Below are positions 1 through 48,754 of a DNA stretch of 48,754 nucleotides, one piece after another (position 1 is the first letter of the stretch; the number at the start of each line of letters is the position of its first letter). The notes below the pieces were generated by a model. It made no database searches, was not told where the DNA came from, and was given only the letters and a program-made list of their open reading frames with translations. The DNA lies in the NCBI GenBank assembly GCA_017478855.1, contig JAFVCX010000037.1, positions 1 through 48,754 on the forward strand. The letters run 5' to 3'. Source of the DNA: Muribaculaceae bacterium (GTDB lineage: Bacteria; Bacteroidota; Bacteroidia; Bacteroidales; Muribaculaceae). A program made the translations under genes and the position numbers.

Positions 1-64
1 GATGTTGGCCATGTGGAGAAAAATTTGTAAATTAGCGGCCTTAAACAAAAAAATCGACACGACT

Positions 65-622
65 ATGAAAAAATCTTATGTATTTTTGGCAAAGGGCTTT
101 GAGGAAATCGAGGCTCTGACCGTGGTTGACGTGATGCGCCGCGCGGGGATGCCCGTGGAGATGATTGGGCCGCTGGTGCGCGACTGCGTGCGCGGTGCGC
201 ATGGCGTGGAGGTAATGGCCGATGACCATGTTTCGAATGTGGACCTTGACGATGCCGAGTGGCTGATATGCCCGGGCGGCATGCCGGGAGCCACCAATTT
301 GGCCGACAGCTTTGTGCTGACCGACATGCTGGTGGAGCACGCCGGGCGAGGCGGGCTGGTGGCAGCCATCTGCGCGTCGCCGGCAGTGGTTCTGGCCCCG
401 ATTGGGGTGCTGAACGGGCGCAAGGCCGTGTGCTATCCGGGCATGGAGGTGGACGGCTATGGCGTGCAGTGGCAGCCCCATGAGAGCGTGGTGACGGACG
501 GTAACATCGTGACTGGACGGGGTCCGGCAAGCGCAGCCGAGTTTACGCTGGCCCTCGTGCGCAAGTCGCTGGGCGAAGCCGCCGCAGCCGAGGTGGCCGC
601 CGGCATGCTGCTGAACATGTGA
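65..622 (+). CDS. DJ-1/PfpI family protein (DJ-1/YajL-like)
   Basis: This is a 185-residue, single-domain cytoplasmic protein of the DJ-1/ThiJ/PfpI superfamily. It has the family's nucleophile elbow, with Cys103 in AAICASPAVVL, and the N-terminal acidic residue that contacts that cysteine (Glu16 in GFEEIEALT). Known members act as glyoxalase III/deglycase-like or oxidative-stress proteins; the exact reaction cannot be read from the sequence. The length matches bacterial DJ-1 proteins. I chose the ATG at 65 because the frame upstream (from base 2) encodes residues unlike any DJ-1 N-terminus, while MKKSYVFLAKGF is the typical first strand. It is followed 92 bp later by fabG on the same strand. 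Confidence 0.9.
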   Translation: MKKSYVFLAKGFEEIEALTVVDVMRRAGMPVEMIGPLVRDCVRGAHGVEVMADDHVSNVDLDDAEWLICPGGMPGATNLADSFVLTDMLVEHAGRGGLVAAICASPAVVLAPIGVLNGRKAVCYPGMEVDGYGVQWQPHESVVTDGNIVTGRGPASAAEFTLALVRKSLGEAAAAEVAAGMLLNM

Positions 623-714
623 GGACGCAAATAATTTTCACCGTGGGGCACGGGGCTGCCGTGGAGCCGCCCGCCGCCCGACAATAAACGAATTCTTAAA
701 AAAACCGATTAGAA

Positions 715-1461
715 ATGAAATTGCTTGAAGGAAAAGTAGCACTCATCACGGGTGCGGCCCGCGGCATTGGCAAGGCCATCGCGCTGAAGTTTGCCGCCGA
801 GGGTGCCGACATCGCATTCACCGACCTTGTGATTGACGAGAACGGCCAAGAAACAGAACGTGAAATCGCCGCATTGGGCGTGAAAGCCAAAGGATATGCC
901 AGCAATGCCGCCAACTTTGCCGAAACAGAGGAAGTGGTGGCCAAGGTCAAAGAGGACTTTGGGCACATCGACATTCTGGTGAACAACGCCGGCATCACCA
1001 AAGACGGCATCATGTTGCGCATGAGCGAGGCCCAGTGGGATGCCGTGATTGCCGTGAACCTGAAATCGGCCTTCAACTTCATCCACGCCCTGCTGCCCAT
1101 CATGATGCGTCAGCGCGGCGGCTCTATCATCAACATGGCCAGCGTGGTGGGCGTGCACGGCAATGCAGGCCAAGCCAACTACGCAGCCTCGAAGGCCGGC
1201 CTGATTGCGCTGGCCAAGAGTGTGGCGCAGGAGATGGGCAGCCGCGGCATCCGCGCCAACGCCATCGCTCCGGGCTTTATCGACACTGCCATGACGCAGG
1301 CGTTGCCCGAAGAGGTGCGCAAGGAGTGGGCCAAGAAGATTCCGCTGCGCCGTGGCGGCACGGTGGACGACATTGCTAACGTGGCAACGTTCCTCGCAAG
1401 CGACATGTCGGCCTATGTGACCGGCCAAGTGATTCAAGTGGACGGCGGCATGAACATGTGA
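715..1461 (+). CDS. fabG: 3-oxoacyl-[acyl-carrier-protein] reductase FabG
   Basis: This is a 248-residue classical short-chain dehydrogenase. It would carry out the NADPH-dependent reduction of 3-oxoacyl-ACP in the type II fatty acid cycle. Visible motifs are the Rossmann glycine motif TGAARGIG (residues 12-19), NNAG (90-93), and the catalytic set Asn115, Ser143, Tyr156 (YAASK) and Lys160. The C-terminal VTGQVIQVDGGMNM is characteristic of FabG. The length is exactly that of the family. A strong hairpin terminator follows 24 bp after the stop. Other SDR reductases share the motifs, but the whole-length resemblance to FabG is strong. Confidence 0.9.
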   Translation: MKLLEGKVALITGAARGIGKAIALKFAAEGADIAFTDLVIDENGQETEREIAALGVKAKGYASNAANFAETEEVVAKVKEDFGHIDILVNNAGITKDGIMLRMSEAQWDAVIAVNLKSAFNFIHALLPIMMRQRGGSIINMASVVGVHGNAGQANYAASKAGLIALAKSVAQEMGSRGIRANAIAPGFIDTAMTQALPEEVRKEWAKKIPLRRGGTVDDIANVATFLASDMSAYVTGQVIQVDGGMNM

Positions 1462-1484
1462 CGGGCGGCCGACCGCAAAATACG

Positions 1485-1532
1485 GCGGGGGCGCATCTGC
1501 GAGCTTGATGCTCAGATGCGTCCCCGCTTTTT
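1485..1532 (+). terminator. Rho-independent terminator after fabG
   Basis: A 15-bp stem (1485-1499 with 1513-1527, one G-T wobble) closes a 13-nt loop and is followed by a run of T. It lies between fabG and the convergent small membrane protein gene. Confidence 0.85.
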
Positions 1533-1560
1533 GTGTTTTCGCTAACGATGAGGGGTGCGG

Positions 1561-1767
1561 TCAGTCGCACCACGAAATGGCGAGGCAGACTATGGCGAAG
1601 GCCAAGATGCACAGCACTACCACGAGGTGCACCTTGCGGCTGGTGGCGTTGCCCTCCACGTCGCCTTCGGGATGATGGTGGGCGCTGCGGCTGTGCGACA
1701 CCACAGCCATCGCAAGCATGGCAGCCACCACCATGCCAATGAGGATCCAGAGCAAGTGAGTAGTCAT
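1561..1767 (-). CDS. Small two-helix membrane protein, unknown function
   Basis: This is a 68-residue protein with two hydrophobic segments (about residues 5-24 and 47-65) joined by a His-rich polar loop (HSRSAHHHPEGD). It is probably an inner-membrane protein. It starts 28 bp downstream of the DUF695 gene on the same strand, so the two probably form an operon. I do not recognise a family. A real gene is supported by the clean helix-loop-helix pattern and the operon position, but the size leaves doubt. Confidence 0.55.
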   Translation of the reverse strand: MTTHLLWILIGMVVAAMLAMAVVSHSRSAHHHPEGDVEGNATSRKVHLVVVLCILAFAIVCLAISWCD

Positions 1768-1795
1768 GACATTTCTGTTTTTATGCGTTTGTCGG

Positions 1796-2242
1796 TTATT
1801 CGCCCTCGGTCACCTCGCACTGGCACATCTCGTCATATTCGGCCCATTGGGGATCTTCCTCGGCATAGAACGAGAGGGGCAGCAGCTCAAAGGGGCTGAG
1901 GATGGCGTTGAGTTTCTTTTGAAAAATGTGGAGGCTGCGCGTGTAGAAGACGTAGTTGCGCTCGCCGTCGCCGGTGTAGATGCCCGTGAGAATAGCCACG
2001 GGGTCGCGCGAGAAGTCGGCCTTGAAGGCCTCGGTGACTTGCTCCATGAGGCGGCTGGTGTGCAGCTGTGGCAGGCCGGCGGCATCGGGCTCGTAGGGCC
2101 ACGTGACCTCGATGCGATACACATAGAAGCCCAAGTCGCGTGCCGGCTGCAAACCGCGGCGGCCGGTGACCATAATCAGGCGGTGGTTAGAACTTTCGGT
2201 GGGAGCTGTCCACCAGTCGTCGGTGAGTTTCAATTTGGCCAT
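1796..2242 (-). CDS. DUF695 domain-containing protein
   Basis: This is a 148-residue soluble protein with no signal peptide. The central and C-terminal part resembles the DUF695 family, including the pattern YVFYTRSLHIFQKKLN followed by an acidic tail with DPQWAEYDEM. No biochemical function is established that I know of. It is the first gene of a probable two-gene unit with the small membrane protein downstream. A near-consensus -7 box (TAACTTAG, 2270-2277 on this strand) lies just upstream, back to back with the promoter of the next rightward gene. Confidence 0.7.
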   Translation of the reverse strand: MAKLKLTDDWWTAPTESSNHRLIMVTGRRGLQPARDLGFYVYRIEVTWPYEPDAAGLPQLHTSRLMEQVTEAFKADFSRDPVAILTGIYTGDGERNYVFYTRSLHIFQKKLNAILSPFELLPLSFYAEEDPQWAEYDEMCQCEVTEGE

Positions 2243-2337
2243 AACGAGTGTGGTTATTGAATTTGCCCTCTAAGTTAGCGAGAAATGTTCACATGCGCAC
2301 CCTAACGGGCCCAGAAAGTGCATTTTTGACGCAAAAT

Positions 2338-2368
2338 TTTGCCAATAAGGGATTTTTGCCTACTTTTG
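2338..2368 (+). promoter_or_regulatory. Bacteroidota housekeeping promoter (TTTG-N19-TACTTTTG)
   Basis: TTTG at 2338-2341 and TACTTTTG at 2361-2368 are separated by exactly 19 bp, which matches the Bacteroidota -33/-7 consensus. Transcription would start near 2375, about 140 nt before the next start codon. Confidence 0.75.
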
Positions 2369-2374
2369 CAGTCA

Positions 2375-2513
2375 CATTTTTGCGCGACCCGCGATGGGTG
2401 GACGCAAAAACGCGAAGCAAAGCACCCCACCGTGACGGTGCTTTGAGCCGAAAATCGGCAAGATCCTTGCCTCTATGAGCAGGGTTCTGAGTACGAACCA
2501 AAAATTGAATTGA
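2375..2513 (+). promoter_or_regulatory. Structured 5' leader, candidate cis-regulatory RNA
   Basis: This is the stretch between the predicted transcription start and the thioredoxin-like gene. It holds a series of hairpins: TTTTTGCG/CGCAAAAA (2377-2384 with 2403-2410, enclosing ACCC/GGGT), a perfect 9-bp stem CAAAGCACC/GGTGCTTTG (2418-2426 with 2437-2445), CCGA/TCGG (2448-2451 with 2455-2458), and an imperfect stem 2462-2470 with 2479-2487. The last stem overlaps a competing stem GGTTC/GAACC (2483-2487 with 2495-2499), so two folds exclude each other. It matches no riboswitch class that I can name. It could instead be an independent small RNA. Confidence 0.5.
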
Positions 2514-2987
2514 ATGACTAAATCACAAATCACGCTTGTGACGTTGGCGATTTTGCTCCTATTCACCTCGGCCTACTACAACACACCCGCCGATGGGCGT
2601 GTGGGTTATCAAGCACCGGAATTGCTGCTGGGCAACGAGGACGACGACATTCATTTGAACGCATGGCGCGGGCAGTATGTGCTGGTGACGTTTTGGGCAT
2701 CGGCGCAGCCGGAGTCGCGCATTGCCAATATGCGCTATGACCGCGCAGCCAGCCAGCTGGCGGTGAAGCACTTGTCGGTCAATCTGGATGAGAGTGAGCG
2801 TTTGTGGAAGCAACTTGTGGCCGTGGATGGCCTTGCTTCCGGCGGGCAACGTCACTGCGAACTGAGCCACCACAGCGCGCTGAGGCGCGTTTGGCGGCAA
2901 AACGGCACTTTTTGCAGTTTTCTGATTGCCCCCGACGGCAAAATCGTGAGCAAGAACCCGTCGCTGCGCGACCTGCGGCAACTCTAA
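2514..2987 (+). CDS. Thioredoxin-like fold protein lacking the CxxC motif
   Basis: This is a 157-residue protein with an N-terminal hydrophobic segment (residues 6-20, a signal anchor or signal peptide) and then a TlpA/thioredoxin-like domain. The strand-turn region VLVTFWASAQPESR aligns with the usual VLVNFWASWCxPCR, but both active cysteines are replaced (Gln65-Pro66-Glu67-Ser68). Strand and loop features such as IAPDGKIVSKNPS near the C-terminus still fit the fold. It is probably periplasmic or membrane-anchored. The loss of the redox pair suggests a binding or structural role and not oxidoreduction. It sits alone behind the structured leader and in front of a strong terminator. Confidence 0.7.
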   Translation: MTKSQITLVTLAILLLFTSAYYNTPADGRVGYQAPELLLGNEDDDIHLNAWRGQYVLVTFWASAQPESRIANMRYDRAASQLAVKHLSVNLDESERLWKQLVAVDGLASGGQRHCELSHHSALRRVWRQNGTFCSFLIAPDGKIVSKNPSLRDLRQL

Positions 2988-3014
2988 GCGGCCTCACGAG
3001 GCCTAAACGCAAAG

Positions 3015-3052
3015 CGGGGATGCCAACTCACATGCTGGGCATCCCCGTTTTT
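3015..3052 (+). terminator. Rho-independent terminator
   Basis: A perfect 10-bp stem CGGGGATGCC/GGCATCCCCG (3015-3024 with 3038-3047) is followed by TTTTTA. It ends the thioredoxin-like gene. Confidence 0.85.
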
Positions 3053-3176
3053 ATTCGGAACTTTAGCACCTTGGAAATTTGTATTGGCAATCCAACAAAT
3101 GTCCAATGACGTAATTCTGTGAATCAAGTCTTCGCACGTTGTCTATGACAGCGTGTGTCAGCAACTTGCATCATCG

Positions 3177-3251
3177 TCGGGGTACCTGGATTCGAACCAG
3201 GGACTTCCTGCTCCCAAAGCAGGCGCGCTAACCGGACTGCGCTACACCCCG
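3177..3251 (-). tRNA. tRNA-Pro(TGG)
   Basis: On the minus strand there is a full cloverleaf. The acceptor stem CGGGGTG pairs with TACCCCG, the anticodon stem is CCTGC/GCAGG with loop TTTGGGA (anticodon TGG, proline), and the T arm contains GGTTCGAATCC. The discriminator is A and no CCA is encoded. It lies between the thioredoxin-like gene and aspS and is transcribed away from aspS. Confidence 0.95.
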
Positions 3252-3370
3252 AATGCTTTCCTTTTGCAAAAAGCGGTGCAAAGGTAAGCGATTTTTTTGA
3301 GTTGCCAATCTTTTATTTCAAAAAAATGATTTTTTTGGCGTTTTTGGGCGCGATTACGACGAAAATGTGC

Positions 3371-3378
3371 TAACTTTG
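3371..3378 (+). promoter_or_regulatory. -7 promoter element of aspS
   Basis: TAACTTTG, a consensus Bacteroidota -7 box, lies 43 bp upstream of the aspS ATG. No TTTG sits at the ideal 19-20 bp distance, although T-rich sequence lies a little further upstream. Confidence 0.6.
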
Positions 3379-3421
3379 CACGTTTTAACGAGTTCAAACC
3401 TAAAAATCGACATACAAAGCA

Positions 3422-5179
3422 ATGTATAGAACCAAGACATGTGGAGAGCTTCGGCTGGCTCAGGCCGGCGAGCAGGTGACTTTGGCCGGATGGGTGCAGC
3501 GCACTCGCAAGATGGGCGGCATGACCTTTGTGGACTTGCGCGACCGCTATGGTATTACGCAGATTGTGTTTAACAACGAAGTGGACGCGCCGCTGTGCGA
3601 GGCGGCCAACCGCTTGGGGCGCGAATATGTGGTGCAAGTCACCGGCACGGTGGCCGAGCGTTCAAGCAAAAATCCCAATATGCCCACGGGCGACATCGAA
3701 ATCATCGCCAGCCGGCTTACGGTGCTAAGTACCAGCGCGACCCCGCCATTCACCATCGAGGACAATACCGATGGCGGCGATGACCTGCGCATGAAATATC
3801 GATATCTGGACCTGCGCCGCAATGCCGTGCGCCGCAACTTGGAGCTGCGCCACCGCATGACGATTTTGATTCGCAATTTCCTTGACTCCCGCGACTTCAT
3901 CGAGGTGGAAACTCCTATTCTGATTGGGTCCACACCCGAGGGCGCACGCGACTTCGTGGTACCCTCACGCATGAATCCGGGTCAATTTTATGCCTTGCCG
4001 CAAAGCCCGCAAACGCTCAAGCAGTTGCTCATGGTGGCCGGTTTTGACCGCTACTTCCAAATTGCCAAGTGTTTCCGCGACGAGGACTTGCGAGCCGACC
4101 GCCAGCCCGAATTCACGCAGATTGACTGCGAAATGAGTTATGTGCATCAAGAAGACGTGCTGGAGATTTTTGAAGACATGGCACGCCACCTCTTCAAAGA
4201 GGTGCGCGGCGTGGAGCTGCCGGCCAAACTCACCCAAATGACTTGGCACGAGGCCATGCGCCTCTATGGCAGCGACAAGCCTGACCTGCGCTTCGGGATG
4301 GAGTTTGTGGAGCTCATCGACGTGCTCCGTGGCACCGGCACTTTCACCGTGTTTGACACGGCCGAATATATAGGAGGCATCTGCGCCAAAGGCTGTGCCA
4401 GCTACACACGCAAGCAGATTGATGCCCTCACCGACTTTGTGAAACGCCCGCAGGTGGGAGCCAAAGGACTCGTCTATGCCCGCGTGCAGGAGGACGGCAA
4501 CGTGAAGTCGAGCATTGATAAGTTCTACACACAGGAAGTGTTGCAGAACGTGAAGAAAGTCATGGGTGCCGAGCCCGGCGACCTGATGCTGATTCTATCG
4601 GGCGACAACGCGATGAAAACCCGCAAGCAGCTGTGTGAGCTGCGCCTCGAAATGGGCGAGCAACTGGGCTTGCGCGACAAAAACCGCTTTAAATGCCTGT
4701 GGATTGTGGACTTCCCACTCTTTGAGTGGAGCGACGAGGAACAACGCCTCATGGCTACTCACCACCCCTTCACGATGCCCAACCCCGACGACATTCCCCT
4801 GCTCGACGAGCATCCTGAGCGCGTGCGTGCTATGGCCTATGATTTCGTGTGCAACGGCTTCGAAGTGGGCGGCGGCAGCCTGCGTATCCACGATGGCGAG
4901 TTGCAGGCCAAAATGTTTGAGATTCTGGGCTTCACCCCCGAGAAAGCCATGGCGCAATTCGGCTTCCTGATCAACGCCTTCAAATATGGGGCGCCTCCTC
5001 ACGCCGGCCTCGCCGTTGGCCTCGACCGTTTTGTGAGCATCATGGCCGGGCTTGACAGCATTCGCGACTGCATCGCCTTCCCCAAGAACAACAGTGGCCG
5101 CGACGTGATGCTGGAGGCTCCCAGCGAGATTGCGCAAGAGCAACTCGATGAGCTGAACCTCATTTTGAAGAAAAACTAA
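3422..5179 (+). CDS. aspS: Aspartate--tRNA ligase
   Basis: This is a 585-residue class II aminoacyl-tRNA synthetase that charges tRNA with aspartate in the cytoplasm. It has an N-terminal OB-fold anticodon-binding domain (about 1-110). The catalytic core follows, with motif 1 around [20 protein letters not shown], motif 2 around [19 protein letters not shown], a bacterial GAD-type insertion, and motif 3 near the C-terminus ([13 protein letters not shown]). The length is typical of the bacterial-type enzyme. Whether it is discriminating or also charges tRNA-Asn cannot be decided here. It has its own -7 promoter box and is followed 27 bp later by the Nif3-like gene, so the downstream genes may be co-transcribed. 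Confidence 0.97.
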
Positions 5180-5206
5180 ATCTATTGCTTATTCTCCCCC
5201 CTATAT

Positions 5207-6040
5207 ATGGCAACGTTTCCCATCACAGTTCACACCATAGCACGCGCCATCGAGGAAAACGCTCCCCTGCGCTACCAAGAGGGCTATGACAACGCCGGCA
5301 TGCAAGTGGGCAACCGGCAGGCCGAGGTGCGAGGGGTGTTGCTATGCACCGACGTAACCCCTGCCGTGGTGCAAGAAGCCGTGGAGCGCGGCCGCAACCT
5401 CATCGTGTCGCACCACCCGCTCATTTTTCACGGGTTGAAAAAAATTGCGCGGCGCGACTATGTGGAGTGCATTGTAGAGCAAGCCATCAAGCACGACATC
5501 AACATTTACAGTGCCCACACCAATATGGACAACACGCCGGGTGGGGTGTCGTGGCACATGGCCCGCAAGTTAGAACTGGAGTTTGAAGATTTGCAGGTGC
5601 TGGAAGGCCGGCGCGACGACGCGATAGCCCCACTGGGCGGCGACATTCCTGTGCTGTATGGCTCCGGCGTGATTGGCAGCATCGCGCCCATGCCCATGCT
5701 GGACTTCTTGCGGCTGGTGAAAACCAAATTCCGTGCCAGCGTGGTGCGCTACGGCGGCAGCCTGCGAGGCGAGGTGAGCCGCGTGGCTTTGTGTGGCGGA
5801 GCGGGAGCTTTCCTCATCGACGAGGCCATCGCGCAAGGCGCCGACGTGCTCATCACCGGCGATGTGAAGTATCACGAATTCATGAAGAGCATGAACGGCA
5901 TTGTGGTGGCCGATATCGGCCACTATGAGAGTGAGCAATTTACAAAAGAAATATTTTTTGAGATTATTCAAGGAATTAATCCTACCTTTGCGGTGGATTT
6001 CGCACGCAAAGAGGAGAATCAGATTAACTACCTATTATAA
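5207..6040 (+). CDS. Nif3-like dinuclear metal centre protein (YbgI family)
   Basis: This is a 277-residue cytoplasmic protein of the NIF3/YbgI (GTP cyclohydrolase 1 type 2 homologue) family. The metal-binding residues of the family are visible as SHHPLIFHG, HTNMDNTPGGVS and the C-terminal pattern DIGHYESEQ. It lacks the PII/CutA-like insertion that makes many homologues about 365 residues long and is nearer the short E. coli YbgI form. Members assemble into hexameric rings, and the physiological reaction is not firmly established. It is placed 27 bp after aspS and only 5 bp before the zinc-ribbon gene, a pairing I recall in many Bacteroidota. Confidence 0.88.
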   Translation: MATFPITVHTIARAIEENAPLRYQEGYDNAGMQVGNRQAEVRGVLLCTDVTPAVVQEAVERGRNLIVSHHPLIFHGLKKIARRDYVECIVEQAIKHDINIYSAHTNMDNTPGGVSWHMARKLELEFEDLQVLEGRRDDAIAPLGGDIPVLYGSGVIGSIAPMPMLDFLRLVKTKFRASVVRYGGSLRGEVSRVALCGGAGAFLIDEAIAQGADVLITGDVKYHEFMKSMNGIVVADIGHYESEQFTKEIFFEIIQGINPTFAVDFARKEENQINYLL

Positions 6041-6045
6041 CATCT

Positions 6046-6816
6046 ATGGCTAAAAAAGAACAAGAACTGACAGTAGAAGAACGACTTAAAGCGCTCTATC
6101 AGTTGCAAAAAATCCTGTCGGAAGTGGACCGCATCAAAACTTTGCGCGGCGACCTTCCTCTTGAGGTGCAAGACTTGGAGGACACGATTCAGGGCCTCCA
6201 AACCCGCTTGGGCAACTTCAACGAGCAGATTGCAGCTCTCAAAGAGGACATCACCCGTCAGGAGGCAGCCCGCAACGAGGCCATTGCACTCATCGACAAA
6301 TATACGAAAGATCAAGACAATGTGCGCAACAACCGCGAATATGATTATCTGACCAAAGAGATTGAGTATCAGCACCTCAACATCGAATTGGCCGAAAAGA
6401 AAATCAACGAGGCCGCACGCAAAATCGAGTTTATAGGCACCGAGATTGAAGGAGCCAAAGAGCAACTGCTCGACCATGAGCATGTGCTCGAAGAGAAAAA
6501 GAGCGAGCTGAACGAAATCGTGTCGGAAACGAAGCAGAGCGAGGAGAAACTGCGCGAGCAGGCCAAGCGCATCGAGAACAAGATTGACGACCGCTTGCTC
6601 ACCGCCTTCAAGCGAATTCGCAAGAACGCGCGCAACGGTTTGGGCGTGGTGTATGTGCAGCGCAATGCCTGCGGCGGCTGTTTCAATCGCATTCCGCCCC
6701 AACGACAGATGGAAATCAAGATGCGCAAGAAAATCATCGTGTGTGAGTATTGCGGACGCATCCTTGTGGATCCGGCACTGGCAGGCGTGAGCGATGCCGA
6801 CGCAAAGAACTCATAA
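6046..6816 (+). CDS. Coiled-coil protein with C-terminal C4 zinc ribbon
   Basis: This is a 256-residue protein. Residues about 8-190 are almost entirely heptad-rich coiled coil (charged, Glu/Lys/Gln-rich, no membrane segment). The C-terminus is a C4 zinc ribbon with CGGC followed by CEYCGRIL, as in the CT398-like/zf-RING_7 family. It starts 5 bp after the Nif3-like gene stop, so translation is probably coupled. Members are suspected to bind nucleic acid or act as adaptors in secretion or chaperone systems; none of this can be fixed from sequence. Confidence 0.85.
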   Translation: MAKKEQELTVEERLKALYQLQKILSEVDRIKTLRGDLPLEVQDLEDTIQGLQTRLGNFNEQIAALKEDITRQEAARNEAIALIDKYTKDQDNVRNNREYDYLTKEIEYQHLNIELAEKKINEAARKIEFIGTEIEGAKEQLLDHEHVLEEKKSELNEIVSETKQSEEKLREQAKRIENKIDDRLLTAFKRIRKNARNGLGVVYVQRNACGGCFNRIPPQRQMEIKMRKKIIVCEYCGRILVDPALAGVSDADAKNS

Positions 6817-6873
6817 CACGCACCGCTTGCAAAGGCTCCCTCTTTCCTAAGATTCGCACAACCCTATAAGCTC

Positions 6874-7503
6874 ATGAACGGCATCGGCAAACTCTACTTC
6901 CGATACGGCACCATGGGGTCGGCCAAGACGGCACTGCTGCTCACCCAAGCCTATAACTTTGAGGAGCGCGGCATGCAATACTTGTGCATGAAACCCATCA
7001 TCGACGACCGTGAGAAAGAAAACGTGATTCGCTCGCGCATTGGCATTGAACGCCGATGCGAGTGGATTTATCGCGACACCGACATCTACGAGATGGTGAA
7101 GCGCCTTTATGAGGAAACGCTTCAAGTGAAGGACTGGATTCTCATTGACGAAGCCCAGTTCCTCTCGCGCCAGCAAGTTGACCAGTTGGCGCGTGTGGTC
7201 GATGACTTTGGCACGCACGTGGTGTGCTATGGGTTGCGCACCGACTTTCAGTCGAAATCCTTCGAGGGGAGCCAGCGTCTTTTTGAACTGGCCGACAGCA
7301 TCGATGAAATCAAGAGCACCTGTTCCTGCGGCCGCAAGACCATCATCAATGCCCGCATCGACAGCGAGGGAAACATCGTGACCGACGGCAACCAAGTGGA
7401 GATAGGTGGCGACGACAAATATGTGGCCCTGTGCCGCCGCTGCTGGCGCAACCGCCGCATCGAGAGCGCCAAACGCAATGCCATCAACTTCGACAAAGAT
7501 TAG
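6874..7503 (+). CDS. tdk: Thymidine kinase
   Basis: This is a 209-residue type II thymidine kinase that phosphorylates thymidine with ATP in the salvage pathway. The variant P-loop GTMGSAKTALLL lies near the N-terminus, DEAQF contains the catalytic glutamate, and the lasso domain keeps four zinc cysteines (CSCGRK and CRRC). I chose the start at 6874 because it gives the normal short N-terminus before the P-loop. It is 57 bp downstream of the zinc-ribbon gene and is followed by a very strong terminator. Confidence 0.95.
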   Translation: MNGIGKLYFRYGTMGSAKTALLLTQAYNFEERGMQYLCMKPIIDDREKENVIRSRIGIERRCEWIYRDTDIYEMVKRLYEETLQVKDWILIDEAQFLSRQQVDQLARVVDDFGTHVVCYGLRTDFQSKSFEGSQRLFELADSIDEIKSTCSCGRKTIINARIDSEGNIVTDGNQVEIGGDDKYVALCRRCWRNRRIESAKRNAINFDKD

Positions 7504-7543
7504 TCTGCCGGCACGCATCCTTGATGCACAGGCATAAACACAC

Positions 7544-7587
7544 GCAGGGCAGCAAGTGACATCACTTGCTGCCCTGCGCGGTTTTTT
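7544..7587. terminator. Bidirectional-type terminator between convergent genes
   Basis: A perfect 16-bp stem (7544-7559 with 7562-7577) with a 2-nt centre is followed by GCGG and six T. It separates tdk from the convergent nucleotidyltransferase-like gene. The T-run serves tdk; the stem may also stop leftward transcription. Confidence 0.85.
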
Positions 7588-7630
7588 ATGTGGCCTTTTT
7601 TTGCCACAACGACGACGCAAGCGGTCCTTC

Positions 7631-8815
7631 TTACTTATAACGGTCGCTCAGGTTGTAGATGGCCGTGAAGATGGCGCGGTCGGCATCGGTGAGGGTGATG
7701 CCTCGGCGAGCCATCACGCGCTCGGCAATGGCAAAAAACACATCGAGCGGCACATTCTTGAAGCCGGCATTGCTGCTGCCCTCCTGAAATGAGGCCACAA
7801 AGTTGCGCGGAAAGCCCGCTCCATGCACATTCACACCCACGCCCAGCACGGTGGCGGTGTTGATCATGCAATTCACTCCCGTCTTGCTGTGGTCACCCAT
7901 GATGAGGCCGCAAAACTGCAGACCAGTGCGCACAAAACGCTGGGCGGCATAGTTCCAGAGCTTAATTTCGCTATAATCATTCTTCAGGTTGCTGGCCGTG
8001 GTGCCGCCACCGAGGTTGCACCACTCCCCTATCACGGCATTGCCCAAGTAGCCATCGTGGCCCTTGTTGCTATAACCTATTATCACCGCGTTCGACACCT
8101 CGCCGCCCACCTTGCAGTAAGGGCCCAGCGTGGTGGCACCATAGATTTTGGCACCCATCTTCACCTTAGCATGGTGGCATGCGGCAAAGCCGCCGCGAAT
8201 GCAGGCACCCTCCATCACCTCGGCCTCACGGCCAATGTAGATGGGGCCTGCATGAGTGTTGAGGAAAGCACCCTCAACCACCGCACCCTCTTCGATGAAG
8301 ATGCGGGCGCGGTCGCCAATCACCACATTGGTGGACGAAAGCGGCTGCGAGGTGCGGCCTGCCGCAAGGCGGTCGAAGTCGGCTATCAGAGCCTGCGCGT
8401 TATTCTGAAAAATTTGGTAGGGCTGCTCTATGAGCATGGGTTTCTCTGCCGGAGCTACAATGCGGCTGAAGTGGCGGTTGTCGAAATCGGCCGCCGAGCC
8501 GCAAAAGGCAATGAGCGTGTTGCCCACCATGAGGGCCTCGCCTTGTTGCAACTCATTCACCTGCCGGGCCAGTGAGGGCGTGGGCACCACATGACCGGCC
8601 ACCATCAGGTTGTGGGGTTGCGCCACGAGAGGGAATTTGGCCTTCAGATAGGGCACCGTGAGGTAGCTATAGGTGGCATCGCCCAACAGCGAGCGCCACT
8701 TCTCGTCGATGGTGGTGATGCCCACTCGCAGTAGGGCCACCGGCCGCGTGTAGGACAAGGGAAGCAAGTTGCGGCGCACCTCGGTATCGTCAAAGATGAT
8801 GATGTTTCGTTTCAT
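7631..8815 (-). CDS. GlmU-like sugar nucleotidyltransferase family protein
   Basis: This is a 394-residue protein. The N-terminal region (about 1-170) resembles the NTP_transf_4 variant of nucleotidyltransferases seen in Bacteroidota, beginning MKRNIIIFDD. The C-terminal half is a left-handed beta-helix of hexapeptide repeats, with segments such as IYIGREAEVMEGACIRGG and LGPYCKVGGEVSNAVIIGY. The layout resembles GlmU, so a role in nucleotide-sugar formation for envelope glycans is likely, but the substrate is unknown. It stands alone on the minus strand, with a -7 box (TATCTTTG) 20 bp upstream. Confidence 0.8.
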   Translation of the reverse strand: MKRNIIIFDDTEVRRNLLPLSYTRPVALLRVGITTIDEKWRSLLGDATYSYLTVPYLKAKFPLVAQPHNLMVAGHVVPTPSLARQVNELQQGEALMVGNTLIAFCGSAADFDNRHFSRIVAPAEKPMLIEQPYQIFQNNAQALIADFDRLAAGRTSQPLSSTNVVIGDRARIFIEEGAVVEGAFLNTHAGPIYIGREAEVMEGACIRGGFAACHHAKVKMGAKIYGATTLGPYCKVGGEVSNAVIIGYSNKGHDGYLGNAVIGEWCNLGGGTTASNLKNDYSEIKLWNYAAQRFVRTGLQFCGLIMGDHSKTGVNCMINTATVLGVGVNVHGAGFPRNFVASFQEGSSNAGFKNVPLDVFFAIAERVMARRGITLTDADRAIFTAIYNLSDRYK

Positions 8816-8835
8816 ATCAGCAATGTTTGCGGTGG

Positions 8836-8843
8836 CAAAGATA
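8836..8843 (-). promoter_or_regulatory. -7 promoter element of the GlmU-like gene
   Basis: TATCTTTG on the minus strand lies 20 bp upstream of the start codon at 8815. Confidence 0.55.
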
Positions 8844-8899
8844 ATGTTTTTGCCCGAAAAGAGCGTTATTGCGCACCGGCCAATTTTAGCCGCCGCGTG

Positions 8900-8930
8900 T
8901 TGCGAGGGTGGGAATTAATGGCTAACTTTG
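8900..8930 (+). promoter_or_regulatory. Promoter of the flippase gene
   Basis: TAACTTTG (8923-8930) has a TTG (8900-8902) 20 bp upstream. It lies inside the possible N-terminal extension of the downstream frame (in-frame codons from 8897). It therefore argues that translation begins at 8951. Confidence 0.6.
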
Positions 8931-8950
8931 CCGGCACCAACCGACGAACG

Positions 8951-10405
8951 ATGGATTCACTGAAAGAAAAAACAGCCAACAGCCTGTCGTGGAGCCTGCT
9001 AAACAGCGGCTTGACGCAAGTGCTCAATCTAGTCATCGGCATTTTCTTGGCTCGCCTGCTCACTCCGGCCGAATATGGCATCGTGGGTGTGCTCACCATC
9101 TTCACCCTGCTGGCAGGCAACATTCAAACGTGCGGTTTTGCCCAAGCGTTGATTAATCTGAAAAATCCCACGCGCAACGATTACAACTCGGTGTTTTGGT
9201 TCAATGTCATCACCAGTTTCATCCTCTATGCCATCCTGTTTGCCGCCGCCCCGCTCATTGCTCGCTACTTTCACGAGCCGCGTCTGGTGGCGGTGTCGCG
9301 CGTAACGTTTTTGGTGTTTCTCATCTCATCGTTCAGCATTGCCCACATTGGCTACATGAATAAGCGGCTCATGAACAAAGAAACCGCCATCATCAGCCTC
9401 ACCGCCCTCTCGGTATCGGGCATTGTGGGTGTGACTCTGGCCCTGAACGGGTGGTCTTATTGGAGTTTGGCATGGCAGCAAGTCACCTATGTGACCGTGC
9501 TCACGCTGGGCCGTTACTACTATACGCCGTGGATGTTCTCGTTTCGCATCGACTTCGGTCCCGTGAAGCGCATGTTCGGCTTCAGCGTGAAGATTTTGCT
9601 CACCAACATGCTGAACACCCTGAGCACGCAGGTGCTCACCTTTATTTTCGGGCGCATGTTCCCCATGAGAGACGTGGGCAACTATTCGCAGGCCAACAAA
9701 TGGAACCTGATGGCCAACGCGCTCGTCTATGCCACCGTGGATCAAGTGGCCCAACCCGTGCTGGTGACGGCCGGCGATGAGCGAGAGCGCCGCAAGCGCG
9801 TGTTCCGCAAGTTGCTGCGTTTCGCTTCATTCGTGTCGTTTCCCGCCATGCTGGGCTTGTCGCTCGTGTCGCGCGAATTGATTTTGGTGACCATCGGCAA
9901 CGAGTGGCTCGAAGCCATTCCTTTGCTTCAAGTGCTGTGTGTGGGTGGAGCATTCATACCCATGCACCATGCTTATCAGCATTTGAGCATCAGCTGCGGG
10001 CGTTCTGACATCTACCTGTGGGCCAATGCGAGTCAAATCGTGCTCATGATTGCCTCGGTGCTGGTGGTGAGCCACTTGGGCATTTATGTGATGGTGATGA
10101 GTTTCACCATTTTCACCATCTTGTGGACGTTGGTGTGGCATTTCATCACGCGCTACTTGCTGGGAATGAAACTGCGTGAAACCGCACGCGACATTCTACC
10201 CTATTTTGCCGTGGCCGCTGTGGTGATGGTCATCACCGGCCTCGTCACCCGCAGTGTGCCTCATCTCGCCGCGCTGCTGGCCGTGCGAGTGGTCTTGGGA
10301 GCCGCGCTCTATGGCTTGTGCATGTGGTTGCTGCACGATGAGATGATGCAAGAATGCGTGCACTACGTTGCGCAGCGTCTGCCAAGCAACCACACCAAGC
10401 AATAA
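8951..10405 (+). CDS. Polysaccharide/lipid-linked oligosaccharide flippase (MOP/Wzx-like)
   Basis: This is a 484-residue integral inner-membrane protein with about 12-14 hydrophobic helices, of the MOP exporter superfamily (lipopolysaccharide biosynthesis/WzxC-like). The N-terminus NSLSWSLLNSGLTQVLNLVIGIFLARLLTPAEYG carries the typical family signature, with glycine-proline turns after the first helices. Such proteins move lipid-linked sugar units across the membrane. I preferred the ATG at 8951 over in-frame starts at 8897 and 8918 because a consensus promoter overlaps the longer N-terminus. No glycosyltransferases are nearby, so the cargo cannot be inferred. Confidence 0.88.
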   Translation: MDSLKEKTANSLSWSLLNSGLTQVLNLVIGIFLARLLTPAEYGIVGVLTIFTLLAGNIQTCGFAQALINLKNPTRNDYNSVFWFNVITSFILYAILFAAAPLIARYFHEPRLVAVSRVTFLVFLISSFSIAHIGYMNKRLMNKETAIISLTALSVSGIVGVTLALNGWSYWSLAWQQVTYVTVLTLGRYYYTPWMFSFRIDFGPVKRMFGFSVKILLTNMLNTLSTQVLTFIFGRMFPMRDVGNYSQANKWNLMANALVYATVDQVAQPVLVTAGDERERRKRVFRKLLRFASFVSFPAMLGLSLVSRELILVTIGNEWLEAIPLLQVLCVGGAFIPMHHAYQHLSISCGRSDIYLWANASQIVLMIASVLVVSHLGIYVMVMSFTIFTILWTLVWHFITRYLLGMKLRETARDILPYFAVAAVVMVITGLVTRSVPHLAALLAVRVVLGAALYGLCMWLLHDEMMQECVHYVAQRLPSNHTKQ

Positions 10406-10443
10406 TCTTTTAGGGAAAAATGAAACTCGCCTTCAGCTCGTCA

Positions 10444-10962
10444 TCACCAGCCGAAGGCGTGCTGCTCATCGAGCCATAGTCCTTGCGCCTTGAGCACAGC
10501 CTCAATCAGGTGGCGAGCCACCCCATAGCCACCTTTGCAGGGCGTGATGTGCCGGGCCACAGCGGCACACTCGGGCGCGGCATCGGCCGGAGCCACAGGC
10601 AGACCCACATGCCGCATGACTTGCAAGTCGGGGATATCATCGCCCACATAGGCCACCTGCTCGGGGCGCAGGTTGTGTTTTGCCATCCATTGCTCCAGCA
10701 CAGGAAGTTTCATGGAGGCTCCCATATAAATATCGGTGATGCCCAGCCCACCAAACCGCACCTCGATGGCGTGGGTGGCGGCTCCGGTGAGGATGGCCAG
10801 CCGCAAGCCGTGCTTCACGGCCAGCTGCAACGCATAGCCGTCTTTAATGTTGACCATGCGCATGGGTTCGCCACTGGGATGCAAAGGGATGGTGGAGGGC
10901 GAGAGAACTCCATCCACATCAAAAACGATGCCTTTAATGAGCGTCAAATCGTAATTAATCAT
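10444..10962 (-). CDS. kdsC: KDO-8-phosphate phosphatase-like HAD hydrolase (KdsC family)
   Basis: This is a 172-residue C0-type HAD phosphatase. Catalytic Asp15 and Asp17 sit in GIVFDVDGVLS, motif II is LAILTG, and the acidic motif III is VGDDIPDL, as in KdsC. The family hydrolyses KDO-8-phosphate in lipid A/core assembly. The length is normal. I chose the start at 10962 over the in-frame Met at 11010 because a -7 box (TAATTTTG, 10984-10991) lies between them. Its stop is 39 bp from the convergent flippase gene, and a CGCCTTC/GAAGGCG stem (10428-10459) with a short T-run on the minus strand spans the stop codon and may be its terminator. Confidence 0.88.
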   Translation of the reverse strand: MINYDLTLIKGIVFDVDGVLSPSTIPLHPSGEPMRMVNIKDGYALQLAVKHGLRLAILTGAATHAIEVRFGGLGITDIYMGASMKLPVLEQWMAKHNLRPEQVAYVGDDIPDLQVMRHVGLPVAPADAAPECAAVARHITPCKGGYGVARHLIEAVLKAQGLWLDEQHAFGW

Positions 10963-10983
10963 GCCGGCAAACAAATAGAGATG

Positions 10984-10991
10984 CAAAATTA
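10984..10991 (-). promoter_or_regulatory. -7 promoter element of kdsC
   Basis: TAATTTTG on the minus strand lies 21 bp upstream of the chosen kdsC start. It decides against the longer N-terminus. Confidence 0.6.
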
Positions 10992-10997
10992 CAAAGT

Positions 10998-11029
10998 TTT
11001 GTTTGTTCATGCAATAATTTGTAACTTTG
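10998..11029 (+). promoter_or_regulatory. Promoter of the secreted protein gene at 11052
   Basis: TTTG (10998-11001), 20 bp, TAACTTTG (11022-11029). It is divergent from, and overlaps the upstream region of, the kdsC promoter. Confidence 0.65.
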
Positions 11030-11051
11030 CCTCCCTAAATCACGCACTGTA

Positions 11052-11750
11052 ATGATGAAACTAAAATATGTCTTCATTCTCGCCATCCTGTCGCTGGCCC
11101 AATCTCTGATGGCACAAGACTATCACGCGCGGCACGACTCGCTGTGGGTCTACAACTCGTGGCAGTCGCTCATGGAGCAGTGGCCCGACACGCTCATCAT
11201 CAACCCCGAAATTACGGCCTACACGCCCTACGACATTGAGTTTGACACCGGCCGCAAGAGCATCAACAAGATGCTGCAGAGCCAAACGTTAGCCGTTTCG
11301 CTGGGCGACTCCATTTGGCTCATCAACAGCGACTATCTGAACAGGAACTTCAAGGGCGAGGCCAAGAAAATGGACGACTATGTGCCATTTTTCTTCAACT
11401 CAAAGGTGGCTTTTGTGAGATGCGTGCCATCGCACACCAGCTTGGGAATGGCTTTGCTCGGCTCACTGATTGGCGACCCCGACGCGTTGGCCGCTGACCC
11501 GTTTAACGACCCGGCCAACATCTACTGGATTGACTTCAACACGAAAAAAGTGGAGAAACTCACCCACAAACTGCTGAGCCGCCTTTTGAGCGACTGCGAC
11601 TACCGCGACCTGCAAGTGCGCTTCGAGGCCATGAAAGACTACAAGGAACGCTCTGTGGTGAACTACTTCTTCAATGAGTTTATCGACCGCACCACCAGCG
11701 ACCCCAACTATCCCGACATTCTCCACTACTACGCTCCAGCCATTAGGTAG
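11052..11750 (+). CDS. Exported protein of unknown function
   Basis: This is a 232-residue protein with a clear signal peptide (MMKLKYVFILAILSLAQSLMAQ, cleavage probably after MA-Q), so it is probably periplasmic or surface-associated. The mature part is acidic and Tyr/Asp-rich, with no lipobox and no transmembrane segment apart from a short hydrophobic stretch (GMALLGSLIGD). It resembles uncharacterised Bacteroidales DUF6563-type proteins in general style, but I cannot assign it with confidence. It has its own strong promoter. Confidence 0.75.
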   Translation: MMKLKYVFILAILSLAQSLMAQDYHARHDSLWVYNSWQSLMEQWPDTLIINPEITAYTPYDIEFDTGRKSINKMLQSQTLAVSLGDSIWLINSDYLNRNFKGEAKKMDDYVPFFFNSKVAFVRCVPSHTSLGMALLGSLIGDPDALAADPFNDPANIYWIDFNTKKVEKLTHKLLSRLLSDCDYRDLQVRFEAMKDYKERSVVNYFFNEFIDRTTSDPNYPDILHYYAPAIR

Positions 11751-11775
11751 CCTCCCTCAGAAGAGCAGAACTTCG

Positions 11776-11889
11776 TCAGCAGCACTGAAGCCCAAACCAA
11801 ATGTGGCTGAAGTCACGGCGAAGCAGGTCGCTGCGCTTGATGTAGAAGCCAATGGCACCCTCATCACCCAAACACAAGCCGCCAACGTG
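11776..11889 (-). pseudogene. Possible C-terminal remnant of a decayed gene
   Basis: Just downstream of the glucokinase stop, the minus strand encodes 37 protein-like residues without an ATG (including LGDEGAIGFYIKRSDLLRR) that end at a stop at 11776-11778. The frame is closed upstream by a TGA. It may be the tail of a lost gene; chance is also possible. I do not recognise a family. Confidence 0.22.
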
Positions 11890-11894
11890 GGCGT

Positions 11895-12860
11895 TTAGTC
11901 CTCACGCACTTCCCAGCCCAAAGCCGAAGCACCCAGAATGGCGGCATCGGCCTCCTTCATTTCGCTGAAAATGATTTTCACCTTATCGCGCCACAAAGGC
12001 AGCACATTTTTCTCAAAACCGGCCTTGATGGGATTCATGATGAGATCGCCGCTCTTGGCCAAACCGCCGAAAATCACGAAGGCCTCCGGAGCCGAGAATG
12101 CCGTGAAATCGGCCAACGCCTCGCCCAGAATCTTGCCCGTGTAGTCGAAGATTTCTTTGGCCAGCTTATCGCCAGCCATGGCGGCATCAAACACGTCTTT
12201 GCTGGTGATGTCCTCGATGGGCATATCGCGCAGTTTCGACTCCTCGCCACGTATCTCAAGAAACTCGCTCGCCGTGCGAGCCACACCGGTGGCCGAGCAA
12301 TAGGCCTCAAGACAGCCTGTGCGGCCACAGCCACACATGCGGCCATTGTTGCGTTTCATGATCACATGGCCCAATTCGCCGGCAAAACCGTCGTGGCCAT
12401 ACACCATTTGGCCGTTCACCACGATGCCGCTGCCCACACCGGTGCCCAGCGTGATCATGATGAAATCTTTCATGCCGCGAGCCGCGCCATAGGTCATCTC
12501 TCCAATAGCGGCGGCATTGGCGTCGTTGGTCACGATGCAAGGAATGCCGAACTTGCTGCTGATCTTGTCGGCCAAAGGTATGGGCGTGGGCCACGGCAAG
12601 TTCACGCCATCGGCAATCATGCCGGTATAATAGTTGGCATTAGGCGCACCTATGCCTATGCCATTGATTTTCCCCTCGGCATCAGCTGCCGCGATGATGC
12701 GGCTGATTTCGGTGTGCAGCTCATCCACATAGTCGTCAAAGTTGCTATGCTTTCCCGTTTTGATAGAATCGCTTGCGATCACATTGCCGCGAGCATCCAC
12801 GATACCGAAAGCGGTGTTGGTGCCGCCCATGTCGATACCTATTACATAAGGTTTTGCCAT
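11895..12860 (-). CDS. ROK family glucokinase
   Basis: This is a 321-residue ROK-family sugar kinase without the N-terminal DNA-binding domain of ROK repressors, so it is an enzyme. It has the phosphate-binding loop IGIDMGGTNTAFGIVD, the catalytic region VTNDANAAAIGE, the ATP site GTGVGSGIV, the substrate motif DGFAGELGHV, and the ROK zinc motif CGCGRTGCLEAYCS. It most likely phosphorylates glucose or a related hexose for glycolysis. It is monocistronic, with a -7 box (TAACTTTG, 12905-12912) upstream. Confidence 0.92.
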   Translation of the reverse strand: MAKPYVIGIDMGGTNTAFGIVDARGNVIASDSIKTGKHSNFDDYVDELHTEISRIIAAADAEGKINGIGIGAPNANYYTGMIADGVNLPWPTPIPLADKISSKFGIPCIVTNDANAAAIGEMTYGAARGMKDFIMITLGTGVGSGIVVNGQMVYGHDGFAGELGHVIMKRNNGRMCGCGRTGCLEAYCSATGVARTASEFLEIRGEESKLRDMPIEDITSKDVFDAAMAGDKLAKEIFDYTGKILGEALADFTAFSAPEAFVIFGGLAKSGDLIMNPIKAGFEKNVLPLWRDKVKIIFSEMKEADAAILGASALGWEVRED

Positions 12861-12904
12861 AATATCGAATAGTTTATGTTATAATTAATGAAATTTCAAC
12901 CTCA

Positions 12905-12912
12905 CAAAGTTA
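12905..12912 (-). promoter_or_regulatory. -7 promoter element of the glucokinase gene
   Basis: TAACTTTG on the minus strand, 44 bp upstream of the start codon. I see nothing else clear between here and the receptor gene at 13099. Confidence 0.6.
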
Positions 12913-13098
12913 CAAATCTTTTGCCAATCACAACGCACACAGAACAGCTTTTTTAAGTTCAATTCATCCTTTGTCCGCTCAAGATGATGCGCGTAAGCAC
13001 AGGGACATCGAGGGAAAAAGGAGAACATATTTTGGTGAAGCGTTATACTGAATGATGATTTTTGCCGTTATTATATTATTATGTATGGATTGACGCAG

Positions 13099-15501
13099 AT
13101 GAACAAGATATTGCACGCCACCCTCGTGGTGCTGTGCCTGCTGGGCACGCTGGCAGCGAGCGCACAAGTGAAAATCACCGGTAAAATGTATGATGACGCG
13201 GGGCAACCCATTGAATTTGCCACGGTGCGCATTGTGGGCACCAGTGTGGGTGTGAACACCGACCATTTGGGCCTCTATGAGCTATCGGTGGCGCAGCGCG
13301 ACACGATTGTGATAGAATTTTCATGCCTCGGTTATAGCACAGTGACGCGCAAGCTGGTGAAACCGGAGGGAACCATCACTCTGAGTCCCAAGCTGTATGA
13401 AAAAACGCATGAGCTGGCCGAAGTGCAAATCACCGAGTTCAAGAAGCAAACCAACACCATGCAGGGCATCGACGTGAGTGCCATGAACCGCACGCCCAGC
13501 GCCAGCGGCAATGTGGTGGAGGATGTCATCACTACCATGGCCGGCGTGAGTTCGAAAAACGAGATGTCGTCGCAATACATGGTGCGTGGTGGCAGCTATG
13601 ACGAAAACAGCGTGTACATTAATGGCATAGAGGTATATAGGCCACAGCTCATCAGCTCGGGACAGCAAGAGGGTCTGAGCGTGATTAACCCCGATATGGT
13701 GGGGAACGTGAGCTTCTCGACGGGCGGTTTCAATGCCGAATACTCCGACAAAATGTCGAGTGTACTCGATATCACCTATCGCGAGCCGCAATCGTTTGAA
13801 GGCGCATTCTCGGCCAGCCTGCAGGGCGGCAGCCTCATGCTGGGTCAGAGCAGCAGCCGTTTTTCGCAAATGCATGGCGTGCGCTACAAGCGCAACTCTT
13901 CCATGCTGGGGTCGCTCGACTCCAAAGGCGAATATGACCCGCAGTATCTCGATTATCAAACGCACCTTGTGCTCAAAGCGAGCAGCAAGCTGAAGTTGTC
14001 ATTTTTGGGCAACTTATCCTTTAATAACTACCGATTCACGCCGGTGAACCGCGAAACAAGTTTCGGCACATCCACGCTGGCCAAGTCGTTCACGGTGTAT
14101 TTCGACGGGCATGAGAAAGACAAGTTCCAAACCGTGTTTGGCTCTCTCTCGGCACAGTACAAGCCCTCGCGCGGCACCGAGTTCACCTTGCAGGCATCGG
14201 GCTATCAAACCAACGAGCTGGTGGCCTATGACATTCATGGCGAGTATTGGCTGGACGAGGCCGGCACGGGTGGCGACAATGGTGTGGGCGGTGAGCTGGG
14301 CGTAGGCAAATATCACGAGCATGCCCGCAACAGACTGAAGCTGAACGTGTATGACGTAACCCTCAAGGGAAATACCGGCATCAACCACCACAACTTGGGG
14401 TATGGCCTGACCTTGCGCCGCGAGGACATCTATGACCGCTCGGTGGAGTGGCAATGGCGCGACTCGGCAGGCTACTCGCTGCCGCACATTGCCCATGAAG
14501 TGAATGTGATTTACAACATGACGTCGAGCCACGACTTGAACACGACACGATTTGCCGCATGGCTGCAAGACACCTACAAGGTGGCGAGCAGTGCCGGCAT
14601 GTGGTCGGTGAACGGAGGTGTGCGCGTGAGCCACTGGGACTTCAATAAAGAAACCATTATCTCACCAAGATTCAGCATTGGTTTTGTGCCCGAGCGCAAC
14701 CGGCATTTTGCCGTGCGGCTGGCCGGAGGGCTTTACTATCAAGCTCCTTTCTATAAGGAGTATCGCATGGAGCGCACCGACTCGGCAGGCAACGCCTACA
14801 TTGATTTGAACCGCGACATCAAGAGCCAACGCAGCGTGCACATGATTGTGGGCGGCGACTACACCTTCCGAACCATGAACCGTCCTTTTAAGCTCACGGC
14901 CGAGGTATATTACAAGAACTTGTTGGACCTCATTCCTTATGAGGTGGATAACCTGAAGGTGGTGTACTCGGGCAAAAACGAGTCGAAGGGCTACATTGCC
15001 GGGGTGGACATGAAACTGTTTGGGCAATTTGTGGAAGGGACCGACTCGTGGATTAGTTTCTCCTTGATGAAGATGCAAGAGGAGCTGAACGGCGTGAACG
15101 TGCCCCGCCCCACCGACCAGCGTTATAGCGTGGCACTTTTCTTCACCGATTATTTCCCTAATATCCCTCGCCTGAAATTCAGTCTGAAAGGTGTTTTGAG
15201 CGATGGTCTGCCCACTACATCACCCCATTCTTCGCGCGACGTGGCCTACTTTCGCCAACCGGCTTATAAGCGTGCCGATGTGGGGCTGAGCTATATGCTC
15301 GTGGGGCCAGAACATCGTCCCACCGATGGTTTCCTGAGGCATTTTAAGAGCATTTGGCTGGGGGTGGATGTGTTTAACATCTTCGACATTTCCAACGTGA
15401 GCAGCTACTATTGGGTGACCGACGTGAACAACATTCAGTATGCAGTGCCCAACTACCTCACCCGCCGCCAAGTGAACGCGCGTGTGCAGCTCACCTTCTA
15501 A
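13099..15501 (+). CDS. TonB-dependent receptor with carboxypeptidase-like regulatory domain
   Basis: This is an 800-residue outer-membrane receptor. It has a signal peptide ([23 protein letters not shown]) and then a carboxypeptidase-regulatory-like beta-sandwich (about residues 24-105). A plug domain follows (around the conserved region [27 protein letters not shown]), and then a long 22-strand-type barrel that ends in an aromatic-final beta strand ([12 protein letters not shown]). It has no SusD partner, so it is not a typical SusC pair; the substrate is unknown. I prefer the Met at 13099 over 13081 because it directly precedes the signal peptide. Its last 4 bases overlap the convergent engB stop. 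Confidence 0.9.
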
Positions 15502-16106
15502 TCAGCGGCATTGAGCCGGGAGTTAATAGAACCGATGTAGTCAAGCAGTTCTTCTCGCCCACGCCCGTCTTCGCTCGATGTGAGGAAGATGGGAGGCAAT
15601 TCTTCCCATGATTTGAGCAGCTCGGCCTTGTAGGCACTCACGGCAGCCTGCGCTGCCTGCCTGCCCAGCTTGTCGAGTTTTGTGAACACGATGGCAAACG
15701 GCACGCCGCTCTCGCCAAGCCATTGCATGAAGTCGAGGTCGATTTGTTGCGGCTTGAGGCGCGAGTCGAGCAAGACAAAGAGATTCACCATCTGTTCGCG
15801 AGCCATGATATAGCCACGAATGATGCGCTCCAGCTGCTGCCGCTGATCCTTGCCGCGACGCGCGAAGCCGTAGCCGGGCAAATCCACGATATACCAAGCA
15901 TCGTTGATGATGAAATGGTTGATGAGCAAAGTTTTACCGGGTGTCTGCGAGGTCTTTGCCAGCCCTTTGCGCTGGGTGAGCATATTGATGAGCGACGATT
16001 TGCCCACGTTGCTGCGTCCGATAAAGGCGTATTCGGGCAACTGTGTGTTGGGGCACTTGGCCACATCGCTGTTGCTCACTTGAAACTCTGCACTGCGAAT
16101 TTTCAT
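15498..16106 (-). CDS. engB: Ribosome biogenesis GTPase EngB (YihA/YsxC)
   Basis: This is a 202-residue TRAFAC GTPase needed for 50S ribosomal subunit assembly. G1 is GRSNVGKS (residues 30-37), the G2 threonine region is TSQTPGKT, G3 is DLPGYG, G4 is TKLDKL, and G5 is around LTSSEDGRG. The length is exactly that of the family. It is monocistronic, with a -7 box upstream (16129-16136), and converges with and overlaps the TonB-dependent receptor gene by 4 bp. Confidence 0.95.
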
Positions 16107-16128
16107 TGTCTTTCCTGATTTTTGCCTG

Positions 16129-16136
16129 CAAAATTA
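16129..16136 (-). promoter_or_regulatory. -7 promoter element of engB
   Basis: TAATTTTG on the minus strand, 22 bp upstream of the engB start. Confidence 0.6.
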
Positions 16137-16245
16137 GCAAATTCTCCGAGATAACCAATTATCGCCGCCCCATTCGCCCCGCCAAAAAGTAGCGTTTTAT
16201 CAAAAAAAAAAGCGCGTTCAAAACATCTAATTGTCAATTAATTTG

Positions 16246-16253
16246 TATCTTTG
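16246..16253 (+). promoter_or_regulatory. -7 promoter element of rpsA
   Basis: TATCTTTG lies about 65 bp upstream of the rpsA ATG. There is no good -33 TTTG at the ideal spacing. Confidence 0.6.
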
Positions 16254-16318
16254 CAGTCGCGTTTGGCGGGAACGAATCCGCAAAACCGTTTTAATTAACT
16301 GATTTATTAACTTTTATA

Positions 16319-18106
16319 ATGAGCGAAGAATTAAAAAATTCTCCAATCGTCGACTTTGATTGGGATGCCTATGAAAAAGGCGAGACTCAAAGAGACAAAT
16401 CTTACGAAGAATTGGAAAAAACCTACGACAAATCCTTGGGTTCTTTCAAAGACAAGGACGTGACCGAAGGTACCGTCATCTCCATCAACAAGCGCGAGGT
16501 GGTGGTTAACATCGGTGCGAAGTCGGACGGCATCATTCCCTTTAACGAATTCCGTTACAACCCCGACCTCAAGGTGGGCGACACTGTGGAAGTGTTTGTT
16601 GAAAACCAAGAGGACAAAAAGGGTCAACTCATCCTGTCGCACCGCAAGGCACGCGCAGCCAAGAGTTGGGATCGCGTTAATGAGGCGCTTGAGAACGATG
16701 AGATCATCAAAGGTTTCATCAAATGCCGCACCAAAGGTGGCATGATCGTTGACGTGTTTGGCATCGAGGCATTCTTGCCCGGCAGCCAAATCGATGTGCG
16801 CCCCATTCGCGACTACGATGTGTTTGTGGGCAAGACCATGGAGTTCAAGGTGGTGAAAATCAACCAAGAGTTCCGCAACGTGGTTGTTTCGCACAAGGCA
16901 CTTATCGAGGCCGAACTCGAACAACAGAAGAAAGAAATCATTGCCAAGCTTGAGAAGGGTCAGGTGCTCGAAGGCACTGTGAAGAACATCACCAGCTACG
17001 GTGTGTTTATTGACCTCGGCGGCGTGGACGGCCTGATTCACATCACCGACCTCTCTTGGGGCCGCGTGAGCAATCCCGCCGACATAGTTGAGCCGGACCA
17101 GAAGCTCAATGTGGTGATTCTCGACTTTGACAACGAGAAGAAGCGCATTGCCCTCGGCTTGAAGCAACTGCAACCGCATCCTTGGGACAAGCTCGATCCC
17201 GATTTGAAGGTGGGCGACAAGGTTACGGGCCGCGTGGTTGTGATGTACGACTACGGCGCATTTGTTGAGATTGCTCCGGGCGTTGAAGGTCTGATTCATG
17301 TGAGCGAAATGTCGTGGTCGCAGCACCTGCGCTCGGCACAAGACTTCATGAAGGTGGGCGACACCGTGGAAGCTCAAATCTTGGCACTCGACCGCGAAGA
17401 GCGCAAGATGTCGCTTGGCATCAAGCAGCTCAAAGAGGATCCGTGGGAGAACATCGAGGTGAAATATCCCGTTGGCTCGCAGCACACCGCCAAGGTTCGC
17501 AACTTCACCAACTTCGGTGTGTTTGTGGAACTCGAAGAGGGCGTGGATGGCCTGATTCACATCAGCGACCTGTCGTGGACCAAGAAGGTGAAACATCCCA
17601 GCGAGTTCACCCAGATTGGCGCAAGCATCGACGTGAAAGTGCTTGAAATCGACAAAGAGAACCGTCGCCTCAGCCTCGGCCACAAGCAGCTTGAGCAAAA
17701 TCCGTGGGACGTGTTTGAAACCATCTACACTACCGGCAGCGTGCACGAAGGTGTGATCACCGAAATGCTCGACAAGGGTGCTGTGATCAACCTGCAGCCC
17801 TACGGAGTGGAAGGTTTTGCAACTCCCAAGCACCTCATCAAAGAGGACGGCAGCCAAGCACAGAAGGACGAGAAGCTCCCCTTCAAGGTGATTGAATTTA
17901 ACAAGGACGCAAAACGCATTATCCTTTCGCACAGCCGCATCTTCGAAGATGAGCAGAAGGGTGAGGCTCGCCGCGCTCGCAAGGCTCAGGGCAGCAACAA
18001 GCCCCAAGCCGAAGAGGCCGCTCCCGCAACCACGGTCGAAAAGACCACGCTGGGCGACATCAGCGCACTCGCTGCCCTTAAGGAGCAAATGGAAAAAGGC
18101 GAATAA
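16319..18106 (+). CDS. rpsA: 30S ribosomal protein S1
   Basis: This is a 595-residue S1 protein with six consecutive S1 RNA-binding OB-folds. It mediates mRNA binding at the ribosome in the cytoplasm. The repeats show the pattern G-x-V-x(n)-YGVFI/GAFV-(D/E)-(L/I)-(G)-x-VxGLIHI. The first two repeats (ribosome-binding) are more divergent, and the C-terminus is a charged, Ala-rich tail. Bacteroidota mRNAs usually lack Shine-Dalgarno sequences, so S1 is a central initiation factor here. Codon use is the most biased of the window, as expected for a highly expressed gene. It has its own promoter and a strong terminator. Confidence 0.97.
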   Translation: MSEELKNSPIVDFDWDAYEKGETQRDKSYEELEKTYDKSLGSFKDKDVTEGTVISINKREVVVNIGAKSDGIIPFNEFRYNPDLKVGDTVEVFVENQEDKKGQLILSHRKARAAKSWDRVNEALENDEIIKGFIKCRTKGGMIVDVFGIEAFLPGSQIDVRPIRDYDVFVGKTMEFKVVKINQEFRNVVVSHKALIEAELEQQKKEIIAKLEKGQVLEGTVKNITSYGVFIDLGGVDGLIHITDLSWGRVSNPADIVEPDQKLNVVILDFDNEKKRIALGLKQLQPHPWDKLDPDLKVGDKVTGRVVVMYDYGAFVEIAPGVEGLIHVSEMSWSQHLRSAQDFMKVGDTVEAQILALDREERKMSLGIKQLKEDPWENIEVKYPVGSQHTAKVRNFTNFGVFVELEEGVDGLIHISDLSWTKKVKHPSEFTQIGASIDVKVLEIDKENRRLSLGHKQLEQNPWDVFETIYTTGSVHEGVITEMLDKGAVINLQPYGVEGFATPKHLIKEDGSQAQKDEKLPFKVIEFNKDAKRIILSHSRIFEDEQKGEARRARKAQGSNKPQAEEAAPATTVEKTTLGDISALAALKEQMEKGE

Positions 18107-18131
18107 TCTCAGCCTGATTTCCAATAACGTC

Positions 18132-18172
18132 AAGGCGACATTCCACACACAAGTGGCAATGTCGCCTTTTTT
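18132..18172 (+). terminator. Rho-independent terminator of rpsA
   Basis: AAGGCGACATT pairs with AATGTCGCCTT, extended by CCAC/GTGG across one bulge, and is followed by a T-run. Confidence 0.9.
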
Positions 18173-18202
18173 CGCACGGCAGCCAAAAATCAGGGCACAA
18201 AT

Positions 18203-18233
18203 TTTGCCATAATAAAAGAAAGCACTAATTTTG
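18203..18233 (+). promoter_or_regulatory. Promoter of the small lipoprotein gene
   Basis: TTTG (18203-18206), 19 bp, TAATTTTG (18226-18233): a textbook Bacteroidota promoter. The start codon is only 10 bp downstream of the -7 box. Confidence 0.75.
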
Positions 18234-18243
18234 CAACATCATT

Positions 18244-18606
18244 ATGAAAACGTCGAGAAGCCACATATTGCTTGCAACGGCAGTGACACTGCTGGGTCTA
18301 TTGGCAAGTTGCACCACATCTCACAGCGAGGGCGACAACGCCGGTGGGCAGGACAGCGACACCATCGCCGCTGAAAACGTGCAAATTCTTGATGACGGCC
18401 TGACCACTCTCAAAGGAGTGGCCGTGGACGGCTCGCGTCGCAACATCTACATCAAGGTGAATGAAGACACCATCGACTACGAGCTGCCGCCGGCAAGTGA
18501 CTTCACATGGTCGGTGGGCGACTCGGTTTTAGTAGTGCTGCAAAAGACCGAGCATGGCGACAGCATCGCGCAGATGACCAACCTGACCATTGCGCAATGC
18601 AAATAG
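18244..18606 (+). CDS. Small exported lipoprotein
   Basis: This is a 120-residue protein with a lipoprotein signal peptide and lipobox (LLASC, Cys23), so it is probably anchored in the outer or inner membrane after lipidation. The residues after the Cys are acidic and Ser/Gly-rich (a sorting-tether style), followed by a small beta-rich domain (about 50-120). The family is not recognised. It is the only gene of its unit and precedes tRNA-Gly. Confidence 0.75.
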   Translation: MKTSRSHILLATAVTLLGLLASCTTSHSEGDNAGGQDSDTIAAENVQILDDGLTTLKGVAVDGSRRNIYIKVNEDTIDYELPPASDFTWSVGDSVLVVLQKTEHGDSIAQMTNLTIAQCK

Positions 18607-18662
18607 TGAGGCCGTCGCAGGCACAGAAACCAGTGCCGGAGCGTTTTTGTGATGTCACACAC

Positions 18663-18735
18663 GCGGTAGTAGCTCAGTTGGTAGAGCATCAGCTTCCCAA
18701 GCTGAGGGTCGCGAGTTCGAGCCTCGTCTACCGCT
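18663..18735 (+). tRNA. tRNA-Gly(CCC)
   Basis: Cloverleaf with acceptor stem GCGGTAG/CTACCGC, D arm AGCTCAGTTGGTAGAGC, anticodon stem TCAGC/GCTGA with loop TTCCCAA (anticodon CCC, glycine), and T arm GCGAGTTCGAGCCTCGT. The discriminator is T and no CCA is encoded. Confidence 0.95.
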
Positions 18736-18742
18736 CAAAATC

Positions 18743-18795
18743 AAAAATCGTTGACAATTAAGAAGTCAAACACTTAATTTCAACGATTTTTTTGT
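18743..18795. terminator. Terminator after tRNA-Gly
   Basis: A long interrupted stem (AAATCGTTG...AATTAAG with CTTAATT...CAACGATTT) is followed by seven T on the plus strand. It also lies at the end of the opposite small reading frame and may act both ways. Confidence 0.7.
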
Positions 18796-18948
18796 TTTAT
18801 CCCGCCGATAAAGAAACACAGCACTCGCGTCCAAATTGGCGATGGTTTCAACTGAGTTGAATGTCAGCTTCGCCTCGGCATAGTCAAGCGAGTTTGCCTC
18901 TGCGCTCGACTCGCATGACATTTCCACACTATTGAAAAGTAACTCCAT
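18766..18948 (-). CDS. Small repeat-associated reading frame, doubtful
   Basis: This is a 60-residue frame whose transcript could start from a TAATTTTG box (18967-18974 on the minus strand) just upstream and end at the 18743-18795 hairpin. The predicted peptide repeats its own motif (LLFNSVE and LTFNSVE), and the DNA around 18860-18930 is made of imperfect palindromic units such as AATGTCA...TGACATT. It is probably a dispersed repeat with incidental coding capacity, not a protein gene. No family is recognised. Confidence 0.25.
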   Translation of the reverse strand: MELLFNSVEMSCESSAEANSLDYAEAKLTFNSVETIANLDASAVFLYRRDKTKKSLKLSV

Positions 18949-18980
18949 AATTCTGCGATTTTTCTCGCAAAATTATGGAG
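18943..18980. repeat. Long hairpin repeat containing a promoter box
   Basis: A 16-bp inverted repeat with one mismatch (18943-18958 with 18965-18980) has a 6-nt T-rich loop. Twenty bases of it (18959-18978) recur exactly at 22980-22999. Read leftward, the right arm contains TAATTTTG, a -7 promoter box. Confidence 0.6.
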
Positions 18981-19007
18981 TATGGCGGTTTGTCTAAAAG
19001 ACAAGAT

Positions 19008-19346
19008 TTAACCAATGAATGTAATGCAAAATATAAAAAGTACAACAATGGCGATTATTGTAAAGGCAAGGGATATTGCCCTTTTTGCTGACTTTAATTT
19101 CATTGTAATCGAAATCAGCAAAATAACAATGTGTACCAACAAAGCTATTATGAGATAAAAGAGCCAGACAAGACTCGAACCTCCTTCGCCATTGTAAAAA
19201 AGATTGTAGAGTAACGTTATTGTGTAGAACAAAAACGCTGCACAATGTATTAGTGCCTTTTTTGTTCCGCAAACTTTCCCATAGAGTACTAATAGAGTGA
19301 TACAGAAAAGGCACAACGCTATTATTATGATCAAATCTGAACCCAT
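19008..19346 (-). CDS. Small integral membrane protein, unknown
   Basis: This is a 112-residue protein with about four hydrophobic helices (for example IIIIALCLFCITLLVLYG, ALIHCAAFLFYTITLLYNLF, LVWLFYLIIALLVHIVILLISI, ISLAFTIIAIVVLFIFCITFI). The coding region is AT-rich compared with its neighbours, which suggests acquisition. I chose the Met at 19346 because a TACCTTTG box (19351-19358) lies directly upstream, leaving only 4 bp. An in-frame Met at 19373 is the alternative. A second frame overlaps on the same strand but encodes no coherent protein. Confidence 0.6.
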   Translation of the reverse strand: MGSDLIIIIALCLFCITLLVLYGKVCGTKKALIHCAAFLFYTITLLYNLFYNGEGGSSLVWLFYLIIALLVHIVILLISITMKLKSAKRAISLAFTIIAIVVLFIFCITFIG

Positions 19347-19405
19347 GCTGCAAAGGTACTGCTTTTTCCTCAAATTGAGGCACTTGTGGGCAGGGAAAGT
19401 TTACA

Positions 19406-19636
19406 TTATAGGTACACTTCGAGTCCGTTTATCTTGAAAATACACACTATTCGAGTTAATCTGATTTGCCCTGAGTCGAGAAACTTGAAGCGTTGTGTGC
19501 CTTTATAAAAATCGTAGCGAAGCGGGACACAGTTGTTCCATTCTTGAATCTCGCCAGATTTCGTCCACAACTTGATGTCGATGGGGTCTCCGGCTTTCAA
19601 CATTTTGCGGAGCGTTGTGATGTGAATTGCTCTCAT
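19406..19636 (-). CDS. 76-residue accessory protein, intact copy of a repeated gene
   Basis: This is a small soluble protein, basic and aromatic, with the conserved-looking core LRYDFYKGTQRFKFL and the tail INGLEVYL. I recall similar short proteins in Bacteroidales accessory islands, but know no function. Two damaged relatives lie in this window: one reduced to 19 C-terminal residues (22830-22889) and one interrupted by a small hairpin element (25953-26155). That marks it as part of a mobile or island-borne module. It is followed by the unknown membrane gene on the same strand. Confidence 0.6.
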   Translation of the reverse strand: MRAIHITTLRKMLKAGDPIDIKLWTKSGEIQEWNNCVPLRYDFYKGTQRFKFLDSGQIRLTRIVCIFKINGLEVYL

Positions 19637-19659
19637 AGTTAATGTTTTATTCTTTTAGA

Positions 19660-19740
19660 GGCAATCGAGGCAATTCCAAAGCGTTTAGTCGTGCGAAGCA
19701 CGGGGCGCGGTGGCGTAGCCCTTGGAACTTGACTCAATGA
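19660..19740. repeat. Hairpin-bearing intergenic segment, possible island junction
   Basis: The segment has an outer inverted repeat TTCCAA/TTGGAA (about 19674-19679 with 19723-19728) around an inner perfect hairpin CGTGC-GAA-GCACG (19690-19702). It lies between two small accessory genes and is GC-richer than its surroundings. It may be a folded RNA or an attachment-type end; the sequence does not decide. Confidence 0.3.
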
Positions 19741-19757
19741 TTGTGCCATTGGTCGTG

Positions 19758-20039
19758 TTAGTTGTATGTTGGATTATACGTCTTTTGGAAGATGCGGTCG
19801 TGGTCAACGGAGAGGTGGTCCGTTGGCAAGAGCGGGCGGCGGTCGGAGTACTGATAAGTGAACTTCACCGTATTCAGTTCGCCGTCGCGATCGTGGATTT
19901 CACAGGTGAAATCGCTAATCAACACTATCGGCATATCGGTCGTGCGATAACTGCCATAGGTTTCCTCGCTGTAGTCGTCGCGCTTGGTGGCGAGCCTCAC
20001 GTCGTGGGCATAGAACAGTTGTTCGAGCCAGTGAGCCAT
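19758..20039 (-). CDS. Accessory-module protein, probably truncated
   Basis: This is a 93-residue protein starting MAHWLEQLFYAHDV (a GTG two codons upstream is an alternative start) and ending in RIFQKTYNPTYN. Its style, with short acidic beta-like segments and an aromatic end, suggests the C-terminal part of a larger beta-rich accessory protein. The broken frame at 26206-26409 looks like the N-terminal part of such a protein, and both precede copies of the 76-residue gene on the same strand. This pairing is inference. No catalytic motif is visible. Confidence 0.45.
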   Translation of the reverse strand: MAHWLEQLFYAHDVRLATKRDDYSEETYGSYRTTDMPIVLISDFTCEIHDRDGELNTVKFTYQYSDRRPLLPTDHLSVDHDRIFQKTYNPTYN

Positions 20040-20059
20040 CTCCACAAGAAGTCGCCGCT

Positions 20060-20227
20060 ATGCCGTCGGATCCCGACTTGGAGACAATCGCCACCCAATC
20101 GCCCGAACAGTACATCACCATGAGTTTCCTCGCCATCCTCCAGCGCAAGGAAAAGCGGATTGAAGAACTTGAAGCCGAAATCAAGCGGCTCAAAGAGGAA
20201 TTGGCTGCGGTTTCCGAGAATAAATGA
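20060..20227 (+). CDS. Possible 55-residue coiled-coil protein
   Basis: This short frame encodes a polar start and then a strongly heptad-patterned helix rich in Glu, Lys and Leu (AILQRKEKRIEELEAEIKRL). It resembles the N-terminal helix of IS66-type transposases but is far too short, so it may be a remnant or a genuine microprotein. It ends 95 bp before the ATPase gene, whose promoter lies between them. Confidence 0.35.
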   Translation: MPSDPDLETIATQSPEQYITMSFLAILQRKEKRIEELEAEIKRLKEELAAVSENK

Positions 20228-20236
20228 CGACGATTA

Positions 20237-20268
20237 TTTGCGTATGTCGTAAAAGGTTAGTAATTTTG
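20237..20268 (+). promoter_or_regulatory. Promoter of the DUF4143 ATPase gene
   Basis: TTTG (20237-20240), 20 bp, TAATTTTG (20261-20268), 54 bp before the ATG. Confidence 0.65.
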
Positions 20269-20322
20269 CATTGACAAAAATTGTGGAAATCACAAAAACC
20301 GTCAAAGTAATAATATTTACTT

Positions 20323-21579
20323 ATGGAATTTCAGCGCGATAAATATCTGAAACAGTTGATTAGCGGCAAGGATAATTCCTTGGTCAAGATAGTGACCGGG
20401 ATTCGTCGTTGCGGCAAATCTTATCTATTGTTCAAACTGTTCAAACATCACTTGCTCAAATCGGGCGTTCCCGAGTCCAACATCATTTCGTTGGCACTTG
20501 ACGATTGGGACAGCCAGGAGTTTTGTGACCCGAACCGCTTGATGCAATATATCAAAGAGCGGCTAAATGAAACCGAAGGGCGATGCTATATCCTCATTGA
20601 CGAGGTGCAACTACTTGACCGTTTCGTTGAGGTGCTGCTTAGCCTGATGCACAACGACCGCTGCGACACTTATGTCACCGGTTCCAACTCACGTTTTCTT
20701 TCGAGCGACGTGGTTACCGAGTTTCGCGGTCGCGGCGACGAGATAAGGTTGCATCCGCTTTCATTCTCGGAGTACTATGCTGCATTCGGCGGTAATAAAA
20801 CTGACCAAGTGCGCCAATACTCTATTTATGGCGGACTACCTCAAGTCGCCTTGCTCGATGATGTGGCGAAGAAAAGATTGTTCCTAAACAACCTTTTCCA
20901 ATCAACCTACTTGCGTGATGTGATTGAGCGCAACAAGGTACTGAACGATGAGGGACTTGAAGAGTTAGTGAAGATTCTCGCATCTGCAATCGGGTCGCCC
21001 ACCAATCCCACCAAGATAGCGAACACTTTCAAGAGCGTGAATAATCAATCGGTGAGCCACAACACCATATCGAGCTATATTTCGCACCTGCTTGATGCCT
21101 ACATTATTCAAGAAGCGATGCGCTACGACGTGAAAGGCCGCAAGTACATCGGCACCAACTCCAAATATTACTTCAGTGACATCGGTATTCGCAACGCAAT
21201 CTTGAACTTCCGTCAACAGGAGCCCACCCACATTATGGAAAATATTATCTATAATGAGTTGGTCGGGCGCGGCTACTCGGTAGATGTGGGCAATGTGGAG
21301 ACTTGGTTCACCAACGGGCAGGGCAAGACCGCTCGCGCCACCCTTGAGGTGGACTTTGTGGTGAATAACGACGACGAGCGCATCTATGTGCAGTCGGCTT
21401 ACAGTATGCCCACCCGTGAGAAGGTGCAGCAGGAGCAAAACTCGTTGCTACACATCAAGGACGGTTTCCGCAAGGTCATCATCACTGCCGACGACGTTGC
21501 CCCATGGACTACTGATGCCGGAGTGCGGATTATCAACTATTGGGACTTTCTCCTCGATGAGAAACTTCTTTTCAGCTAA
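20323..21579 (+). CDS. AAA_14/DUF4143-type P-loop ATPase
   Basis: This is a 418-residue protein with an N-terminal AAA_14 domain: Walker A GIRRCGKS, Walker B YILIDEVQ, and a sensor-like VTGSNS. A winged-helix-like middle (KIANTFKSVNNQSVSHNTISSYI) follows. The DUF4143 C-terminal domain has a PD-(D/E)xK-like core (LEVDFVVNNDDERIYVQSAY) in which the usual Lys is Gln-Ser. The family is very common in Bacteroidota and archaea and its function is unclear; DNA transactions or roles in mobile regions have been proposed. It is monocistronic, with its own promoter, inside the repeat-rich accessory region. Confidence 0.88.
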   Translation: MEFQRDKYLKQLISGKDNSLVKIVTGIRRCGKSYLLFKLFKHHLLKSGVPESNIISLALDDWDSQEFCDPNRLMQYIKERLNETEGRCYILIDEVQLLDRFVEVLLSLMHNDRCDTYVTGSNSRFLSSDVVTEFRGRGDEIRLHPLSFSEYYAAFGGNKTDQVRQYSIYGGLPQVALLDDVAKKRLFLNNLFQSTYLRDVIERNKVLNDEGLEELVKILASAIGSPTNPTKIANTFKSVNNQSVSHNTISSYISHLLDAYIIQEAMRYDVKGRKYIGTNSKYYFSDIGIRNAILNFRQQEPTHIMENIIYNELVGRGYSVDVGNVETWFTNGQGKTARATLEVDFVVNNDDERIYVQSAYSMPTREKVQQEQNSLLHIKDGFRKVIITADDVAPWTTDAGVRIINYWDFLLDEKLLFS

Positions 21580-21636
21580 ATCCTCATTTTATTGAGATTT
21601 TTGCGCAACAGTTTCCTAAAAGATTACTACTAAGGT

Positions 21637-22230
21637 TCATTTGAAGGCGTAGCCGAAGCTGATGTAGGGATAAAACATGTGCCGGTAGATGCCTCGCCGG
21701 CCGCCAAAATCAAATGAAGGCGTGATGCCGATGCGGAAGTCAAATCCTTTTGCCGGTTGGTATCGGTAACCGATATCAAAGAACACAAAGTAGCCAAATG
21801 TTTTTCTCTCGCCATAACGCCACGACTCGGGATGTGAAGGCACCTCGTCAGAGTCTTCTTCCACTTTGTAGTAGCCGAGGCTTGTTCCCACGCCTAATTC
21901 AAGTTTGCTGTTTCGCTTGCCAAGGAGGTAGTTGATCTCGAGCGGGACGGCAACTCCTGTCGCGTCATCCCACAAAAAAGAGTAGGAGGAAGAGCAGAAA
22001 CTCAACCCCACACGATAGCCCCAACCGTTATCACCTGTGAAACGGCTGTCGAAGTTCAGGCCGATGGTGCTTGAGGCACCGAAGCCCTCCAAATAAATGG
22101 TTTTTGTGGGCTTGGCCCATGTGGCGAAACGCTCCTGCGCGTTTTGCCGGACAGCAAGGCTGTCGCTCTGAGCCGACGCACAATGTGCTGTGGCCGCAAA
22201 GAGCGCAAAAAAGGATATCAATTTTCTCAT
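21637..22230 (-). CDS. Outer-membrane beta-barrel protein
   Basis: This is a 197-residue protein with a signal peptide (MRKLISFFALFAATAHCASAQ) and alternating hydrophobic beta strands separated by Gly/Tyr-rich turns, ending in a typical last strand (MFYPYISFGYAFK). This fits an 8-stranded OmpA/OmpX-like barrel of unknown cargo. The in-frame region upstream (to 22341) is not used: the Met at 22230 directly precedes the signal peptide. It begins 28 bp after the SnoaL-like gene and probably shares its promoter. Confidence 0.75.
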   Translation of the reverse strand: MRKLISFFALFAATAHCASAQSDSLAVRQNAQERFATWAKPTKTIYLEGFGASSTIGLNFDSRFTGDNGWGYRVGLSFCSSSYSFLWDDATGVAVPLEINYLLGKRNSKLELGVGTSLGYYKVEEDSDEVPSHPESWRYGERKTFGYFVFFDIGYRYQPAKGFDFRIGITPSFDFGGRRGIYRHMFYPYISFGYAFK

Positions 22231-22258
22231 CTCAAAAAAATGCTTTGTGTTATGGGTG

Positions 22259-22657
22259 TTATTCATCAATAGTACCATCCCAGCCTGCGGCGGCCGAGGT
22301 GTGTTCGTGCAGCACTTTCCATGTGCCGTTGACCTTTTCAAGATGGTTGGTTTGACGCATCATGAAGGCTGGGTTCACACTGCCGTCTTTCATCGTGGTT
22401 TCCCATTTCTGCACCGAGCAGACCAGTGCGGCGTTGCCGTTGATGCGAGTGCGCATGTCGAGGATAGTGACGTTGCAGCTTGCGAGGCTGCCGAAAGCGT
22501 CGTCAAATACTTTACTCGCTTTTTTAGCACCCACGCATGCATAGGGCGATGCGTCGAACCAAATGGTTTCGGCCGTCCAATCGCGTGTGCTTTGTTCGCC
22601 TGTGAATGATTGCGCAATGTTGCGGATAATGTTCTCAATGACTTGTTTTTCTTCCAT
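22259..22657 (-). CDS. SnoaL-like/NTF2-fold protein
   Basis: This is a 132-residue cytoplasmic protein with the NTF2/SnoaL pattern: an N-terminal helix pair (ENIIRNIAQSFTGEQ...DWTAETIWFDASPYACVGAKKASKVFDDAF), then a curved beta sheet ending in FMMRQTNHLEKVNGTWKVLHEHTS. Such proteins are polyketide-cyclase-like or ketosteroid-isomerase-like, but most bacterial ones have no known substrate. It is the first gene of a two-gene unit with the outer-membrane protein. Confidence 0.82.
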   Translation of the reverse strand: MEEKQVIENIIRNIAQSFTGEQSTRDWTAETIWFDASPYACVGAKKASKVFDDAFGSLASCNVTILDMRTRINGNAALVCSVQKWETTMKDGSVNPAFMMRQTNHLEKVNGTWKVLHEHTSAAAGWDGTIDE

Positions 22658-22689
22658 AACGTGAATGTGTTGAAATTGTGAAACTCCTG

Positions 22690-22697
22690 CAAATGTA
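22690..22697 (-). promoter_or_regulatory. -7 promoter element of the SnoaL-like gene
   Basis: TACATTTG on the minus strand, 32 bp upstream of the start codon. Confidence 0.55.
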
Positions 22698-22829
22698 CTC
22701 GAAATTTCTCAATGCGAGTGATAAACAATCAAAAAATCACCAAGAATAACTTGATGATTAAGTTTTGCATTGAATAAATTTGTCAGGCCATAACAATCTT
22801 CAATTACGCACATCAGATAAACGTTTATA

Positions 22830-22889
22830 TTATCGGCACATTTCCAGTCCGTTTATCTCGAAGACACACACGATTCGAGCGAACTGGAT
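22830..22889 (-). pseudogene. C-terminal remnant of the 76-residue accessory gene
   Basis: On the minus strand, 19 residues (IQFARIVCVFEINGLEMCR) and a stop match the end of the intact gene at 19406-19636 (IRLTRIVCIFKINGLEVYL). Homology stops abruptly at 22890, where a hairpin element begins. Nothing else gene-like is visible between 22658 and 23097. Confidence 0.6.
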
Positions 22890-22891
22890 TT

Positions 22892-22955
22892 AACAAAGGT
22901 TGCGGTTCGGTATTGTTCAAACAAGTTTGACTTTGCACTCGCCTTGCACTTTGTT
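22892..22955. repeat. Hairpin element inside the broken 76-residue gene copy
   Basis: About 64 bp bounded by near-inverted ends (AACAAAGGTTGC and GCACTTTGTT). It lies at the same point of the gene as the element at 25997-26056. Confidence 0.45.
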
Positions 22956-22979
22956 TGGCATTGGGTTCGACTTGCAAAA

Positions 22980-22999
22980 TTTTTCTCGCAAAATTATGG
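22980..22999. repeat. Second copy of a 20-bp promoter-bearing repeat
   Basis: It is identical to 18959-18978 and again contains TAATTTTG read leftward. Here the left arm of the hairpin is missing. Confidence 0.5.
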
Positions 23000-23097
23000 T
23001 GCAATGTCCGTTGGCGAAAATACAAAGAAAAGAGTGCCGGTTAAGACACTCATTGGCAAAAATGGATTTGCACCTTGCGGTGGCAATATCGTTTTGG

Positions 23098-23847
23098 TTA
23101 CAGTTTCATCACGCGCTTCATCTCCAAGTTCTCGTAGCCCTCGGGGCAGTGAGTGGAAAGGTACACGGTGGGATGAGCGGTGATAAACTCGCGCACACGG
23201 TCGAGCGTCTCGCTGGCGGCTTTTAAGTCCTCGAACACGATGCTCAATTTGTTGGCTTTGAGTGCCGCATCGCAATAGGTGACATCGCCGTGGAACATAT
23301 AGAACAGTTCGCCGTCTTCAAGGATTGCGATGCTGTTGCCTTTGGTGTGACCTTTGGCTTCAATCATGCGCAACCCGGGAGCGATAATCTCTGTTGCGGG
23401 GAAATTGTGATATGCTCCGTCTTTGTAGGTCACTCGCACGATGTTATCGCCGTCGAGCTTCATTGCGTCGGCATCTTCGGGCGAAATGTAGATTTTCGCG
23501 TTGGGGAAGTACTGCAACGCCGCCGTGGGGTCGGGGTGCTTGTGCGTGATGACTATTTTAGTCACTTGCTCCGGCTTGTAGCCAAGCGCGGTGAAAGCCG
23601 CCATGTAGTCGCTCACCTTGTCGCCCATGTAGAGCGGTGAGCCGAGTTTCTTGGGCGGCACGGGGGCATCGTTTTGAAAACCGGTGTCAATCAAAATCAC
23701 CTCGTCGCCGGTGTCGATAAGGAAATTCTGCAAACTGCTGCGGTAAATGATTTGCTCGTCAAAGGCTTCTTTGCCCTCCTCGCCGCCAAAGGCGAAGGCT
23801 TGGGTCATAAAGCCGTGGTCGAACATACGGATTGCTTTAATCTTCAT
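23098..23847 (-). CDS. MBL-fold metallohydrolase with altered metal motif
   Basis: This is a 249-residue protein of the metallo-beta-lactamase fold, with no signal peptide, resembling AHL-lactonase/glyoxalase II-type members. Metal-ligand candidates are His102 and His104 and Asp106 in THKHPDP, plus GHTKGNS, HGDVTY and the C-terminal STHCPE. The canonical HxHxDH ends in His, but Pro107 occupies that place, so the second metal site may be changed. It is the last gene of a four-gene unit (ferritin-like, PNPOx-like, winged-helix, MBL) with gaps of 9-12 bp. A redox or detoxification role is inferred. Confidence 0.82.
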   Translation of the reverse strand: MKIKAIRMFDHGFMTQAFAFGGEEGKEAFDEQIIYRSSLQNFLIDTGDEVILIDTGFQNDAPVPPKKLGSPLYMGDKVSDYMAAFTALGYKPEQVTKIVITHKHPDPTAALQYFPNAKIYISPEDADAMKLDGDNIVRVTYKDGAYHNFPATEIIAPGLRMIEAKGHTKGNSIAILEDGELFYMFHGDVTYCDAALKANKLSIVFEDLKAASETLDRVREFITAHPTVYLSTHCPEGYENLEMKRVMKL

Positions 23848-23856
23848 AGAGCGAAA

Positions 23857-24036
23857 TCACTTGGCGGGTTCCCACTTGCAGCGGACGGGTGACACGATGG
23901 CACCCTCTTTCTTCAACTCGGCGAAAGCCTTGTCAACCACCTTGCGGTCGAGACCGGTCAGTTCCGCCACCTTACCTGCGTTCAAAGGCACACCTGCCTT
24001 GCGCATGGCTTCCAGTACTTGTTCTTTACTCTCCAT
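23857..24036 (-). CDS. Small winged-helix protein
   Basis: This 59-residue protein starts MESKEQVLEAMRKAG and shows the helix-turn-helix pattern (NAGKVAELTGLDRKVVDKAFAEL) followed by a short beta wing (GAIVSPVRCKWEPAK). It could bind DNA as a dimer or act as an accessory subunit. It sits 9 bp upstream of the MBL gene and 12 bp downstream of the PNPOx-like gene, so it is clearly part of the operon. Confidence 0.8.
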   Translation of the reverse strand: MESKEQVLEAMRKAGVPLNAGKVAELTGLDRKVVDKAFAELKKEGAIVSPVRCKWEPAK

Positions 24037-24048
24037 TAGTTATGGTCA

Positions 24049-24447
24049 TTAAAATGTTAATGTTTCAACCAGTTCCATAATCTTGTAGAACGTGGCAGTT
24101 GCATCGGCAAGCTGATACATCACAGCCTTCCCATTGTTCTCGCCCAGCATACCTTTTAGTGCCGGCATTTTCTCCACAAGCATATCCTTCAGCTCCTGAC
24201 GTTTGTCTTCTACAAGTTTGCACTCAATGCGCAATGTCAGACCCTTGAAAGCGCAGATTTCTGCTTTGGGGTTCTCGGTCAACTGACGTGTAGCGTTAGT
24301 AGCATCCCAAGCCATGATGAATATCTTTCCCTCATGGAACAATGTGGAGCCATAAGGGCGTACGCGAGGTTGGTCGCCTTCAACGGTGGCAAGATAATAG
24401 GTCTTGGCATCGTCAAGGAAATCGTAAATCTTCTTTGCTGCGTCCAT
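24049..24447 (-). CDS. Pyridoxamine 5'-phosphate oxidase family protein
   Basis: This is a 132-residue split-barrel flavin-binding-type protein. Typical features are the N-terminal helix, YYLATVEGDQPRVRPYG (cofactor strand), GKIFIMAWDATNATRQLTENPKAEICAF, and a helical C-terminus. Members bind FMN, F420 or haem; this short form is not the biosynthetic PdxH. It is located 11 bp after the ferritin-like gene in the same operon, which points to a redox or stress role. Confidence 0.88.
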   Translation of the reverse strand: MDAAKKIYDFLDDAKTYYLATVEGDQPRVRPYGSTLFHEGKIFIMAWDATNATRQLTENPKAEICAFKGLTLRIECKLVEDKRQELKDMLVEKMPALKGMLGENNGKAVMYQLADATATFYKIMELVETLTF

Positions 24448-24458
24448 CGGTGTTTTGT

Positions 24459-24914
24459 TTAGATTTGAGTGAATAACCAGTTTTGCTTGCCAATCTTCTC
24501 GATAAGTTCGAGTGCGCCCTGCGACCAGTAGAGGTCTTCTTCCTCGTCGGCGAGGTAGGCCTTAAGGATGTCGTAGGTGGTGGGGTCGTCGCGCAGCTCG
24601 GCCATGCACTTGTAGAGCAGTTCCACGCCGGGCTGCTGGATGGCGAGGTCGGCCTTGATGTACTCCACGGGGTCGGCAACGAGGTCGCGGGCTTTTGCCC
24701 CCTCGAACTTCACCTCACCACCGAGGTCAAGGATGCGGTCGGCGAATTTCTCCACCCACTCCATTTCCTCGGTGAAATGGTTAACATACTTGTCGCCGAG
24801 CTTGCCGAAGCCCTGCGACTTGAACAGTTGTCCTTGCAGTTTGTGAACCAGCGCACCCTCGGTGAGGCCGGTGACGAAGAACTGCAGCGTTTCGATAGTT
24901 TTCTTTGCGTCCAT
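24459..24914 (-). CDS. Ferritin-like/bacterioferritin-family four-helix protein
   Basis: This is a 151-residue four-helix-bundle protein resembling bacterioferritin (FVTGLTEGALVHKLQGQLFKSQGFGKLGDKYVNHFTEEMEWVEKFADRILDLGG, and the C-terminal DEEEDLYWSQGALELIEKIG, both quoted as separate stretches of the helices). Compared with my memory of bacterioferritin, the two ferroxidase histidines seem replaced (Trp after EEME, Asp after DEEE), so iron chemistry may differ. It is the first gene of the operon. The Met at 24914 fits the family N-terminus and lies 36 bp from a -7 box; the frame continues upstream only as noise. Confidence 0.78.
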   Translation of the reverse strand: MDAKKTIETLQFFVTGLTEGALVHKLQGQLFKSQGFGKLGDKYVNHFTEEMEWVEKFADRILDLGGEVKFEGAKARDLVADPVEYIKADLAIQQPGVELLYKCMAELRDDPTTYDILKAYLADEEEDLYWSQGALELIEKIGKQNWLFTQI

Positions 24915-24950
24915 TGTTATAATGATTTCGATTAATGAATTATCACGCTG

Positions 24951-24958
24951 CAAAATTA
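24951..24958 (-). promoter_or_regulatory. -7 promoter element of the ferritin-like operon
   Basis: TAATTTTG on the minus strand. The 150-bp region between this operon and the divergent AraC gene (24915-25064) is the likely target for that regulator. Confidence 0.6.
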
Positions 24959-25032
24959 CTGCCGTTTCCTCACGCGGCAAAAATCCAGACAAACCAATGA
25001 TTATCCCAAACGAAACAATGAGAAAAAAATTG

Positions 25033-25040
25033 TAACTTTG
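25033..25040 (+). promoter_or_regulatory. -7 promoter element of the AraC regulator
   Basis: TAACTTTG lies 24 bp before the ATG at 25065. It overlaps the possible longer N-terminus from 25038 and so fixes the start. Confidence 0.6.
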
Positions 25041-25064
25041 CAGTCTCAAAACAATGATAGCAAT

Positions 25065-25940
25065 ATGTACAATCTTATAGAGGCATACGACATAATCGGT
25101 GCGGAGTTCGCGCATGAGATATGGGACAGTAGGATAGCACTTGCCTTTACCGACGGTGAACGCACTTTGCTCACCAACAACATGACCGATTCGCTCAAAG
25201 CCTACACGTTCACGCTGATAGTGCAGGGAGAACTGACGCTTGACAACGGGAGCGGCCCCATAAGGTTCACATCGAACGACATCTACAGTTACTACCCCGG
25301 CAGCAGGGTGCGTATTCTTGGCGTGAGTGCCGACTATCGCGGCATTTGCCTCATGGTGGACGAGCGCATGGCTCACGACACACAAGCGTTCCGCAATCTG
25401 ATACGCGCCTCGATGATACCGTTGTCGCAGTTCGGCAATGCCAAAATGACGCTCGTCGACGATGATGCCGAGCGGTTGCGGTCGCTCATGGCGCTGATTA
25501 GTCTGTATATCGCCCGCCCATTGTCGTTGAAGAACGAGATTCTTGAAATGCTCTACTCTTGCTTTATCAACGACTTGATAAGTATTCAGGCGTTTGTCAA
25601 GGCTCGCAACGCCATTTCCAAGCAAGCCGAGGAAATCTTTGTGTCGTTCTACGCCTTGCTACAAAAGCACTACGTGGAACATCACGACATCGGTTTCTAT
25701 GCCGATGCCTTGAATATTACTACCACTTACCTCTCGCGTGTCGTGAAAGGCATATCGAGCAAGACGGTGATTGGCTGTATTGACGAGATGCTTGCCATTG
25801 AAGCGACTTGGTTGCTGAAGTCAACGGCATTGACGGTGACGCAGATTGCCGACAGGTTGAATTTCTCCACCTCGGCGGCATTCGACAAGTTCTACAAGCG
25901 TATGCGCGGAGTCACCCCCTTGTCGGTAAGGTCACTATAA
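25065..25940 (+). CDS. AraC family transcriptional regulator
   Basis: This is a 291-residue cytoplasmic regulator. The N-terminal half is a cupin-like sensing domain (about 1-170). The C-terminal 100 residues form the two helix-turn-helix units of AraC (YADALNITTTYLSRVVKGISSKTVIGCIDEM and TQIADRLNFSTSAAFDKFYKRMRGVTP). It is divergent from the ferritin-like/PNPOx/MBL operon, so it probably controls it and perhaps itself. The effector is unknown. Confidence 0.88.
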   Translation: MYNLIEAYDIIGAEFAHEIWDSRIALAFTDGERTLLTNNMTDSLKAYTFTLIVQGELTLDNGSGPIRFTSNDIYSYYPGSRVRILGVSADYRGICLMVDERMAHDTQAFRNLIRASMIPLSQFGNAKMTLVDDDAERLRSLMALISLYIARPLSLKNEILEMLYSCFINDLISIQAFVKARNAISKQAEEIFVSFYALLQKHYVEHHDIGFYADALNITTTYLSRVVKGISSKTVIGCIDEMLAIEATWLLKSTALTVTQIADRLNFSTSAAFDKFYKRMRGVTPLSVRSL

Positions 25941-25952
25941 AAACATTTCATG

Positions 25953-26155
25953 TCCGTTAATGCTGAATATGCAGCAGATTCGGGCGAGCCTGATTTGACA
26001 AAGGTTTGCTTGATAGCTTGCACCGGCTTCGCCGACTTACAAGCGCAAACTTTGTCGAGCTAAAGGTTGCCCGGAGTTGAGGAGTTTGAAGCGTTGTGTG
26101 CCTTTGTAGAAATCGTAGCGAAGTGGGACACAGTTGTTCCACTCTTGGATTTGCA
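25953..26155 (-). pseudogene. Interrupted copy of the 76-residue accessory gene
   Basis: Minus-strand sequence from about 26155 encodes IQEWNNCVPLRYDFYKGTQR like the intact gene at 19406-19636, but the first 28 residues are missing. Homology is broken by a hairpin insertion at about 25997-26062 and then resumes weakly to about 25953. The copy cannot make the full protein. The rest of 25941-26565 holds one other broken frame and a promoter box. Confidence 0.6.
25997..26056. repeat. Hairpin element inserted in the broken 76-residue gene copy
   Basis: About 60 bp bounded by GACAAAGGTTTGC and GCAAACTTTGTC, an inverted repeat with a single-base bulge. A related element sits at the same gene position at 22892-22955. 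Confidence 0.5.
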
Positions 26156-26205
26156 CAATCTGCTTTCGCTCGGAAATGCACGAGCAGGCTTGGCATTTCG
26201 CTTGC

Positions 26206-26409
26206 TTAATCGCAGATTTCGATGACCGGGCGCTGGTTGTGGACGATGATACGGCGACCATAGGGAGAATGCACCACGTCGAAGATTTCGGTGTCGCCGG
26301 TGCGAAGAATGATCTACGCCTCATTGTCACTGCTGGTCGTGAGAGCGAGGTCAGGGAAAGATGATGAGAACATCAACTTGTCTATCGAGGTATTCAGAGT
26401 TACTGCCAT
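26206..26409 (-). pseudogene. Accessory gene fragment with an in-frame TAG
   Basis: From an ATG at 26409 the minus strand encodes 31 residues (starting MAVTLNTSIDKLMF), then TAG at 26314-26316. The same frame continues for 35 protein-like residues (IILRTGDTEIFDVVHSPYGR onward) to a TAA. A TAACTTTG promoter box lies 54 bp upstream. It reads as a nonsense-mutated N-terminal part of a larger accessory protein, possibly the family whose C-terminal part remains at 19758-20039. The product is unknown. Confidence 0.55.
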
Positions 26410-26463
26410 ATCTTAATGCGCCGTTGGCACGGATTAGTGATGAGCGATTAGAGATTAGTGACG

Positions 26464-26471
26464 CAAAGTTA
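26464..26471 (-). promoter_or_regulatory. -7 promoter box of the broken accessory gene
   Basis: TAACTTTG on the minus strand, within a small palindrome CAAAGTTACTTTG, ahead of the ATG at 26409. Confidence 0.5.
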
Positions 26472-26565
26472 CTTTGAGGCTTTTTCTCGCCAAAAGACAC
26501 AAAAAACGCACCCCATGAATGAGGTGCGCCTTCGCAGATTGTATTTGAATGAAGCAGGTTCTTTG

Positions 26566-28887
26566 TCAGTTGCCGCCGCCCATGCGAGCCTTTTGGGCTT
26601 CGCCGGCACTGCCGCCGCGCCACTTGCTGCCGGTGGCGTTGAACTTGTAGCGCACGGTGATTTCCACTTGGCGCGAGTCGCCGTTATACACTTGGAAGAA
26701 TGAGCGTGTGCCGTAACGGATTTTGATATTCTCTTGCGCGTTGAGCAGATTGTGTCCTGCTACCTGCACGCTCAATCGGTCGCCGAGGAATGTCTTGGTG
26801 AGGCTCACGTAGGTGTACCACCCTGCGCGGGTGAGCGACATGTTCTCCTTGTCGCCCTTTGATGTGAACGACAGGTTGGCTTGTGCGGAAAGGGTGGGTG
26901 TAATCTTGAAGCCGTTGTTGAACTGCACCAAGTAAATGGGTCTGCTTGGACTGATGAACCCCACCGGTGACGGAATCTTAATCCAATCCTTGATGAAACC
27001 CAGCGTGAGCGAAAGCTGGTAGATGCCGAACTTTGGGCTGAACGAAACCATAGCGCGTATGGCATCGGCGTGGTCAACATTGGCGCGGGTGAGGAGCGTG
27101 GTCTCGGGGCTACCCTCGACGCTTTCGCCCACGTTGACAATCACGTCGCCTGTGCGCTTGTAGTCCAGCATCACGTTCACCCAACGCCACATTGCCATCA
27201 GCGACGCTTGGTTGATAACCGATGGTTTGAGCATGGGATTACCGCTCTGCCAAGTGAATCGGTTAGCATACGTCACCGCGCCGTTGAGCATGAAATAATA
27301 GGGCCGCTGGATTTTCATGGCATAGTTTGCCATGAGTTGCACCTTGCCCACGCGTGCCACCAATCCCACACTGGGGAAGATGTGATGATAGGTCTTGCTC
27401 TGGTCATCAATCTTTACGCCCTGATTGTAGTAGTTGCTGGTCACATTCTCGTTGCGCAACCCGAGGCGCAGTTGTCCGAAGGGCAGAGGGTGGGCGTATT
27501 CGGTGAACACTGTATAACTGCGCTCACGCTGCTCTGTCATAGATGTAGGCACAATTTGCTCGGGGTTGATGTAATCGTCGTTGCGGTTGGTGAGGTCATA
27601 CTCCGCACCCGCTTGCAGGCTGCCTTTCCACAAGTTCCACGACAGCACCAGTTTCGATGCCCACAATTGGTTGCGCGCCACACTTCTGCTTGTGACTACG
27701 CGGCTCTCCTGCTCTTGACTCACCTCGTCGTTCCGCATGCTCTTGCGGTCTTTCCAAAACATATAGTCGGTGTTGAAATCAATGCCGGTTTTGCCTATTT
27801 TGCCGTTATAGTAGGCATTGAGGGTGTGGGGCATGTTGGACTTGGTGTCCTCGCTGATGGCGTTGTCAAGGTGGTCGTAGAACACACCGTCGGCGGTCAC
27901 GTCGGCAGTAAATGAGCCTATTCCGTCGTGGCGAAACCAACCCTTGGTGTCGTAGCGGAAACCGATGGCGTGATTGTCGTTGAAAATATAGTTGGCACCC
28001 ATCGAGGCGTAAAGCGAACGGCGGACATCGTTCTCGTTGCTTTTTTCCAGCATTTGCCACTTCCTGTCGGTGTTCACGTCGAGCGTGATGTCGCTGCTTG
28101 CCCAGTCGTGGTAGTCGTTGTACCACACGCTGCCGAACACGTCAAGTCCGCGGTGACGATAGTTCCAGTCAAAACCCAGGTCAAGGTCGTTGTTGCGGCT
28201 GCGGTAATAACTGGCGGTGGTGTTGAACGAGAACCCCTCGCCCTGCGGCCGTTTGGTCTTTATAAGAATCACACTCTCCACGTCGGCTTTGTACTTCGCA
28301 CCGGGGTTGGTGATGAGTTCCACACTTTGGATGTTCTCGCTCTGGATTTGGTCGAGTTCGTTCTTGTCGCGCAATTGGCGACCGTTGACGTAGATGAGCG
28401 GTGTGCCCTTGCCGAAGACTTCGATGCCGTCGGCTTTCTTCTGCACACCCGGCAGGTTCTCCAGCACCTTGTTGGCAGTCCCCACCTTGCTCAACAACGT
28501 GCCGTCAACGTCGGTCTTAATACCCTCGGTGGTGAGTTTGTAGGTGGGACGTGTGGCGGTCACGGTCACCTCGCCGAGCAGGGTGCTCTCGGGCAGCAAC
28601 TGTATTGTACCTAAGTCGCCAGTCGTAGGCAAATAGAGAGTCTGGTAGCCGAGGTATGACACCTTGATGATGGCGCAGTCGTGATGGCATTCTACGGAGA
28701 ACAAGCCTTCGCCATCTGTGGTTGTTCCTGCGATATAGGCACTGTCGGGATTGAGAATAACTACATTGGCAAATGCGATTGCCGCGCCGTTCTCGTCAAC
28801 CACCTTGCCGATGAAGTCGGTTGCTGTGGCGACCATAGCCGCCAGCAACAGCAGTGTTGAAAGAATAAAATTTCGCTTCATTGTCAT
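26566..28887 (-). CDS. TonB-dependent receptor-like OMP beta-barrel protein
   Basis: This is a 773-residue outer-membrane protein: a signal peptide (MKRNFILSTLLLLAAMVATATD), a carboxypeptidase-regulatory-like domain (about 25-105), a plug-like domain with the pattern VLENLPGVQKKADGIEVFGKGTPLIYVNGR, and a large barrel of the OMP_b-brl_3 type. The C-terminal end is unusual: after the last strand (QVEITVRYKFNATG) there is a Gly/Arg-rich tail ending in GGGN. The substrate is unknown. It is divergent from a LuxR-type regulator across 180 bp. Either of two Mets (28887 or 28881) may start it. Confidence 0.85.
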   Translation of the reverse strand: MTMKRNFILSTLLLLAAMVATATDFIGKVVDENGAAIAFANVVILNPDSAYIAGTTTDGEGLFSVECHHDCAIIKVSYLGYQTLYLPTTGDLGTIQLLPESTLLGEVTVTATRPTYKLTTEGIKTDVDGTLLSKVGTANKVLENLPGVQKKADGIEVFGKGTPLIYVNGRQLRDKNELDQIQSENIQSVELITNPGAKYKADVESVILIKTKRPQGEGFSFNTTASYYRSRNNDLDLGFDWNYRHRGLDVFGSVWYNDYHDWASSDITLDVNTDRKWQMLEKSNENDVRRSLYASMGANYIFNDNHAIGFRYDTKGWFRHDGIGSFTADVTADGVFYDHLDNAISEDTKSNMPHTLNAYYNGKIGKTGIDFNTDYMFWKDRKSMRNDEVSQEQESRVVTSRSVARNQLWASKLVLSWNLWKGSLQAGAEYDLTNRNDDYINPEQIVPTSMTEQRERSYTVFTEYAHPLPFGQLRLGLRNENVTSNYYNQGVKIDDQSKTYHHIFPSVGLVARVGKVQLMANYAMKIQRPYYFMLNGAVTYANRFTWQSGNPMLKPSVINQASLMAMWRWVNVMLDYKRTGDVIVNVGESVEGSPETTLLTRANVDHADAIRAMVSFSPKFGIYQLSLTLGFIKDWIKIPSPVGFISPSRPIYLVQFNNGFKITPTLSAQANLSFTSKGDKENMSLTRAGWYTYVSLTKTFLGDRLSVQVAGHNLLNAQENIKIRYGTRSFFQVYNGDSRQVEITVRYKFNATGSKWRGGSAGEAQKARMGGGN

Positions 28888-28913
28888 ATCTGTTTGTTGT
28901 TATTTTCCGATTG

Positions 28914-28921
28914 CAAAATTA
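28914..28921 (-). promoter_or_regulatory. -7 promoter element of the OMP receptor gene
   Basis: TAATTTTG on the minus strand, 26 bp upstream of the start codon. Confidence 0.6.
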
Positions 28922-29039
28922 TTTCGGTTTCCAATTGTTGGACGTACACTAATGGGTGAAAGGTTGCAACTCCGCTGTCTCAAACCCCGTTTTTCACACT
29001 TTAGGGTGTTAAAATACCTGTGTTTTGCTTGAAAATGCG

Positions 29040-29047
29040 TAATTTTG
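29040..29047 (+). promoter_or_regulatory. -7 promoter element of the LuxR-type regulator
   Basis: TAATTTTG lies 20 bp upstream of the Met at 29068, and so excludes the longer frame beginning at 29020. Confidence 0.6.
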
Positions 29048-29067
29048 TCAACTTAAAAGCAACTGAC

Positions 29068-29823
29068 ATGGCGAAAATTGAAGACTTCTTTTCCGGCTCA
29101 AATGCAGTGCGTGAGGTTGACGAGGCGATGTATGGCAACCTTGAACCACTCAAACGGGCGGTGGACGCTATGGCGAATGCCACCTATCAGTGTATATACA
29201 TCATAGATTACCTTAAGCGAAATTTCCTGTATGTGTCGCAAAATCAGTTATTCTTGTGCGGCAATACTGCCGAGCAAGTGCAGAATATGGGCTACGAGTT
29301 CTATGTGAAATATGTACCCAAAGAAGAACAGCAGATGCTGGTAGAACTAAATGAAGCCGGTTTTGCCAAGTTCAACACCATGCCACTCGACACTCGACGC
29401 AGTTGCTTTATGAGCTATGACTTCCACCTTGACAACAGCACGAGCCGACATCTCGTAAACCACAAAATAACGCCTTTCGCGCTTGCCGATGATGGTCGTG
29501 TGTGGCTGGCGATGTGTGTGGTATCGCTCGCCAATAACTCCACCGCAGGGAACATTGAGTTTCACCTCAAGGGTGAGCAACGTTATTGGCTATACGACCT
29601 TGACGTGCATTGCTGGCGCGAGTGTGAGATGGTAAAACTGCGTCCGCAGGACAAAGAAGTACTCATGCTCTCGGCGCAAGGGCTGACCGTACAACAGATA
29701 GCCGACAAGATGTGCCGTTCGATTGACACTGTAAAGACCTACAAGCGAGTATTGTTTGAGCGACTAAATGTGAACAGTATTACCGAGGCACTTGTCACCG
29801 CCACCAATTCCGGGCTTATATGA
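29068..29823 (+). CDS. LuxR-type HTH transcriptional regulator with N-terminal sensor domain
   Basis: This is a 251-residue protein. The N-terminal part (about 25-170) looks like a PAS-type sensor (QCIYIIDYLKRNFLYVSQNQ opens it). The C-terminal domain is a GerE/LuxR helix-turn-helix: LRPQDKEVLMLSAQGLTVQQIADKM, then SIDTVKTYKRVLFERLNVNSITEAL, quoted as separate helices. It is divergent from the OMP receptor, so it plausibly controls it. There is no kinase or phosphoacceptor domain, so it is not a classical response regulator. Confidence 0.82.
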   Translation: MAKIEDFFSGSNAVREVDEAMYGNLEPLKRAVDAMANATYQCIYIIDYLKRNFLYVSQNQLFLCGNTAEQVQNMGYEFYVKYVPKEEQQMLVELNEAGFAKFNTMPLDTRRSCFMSYDFHLDNSTSRHLVNHKITPFALADDGRVWLAMCVVSLANNSTAGNIEFHLKGEQRYWLYDLDVHCWRECEMVKLRPQDKEVLMLSAQGLTVQQIADKMCRSIDTVKTYKRVLFERLNVNSITEALVTATNSGLI

Positions 29824-29880
29824 CATTCGGCTTGTGGAAACTATTCAGATAGAATTCGCACCTATGCAGCAAAATGTAAA

Positions 29881-30582
29881 ATGCTTCAAAAGTTGAAATA
29901 CATATTTGCTCTGATCATTCAGCTAACTGTCTTGGTGTATGCTTGCTGGTCGTTTCTCTATGATATAGCCCCACTGGCTATCGTTTTTATAGACCTTCCC
30001 TTGTTGATTGCGTCGGCAGTTATCTTGGTCTGTTTACTGATTTTTCTAATTAAGAGGAAGCATAAGAAATTGTTGACATGCACTCTAATCACAAATGCAT
30101 TTATTATTTCATTGTTTGTGTTGGGTTTAGAAATGGGAGGTTATAGTGGATTCATGGGATATTACACTAAACGGATTTGCGACACAATACCGTACAATGT
30201 CATACCTCCTACCTTAGTTGCAAATGAAGGGAATTGTCCAACCAACGTTGTAGTAACACACATAACACGATATAAAAGGAGGAACATATTCAGTAAAGAC
30301 TTTGTAAAGATTGATAGCGTAGGGCTTTATGACTGGAATGATTTTATTCGCATAAATTTGCAATTTTCATCAAATGATTCATCTCGCCCATTGCCCAAAA
30401 TTTCGGATTTTCCAGACAGTTGTTATATTTGCTGGGCTAGCGGCAATGAAATTATGTGCGATTTTGTTCACGGTATAGTTCCTAATGACACTGTTCTATT
30501 ATTATTAAGTGATAAAAATGGAGTGAATGACACTATAAGGATCATTAGGTTGCCGTGGATGTTTATAAGACCTCACGGCTAA
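29881..30582 (+). CDS. Membrane protein of unknown function
   Basis: This is a 233-residue protein with three N-terminal membrane helices (about 5-28, 34-55, 62-85) and a predicted extracytoplasmic domain. It is AT-rich compared with its neighbours, so it is probably acquired. The family is not recognised. ATGCAGCAAA occurs 17 bp before the start (29864-29873), matching the first half of the motif near 35.6-38.3 kb, but the TTGTCA half is absent. Confidence 0.65.
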   Translation: MLQKLKYIFALIIQLTVLVYACWSFLYDIAPLAIVFIDLPLLIASAVILVCLLIFLIKRKHKKLLTCTLITNAFIISLFVLGLEMGGYSGFMGYYTKRICDTIPYNVIPPTLVANEGNCPTNVVVTHITRYKRRNIFSKDFVKIDSVGLYDWNDFIRINLQFSSNDSSRPLPKISDFPDSCYICWASGNEIMCDFVHGIVPNDTVLLLLSDKNGVNDTIRIIRLPWMFIRPHG

Positions 30583-30608
30583 TTCTCGTGCCCTGCCGAA
30601 AACGAGAA

Positions 30609-30628
30609 GAGCCGCATTGCTGCGGCTC
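30609..30628. terminator. GCCGCA-type hairpin after the membrane protein gene
   Basis: A perfect 8-bp stem GAGCCGCA/TGCGGCTC with loop TTGC lies 26 bp after the stop. There is no T-run. The same core hairpin recurs at 32753-32802 and 39884-39916. Confidence 0.5.
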
Positions 30629-30691
30629 GCCGTAGGCTCTCAACTAAAAAAGCCAGTAAATTAATTGCTCATCAAATAAAGACAAGTTCGC

Positions 30692-30708
30692 TTGGCACAG
30701 AAATTGCA
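30692..30708 (+). promoter_or_regulatory. Sigma-54 (RpoN) type -24/-12 promoter
   Basis: TTGGCAC (30692-30698), 5 bp, TTGCA (30704-30708) matches the sigma-54 consensus TTGGCAC-N5-TTGCA at every conserved position. Transcription would start near 30719, directly before the ferredoxin ATG at 30723. Confidence 0.65.
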
Positions 30709-30722
30709 TGGAACATTGTACA

Positions 30723-30935
30723 ATGAAACGACCGATGTTCCATACTGACAAAATCGCCTTTGACCCACATAAATGTGAGGCCTGTTGGCAATGTGTCGAA
30801 AACTGTCCGAAGCAGGTTTTCGGCAAAGTGAAATTTTTGTGGCATAAACATGCCCGTATCGACAACCCCAATGCTTGCATAGGTTGCAAGAAGTGCGTCC
30901 GGGTTTGTGAACATGGTGCCATCACCGCTTTATAG
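30723..30935 (+). CDS. Small 2[4Fe-4S] ferredoxin
   Basis: This is a 70-residue cytoplasmic ferredoxin-type protein with two cluster motifs, CxxCxxCxxxCP (CEACWQCVENCP) and CxxCxxCxxxC (CIGCKKCVRVC), separated by a basic insert with WHKHARIDNPNA. It would carry single electrons. I chose the start at 30723 because the Met at 30708 lies inside the sigma-54 promoter. No partner enzyme is adjacent on this strand; the nearest redox gene is the convergent exported flavodoxin. Confidence 0.85.
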   Translation: MKRPMFHTDKIAFDPHKCEACWQCVENCPKQVFGKVKFLWHKHARIDNPNACIGCKKCVRVCEHGAITAL

Positions 30936-31002
30936 TTTCGTTCACAGACAACAACAAAAAGCCCACCGAATGGTGAGCCTTATGGTGTGGATATGCCAGC
31001 GT

Positions 31003-31698
31003 TTATTTCACTTTCTTCACGCCGTCCACGATATAAACGCCATGTTCCGGCTCGCGGATGAGCCGTTGGCCCGACAAGTTATAGATGCCTTTCGGCTTCA
31101 ACTCGTCGGCCTTGATTTCGGCAATGCCGGTTACGGTGTTGAAATTAATCTCACTCAGCCAATTCTCAATAAGTGTGGTGCGATTCGAATGATTGCTGTG
31201 GTTAATCCACAAACTCTTGCTGAAGTAGTTGCCGTTTGGCACCAGACGTTTGCAGTCGTTCTCAACTTGACTGATTCCGCTGCTCCAGCTCGACACAATC
31301 AGACCGACATTTTTGCCTGCCATTTGCGGGCCGTAGTTAAACAGATAGGTCTGCATAATAGCCGCCATTTGGCTCCACCAAAGCGGGGTGACGATAATAA
31401 CGGTTGAGTAGTCGGCGAGCGATGTGGTCACGGGGTCGATGGCAGGATAACTGGCGGCATCGTTGGGAGCGGCGTTGATGGCGTTGAGCAACTGAGAGCC
31501 CAGCGCATAGTTGTTCGCTTCGTAGTGAAGCCCTTTCTCGACGGGTTCAATCTCCAGCACGTCGGCAGTAATCTTCTCGGTGAGCGAGGTGACAATCTCC
31601 TCACAGTTGCCGGTGTAGCTGTAGTACACGACAAGGGTTTTACCCTGTGCTGCCATTGCCACGAGCAAGGCGAGCATTAAAAATAAACGGTGTCTCAT
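31003..31698 (-). CDS. Exported flavodoxin-family protein with C-terminal tail
   Basis: This is a 231-residue protein with a signal peptide (MRHRLFLMLALLVAMAAQG) and then a flavodoxin fold (Flavodoxin_4 type). The phosphate-binding loop is YYSYTGNCEE, the isoalloxazine-side loop is TPLWWSQMAAIMQTYL, and SSWSSGISQVENDC follows. The C-terminal 50 residues form a separate segment (GIYNLSGQRLIREPEHGVYIVDGVKKVK) that looks like the C-terminal sorting or beta domains on many exported Bacteroidota proteins. An exported flavodoxin is unusual because these normally act in the cytoplasm. It is divergent from an AraC-type regulator. Confidence 0.82.
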   Translation of the reverse strand: MRHRLFLMLALLVAMAAQGKTLVVYYSYTGNCEEIVTSLTEKITADVLEIEPVEKGLHYEANNYALGSQLLNAINAAPNDAASYPAIDPVTTSLADYSTVIIVTPLWWSQMAAIMQTYLFNYGPQMAGKNVGLIVSSWSSGISQVENDCKRLVPNGNYFSKSLWINHSNHSNRTTLIENWLSEINFNTVTGIAEIKADELKPKGIYNLSGQRLIREPEHGVYIVDGVKKVK

Positions 31699-31732
31699 AA
31701 ACGATAATTTTTTAGTTTGCAGGATTACGGTG

Positions 31733-31740
31733 CAAAATTA
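31733..31740 (-). promoter_or_regulatory. -7 promoter element of the flavodoxin gene
   Basis: TAATTTTG on the minus strand, 34 bp upstream of the start. Confidence 0.6.
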
Positions 31741-31827
31741 CACACTCTTGCCCTGCCACGAGCTACCCATATTCCCGATTGCGATACCATTTTTGCCGAA
31801 TGGGGTTGATATTATGTGATTTATGAT

Positions 31828-31835
31828 TAATTTTG
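31828..31835 (+). promoter_or_regulatory. -7 promoter element of the second AraC gene
   Basis: TAATTTTG ends only 4 bp before the ATG at 31840, so the mRNA would have almost no leader. Confidence 0.55.
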
Positions 31836-31839
31836 CGGC

Positions 31840-32742
31840 ATGAAGCAGAAAATCTCTATCGACAACATTAGCGCTTACAACGAGTATGGTCAGGAAACGT
31901 TGCACCCGCTTGTTACGGTGGTTCATCAGCCGTTTACGCCCGAGTGGTTTAATGGTGCGACATTGAACTACCAAATTTACGCCTTGTTCTTGAAACAAGG
32001 CGACGGTTGCTCGGCTCGGTATGGTCGTGAAACCTACGACTATCAAGCCGGAACGGTTGTGACCTATGCTCCGGGGCAGACGCTGGTTGTGGAATGGGAC
32101 GAGCAAAGCAATCCGATGCCCGCCTCGCGCGGACTGCTTTTCCACCCCGACTTCATTCATGGCACACCACTTGGGAAAAAGATTCATGAATATGGCTTTT
32201 TCGACTATGGACAGCGCGAAGCTCTGCACGTATCGGAGCGGGAGAAAAACATCATAGTCGGCTTGCTCGACCGAGTTCAGGAAGAGTTGGAACATCCTAT
32301 CGACCATCATTCGCAAACGCTTATCACCGACCACATCTCAATGTTGCTCGATTACTGTATGCGCTACTACGACCGACAGTTTACCACACGTCACAAAGTG
32401 TGCAGCGAACTGTTTTCCGCTTTTGAACGGCAGTTGAGAAACGACCTCAACCAAGGACTCACGGAACAGAACGGCACGCCTTCGGTTGCCTATTTTGCCG
32501 AAAAGGCATGTTTGAGTACCGGCTATTTTGGCGACCTCATCAAGAAAGAAACCGGCATCACCGCACAACACCACATTCAAAATGCAGTTGTTGAGCGGGC
32601 GAAGCACCTTATCATTGAAAACCAATTGACGATAAGTGAAATAGCCTATCAGTTGGGGTTTCAGTACACGCAGCACTTCACTCGGTTGTTTAAGAGCAAA
32701 ACAGGCATGACTCCAAGCGAGTACCGAGTCAGCGCAAATTAA
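31840..32742 (+). CDS. AraC family transcriptional regulator
   Basis: This is a 300-residue regulator with an N-terminal cupin-like sensor (about 1-165, with LHPLVTVVHQPFTPEWFNG) and a C-terminal double helix-turn-helix (VAYFAEKACLSTGYFGDLIKKETGITAQ, and ISEIAYQLGFQYTQHFTRLF with the signature end KTGMTPSEYR). It is divergent from the exported flavodoxin gene and probably controls it. The effector is unknown. Confidence 0.88.
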   Translation: MKQKISIDNISAYNEYGQETLHPLVTVVHQPFTPEWFNGATLNYQIYALFLKQGDGCSARYGRETYDYQAGTVVTYAPGQTLVVEWDEQSNPMPASRGLLFHPDFIHGTPLGKKIHEYGFFDYGQREALHVSEREKNIIVGLLDRVQEELEHPIDHHSQTLITDHISMLLDYCMRYYDRQFTTRHKVCSELFSAFERQLRNDLNQGLTEQNGTPSVAYFAEKACLSTGYFGDLIKKETGITAQHHIQNAVVERAKHLIIENQLTISEIAYQLGFQYTQHFTRLFKSKTGMTPSEYRVSAN

Positions 32743-32752
32743 ACGAGTTCCG

Positions 32753-32802
32753 CCACCGCACCGAGAGAAGCCGCATTGCTGCGGCTTCTCTCGGTGCGGT
32801 GG
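32753..32802. terminator. 23-bp perfect palindromic terminator between convergent genes
   Basis: Arms 32753-32775 and 32780-32802 pair without mismatch around the loop TTGC. The core is AAGCCGCA/TGCGGCTT. It separates the AraC gene from the convergent XRE regulator and can stop both. There is no T-run. Confidence 0.65.
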
Positions 32803-32814
32803 GTGGCTATTCTC

Positions 32815-33015
32815 TTAATCGCTATCCTCAAGGGAGAATATCGCTTCGACCGGCTTCCCAAATGTCTTGGCAATTTTCAGTGCCAACACGGTCGAGGGCA
32901 CATATTTGCACAATTCAATGGCATTAATGGTTTGGCGGCTTACACCAACAGACTCTGCCAGCTGCTGCTGTGTCATTCTGATAATTGCGCGCTCAACTCT
33001 TATTGTATTAGTCAT
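32815..33015 (-). CDS. XRE-family HTH regulator (YozG-like)
   Basis: This is a 66-residue protein that is almost only a Cro/C1-type helix-turn-helix (RMTQQQLAESVGVSRQTINAIELCKYVPSTVLALKIAKTF). I chose the Met at 33015 (MTNTIRVERA); the upstream frame is the overlapping membrane gene region. It overlaps the stop of that gene by 8 bp, so translation is coupled. Small YozG-like regulators paired with multi-helix membrane proteins of the DUF2975 type are a known arrangement. Confidence 0.85.
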   Translation of the reverse strand: MTNTIRVERAIIRMTQQQLAESVGVSRQTINAIELCKYVPSTVLALKIAKTFGKPVEAIFSLEDSD

Positions 33016-33496
33016 TGTTGCTATGTCTGAAGTGATACAACTCATATTCAAACTTGATGATGAATAGGGCAAAGATGCTAAACATATAAATCCAGCTGAA
33101 TACAAAAAAATTAACACCGTAGAGCAACAGGGTTGCGCTCAATAGCAATATCGCATTTGCTTTGAGCGACCAAATCAGTGATTTTGCTCTTAGATGCTCA
33201 ACAAATTCATCCTCATCCTTTTCTCTTGAGAACACTATCAGGCTCAAAGAGATTATAAGACCGATGATAATGATTTCTTCAACAATGTCATCGGTAATGA
33301 CCTGAAAGATTGGAGATGGGCCTATTGATTTCTCGTTAATCCATTCCGGTCCGTTAAACAGCGCGATAACTTTGCAGGGCAATTCTGGCAGCTCAAAAAC
33401 TGAAAACAGAATGATAAGTCCCAGAATGGCGAAGGGAACAAATAGAACCCAACCCACTCGCTTGCATGTTGTTGGGAAAAGATAGTTGCTATTCAT
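33008..33496 (-). CDS. Four-helix membrane protein paired with the XRE regulator
   Basis: This is a 162-residue inner-membrane protein with about four hydrophobic helices (WVLFVPFAILGLIILFSVF, IVEEIIIIGLIISLSLIVFS, ANAILLLSATLLLYGVNFFVF, WIYMFSIFALFIIKFEY) and an extracytoplasmic loop after the first helix. The architecture and the XRE partner resemble DUF2975 proteins; this assignment is tentative. I chose the Met at 33496; the frame runs on upstream without family resemblance. It is AT-rich. The promoter upstream is enclosed by an 11-bp inverted repeat. Confidence 0.7.
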   Translation of the reverse strand: MNSNYLFPTTCKRVGWVLFVPFAILGLIILFSVFELPELPCKVIALFNGPEWINEKSIGPSPIFQVITDDIVEEIIIIGLIISLSLIVFSREKDEDEFVEHLRAKSLIWSLKANAILLLSATLLLYGVNFFVFSWIYMFSIFALFIIKFEYELYHFRHSNND

Positions 33497-33517
33497 TTTC
33501 GTCACATTTAATGATTG

Positions 33518-33558
33518 ATGTAAAGTTTGACGCAACAAATGTAATGAAAACTTTACAT
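33518..33558 (-). promoter_or_regulatory. Promoter enclosed by an 11-bp inverted repeat (candidate operator)
   Basis: ATGTAAAGTTT (33518-33528) and AAACTTTACAT (33548-33558) are perfect inverted copies 19 bp apart. The -7 box TACATTTG of the membrane protein/XRE operon (33536-33543, minus strand) lies between them. It is a natural binding site for the XRE dimer. Confidence 0.65.
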
Positions 33559-33709
33559 AAAGACAAATAAATGTGGCAAATTAAACAGATATTTAACAAA
33601 AATTACTGGGTTTTTCATGTGCCGAATCCCTTCGCTCTTCAGCATAAGAGCATGGCTGACATTTTACATGCCCGCTGCCGGGCTACTTGCGGCGCGATGA
33701 AGGCCTTCT

Positions 33710-34075
33710 CTATTTGGTGAGCCACAATCCCAGAGCCACGGCCAGAATGCCGATGGCCACACTCCCTATGGAATAGAGGCAGAAAGAGGCCACGTCGCCA
33801 TGCTGCAATAAAGTTAGCGCTTCCTTTGAAAACGTGGAGAAAGTGGTGAAGCCGCCACAAATGCCAACGGTTAGAAACAGATTGAGGCTGGACGACAGCT
33901 GAGGGTTGCGGCCCGAAATTCCGCAAATCGCACCAATGATAACACAGCCGACGACATTGACGGTAAAAGTTCCCCACGGGAAAGCAGCGTGTGTGCGAAG
34001 GGCTAAGGTGACAAGGTAGCGTAGCACACTGCCAACAAAGCCACCCGCACCGATGTATAAAAGGTCTTTGATCAT
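33710..34075 (-). CDS. crcB: Fluoride efflux channel CrcB/Fluc
   Basis: This is a 121-residue four-helix membrane protein that exports fluoride as a dual-topology dimer. It has the family's N-terminal glycine-rich helix (YIGAGGFVGSVLRYLV), the FPWGTFTVNVVGC segment with the conserved Asn, and the signature GICGGFTTFSTFS. I chose the Met at 34075 because a TAACTTTG box (34084-34091) lies between it and the in-frame Met at 34123. The leader is too short to hold a fluoride riboswitch. Confidence 0.92.
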   Translation of the reverse strand: MIKDLLYIGAGGFVGSVLRYLVTLALRTHAAFPWGTFTVNVVGCVIIGAICGISGRNPQLSSSLNLFLTVGICGGFTTFSTFSKEALTLLQHGDVASFCLYSIGSVAIGILAVALGLWLTK

Positions 34076-34083
34076 TGCATCGA

Positions 34084-34091
34084 CAAAGTTA
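34084..34091 (-). promoter_or_regulatory. -7 promoter element of crcB
   Basis: TAACTTTG on the minus strand, 8 bp before the chosen start codon. Confidence 0.55.
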
Positions 34092-34249
34092 CGCAAAAAT
34101 GGGAGCATAAAAAATAAATTCATTCGTTTTTATGCCGAGCGCAAGTAACTTTGCGGCCTAATCACTACGCCGCAACGAATGGCCGCGCATGGCCTAAAAA
34201 AGCCCACTCAAAGGTGGACTTTTTTGTGCAACGAAACTGTGGGAATGCA

Positions 34250-34900
34250 TTAATAACCAATGGTGAAACGCTCCTTGTGATGATTTTTTTGCTCCAGCTC
34301 GTCGACCATCGCCACCGCATAGTCCTGCACGCTGATGTGGCTGTTACCTTCAGCGTCCACAATCAGGTCGTCTTTACCCAAACGGAACTTGCCGGTGCGC
34401 TCACCGTTCTCATCGAAAGCTCCGGCCGGAGAGAAAAACACCCAGTCGATGTCGTCCTCGTTCATGAGCGTGTTGAGGTAGAAGTCGCCGAGAGGCCGCA
34501 CACCGCCCATAATTTCATCGGGGATCACACCCGAATCGACCACACGCAGACCGGGAGCGCAGAAGAGCGTTCCTGCACCGCCCACGATGAGCAATCGGGC
34601 CACACCGCTTTGCTTGGCAGCCGCAAGAATCTTGGGATAGTTCTCGGTGATAAGTGTCGCGATGTTGGGGTTGGTCCAGCCGGGATTATATGCGCTAATC
34701 ACCGCGTCTTTGCCCTTGGCGAGAGCCGTGATGGCATCCACGTTGGCCACATCTTCTTTGACGGCGGTCACTGCTTGGCCTTCAAGTTTGGAAGGGTCAC
34801 GAACCACGGCCGTCACCTTGTGGCCACGTGCCAACAATTCATTGAGAATAGCGGAACCCACAAAACCGGTCGCTCCAATCAGTAATACTTCTTTTGCCAT
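34250..34900 (-). CDS. NAD(P)H-binding oxidoreductase (atypical SDR/NmrA-like)
   Basis: This is a 216-residue protein with an N-terminal Rossmann motif (LLIGATGFVGSAILNELLARGH) of the GxxGxxG type, VVRDPSKL (NADP specificity region), and a C-terminal region ending in FTIGY. It lacks the YxxxK of classical SDRs, like the SDR_a5/NmrA-like proteins that reduce quinones or sense NADP(H). I chose the start at 34900; the sequence upstream is intergenic. It is divergent from an HxlR regulator, a common arrangement for electrophile or quinone stress. Confidence 0.88.
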   Translation of the reverse strand: MAKEVLLIGATGFVGSAILNELLARGHKVTAVVRDPSKLEGQAVTAVKEDVANVDAITALAKGKDAVISAYNPGWTNPNIATLITENYPKILAAAKQSGVARLLIVGGAGTLFCAPGLRVVDSGVIPDEIMGGVRPLGDFYLNTLMNEDDIDWVFFSPAGAFDENGERTGKFRLGKDDLIVDAEGNSHISVQDYAVAMVDELEQKNHHKERFTIGY

Positions 34901-34944
34901 AATTGTATCGTTTTTATAAGATTTGTAAATCTGTTTTGTCGTTG

Positions 34945-34952
34945 CAAAATTA
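34945..34952 (-). promoter_or_regulatory. -7 promoter element of the oxidoreductase gene
   Basis: TAATTTTG on the minus strand. Upstream (34979-35012) are two direct copies of GTTACAAA 20 bp apart, possible HxlR sites. Confidence 0.55.
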
Positions 34953-35105
34953 AGCCCATTTTCTGCGTTTGTCAAGACGTTACAAATGGGTGAAACAGTT
35001 ACAAAAAGGTTAGAATTGCTGATTCTCAGCATCATTTGAAAACCACAAAAACAATCATTAACCATCATTAACTAAATAACTAAATGAAAGATACTAACAA
35101 ATGTA

Positions 35106-35113
35106 TACTTTTG
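35106..35113 (+). promoter_or_regulatory. -7 promoter element of the HxlR gene
   Basis: TACTTTTG lies 11 bp before the first ATG. Repeats of CATTAAC and TAACTAAAT precede it (35055-35083). Confidence 0.55.
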
Positions 35114-35124
35114 CAGAAAATTAG

Positions 35125-35466
35125 ATGATTATGAAAGAAACTCATGAAGAATATTTGTCTTGTCCCATAAGGCAAGTCGTGAGCAAATTTTGCGACAAGT
35201 GGTCGTTGCTCGCCTTATACACCATCCATGAGCACGGTGTGATGCGATTCACCGAGCTGCATCGCCACATGAGCGATTGCTCGCAGAAAATGCTTTCTGC
35301 CACCTTAAAGAAACTTGAAAGCCATCATTTGGTGGCCCGTAAACTCTATCCGGTGGTTCCGCCCAAAGTGGAATATTCGCTCACCGAAACCGGGCAGTCG
35401 CTCATGCCACCTGTCCTCGGCCTGATTAAATGGGGCAGTGAACATTTCGACCAAATAAGAGAATAA
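35125..35466 (+). CDS. HxlR-family winged-helix regulator
   Basis: This is a 113-residue (or 111 from the second ATG at 35131) MarR-like regulator. It shows the HxlR signature near the N-terminus (CPIRQVVSKFCDKWSLLALYTI), including the redox-active-type Cys, and the winged helix (FTELHRHMSDCSQKMLSATLKKLESHHLVAR). HxlR proteins often sense aldehydes or electrophiles through that Cys. It is divergent from the NAD(P)H oxidoreductase it probably controls. Confidence 0.9.
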   Translation: MIMKETHEEYLSCPIRQVVSKFCDKWSLLALYTIHEHGVMRFTELHRHMSDCSQKMLSATLKKLESHHLVARKLYPVVPPKVEYSLTETGQSLMPPVLGLIKWGSEHFDQIRE

Positions 35467-35600
35467 CTACGATTTCTCCTACACTTTGAATTCCAAGTTG
35501 GCAACTCCTTTGTGAATGCCGAGACTTGCAGTTATCCAGTTCGTTGCATGGCACGAGAGTGAATCATGTAACAAAATCGGCAAAAATATTTCCTGCCCCG

Positions 35601-35629
35601 ATGCAGCAAATAGGTGATGTCGGTTGTCA
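35601..35629 (+). promoter_or_regulatory. Shared motif ATGCAGCAAA-N13-TTGTCA, copy 1
   Basis: ATGCAGCAAA (35601-35610), 13 bp, TTGTCA (35624-35629), directly before the ECF-sigma/barrel gene. The same two blocks with the same spacing precede the next two genes. I propose an ECF-type -35/-10 promoter for autoregulation. Confidence 0.65.
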
Positions 35630-35637
35630 ATAATATA

Positions 35638-37329
35638 ATGGGTACGGGCCAAGAAATCAATATAGCCGCTATCGTTGAGCAATGCCGGCAAGGTGACATG
35701 GATGCCTTGCGTGTTCTGTATGTTAGCTATTACACTAACCTGCTGAATGTTGCGCGGCGTTATGTTGACGACGACACTGCCCATGATGTGGTGCACGACG
35801 CGATATTGATGGCCTTCACCTCATTAAACACGCTGCACGACGATAGCAAAATCGAGGCTTGGCTATCGCGCATCGTGCGAAACATGGCGTTGAATCACAT
35901 CAAACACGAGCGGATCATTCAGGCACAGCCTATCGAAACCATCAGAGATATTCCCGACGAAGTGCCCGATGAGCCGCTTGTTCCGTTCGATGTGCTCATG
36001 AGCATGGTCAAGCGATTGCCGAATGGTTATGAACAAGTCTTTCGCCTGCGCACGCTTGCCGGGCTGAGTCACGATGAGATTAGCCAACGTTTGGGCATCA
36101 CCAGTAGCACCAGCCGGTCGCAATTCACCCATGCCCGCCGCATGCTCAAGGCGATGGTGCAGCACTGGTGGATAGCCGTGGTGACACTTGTGGCAACCAC
36201 CGTGTTGCTGGTTGAACTTAACCGTCATGACGGCGCACCGGGCAGGCAAACGCCGGCTGACACCAAGACCGCGCAAGAGCCGCCGAAAGCAATGCCGCAT
36301 ATCGACAGTCTTAACGCCAATGACCAGCAACGTCATCAGCGTCATTTGGCCGAAACAGCCCCCGCCTCTCATTTCGGAGATACAGCATCCTGCTACAAGC
36401 AACCGGTAGATACGGTGGTTGTTCCTGCCCTAAGTCAACCCTCCGACACCACCGGGCAACCATCTCGGCCGGCGGGAGCGTTGCCATATCCACTCAATCC
36501 TGCATTGCCGCTTGCCCAAGATGACAGTAGGCCGCATGAGTATAGAGGACTTCAACGTCCGAGTAGCTCCGGCATGTCGCTGAATATGGCGTTCAGTGGA
36601 CTGCCTGAGCGTTTCGACCGCGCACAAGCTGCGACCATCACAGGCATATCCTCTACTGCTGCGACAGGAGATAAAACGGATGTGGTTCCCATTGATTTCA
36701 ATAATTGGACTGATTATTTCAACTTTATCAATGAAGAAGCGGAAATAAAGCCCACCGACGAGAATTTGTCGCTGCGCCGCATTGCCGAAAGCAACGCCTT
36801 GGGCAATCCTAACCAAGAAATTGAGGAGCGTGTTAAGCACGACGTTCCCATCACGGTGAGTCTGTCGCTGAACAAAAACATTACTAACCGTCTGGCGTTG
36901 GGCAGCGGAATCAGTTATACCCGGCTGCATTCCACCTTCGATGTCGGCTACGAGCGAGCATTCATCAGCAACGAGCAAACGATACACTATGTTGGTATTC
37001 CCGTCAATGCGTCTTACACATTCTTGCGGAATAGCCGTTGGTCACTCTATGGCAGTGCCGGTCTTGCTCTTGACATCCCCGTCGCCAACACATGGCAGAC
37101 CGAACACGTCCTTAACGGCCAGTCCATTTTCTCAAAGTCAAGCAGTTTCACATTGCCCGTGCAATGGTCGGTGACAACCGGTGTGGGTTTGCAGTACAAC
37201 CTCACTCCACACATCGGTATCTTTGTTCAGCCAAGCGGCACCTACTATTTCGATAACGGCACGAAGACTATCCGCAGCGCCCATCCGTGGAGCGTGACCA
37301 TACCGACAGGACTGAGGTTCACTTGGTAA
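35638..37329 (+). CDS. ECF sigma factor fused to a transmembrane helix and outer-membrane beta-barrel
   Basis: This is a 563-residue uninterrupted polypeptide. Residues about 8-90 are sigma region 2 (DDDTAHDVVHDAILMAF, EAWLSRIVRNMALNHIK). Residues 117-172 are sigma region 4 (LPNGYEQVFRLRTLAGLSHDEISQRLGI...ARRMLKAMV). A membrane helix follows directly (176-194, WWIAVVTLVATTVLLVEL), then a Pro/Ser/Gln-rich linker (195 to about 385) and a small Tyr/Gly-rich beta-barrel (about 390-563) ending in IPTGLRFTW. Sigma factors and envelope-spanning partners are normally separate genes (dual membrane-spanning anti-sigma factors are known in Bacteroides); here both are one chain and no anti-sigma domain is seen. 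I prefer the ATG at 35638 because the earlier starts (35614, 35617) lie inside the promoter-like motif. Confidence 0.88.
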   Translation: MGTGQEINIAAIVEQCRQGDMDALRVLYVSYYTNLLNVARRYVDDDTAHDVVHDAILMAFTSLNTLHDDSKIEAWLSRIVRNMALNHIKHERIIQAQPIETIRDIPDEVPDEPLVPFDVLMSMVKRLPNGYEQVFRLRTLAGLSHDEISQRLGITSSTSRSQFTHARRMLKAMVQHWWIAVVTLVATTVLLVELNRHDGAPGRQTPADTKTAQEPPKAMPHIDSLNANDQQRHQRHLAETAPASHFGDTASCYKQPVDTVVVPALSQPSDTTGQPSRPAGALPYPLNPALPLAQDDSRPHEYRGLQRPSSSGMSLNMAFSGLPERFDRAQAATITGISSTAATGDKTDVVPIDFNNWTDYFNFINEEAEIKPTDENLSLRRIAESNALGNPNQEIEERVKHDVPITVSLSLNKNITNRLALGSGISYTRLHSTFDVGYERAFISNEQTIHYVGIPVNASYTFLRNSRWSLYGSAGLALDIPVANTWQTEHVLNGQSIFSKSSSFTLPVQWSVTTGVGLQYNLTPHIGIFVQPSGTYYFDNGTKTIRSAHPWSVTIPTGLRFTW

Positions 37330-37331
37330 TT

Positions 37332-37360
37332 ATGCAGCAAACTGGCTTTCTCTATTGTCA
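37332..37360 (+). promoter_or_regulatory. Shared motif ATGCAGCAAA-N13-TTGTCA, copy 2
   Basis: ATGCAGCAAA (37332-37341), 13 bp, TTGTCA (37355-37360), 2 bp after the sigma gene stop. A further AAGTTTGCA block (37373-37380) also matches copy 3. The region can fold into a hairpin (CTTTCTCTA with TAGAGAAAAG). Confidence 0.65.
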
Positions 37361-37379
37361 GTAGAGAAAAGAAGTTTGC

Positions 37380-38219
37380 ATGATGACAGATACCATTCAT
37401 TATTACCAATGCCCCTTGTGCGGATGTCATGCGTTGAAACAGCACGTTACCGCCACCGACCGGTTGGTCAGTGGGAAGCAATTCACAATAGTCAAGTGTG
37501 ACGGTTGCGGCCTCTTTCTCACGCAAGACGCACCGTCGGCCACTGCGATAGGGCAATATTATCAATCAGTAAAATACCTTCCGCATAATGGTCAGCGTAC
37601 TGCAATATCATTTCTATATCGCATTGCGCGCTCGCTGATGTTTCACCGAAAACTTTCGCTGATTCATCGTTACAGCAAGAGACAACATGGTGCATTGATT
37701 GATGTGGGTGCGGGCGACGGGCATTTCATGGCATTCATGCGTCGTCGCGGCTGGCAGGTGACCGGCTGCGAGCAAAGCGGTCATGCGCGCGCCGAAGCAG
37801 AGAAGAAATTTGGACTGCAAATTGATGGCGATGTAATGAGTTGTAATTACCCCTCAGAGAACGCAGATGTGATAACCGCTTGGCATGCGGTGGAGCATAT
37901 TCACGAACTGCATGCAGTGTGGGACCGTTTCAACTGTTGGCTCAAACCTGAGGGCACACTGTTTGTGGCAGTTCCCAACTGCGATAGTTGGGACGCGAAA
38001 TATTATGGCGGCAACTGGGCCGCGTGGGACGTTCCCCGGCATTTATGGCACTTTAATGAAAAGTCAATAACCGACTTGGCATCCCAACATGGATTTGTTA
38101 TGGTAGGTAGCCATCCATTGCCCATTGACGCTTGTTATATAGCGTTGCTTTCTGAACGCAACAAAATCAAAGCCATCATTAATAGCTTGCGTTTCATGTT
38201 GCTTGGCGCGCGCGACTAA
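37380..38219 (+). CDS. SAM-dependent methyltransferase with N-terminal zinc ribbon
   Basis: This is a 279-residue cytoplasmic class I methyltransferase. The N-terminus has two CxxC knuckles (CPLCGC, CDGCG) typical of the group of methyltransferases acting in polysaccharide or lipid modification. The SAM-binding motif I is LIDVGAGDGHFM and a later motif is ITAWHAVEHIHEL, followed by LKPEGTLFVAVPN. The C-terminus is shorter than I expect for the group, stopping at RFMLLGARD, so it may be slightly truncated. It follows the sigma-barrel gene by 50 bp and carries the shared promoter motif. The substrate is unknown. Confidence 0.88.
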   Translation: MMTDTIHYYQCPLCGCHALKQHVTATDRLVSGKQFTIVKCDGCGLFLTQDAPSATAIGQYYQSVKYLPHNGQRTAISFLYRIARSLMFHRKLSLIHRYSKRQHGALIDVGAGDGHFMAFMRRRGWQVTGCEQSGHARAEAEKKFGLQIDGDVMSCNYPSENADVITAWHAVEHIHELHAVWDRFNCWLKPEGTLFVAVPNCDSWDAKYYGGNWAAWDVPRHLWHFNEKSITDLASQHGFVMVGSHPLPIDACYIALLSERNKIKAIINSLRFMLLGARD

Positions 38220-38305
38220 CGCCGTGCAAGTTCGCTAATCTATGTATTCAAAAAACGGAAGCACATACCGCTTGAGCTTTGATTTTGTCAATTTTCTTGG
38301 TGACC

Positions 38306-38334
38306 ATGCAGCAAAACGACTTTCTCAGTTGTCA
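38306..38334 (+). promoter_or_regulatory. Shared motif ATGCAGCAAA-N13-TTGTCA, copy 3
   Basis: ATGCAGCAAA (38306-38315), 13 bp, TTGTCA (38329-38334). From 38299 to the start codon it aligns without gaps to the region before the methyltransferase gene, including TGGT, CTTTCTC and AAGTTTGCA. A local inverted repeat GTTGTCAA/TTGACAAC spans the TTGTCA block. Confidence 0.65.
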
Positions 38335-38356
38335 AAGTTGACAACAAGTTTGCAAT

Positions 38357-39739
38357 ATGAAATCTCTTTACACTCGTCATAGCATCTTTAAAATGACGGC
38401 ATTGAGCATTGTCGTCCTTTTCGCGTTTACGTTAACCGCCCAAACCGGCACGTTGCCAGTCATGCAGATTGAGACTCGTAACCGCCAACCAATAACGTCT
38501 AAAACCGTGTATATCCCTGGAACGTACTATCTTGTTGACAATCAGAATCCGGACTTCAACTTGGGTTCGGCAAAACAACCTTTGTCGCTTGAAATCCGTG
38601 GCAGGGGACATTCGTCATGGAAAGGAGTGAAGAAACCTTATAAAATCAGATTGACTGAGAAAGCGCCGTTACTGGGCATGAACAAACACAAGCATTGGGC
38701 CTTGCTCAAGTATTACGAACCCACCGTGGCCGGTATGCGCTTGGGTGAAATCATGGGCATGGACTGGACGCCGTCCACCCGCCCTGTGGAGGTGGTGCTC
38801 AACGGCGATTACCTCGGACTATATCTGCTCACCGAAACCAACCGCATCAGCCGTCAACGCCTCAACATCTATGAACAACCCAACTGGAACGAGGACGAAA
38901 GTACCATCCCCTACGGTTGGCTCGTGGAGGTCGACAACTATTACGAGCCCAACTCAATAAGCATCAAGGAAAACAACTCGTGGAACATGCGTTTCACCTA
39001 CCATTCGCCCGATTCGCTCTCTGCGGCGCAACGCAACTGGCTGATTAATGAGTTTCAACACATCAACACCGTCATCTATGATGAGGATAAGGTTAATAGC
39101 TCTTGGGAGCAACTGATTGATGTGGATGCCATGGCGCGTTACTTTATCATCCAAGAGGTGCTTGATAACAGCGACGGCTTTCACGGCAGTTTCTACCTGC
39201 ACAAAGACTTGAGCGATGACGCGCGATGGGTGGCAGGACCGCTTTGGGACTTGTCGTGCAACCAACGTGCCAAGACAGATTACACATTCCGAATGAAGAC
39301 ATCCTACGGCTTCACTCCGCACTGGATTGGCGAACTGATTAAAGACGGAGACTTCTGCCGAGCTGTTCGAAACGCATGGAACGATTTTTATCCCACCGAA
39401 ATCCAATCGTGGATGTCGTACATCGACGAGCGGCTGCTGCCGTGCCACGACGCGCTTGAGGCAGAAAAAATCCGATGGAGCTATACCAATCAAGAAACCC
39501 TTGAAGTGCGGGTGGGCAAGCTCAAATCGGCCCTGCTCGCAAATATTGAATGGTTTAACAACAACCTGCCCGATGCGGACACAAGCACAGAGGTGGTTAC
39601 TATTGACAAGAAGATTGTCAAGGTTGAGTACATCAATTTGGCCGGCATTCGTAGTGCTCAGCCGTGGAGCGGCGTGAACATCAAGGTGACGACTTACGAC
39701 GACGGCAGCACATCAACCACCAAAATATTATTCAAATAA
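38357..39739 (+). CDS. Exported CotH-family protein
   Basis: This is a 460-residue exported protein with an N-terminal signal peptide (to about LTAQ, residue 29). The CotH kinase-like domain includes RGRGHSSWKGVKKPYKIRL, LEIRG, GWLVEVDNYYE and GPLWDLSCNQ. The last motif is usually GPxWDFD in the family; here DLS replaces it. The C-terminal 50 residues (VKVEYINLAGIRSAQ to TTKILFK) look like the beta-type sorting or anchoring domain of exported Bacteroidota proteins. CotH proteins are atypical secreted or spore-coat protein kinases. It carries the same upstream motif as the sigma-barrel and methyltransferase genes. Part of its 3' end is duplicated at 43627-43753. Confidence 0.88.
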   Translation: MKSLYTRHSIFKMTALSIVVLFAFTLTAQTGTLPVMQIETRNRQPITSKTVYIPGTYYLVDNQNPDFNLGSAKQPLSLEIRGRGHSSWKGVKKPYKIRLTEKAPLLGMNKHKHWALLKYYEPTVAGMRLGEIMGMDWTPSTRPVEVVLNGDYLGLYLLTETNRISRQRLNIYEQPNWNEDESTIPYGWLVEVDNYYEPNSISIKENNSWNMRFTYHSPDSLSAAQRNWLINEFQHINTVIYDEDKVNSSWEQLIDVDAMARYFIIQEVLDNSDGFHGSFYLHKDLSDDARWVAGPLWDLSCNQRAKTDYTFRMKTSYGFTPHWIGELIKDGDFCRAVRNAWNDFYPTEIQSWMSYIDERLLPCHDALEAEKIRWSYTNQETLEVRVGKLKSALLANIEWFNNNLPDADTSTEVVTIDKKIVKVEYINLAGIRSAQPWSGVNIKVTTYDDGSTSTTKILFK

Positions 39740-39817
39740 ACGCCACTGAAATTTCCTTTAACACACAGTCCTATACTTGTACCTGCTCTGATTGAGAATA
39801 ACGCCTTCAAAGAGCAG
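39534..39817 (+). repeat. Source segment of a partial duplication (cotH 3' end)
   Basis: Bases 39534-39578 recur exactly at 43627-43671, and 39738-39817 recur with about four mismatches at 43674-43753. The 159 bp between them (39579-39737) is absent from the copy. The segment covers the end of the CotH-family gene and the first 78 bp after its stop. Confidence 0.8.
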
Positions 39818-39883
39818 TAGGCTTAAGGCTGGAGTTGGAGAGAATACGGCTCGCCAAAGTTGGGGTGGTAAGGTTAAGAATTT

Positions 39884-39916
39884 AGAGAGAAGCCGCAGCA
39901 ATTGCGGTTTCTCTCT
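39884..39916. terminator. GCCGCA-type hairpin between convergent genes
   Basis: A 14-bp stem AGAGAGAAGCCGCA/TGCGGTTTCTCTCT (one G-T wobble) has a 5-nt loop. It lies between cotH and the convergent CsgG-like gene, with no real T-run. It is related to the hairpins at 30609 and 32753. Confidence 0.6.
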
Positions 39917-39972
39917 ATTGAATACGTGGTCCTCTGGGTATTAAGGATTCTAGCCCGAATCGTCAATCGTGG

Positions 39973-40851
39973 TTAAAGTCCAAAGAAACCACCATGGTGA
40001 GCATAAGATTGAACCTCAACTCTGGCGTTCTCACTCATCAGTCGTAAGATTTCCTCGCCACCTTTTTTCACCTTGCACATAGAGCGGCTTTTACTTGCCA
40101 CTTCTTTCACTTCCAATTCACCAATCTCTTTGCGTGAAAGTTCACCAGCCACATCTATGACTGCATAGGCTTTGAGGCGATTGTCCTTGGCAATGCCATG
40201 GTCGGAACCGAGATTGATATACACCTCTTCTGCTTTGGTGTTTTGCTTGTTAGCTTTCGACACCTGAACAATTTGGCCGGCAAGGCTGAAGTTCGCTTCG
40301 ACGAAATCCTTCGAACCAACACCCACGGCTCCAAGTGCTTTATTTAGAGCTTGTTCTCCCGTTTCAGCTTGAGCTGATGCAGTAAAGACGTTGCTGTAGG
40401 TGTTAACACCCGTGTTAGGATCAACGATATTGATCTGATAGGTGAAAGAAGCCTCATAATAGGTTTCCATATGAGAAGTCTTCGTTTTATAATCTTTGAC
40501 TTCTCTTTGTTTCTTTGTTATCGTGCAAGCGTTTACCGCGCCGGTCACAATTTTGTCGGCATGATATTGTCCCATTTCTCCCAAGTCGCGCATATCAGCC
40601 GAAGTGTTTTTGCTGCGCTCTTGCTCCTTTGCGACAGCGCTTTGCTGACTTTTGTCGAAAACAATAATTCTACCAGTAGCCGTGAGGCTTTGGACGACCT
40701 CATTCCTTACTCTTTCCACTTGGGAATCATTCAAATTGCCGTTGTTAACAAATTTCTCTACCGTGACAACTTGTTTTTTCACCTCGGCGATTTGAGCTTG
40801 TGCGGCGCACAGCGATAGCACGCACAGCAATGTGATAAATGTTTTCTTCAT
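39973..40851 (-). CDS. CsgG/LpoB-like exported protein
   Basis: This is a 292-residue exported protein with a signal peptide (MKKTFITLLCVLSLCAAQAQ) but no lipobox Cys. The mature part resembles the CsgG/HfaB/LpoB superfamily fold: VTVEKFVNNGNLNDSQVERVRNEVVQSL (two pieces) and IIVFDKSQQSAVAKEQ near the N-terminus, then MGQYHADKIVTGAVN, the pattern typical of the nucleotide-like fold of these envelope proteins. The C-terminal third (about 200-290, beginning KANKQNTKAEEVYINLGSD) looks like a beta-rich accessory domain. It is the last gene of a four-gene unit of exported proteins. A pore or sensor role is possible but unproven. Confidence 0.75.
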   Translation of the reverse strand: MKKTFITLLCVLSLCAAQAQIAEVKKQVVTVEKFVNNGNLNDSQVERVRNEVVQSLTATGRIIVFDKSQQSAVAKEQERSKNTSADMRDLGEMGQYHADKIVTGAVNACTITKKQREVKDYKTKTSHMETYYEASFTYQINIVDPNTGVNTYSNVFTASAQAETGEQALNKALGAVGVGSKDFVEANFSLAGQIVQVSKANKQNTKAEEVYINLGSDHGIAKDNRLKAYAVIDVAGELSRKEIGELEVKEVASKSRSMCKVKKGGEEILRLMSENARVEVQSYAHHGGFFGL

Positions 40852-40873
40852 CTTGTTGTTTTAATAAATTTGA

Positions 40874-41818
40874 TTAATAAAAATTATTATTTCTCACATA
40901 TATTGCATTATATGTAATTTTTGGCTGGCTTCTTTTGTAGTAAGCCACTGCGATGTCGCGTGCTGCGGCGAGGCGCGCTTTTTCAAGACTTGCCTCGCGT
41001 TGCTGAGCACGCTCGGCCCGCGCCTCGGCCCGGCGTTGGTCATTCGTTATTCGGATTCCTATCTGTGCTTCGAGTGATTTTGCCTGTGAGGCACACGACG
41101 ATGTGGCATCAACATCAGCTAAAACCGCTAATGCACCGTCATAGTCTTGGCGGGCATACATCGCTCTCGCTTCATTTATCATTTGCGAGCAGTTGGCCGT
41201 AGTATATTGTTTGTAAATTGAAATTAACTGGGCATTGACCTCATTTGATCCTGCAACACCTTGGGGGTATGATGAAAGAATGCCCATCGCATCCTCATAT
41301 TTTCCTTGTGCAGCAAGGGTTTTTGCCGTTGATATGATAGCCGCACGGTTACTGACATAGTAGTCACAAATGCGTTGTTTAATATGGTCGACAAATGAGA
41401 TGAATTTCGAGTCATGTTTATTGAGGCCGTTTATAGCACTCACCATCGCCTTTGAAGCAGAGAAACCATTGCCCTGAAGAATCCATGATTCGGAACCAAA
41501 TTTTGTTTTCGCGGCTGGCTGCACCACATTGAGAGTAAGCTCTATGTTGTAGCGAAACAATTTCTCCATCCCTCCACCTATCACTTCCTTATTGACAACC
41601 GTCACAATAGGGTACAGCACAATTGTGGCATCATAGCTTGACTGCACACCGCAATTTGACATGAGCTGCTCAAGCCGTGTTTGAAGCATCTTGAACGAGC
41701 GTGAGTCAAGCTCACCCTGTTGGTCGGGCACCACAAGGGTGAGGTTGACTTGAGCAAAAGCGATTGATGGAATAACGAAAGCCAATAAGGCAAATACATA
41801 TTGTTTAACAGATTTCAT
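40874..41818 (-). CDS. Exported protein with helical repeats and coiled coil
   Basis: This is a 314-residue protein with a signal peptide (MKSVKQYVFALLAFVIPSIAFAQ). The N-terminal part is beta-rich (VNLTLVVPDQQGELDSRSFKM onward). The middle, about 165-255, is a TPR-like helical stretch (AQGKYEDAMGILSSYP, MYARQDYDGALAVLADVD). The end is an Arg/Ala-rich coiled coil and a basic tail. The family is not recognised. It starts 11 bp after the DUF6175 gene and stops 22 bp before the CsgG-like gene, so it belongs to their operon. Confidence 0.72.
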   Translation of the reverse strand: MKSVKQYVFALLAFVIPSIAFAQVNLTLVVPDQQGELDSRSFKMLQTRLEQLMSNCGVQSSYDATIVLYPIVTVVNKEVIGGGMEKLFRYNIELTLNVVQPAAKTKFGSESWILQGNGFSASKAMVSAINGLNKHDSKFISFVDHIKQRICDYYVSNRAAIISTAKTLAAQGKYEDAMGILSSYPQGVAGSNEVNAQLISIYKQYTTANCSQMINEARAMYARQDYDGALAVLADVDATSSCASQAKSLEAQIGIRITNDQRRAEARAERAQQREASLEKARLAAARDIAVAYYKRSQPKITYNAIYVRNNNFY

Positions 41819-41829
41819 AATGTCAATAA

Positions 41830-42711
41830 TTACAGTATTTTAACATACAAAACTCCGCCTTGTATATCGGTCTTGCATCGAAGACCTATTGAAATAAAGA
41901 ACTTTCTGATTTCCCTCGAAAGATGATTGACCTTGTAGTTTCTCCCATCATCACCAATCAAGGGCACCCTAAAGTCGTCGTAGGTCATACCCGACGATGT
42001 GGTGCCCTCCGAATGACAGTTGTTTTTATAGGCATGATCTTCCATCCAGTCACTTATGATTTCGTTCAGAAGCTCGCCACCTTGCATTTCGCTATCCATG
42101 TTGTAGTTGCTATTGTCGTCGAACGAAAACTTCACCACTAAAGAGCGTCCCTCGTTATACATTCGGTTCATATATGTTTGGATCGTATTGAGAAAATCAT
42201 CGGCCACCTTATTTATCGCTCTCATCGAGAGGCCGGCCACATCACCATAGAAAGTTCCACTATTGGCGGTCATGGCAGCCAGTGAGGCCGCAGTCGAAAC
42301 ATCATAGGCTTGTAAGATCAGCTTAACATTGTTGCCGGAATTAGCGAGAGATACCACGGGCTCAACCTCAACGTAAATATCTGCTCCAGAACGATCGATG
42401 AGTTCTTTTTTCAGGTCGCCTTGTCCCGTAGTACCTTCTTGAAAAACGCTATTTTTTCTCACATTATTCATCTTAGCTTCTATATCCACAATGTCAGCTC
42501 CTCGCTTCTGAAATTGCTCCTTCACAGTTGTTATTGCTACTCTCACATTGGGATCACGATTCAGCACATCAATAGGATTGTCATCCTCATTGATAGTTTT
42601 GGGCAAAACCATGATCTTTGGTTGCACCACATTCACATATTGCGCTTTCACTGCGGTCATGCTCGCAAAAGCTAATCCTATAAGGATTATGGTTCTTTTT
42701 TTGCCATTCAT
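41830..42711 (-). CDS. DUF6175 family exported protein
   Basis: This is a 293-residue protein with a signal peptide (MNGKKRTIILIGLAFASMTAVKAQ). The mature part starts VQPKIMVLPKTINEDDNPIDVLN and has the overall pattern of DUF6175, which I recall from Bacteroidota; the domain seems related to CsgG/TolB-N-like folds. No function is known. It begins 29 bp after the first gene of the operon and ends 11 bp before the next. Confidence 0.72.
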   Translation of the reverse strand: MNGKKRTIILIGLAFASMTAVKAQYVNVVQPKIMVLPKTINEDDNPIDVLNRDPNVRVAITTVKEQFQKRGADIVDIEAKMNNVRKNSVFQEGTTGQGDLKKELIDRSGADIYVEVEPVVSLANSGNNVKLILQAYDVSTAASLAAMTANSGTFYGDVAGLSMRAINKVADDFLNTIQTYMNRMYNEGRSLVVKFSFDDNSNYNMDSEMQGGELLNEIISDWMEDHAYKNNCHSEGTTSSGMTYDDFRVPLIGDDGRNYKVNHLSREIRKFFISIGLRCKTDIQGGVLYVKIL

Positions 42712-42740
42712 AATGAATCACTATTTATTTGTTGTTTATA

Positions 42741-43157
42741 TTACAATCCAAAGCGGCGTTTCACCCCGTGGTTTTCTAAATCACTCAGGAGGGCGCTTAT
42801 ATTTACACCAACCTTCAACGTGACATATTTTTGTCCATTAGAATCTTTTCCTTTTTCAACCAGCGAAGTGCCGGTTATGAACGATGCGTATCGCCCGCGT
42901 CGTTCATTGAACAGTTGGTCGAAATATTGGGGAAACGTGGCAAACCAATAGTCTTCATCGGTGGTAAGTAGTGGGGTTTCACAGCCAGTGCCGTGCACCC
43001 CTCGGAACAGGACCTGAGAAATGGCTTGTCGTTGAGCCGGATCGATAGCCTTTTCGACTTTAGGCTCCATAAAAGTAAATTCCATTGACACAACTGATGG
43101 GAGTTGTGCAAATGCGTATAAGGGCATTAGCAGCAACAAGAAAAGCAGTTTTTTCAT
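42741..43157 (-). CDS. FlgT/LPP20-like exported protein
   Basis: This is a 138-residue protein with a signal peptide (MKKLLFLLLLMPLYAFAQ). The mature part contains a helix with Ala/Gln pattern (DPAQRQAISQVLFRGVHG), a Tyr-rich region (RGRYASFITGTSLVEKG) and a beta ending in YVTLKVGVNISALLSDLENHG. This resembles the N-terminal domain of FlgT and LPP20-type proteins. I chose the Met at 43157 because it directly precedes the signal peptide; the frame stays open upstream but runs into the structured leader. It is the first gene of the four-gene operon. Confidence 0.68.
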   Translation of the reverse strand: MKKLLFLLLLMPLYAFAQLPSVVSMEFTFMEPKVEKAIDPAQRQAISQVLFRGVHGTGCETPLLTTDEDYWFATFPQYFDQLFNERRGRYASFITGTSLVEKGKDSNGQKYVTLKVGVNISALLSDLENHGVKRRFGL

Positions 43158-43217
43158 ATTACTATAGAACTTTTCTATTACGCCTATAGCAACCCCTGAG
43201 TCGGCAATGAATGGTAT

Positions 43218-43512
43218 AAAAAAATAAGGACGTGGGTCGCTGTACATTCGGCTTACCCAGTCTTCAGGCCTTGGAATTGCCCCCATTCCAGGATAAGCAA
43301 AGCAGTTAGCCCACGTCGTATCATATTACGCTTGTATGCCCCTTGTTGAAGAGAGGACATCACAAAAATAATACATGCGACATGAACGTTGCTGTTGCCG
43401 TATCTTCGGGAATGGTTTCAAAGTTGCGAAGTTTGAAGACCGAAGATAAACGTTTCAAGTAACGTTCTTTTCCTACTATGTCGTGACCATCCAGCTATAA
43501 CAACGTGGATAA
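43218..43512 (-). ncRNA. Highly structured leader/ncRNA upstream of the CsgG-like operon
   Basis: About 295 nt on the minus strand, starting after a strong promoter. The 5' domain is a rod of four nested helices: 43378-43383/43478-43483, 43384-43390/43461-43467, 43401-43409/43440-43448 and 43417-43422/43432-43437, all perfectly complementary. The 3' domain has the 8-bp stem GACGTGGG/CCCACGTC (43229-43236 with 43310-43317) enclosing GCTTATCC/GGGTAAGC (43251-43258 with 43291-43298) and GGAAT/ATTCC. A 7-T run follows on the minus strand (43218-43224), like a terminator. The rod shape recalls 6S RNA; it could equally be an attenuator for the operon that starts 61 bp further on. Confidence 0.6.
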
Positions 43513-43519
43513 TCACCGG

Positions 43520-43551
43520 CAAATTTAAGTATTTTTTTTATTACGTACAAA
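43520..43551 (-). promoter_or_regulatory. Promoter of the structured RNA
   Basis: On the minus strand, TTTG (43548-43551), about 20 bp, TAAATTTG (43520-43527), with an A/T-rich tract between the boxes. Confidence 0.65.
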
Positions 43552-43626
43552 ATTTTCATTAATAAACAAGCTCTACAACGATTTAATTTGAAGAATGAGG
43601 GAAAAGGCAATAAAAATGACCTCGCA

Positions 43627-43753
43627 TGCTCGCAAATATTGAATGGTTTAACAACAACCTGCCCGATGCGGGCAAACGCCACTGAAATTCCCTTTAACAC
43701 ACCGTCCTATGCTTGTATCTGCTCTGATTGAGAATAACGCCTTCAAAGAGCAG
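43627..43753 (+). pseudogene. Degenerate partial copy of the cotH 3' end
   Basis: This is 127 bp homologous to 39534-39817 with an internal 159-bp deletion. The first 45 bp are identical, and in the cotH frame they encode ANIEWFNNNLPDA. The sequence then runs into a stop in the post-deletion part. It marks a recombination event or the remnant of a second CotH-family gene. Confidence 0.75.
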
Positions 43754-43842
43754 GCCGAACAAGTAACGTAGTTGCTTGTCGGTCAGCCCGTCCCTCCTCG
43801 TGGGGAGTTTCAAATCTACATTTATAGTATTGTCTTGTTGCA

Positions 43843-43883
43843 TAAAAAAGCGGTTATCGTATCACAAAAGTACGGTAACCGCT
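43843..43883 (-). terminator. Terminator of the WG-repeat gene
   Basis: Read leftward, a 13-bp stem (43849-43861 with 43871-43883, one mismatch) is followed by a T-run. It lies 23 bp after the stop of the WG-repeat gene. Confidence 0.75.
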
Positions 43884-43905
43884 CCTATGCGTAAATGGCA
43901 TTATG

Positions 43906-45132
43906 TCACCAATCTTCAATTGAATTATATGGGATTTCTTTACCAAACTTTGATTTTGCTGATTGCCGAATCCGTTTCATTTCACTTTGGGCATGTTTTT
44001 TGTCTGATTGAGTATACCCATTAGAGTATTGACCATTGGCATTCTTCATCTGTATTAAATCGTTTGCCCATTTATTATATGTATTTCTCAATGATTGATA
44101 ATTCTGCGCGTCGGTTAATGACATGCCCCCACTTGAATTAGTTTTTGAGGAACTTGATAATTCACCGCTTTCGCTTGAACTATAAGTTGAATAATTCGCA
44201 GAGTTATTATTATATACACTTGCAAGGTTATTGATAAGGGCATAACCACCAGAATTATTCATAAATTGATCCGCTGCTACAATTCCGTTTCCCATGGCAT
44301 TAAATACCTTCACCAAAAAACTACCAAATTGTTGCAAAGGATGCTTTTGGTTATCACGAGCATATGTTAAGCGTTCCATTTTTTGTGCAAAGAAATCGTC
44401 CATATTGGCATCATTTTTCCCAACAATTTTTTTATCTTCACATGCAAATCTCTTATATTCACAAGGTACAAGCTCGTTTCCGTTTGCATCTAACACGCCC
44501 CATTTTTTCTCATTATCACTAAATCTTGCAACAGCAAAATATATATCAAAATTTAAGCCGCCACGGTAAGTCATATGAATTTCGTCATATAACCCATATG
44601 GTATTATGGGTGACAAGTCTTTAGAATTTAAGACACAACAAAATGTCCCCGATAACCAGCATTTCATGTCTTTATTTTTTACCGCACCCGATTTTGCGAT
44701 AGACATCCAATTATCAAATTCCTTTTGTGTTGTTGATTCGCCCAGACACAAAAGTCCCTTTCCGAGTATAATTTTGCCCGGTATTGGCGGAACTATAAGA
44801 TTGCCATTCAAATCATAAATTCCTATTGCATTGTCAATAAGAACAAAATAGCAATTTGTGATTTTTGAACAAACTATAACATCTTCATAGAAATCCAACA
44901 ATACATGCTCAATATGTGTGGTGTCAATATTAGTTAAGTTGCTACGAAATGAAATTTCTTTACCATTTGAAATATCATTTCTCCATACTGAAGAAAGACG
45001 TTTTATTTTGCTCTCTTTGCATCATTTTGTCAAATTCTTAATGTCATTCGTTGTTCTTACTTGTGAGAAAGTGCAAATCGAGGTGACAAATAATAACGAA
45101 ATAAATAGACTTATTTTTGCTAAATATTTCAT
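43906..45132 (-). pseudogene. Exported WG-repeat protein gene with an in-frame TGA
   Basis: From an ATG at 45132 the frame encodes a signal peptide and start (MKYLAKISLFISLLFVTSIC onward). It meets TGA at 45022-45024 (codon 37) and continues in the same frame to 43906 with coherent protein sequence. The body contains WG-type repeats (AIGIYDLNGNLIVPPIPGK, KWGVLDANGNELVPCEYKRF) and a Ser/Asn-rich low-complexity stretch before a basic helical tail. Read through, the protein would be about 407 residues. The TGA means a nonsense mutation, a sequencing error or recoding. A shortened product beginning near 44901 would have no export signal. The gene is AT-rich. Confidence 0.6.
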
Positions 45133-45186
45133 ATTGATTATGTTATAATAAATTGATGAAATTTCACCACAAATATGCGATATTCT

Positions 45187-45421
45187 TTAGAGCCAGTAGC
45201 CATGATTGCGTTTTTTGTCCTCGAAAATTGGTGGTTCAAACAGTTTGCAGGTTGCCGAGTGGCGGAACTCGGCGAAGTCGTCGGGATGTTTGCGCATATG
45301 GTCCACGATGTCGCGCAGCGACTGGACGTAGAGTGTGTTGCCCTGCAAGACGTTAAAATTCGTGGTACACTACCCAATGGAAGTCTTACTCGTTGACGGC
45401 ATAGTTGCCGCCGAGAGCGGT
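45187..45421 (-). pseudogene. Decayed gene remnant, C-terminal part
   Basis: The minus strand encodes protein-like pieces in two frames: TALGGNYAVNE, a stop, DFHWVVYHEF, then after a frameshift NVLQGNTLYVQSLRDIVDHM continuing to CKLFEPPIFEDKKRNHGYWL and a stop at 45187. Joined, they look like the end of one protein that has acquired a stop and a frameshift. I do not recognise the family. It fills most of the gap between the WG-repeat gene and the PBP gene. Confidence 0.45.
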
Positions 45422-45463
45422 AGGTTATAGTACACTATGACGATCTTGCATTAGTGTGGTGAT

Positions 45464-47881
45464 TTAGTCAAAAACGCCTTCGACGGCTTCCTCGCCTTCA
45501 TATTCTTCGCCGCCATCGCCGCTGCCGCCACCATACCAGCCCAGCTCGTCGCCACACTCGCGGAAGTCGCTGGGGAAAACGAACTTGGTAGCCTGCGTGT
45601 AAGGAAGTTGTGGATCGGCATAAATGCTCTTCATAAACAGGCCCAAGATGGGCAATGCCGCTTCGGCACCTTGTCCCATGGCCGTGCTCACGAAGTGGAT
45701 GTAGCGTTCCTCGCCACCCACCCATACGCCGGTGACCAGCTCAGGCGTGAAGCCCATAAACCAGCCGTCGCTGTTAAAGTTGGTGGTTCCCGTCTTACCA
45801 CCCATCTCGGCGGTGATGCCATACTGGTAGCGCAGGCGATGGCCGGTGCCACTGTCCACCACGCTCATGAGCATCGAGAGCATCTTCAAGTAAGTGTCTT
45901 CACTCATGATCTCGGTTTGCTGCGGGTTGAATTCGGCCACCACATTGCCTCGATTGTCGCAGATGCGGGTCACATAGATGGGTTCTACGCGCATGCCGCC
46001 GTTGGCAAAAGCTGAATAAGCCGCCACCATCTCGCGCAGCGTGATTTCGCTCACACCGAGGCTCAAGGCCGGCACGGGATCAAGATAGCTGGTGATGCCA
46101 AAACTGTGCATCCACTTCACCAGCTCGTCGGGCGAGTATACAGGATAGCCTCGCTCCTCAATCCAGTTGGGCGAAGTGCCTCGCATAAAGCCTGCCGAGA
46201 TAGAGTTGGTGGAGTGCGTGAGGGCTTGTTTCAGCGTCATGGTGCCCCCCACCCCACGCGGGTTCCACACTTCGCGATACCAGTGGATGTTAGGAGCGCC
46301 ACCCGGGCGCATGGTGCAGGGCGTAAGGCCAAAGTCATTGATGGCTTTTGAATAGACAAACGGCTTGACGGTAGAGCCAATCTGGCGGCGCCCTGTCGAC
46401 ACCATATCGTATTTGAAGAACCTGAAATCGGGGCCACCCACGTAGGCTTTGACGTGCCCTGTGACGGGATCCATCGACATCATCGCGCAGCGCAGGAATG
46501 ATTTGGTGTAAAGCAACGAGTCGAGCGGCGACATGGTCGTTTCGAAATCACCGTCGTAGCTAAACAGGCGCATCTCGGTGGGTGTGCGGAAGTTGCTCAT
46601 AATCTCGGCCTCGGTTTTTCCTGCCTTTTTGAGCACACGATAGCGTTCGCTACGCTTAATGGCATTGTTAATCAGAGCCTGCTTGGCCGATGCCGACAAC
46701 TCCTGCGTGTTGTTGGTATAGGGATTCTTGGTGCCGCCACGCTCGCGCAAAAAAGCCGGCTGCAGAGTTTTGCTCATGTGTTGCTTCACCGCTTTTTCAG
46801 CATATTCTTGCATGCGGGCGTCGATGGAAGTATAGATTTTCAGTCCATCGGTGTAGATGTCGTAGTCAGAGCCATCGGGCTTCTTGTTTTTGTGGCACCA
46901 ACCAAAGAGCGGATTCACCACCCACGCGGTACTGTCGTCCACGTAGGCCTGCCGGTTCCATGAGGGATAATCTTTCGGGTTGGGCTTGCGAGCCATCATC
47001 ACGCGGCGCAACTCTTCGCGGAAGTAAGGAGCCAAGCCATCGTTGTGGTCCACCCTGTGATAGTTGAGCACGAGGGGCTGATTTTTCAGCGGGTTGCAAT
47101 CGGCCTCGGAGAGATAGCCTGCTTTCACCATTTGGTCGAGTACCACGCTGCGGCGCTCACGAGTGCGCTCATTGTGGCGCAGCGGATTGTAATAAGACGG
47201 ATTCTTGCACATGCCCACCAGCGTGGCCGACTCATTGATGTCGAGTTTAGCAGGGTCTTTCCCGAAATAGACTTTAGCGGCCGTCTTGATGCCCACGGCA
47301 TTATTGAGGAAATCAAACTGGTTAAAATACATCTTGATGATCTCGTCTTTGGTGTAGTATCGCTCCAGCTTCACCGCGATGACCCACTCAATGGGCTTTT
47401 GAAGGGCGCGCTCAAAAATGTTGCTCGATTCGGGCGAATAGAGCTGTTTGGCCAGCTGCTGGGTGATGGTGCTGCCGCCACCGGCGCTTTTCTGTCCCAT
47501 GAGCACACGCTTGATGATGGCACGGCCTATGGCCTTCACATCAATGCCCGAATGTGCGTCGAAACGCGCGTCTTCGGTAGCGATGAGGGCATTTTTCAAG
47601 TGCGGCGACAGTTGGTCGAAGTCCACATACACGCGATTGCCCTTGCTGCGATAGTAGCGTCCCATCTCTTCGCCGCCTGCGGCATAGATGGTCGAGGCAA
47701 ACTTATCGGTGGGATTTTTCAGCTGGTCGATTTCGGGCATATAGCCAATCACGCCATTATAGATGAGGATGAAAAGCAACAGTATAAGCCCCATGACGAT
47801 GCCAAAGCCCCACCACATTTTTTTTACGATGGCCACATTGCGACGCGCGCGGGCAGCTTTATTGAGTTTGGTCTTGCTCAT
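45464..47881 (-). CDS. Penicillin-binding protein 1A (class A, bifunctional)
   Basis: This is an 805-residue inner-membrane peptidoglycan synthase: a short cytoplasmic N-terminus, a membrane helix (about residues 20-45) and a GT51 glycosyltransferase domain. The latter includes ATEDARFDAHSGIDVKAIGRA with the catalytic Glu, and GGSTITQQLAKQL. The transpeptidase domain has SxxK in GSTVKPF, SxN in STNS, and KTGT in GGKTGTTN. The C-terminus is acidic and Gly-rich (GGGSGDGGEEYEGEE). I chose the ATG at 47881 because the earlier in-frame start (47932) would be a TTG close to the transcription start. It is monocistronic. A symbol such as mrcA/ponA would be a guess. Confidence 0.93.
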   Translation of the reverse strand: MSKTKLNKAARARRNVAIVKKMWWGFGIVMGLILLLFILIYNGVIGYMPEIDQLKNPTDKFASTIYAAGGEEMGRYYRSKGNRVYVDFDQLSPHLKNALIATEDARFDAHSGIDVKAIGRAIIKRVLMGQKSAGGGSTITQQLAKQLYSPESSNIFERALQKPIEWVIAVKLERYYTKDEIIKMYFNQFDFLNNAVGIKTAAKVYFGKDPAKLDINESATLVGMCKNPSYYNPLRHNERTRERRSVVLDQMVKAGYLSEADCNPLKNQPLVLNYHRVDHNDGLAPYFREELRRVMMARKPNPKDYPSWNRQAYVDDSTAWVVNPLFGWCHKNKKPDGSDYDIYTDGLKIYTSIDARMQEYAEKAVKQHMSKTLQPAFLRERGGTKNPYTNNTQELSASAKQALINNAIKRSERYRVLKKAGKTEAEIMSNFRTPTEMRLFSYDGDFETTMSPLDSLLYTKSFLRCAMMSMDPVTGHVKAYVGGPDFRFFKYDMVSTGRRQIGSTVKPFVYSKAINDFGLTPCTMRPGGAPNIHWYREVWNPRGVGGTMTLKQALTHSTNSISAGFMRGTSPNWIEERGYPVYSPDELVKWMHSFGITSYLDPVPALSLGVSEITLREMVAAYSAFANGGMRVEPIYVTRICDNRGNVVAEFNPQQTEIMSEDTYLKMLSMLMSVVDSGTGHRLRYQYGITAEMGGKTGTTNFNSDGWFMGFTPELVTGVWVGGEERYIHFVSTAMGQGAEAALPILGLFMKSIYADPQLPYTQATKFVFPSDFRECGDELGWYGGGSGDGGEEYEGEEAVEGVFD

Positions 47882-47949
47882 TGCAGAAGATTGTATAGTT
47901 GTTGTGTTATAACGGCCTAAATTCGACGACAAATAATGGTAATCAGTTG

Positions 47950-47957
47950 CAAAGTTA
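47950..47957 (-). promoter_or_regulatory. -7 promoter element of the PBP1A gene
   Basis: TAACTTTG on the minus strand, about 68 bp upstream of the start codon. I see nothing else notable between 47958 and 48132. Confidence 0.6.
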
Positions 47958-48132
47958 CGATGAAAACGGGAAAAAATGGCCTATTATGACGATTTTTTTC
48001 ACATAGAGCATGCAGATTCGAAGCATTTAGGCCATCGCAAGATAGTTTCATAAAAGAAGAACGTCATGGCGATATGGCACGAATTGCAAAACATTTGGCA
48101 CGCTTTACGCTTTTTCCGTGAACACATACCTA

Positions 48133-48140
48133 TAATTTTG
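48133..48140 (+). promoter_or_regulatory. -7 promoter element of the SDR gene
   Basis: TAATTTTG lies 37 bp before the ATG at 48178. Confidence 0.55.
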
Positions 48141-48177
48141 CAACCAAATTCAAAATCGAAAAAACAAATTCATTCGC

Positions 48178-48754
48178 ATGAGAACTTATCAAACTGCACT
48201 TATCACAGGCGCATCGAGCGGTTTGGGGGCAGAGTTGGCCCGGCTGCATGCCAAAAATGGCGATGACCTTGTACTCGTGGCTCGTAATGAGCAAAAAATG
48301 ACAGCTCTGAAGGCCGAGATTGAAGAGCGATATGGCATCACAGTTACCATTATTGTGAAAGACCTCTCGCTGCCCACCGCCGCTGAGGAATTGCATGCGG
48401 AGATTCAGGCAAAAGACATTCAAATCGAGTACCTCATCAATAACGCCGGTTTTGGAGGTCGTGGCACTTTTGCCGAGCGGCCCATGGAGCAAGAGCTAAT
48501 GATGATTAACGTGGACATTGTGGCTCTGACGAAGCTCACCAAGCTATATTTGCCGGAGTTGACCAGCCGTGGGCATGGTCGCATACTCAATGTGTCGTCG
48601 CCCGCGGGCGAAATGCCCGGCCCGCTGCAAGCAGTGTACTACGCCTCAAAGGCCTATGTGACCTCACTGAGCAACGCCATTTGGTATGAATGCAAAGGCG
48701 CCGGCGTGACGGTAACCACCCTGCTGCCGGGAGCCATGGACAGCGGGTTTATAC
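48178..48754 (+). CDS. SDR-family NAD(P)-dependent oxidoreductase, cut by the window edge
   Basis: The first 192 codons of a short-chain dehydrogenase are present, with no stop before the end of the window. Motifs are the Rossmann glycine motif TGASSGLG near the N-terminus, NNAGFGGRG, and the catalytic Ser/Tyr/Lys in NVSSPAGEMPGPLQAVYYASKA, followed by LLPGAMDSGF. It resembles the DltE/YqjQ-type reductases of unknown substrate. The ATG at 48178 is fixed by the promoter box upstream and the normal spacing to the glycine motif. Confidence 0.9.
   Translation, partial: MRTYQTALITGASSGLGAELARLHAKNGDDLVLVARNEQKMTALKAEIEERYGITVTIIVKDLSLPTAAEELHAEIQAKDIQIEYLINNAGFGGRGTFAERPMEQELMMINVDIVALTKLTKLYLPELTSRGHGRILNVSSPAGEMPGPLQAVYYASKAYVTSLSNAIWYECKGAGVTVTTLLPGAMDSGFI

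Follow-up and report, generated by a model that had tools for sequence, protein, structure and literature searches.

The window, by which we mean the whole stretch of 48,754 nucleotides analysed here, carries on its forward strand, at 35614-37329, one uninterrupted open frame comprising 571 codons from a GTG or 563 amino acids from the ATG at 35638. As the GTG lies inside a promoter-like sequence (site 1), the ATG at 35638 is the likelier start; residue numbers given below nevertheless refer to the 571-aa frame. The neighbours of this gene are an HxlR regulator, a methyltransferase and a CotH-kinase family protein, with no adjoining ECF sigma gene. The features of the locus are as follows:

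35602-35632 (+), promoter-like site 1 before the fused gene, TGCAGCAAA N14 TGTCAATA, 0 mismatches
35638-37329 (+), fused gene, 563 aa from the ATG: ECF sigma, membrane helix, tether, outer-membrane barrel
35671-36159 (+), sigma domain, regions 2 and 4, residues 20-182 (Pfam/NCBIfam, ECF sigmas in the PDB, profile limits)
36166-36219 (+), predicted membrane helix, residues 185-202, WWIAVVTLVATTVLLVEL (hydropathy scan)
36220-36831 (+), tether, residues 203-406, fast-evolving and presumably disordered (length, composition, dN/dS)
36832-37326 (+), C-terminal barrel domain, last residue an aromatic W (OMP_b-brl_2, OMP_b-brl)
37333-37363 (+), promoter-like site 2, directly past the stop of the fused gene and before the methyltransferase, 1 mismatch
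37347-37369 (+), inverted repeat with arms TTTCTCTA / TAGAGAAA spanning the -10 block of site 2
37380-38219 (+), methyltransferase (Methyltransf_23, Pfam), predicted regulon member
38307-38337 (+), promoter-like site 3 before the CotH gene, 2 mismatches
38357-39739 (+), CotH-kinase family protein (PF08757, Pfam), predicted regulon member

Pfam places Sigma70_r2 at residues 35-99 and Sigma70_r4_2 at residues 127-178, both above their gathering scores, with the alternative region-4 model Sigma70_r4 just under its cut-off (21.0 vs 24.1). On the same part of the protein, NCBIfam finds TIGR02937 above its cut-off and TIGR02985 at 86 bits, under its cut-off of 126.4. Searching the PDB by sequence with the fused protein gave 16 matches, all of them sigma factors (e.g., the ECF sigma 1or7), and no match for the barrel part. 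The barrel is recognised by two overlapping Pfam families above their gathering scores, OMP_b-brl_2 (residues 404-535) and OMP_b-brl (residues 413-547); past residue 184 these barrel families alone are above cut-off in Pfam and no family is in NCBIfam. The chain ends in GLRFTW. Residues 185-202 form the best hydrophobic stretch past the sigma part (mean Kyte-Doolittle 2.05) and, by hydropathy, the single predicted membrane helix of the protein, as in the dual membrane-spanning anti-sigma (Dma) factors. An earlier sequence-only reading had described sigma regions 2 and 4, a helix, a linker and a C-terminal barrel in one frame, which Pfam and hydropathy bear out, and had put the helix within about four residues of the sigma part, in agreement with the 2-3 residues that separate it from the end of the sigma match at residue 182. 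Its Pro/Ser-rich linker of about 190 residues holds as a long tether, here 204 residues, whose Pro/Ser richness turned out to be mild (P 10%, S+T 15%).

The gene is intact and its layout recurs. Looking for homologues with the same domain order, as that reading had proposed, we read 97 fused sigma-barrel frames, counting the window; they come from four families (f1, f59, f5 and f111) that belong to one order. These comprise 78 distinct fused ORFs including the window, five of which are truncated or mis-started, and all 19 of the 19 loci fetched from the further family f59. Among 60 relatives searched, ten gave full-length matches at 34-56% identity, and more were added by further draws, which took in 297 genomes from the family, 393 from the order and 151 from the second family (f59), the last with a near-full-length match in 32 genomes and a partial match in 5 (rows counted by hand). 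A draw of 395 genomes across the phylum yielded only three genomes with a match at E 1e-65, all within the window's order. One of the fused frames comes from a related MAG (L038, 56-58% identity). A stop near 36150-36200, which would have pointed to two genes joined in error, was not encountered in related genomes; the fused frame is open in many of them, and in the assemblies of a few relatives (G024, G021, G376 and G617) it looks broken. Some genomes hold more than one system: G036 has one fused and one two-gene system together (L015, L118) and G154 two fused genes (L040, L069), so that crosstalk is possible in both, and in G138 one fused gene (L070) is accompanied by another copy that runs off the end of its contig (L041).

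In many relatives the two halves are neighbouring genes, encoding a sigma factor of ~185 aa and a barrel protein of about 350-490 aa, in which a helix, a tether and the barrel follow a short cytoplasmic N-terminus; this is the published Dma layout as given in the accessible part of its description (PMC13088901). In agreement with the sequence-only reading, the fused sigma sits at the N-terminus, presumably on the cytoplasmic side, of a protein laid out like an envelope-spanning Dma factor. By eye, the N-termini of the two-gene barrel proteins share a conserved motif, W..K...M...E...P..LWD.IE, and a profile built from these N-termini, with the tested proteins held out, detected 48 of 49 two-gene proteins at a threshold of 1e-3. 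At the same threshold it matched none of the 78 whole fused chains including the window (best 0.52) and none of the 19 from f59 (best 0.6), which upholds the reported absence of an anti-sigma domain; a hidden or relocated copy in the fused chains was considered and rejected on this whole-chain search. The gap between sigma match and helix in the fused proteins has a median of 4 residues (range -2 to 8), and the median tether length is 187 residues in fused and 186 in two-gene proteins. With so small a gap and an unchanged tether, the sensing half appears to have been kept and the inhibitory part to be gone. The sole two-gene protein missed by the held-out profile (L162, 2700-4088) seems by eye to carry two tandem diverged anti-sigma-like segments at its N-terminus.

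Quick trees of both halves, from which the five truncated or mis-started ORFs were left out, point to a single origin. In the sigma tree one branch parts the 73 fused from the 49 two-gene rows with support 99, and after adding f59 it parts 92 fused from 49 two-gene rows with support 100, while the fused group has support 89 when other ECF sigmas are included as outgroup. The barrel tree likewise has one branch that parts fused from two-gene proteins (support 88, with long-branch warnings). Rooted by the outgroup, the fused and split sigmas are sister groups, so that the tree shows a single event without its direction; an impression that the split group was paraphyletic came from three lone sigmas lying within it and was ruled out. 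Fusion is simpler than fission, since the outgroup sigmas stand alone as proteins and a fission would also require the gain of an anti-sigma domain. The fused architecture would accordingly be read, most simply, as the product of one ancient fusion of a two-gene pair. Across 11 hand-chosen pairs of relatives, and where it could be computed, omega indicates purifying selection on both the sigma part (0.06-0.21) and the barrel (0.05-0.27); for the tether it was 0.14-0.59.

The site pattern of the window's clade is TGCAGCAAA-N14-TGTCWATA. In the 2.3-Mb genome, the sole sites with 0 and 1 mismatch precede the fused gene and the methyltransferase, and of three sites with 2 mismatches one precedes the CotH gene and two lie elsewhere. 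Allowing up to 3 mismatches gave 17 matches in the genome vs 11 for the reversed pattern (mismatch numbers not split), and within the window the three matches with at most 2 mismatches compare with 0.04 expected from window shuffles. The predicted -10 block of site 1 ends 5 bases before the ATG at 35638 (35625-35640), so the mRNA of the fused gene would be leaderless or nearly so. The inverted repeat at site 2 has arms that differ among 7 loci of the window's clade yet stay complementary, a pattern suggestive of an operator or of a hairpin in the RNA when transcription reads through. Over a wider set, inverted-repeat arms of at least 6 bp occur at 19 of 40 copies of the motif downstream and at 11 of 40 upstream, compared with 12% in shuffles; as a general feature of downstream copies they were dropped, being convincing in the window's clade only.

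A two-block motif stands upstream of fused genes, with ATGCAGTCTTTT, about 12-14 bases and then an A/T-rich -10 block that varies by clade (ATCTAT, GGACTATA or TGTCAATA). Leaving aside 15 of the 78 upstreams, which were short or had a 22-mer in common with another, TGCAG lay at -90 to -15 in 43 of the remaining 63 distinct upstreams vs 3.6 expected; within 220 bp it is absent from 18 of all 78. The family f59 took no part in motif discovery, and with a looser window TGCAG was found upstream in 17 of its 19 loci. The motif also recurs behind the fused genes: among the 56 loci with an upstream site of their own, 34 hold downstream copies on the same strand (37 copies, vs 4 on the opposite strand and 1.4 expected from shuffles), mostly within 25 bases past the stop of the fused gene, many of these loci being related and thus not 34 independent events. 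The other 22 loci gave no downstream copy in the 234 to 4997 downstream bases covered (median 1497), and in f59 a simpler test, run without shuffles, found a downstream copy in 13 of 19 loci. TGCAG is likewise enriched before two-gene systems (13 of 45 upstreams vs 2.9 expected), so the -35 block partly reflects shared ancestry, and no 7-8-letter word stood clearly above shuffles in those upstreams. Searching seven hand-chosen genomes with the consensus of other genera gave 9 sites in four of them, all at fused loci, with 0 control matches. No site of that consensus was found in G015, G034 and G187; the first two belong to the window's clade, whose site differs from the consensus searched, and the fused gene of G187 has no TGCAG upstream.

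With a site in front of the fused gene and of each of the next two genes (methyltransferase and CotH), and with the sites of other genomes at fused loci, the predicted regulon is the fused gene itself plus its neighbours. This suggests that the fused protein switches on its own gene and two neighbours, and on the same grounds the sigma part looks active. The neighbours were grouped by BLAST, with one or two members of each group scanned (one, by Pfam, for the NigD-like group). Counting the window, its methyltransferase group occurs in 5 and its CotH group in 14 of the 78 fused loci, a radical SAM/SPASM group in 19 and a second methyltransferase group in 8; a NigD-like group lies upstream in 21 of the 49 split loci and in 0 of the 78 fused loci. 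The CotH-kinase family protein of the window has, by eye, a signal-peptide-like N-terminus. In 4 loci (e.g., L093 3698-4783, L098 541-1032) the TIGR04133 radical SAM / TIGR04134 lipoprotein pair follows the fused gene, and the fused sigma may be the regulator of that system.

The domain anatomy, the missing anti-sigma domain and the conserved pairs of promoter-like sites can be read directly from the sequences, and we consider it probable that they describe a single-chain switch from envelope to promoter that was fused from a two-gene pair, has its sigma released by proteolysis and drives a self-amplifying local regulon. In such a switch, the helix shortly after region 4 would anchor the ECF sigma at the inner face of the cytoplasmic membrane, and the long tether would span the periplasm and end in a small outer-membrane barrel. 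The switch would have originated from an ECF sigma and a Dma-type anti-sigma that fused with loss of the ~50-residue anti-sigma domain, whereupon the membrane tether would have taken over keeping the sigma off RNA polymerase. A change sensed by the barrel or the tether would most likely trigger cleavage, first in the periplasm and next within or close to the membrane, that frees the sigma, as in IutY of P. putida. Control by tethering, and perhaps by such proteolysis, was also the suggestion of the sequence-only reading. The free sigma would recognise promoters of the TGCAG...TGTCAATA type in front of its own gene and of the one or more genes that follow, and the local regulon here, the methyltransferase and the CotH-type kinase, would be self-amplifying, as the sites in the sequence support. 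For the lineage as a whole, which covers at least four families, we lean slightly towards an ancient fusion that shed its anti-sigma domain, with tethering in its place, and a private promoter that drives the fused gene together with a swapped-in neighbour (radical SAM enzyme, CotH kinase or methyltransferase).

The main rival to proteolytic release is a sigma that works while anchored, a signal altering its position or exposure so that local promoters, that of its own gene among them, are transcribed at the membrane without any cut. ToxR and CadC are membrane-bound regulators and a model for this kind of anchored activation. An activator confined to the membrane could reach a regulon of self plus neighbour, the spacing between sigma and helix varies little, and no conserved motif marking a cleavage site was noticed. 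However, region 4 within a few residues of the membrane should hinder binding of both the -35 block and core polymerase, and IutY, the one fused ECF with characterised proteolytic activation, is freed by Prc and RseP according to the accessible part of the source (PMC8999054). We therefore regard activation in place as possible and rather improbable. Alternatively, the sigma could be inhibited by an anti-sigma domain that has diverged too far to be found, or by a separate anti-sigma acting in trans. That one of the 49 two-gene proteins escaped the profile at 1e-3 demonstrates that divergence can hide the domain, and other relatives such as G036 do hold fused and split systems together; yet the helix follows the sigma match so closely (the median of 4 residues, -2 to 8) that little room is left for a hidden domain, and in the window's genome, which is 92% complete, no second Dma-type barrel protein was seen. 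Such inhibition is unlikely.

Still less probable is an ordinary C-terminal extension, a passive anchor with sigma activity set by expression level only. The sensor function of the barrel is indeed assumed in our proposal, but the barrel is under purifying selection (the omega of 0.05-0.27 above) and homologous to the sensor half of Dma-type proteins, which makes us think a passive anchor very improbable. A sequencing or assembly error that joined two genes, which the occurrence of two-gene versions in relatives might bring to mind, has a practically negligible chance, as the 97 fused frames come from many genomes and fall to the same side of a single branch, and we have ruled it out.

The sigma-Dma architecture is already in print as Dma3 of B. 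thetaiotaomicron (BT_2778-2779 locus), for which the source states a sigma domain at the N-terminus and says that very little else is known (PMC13088901). The window gene belongs to that kind, and the novelty that the sequence-only reading implied was overstated; as far as the published description allows a comparison, both chains are of the Dma type and begin with a sigma domain, and neither has a separate adjacent sigma gene. In the part of that source accessible, deletion of dma3 left the changed profiles of B. thetaiotaomicron dma1 and dma2 mutants unreverted (PMC13088901), a point against the proposed switch. Tables of iron-responsive genes list BT2778 as a sigma-70 family factor (PMC10434189, accessible part). 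A literature search mostly outside subscription papers and preprints, and not aimed at the promoters of the family, brought up no account of the domain loss, of a single event, of the radiation or of self-plus-neighbour promoters. Dma1/Das1 and Dma2/Das2 are described, in the accessible text, as an ECF21 sigma and a dual membrane-spanning anti-sigma encoded by separate genes (PMC13088901). The fused chain shares their helix, tether and barrel layout, with a tether length matched in the two-gene relatives fetched here, and its sigma is the sister group of sigmas encoded beside Dma-type genes; it differs in that those systems have a separate sigma and an N-terminal anti-sigma domain, whereas the fused chain contains the sigma and the domain was not found. 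No two-gene sigma/Dma pair and no other Dma-type barrel protein was seen in the window's genome at its 92% completeness.

The closest worked-out precedent for the proposed proteolytic release is IutY (ECF243), whose sigma part is freed as set out above; its extension and those of the fused ECFs ECF48, 52, 53 and 36 are described as anti-sigma-like in the accessible part of the same source (PMC8999054). Like IutY and the other fused ECFs, so far as these are described there, the window protein joins a sigma and a membrane-bound regulator in one chain. Unlike IutY, the window chain itself carries a barrel and has no anti-sigma domain after its sigma part; the outer-membrane receptor of IutY is reportedly a separate protein.

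If true, the proposed switch would be about the shortest possible route from cell surface to promoter, with a single molecule reaching across both membranes and doubling as the transcription factor. It would also suggest how mere tethering can stand in for an inhibitor domain. The sigma part can be put to the test through the repeated promoter-like site and the two neighbouring genes, which the sequence-only reading does not mention, and since the regulon (own gene plus the next one or two) is predicted from the sequence, the signal sensed by Dma-type barrels and the way it is passed on become testable as well. Elsewhere in the window, two frames of 595 and 605 aa at 16319-18106 (+) and 16331-18148 (-) overlap almost completely on opposite strands.
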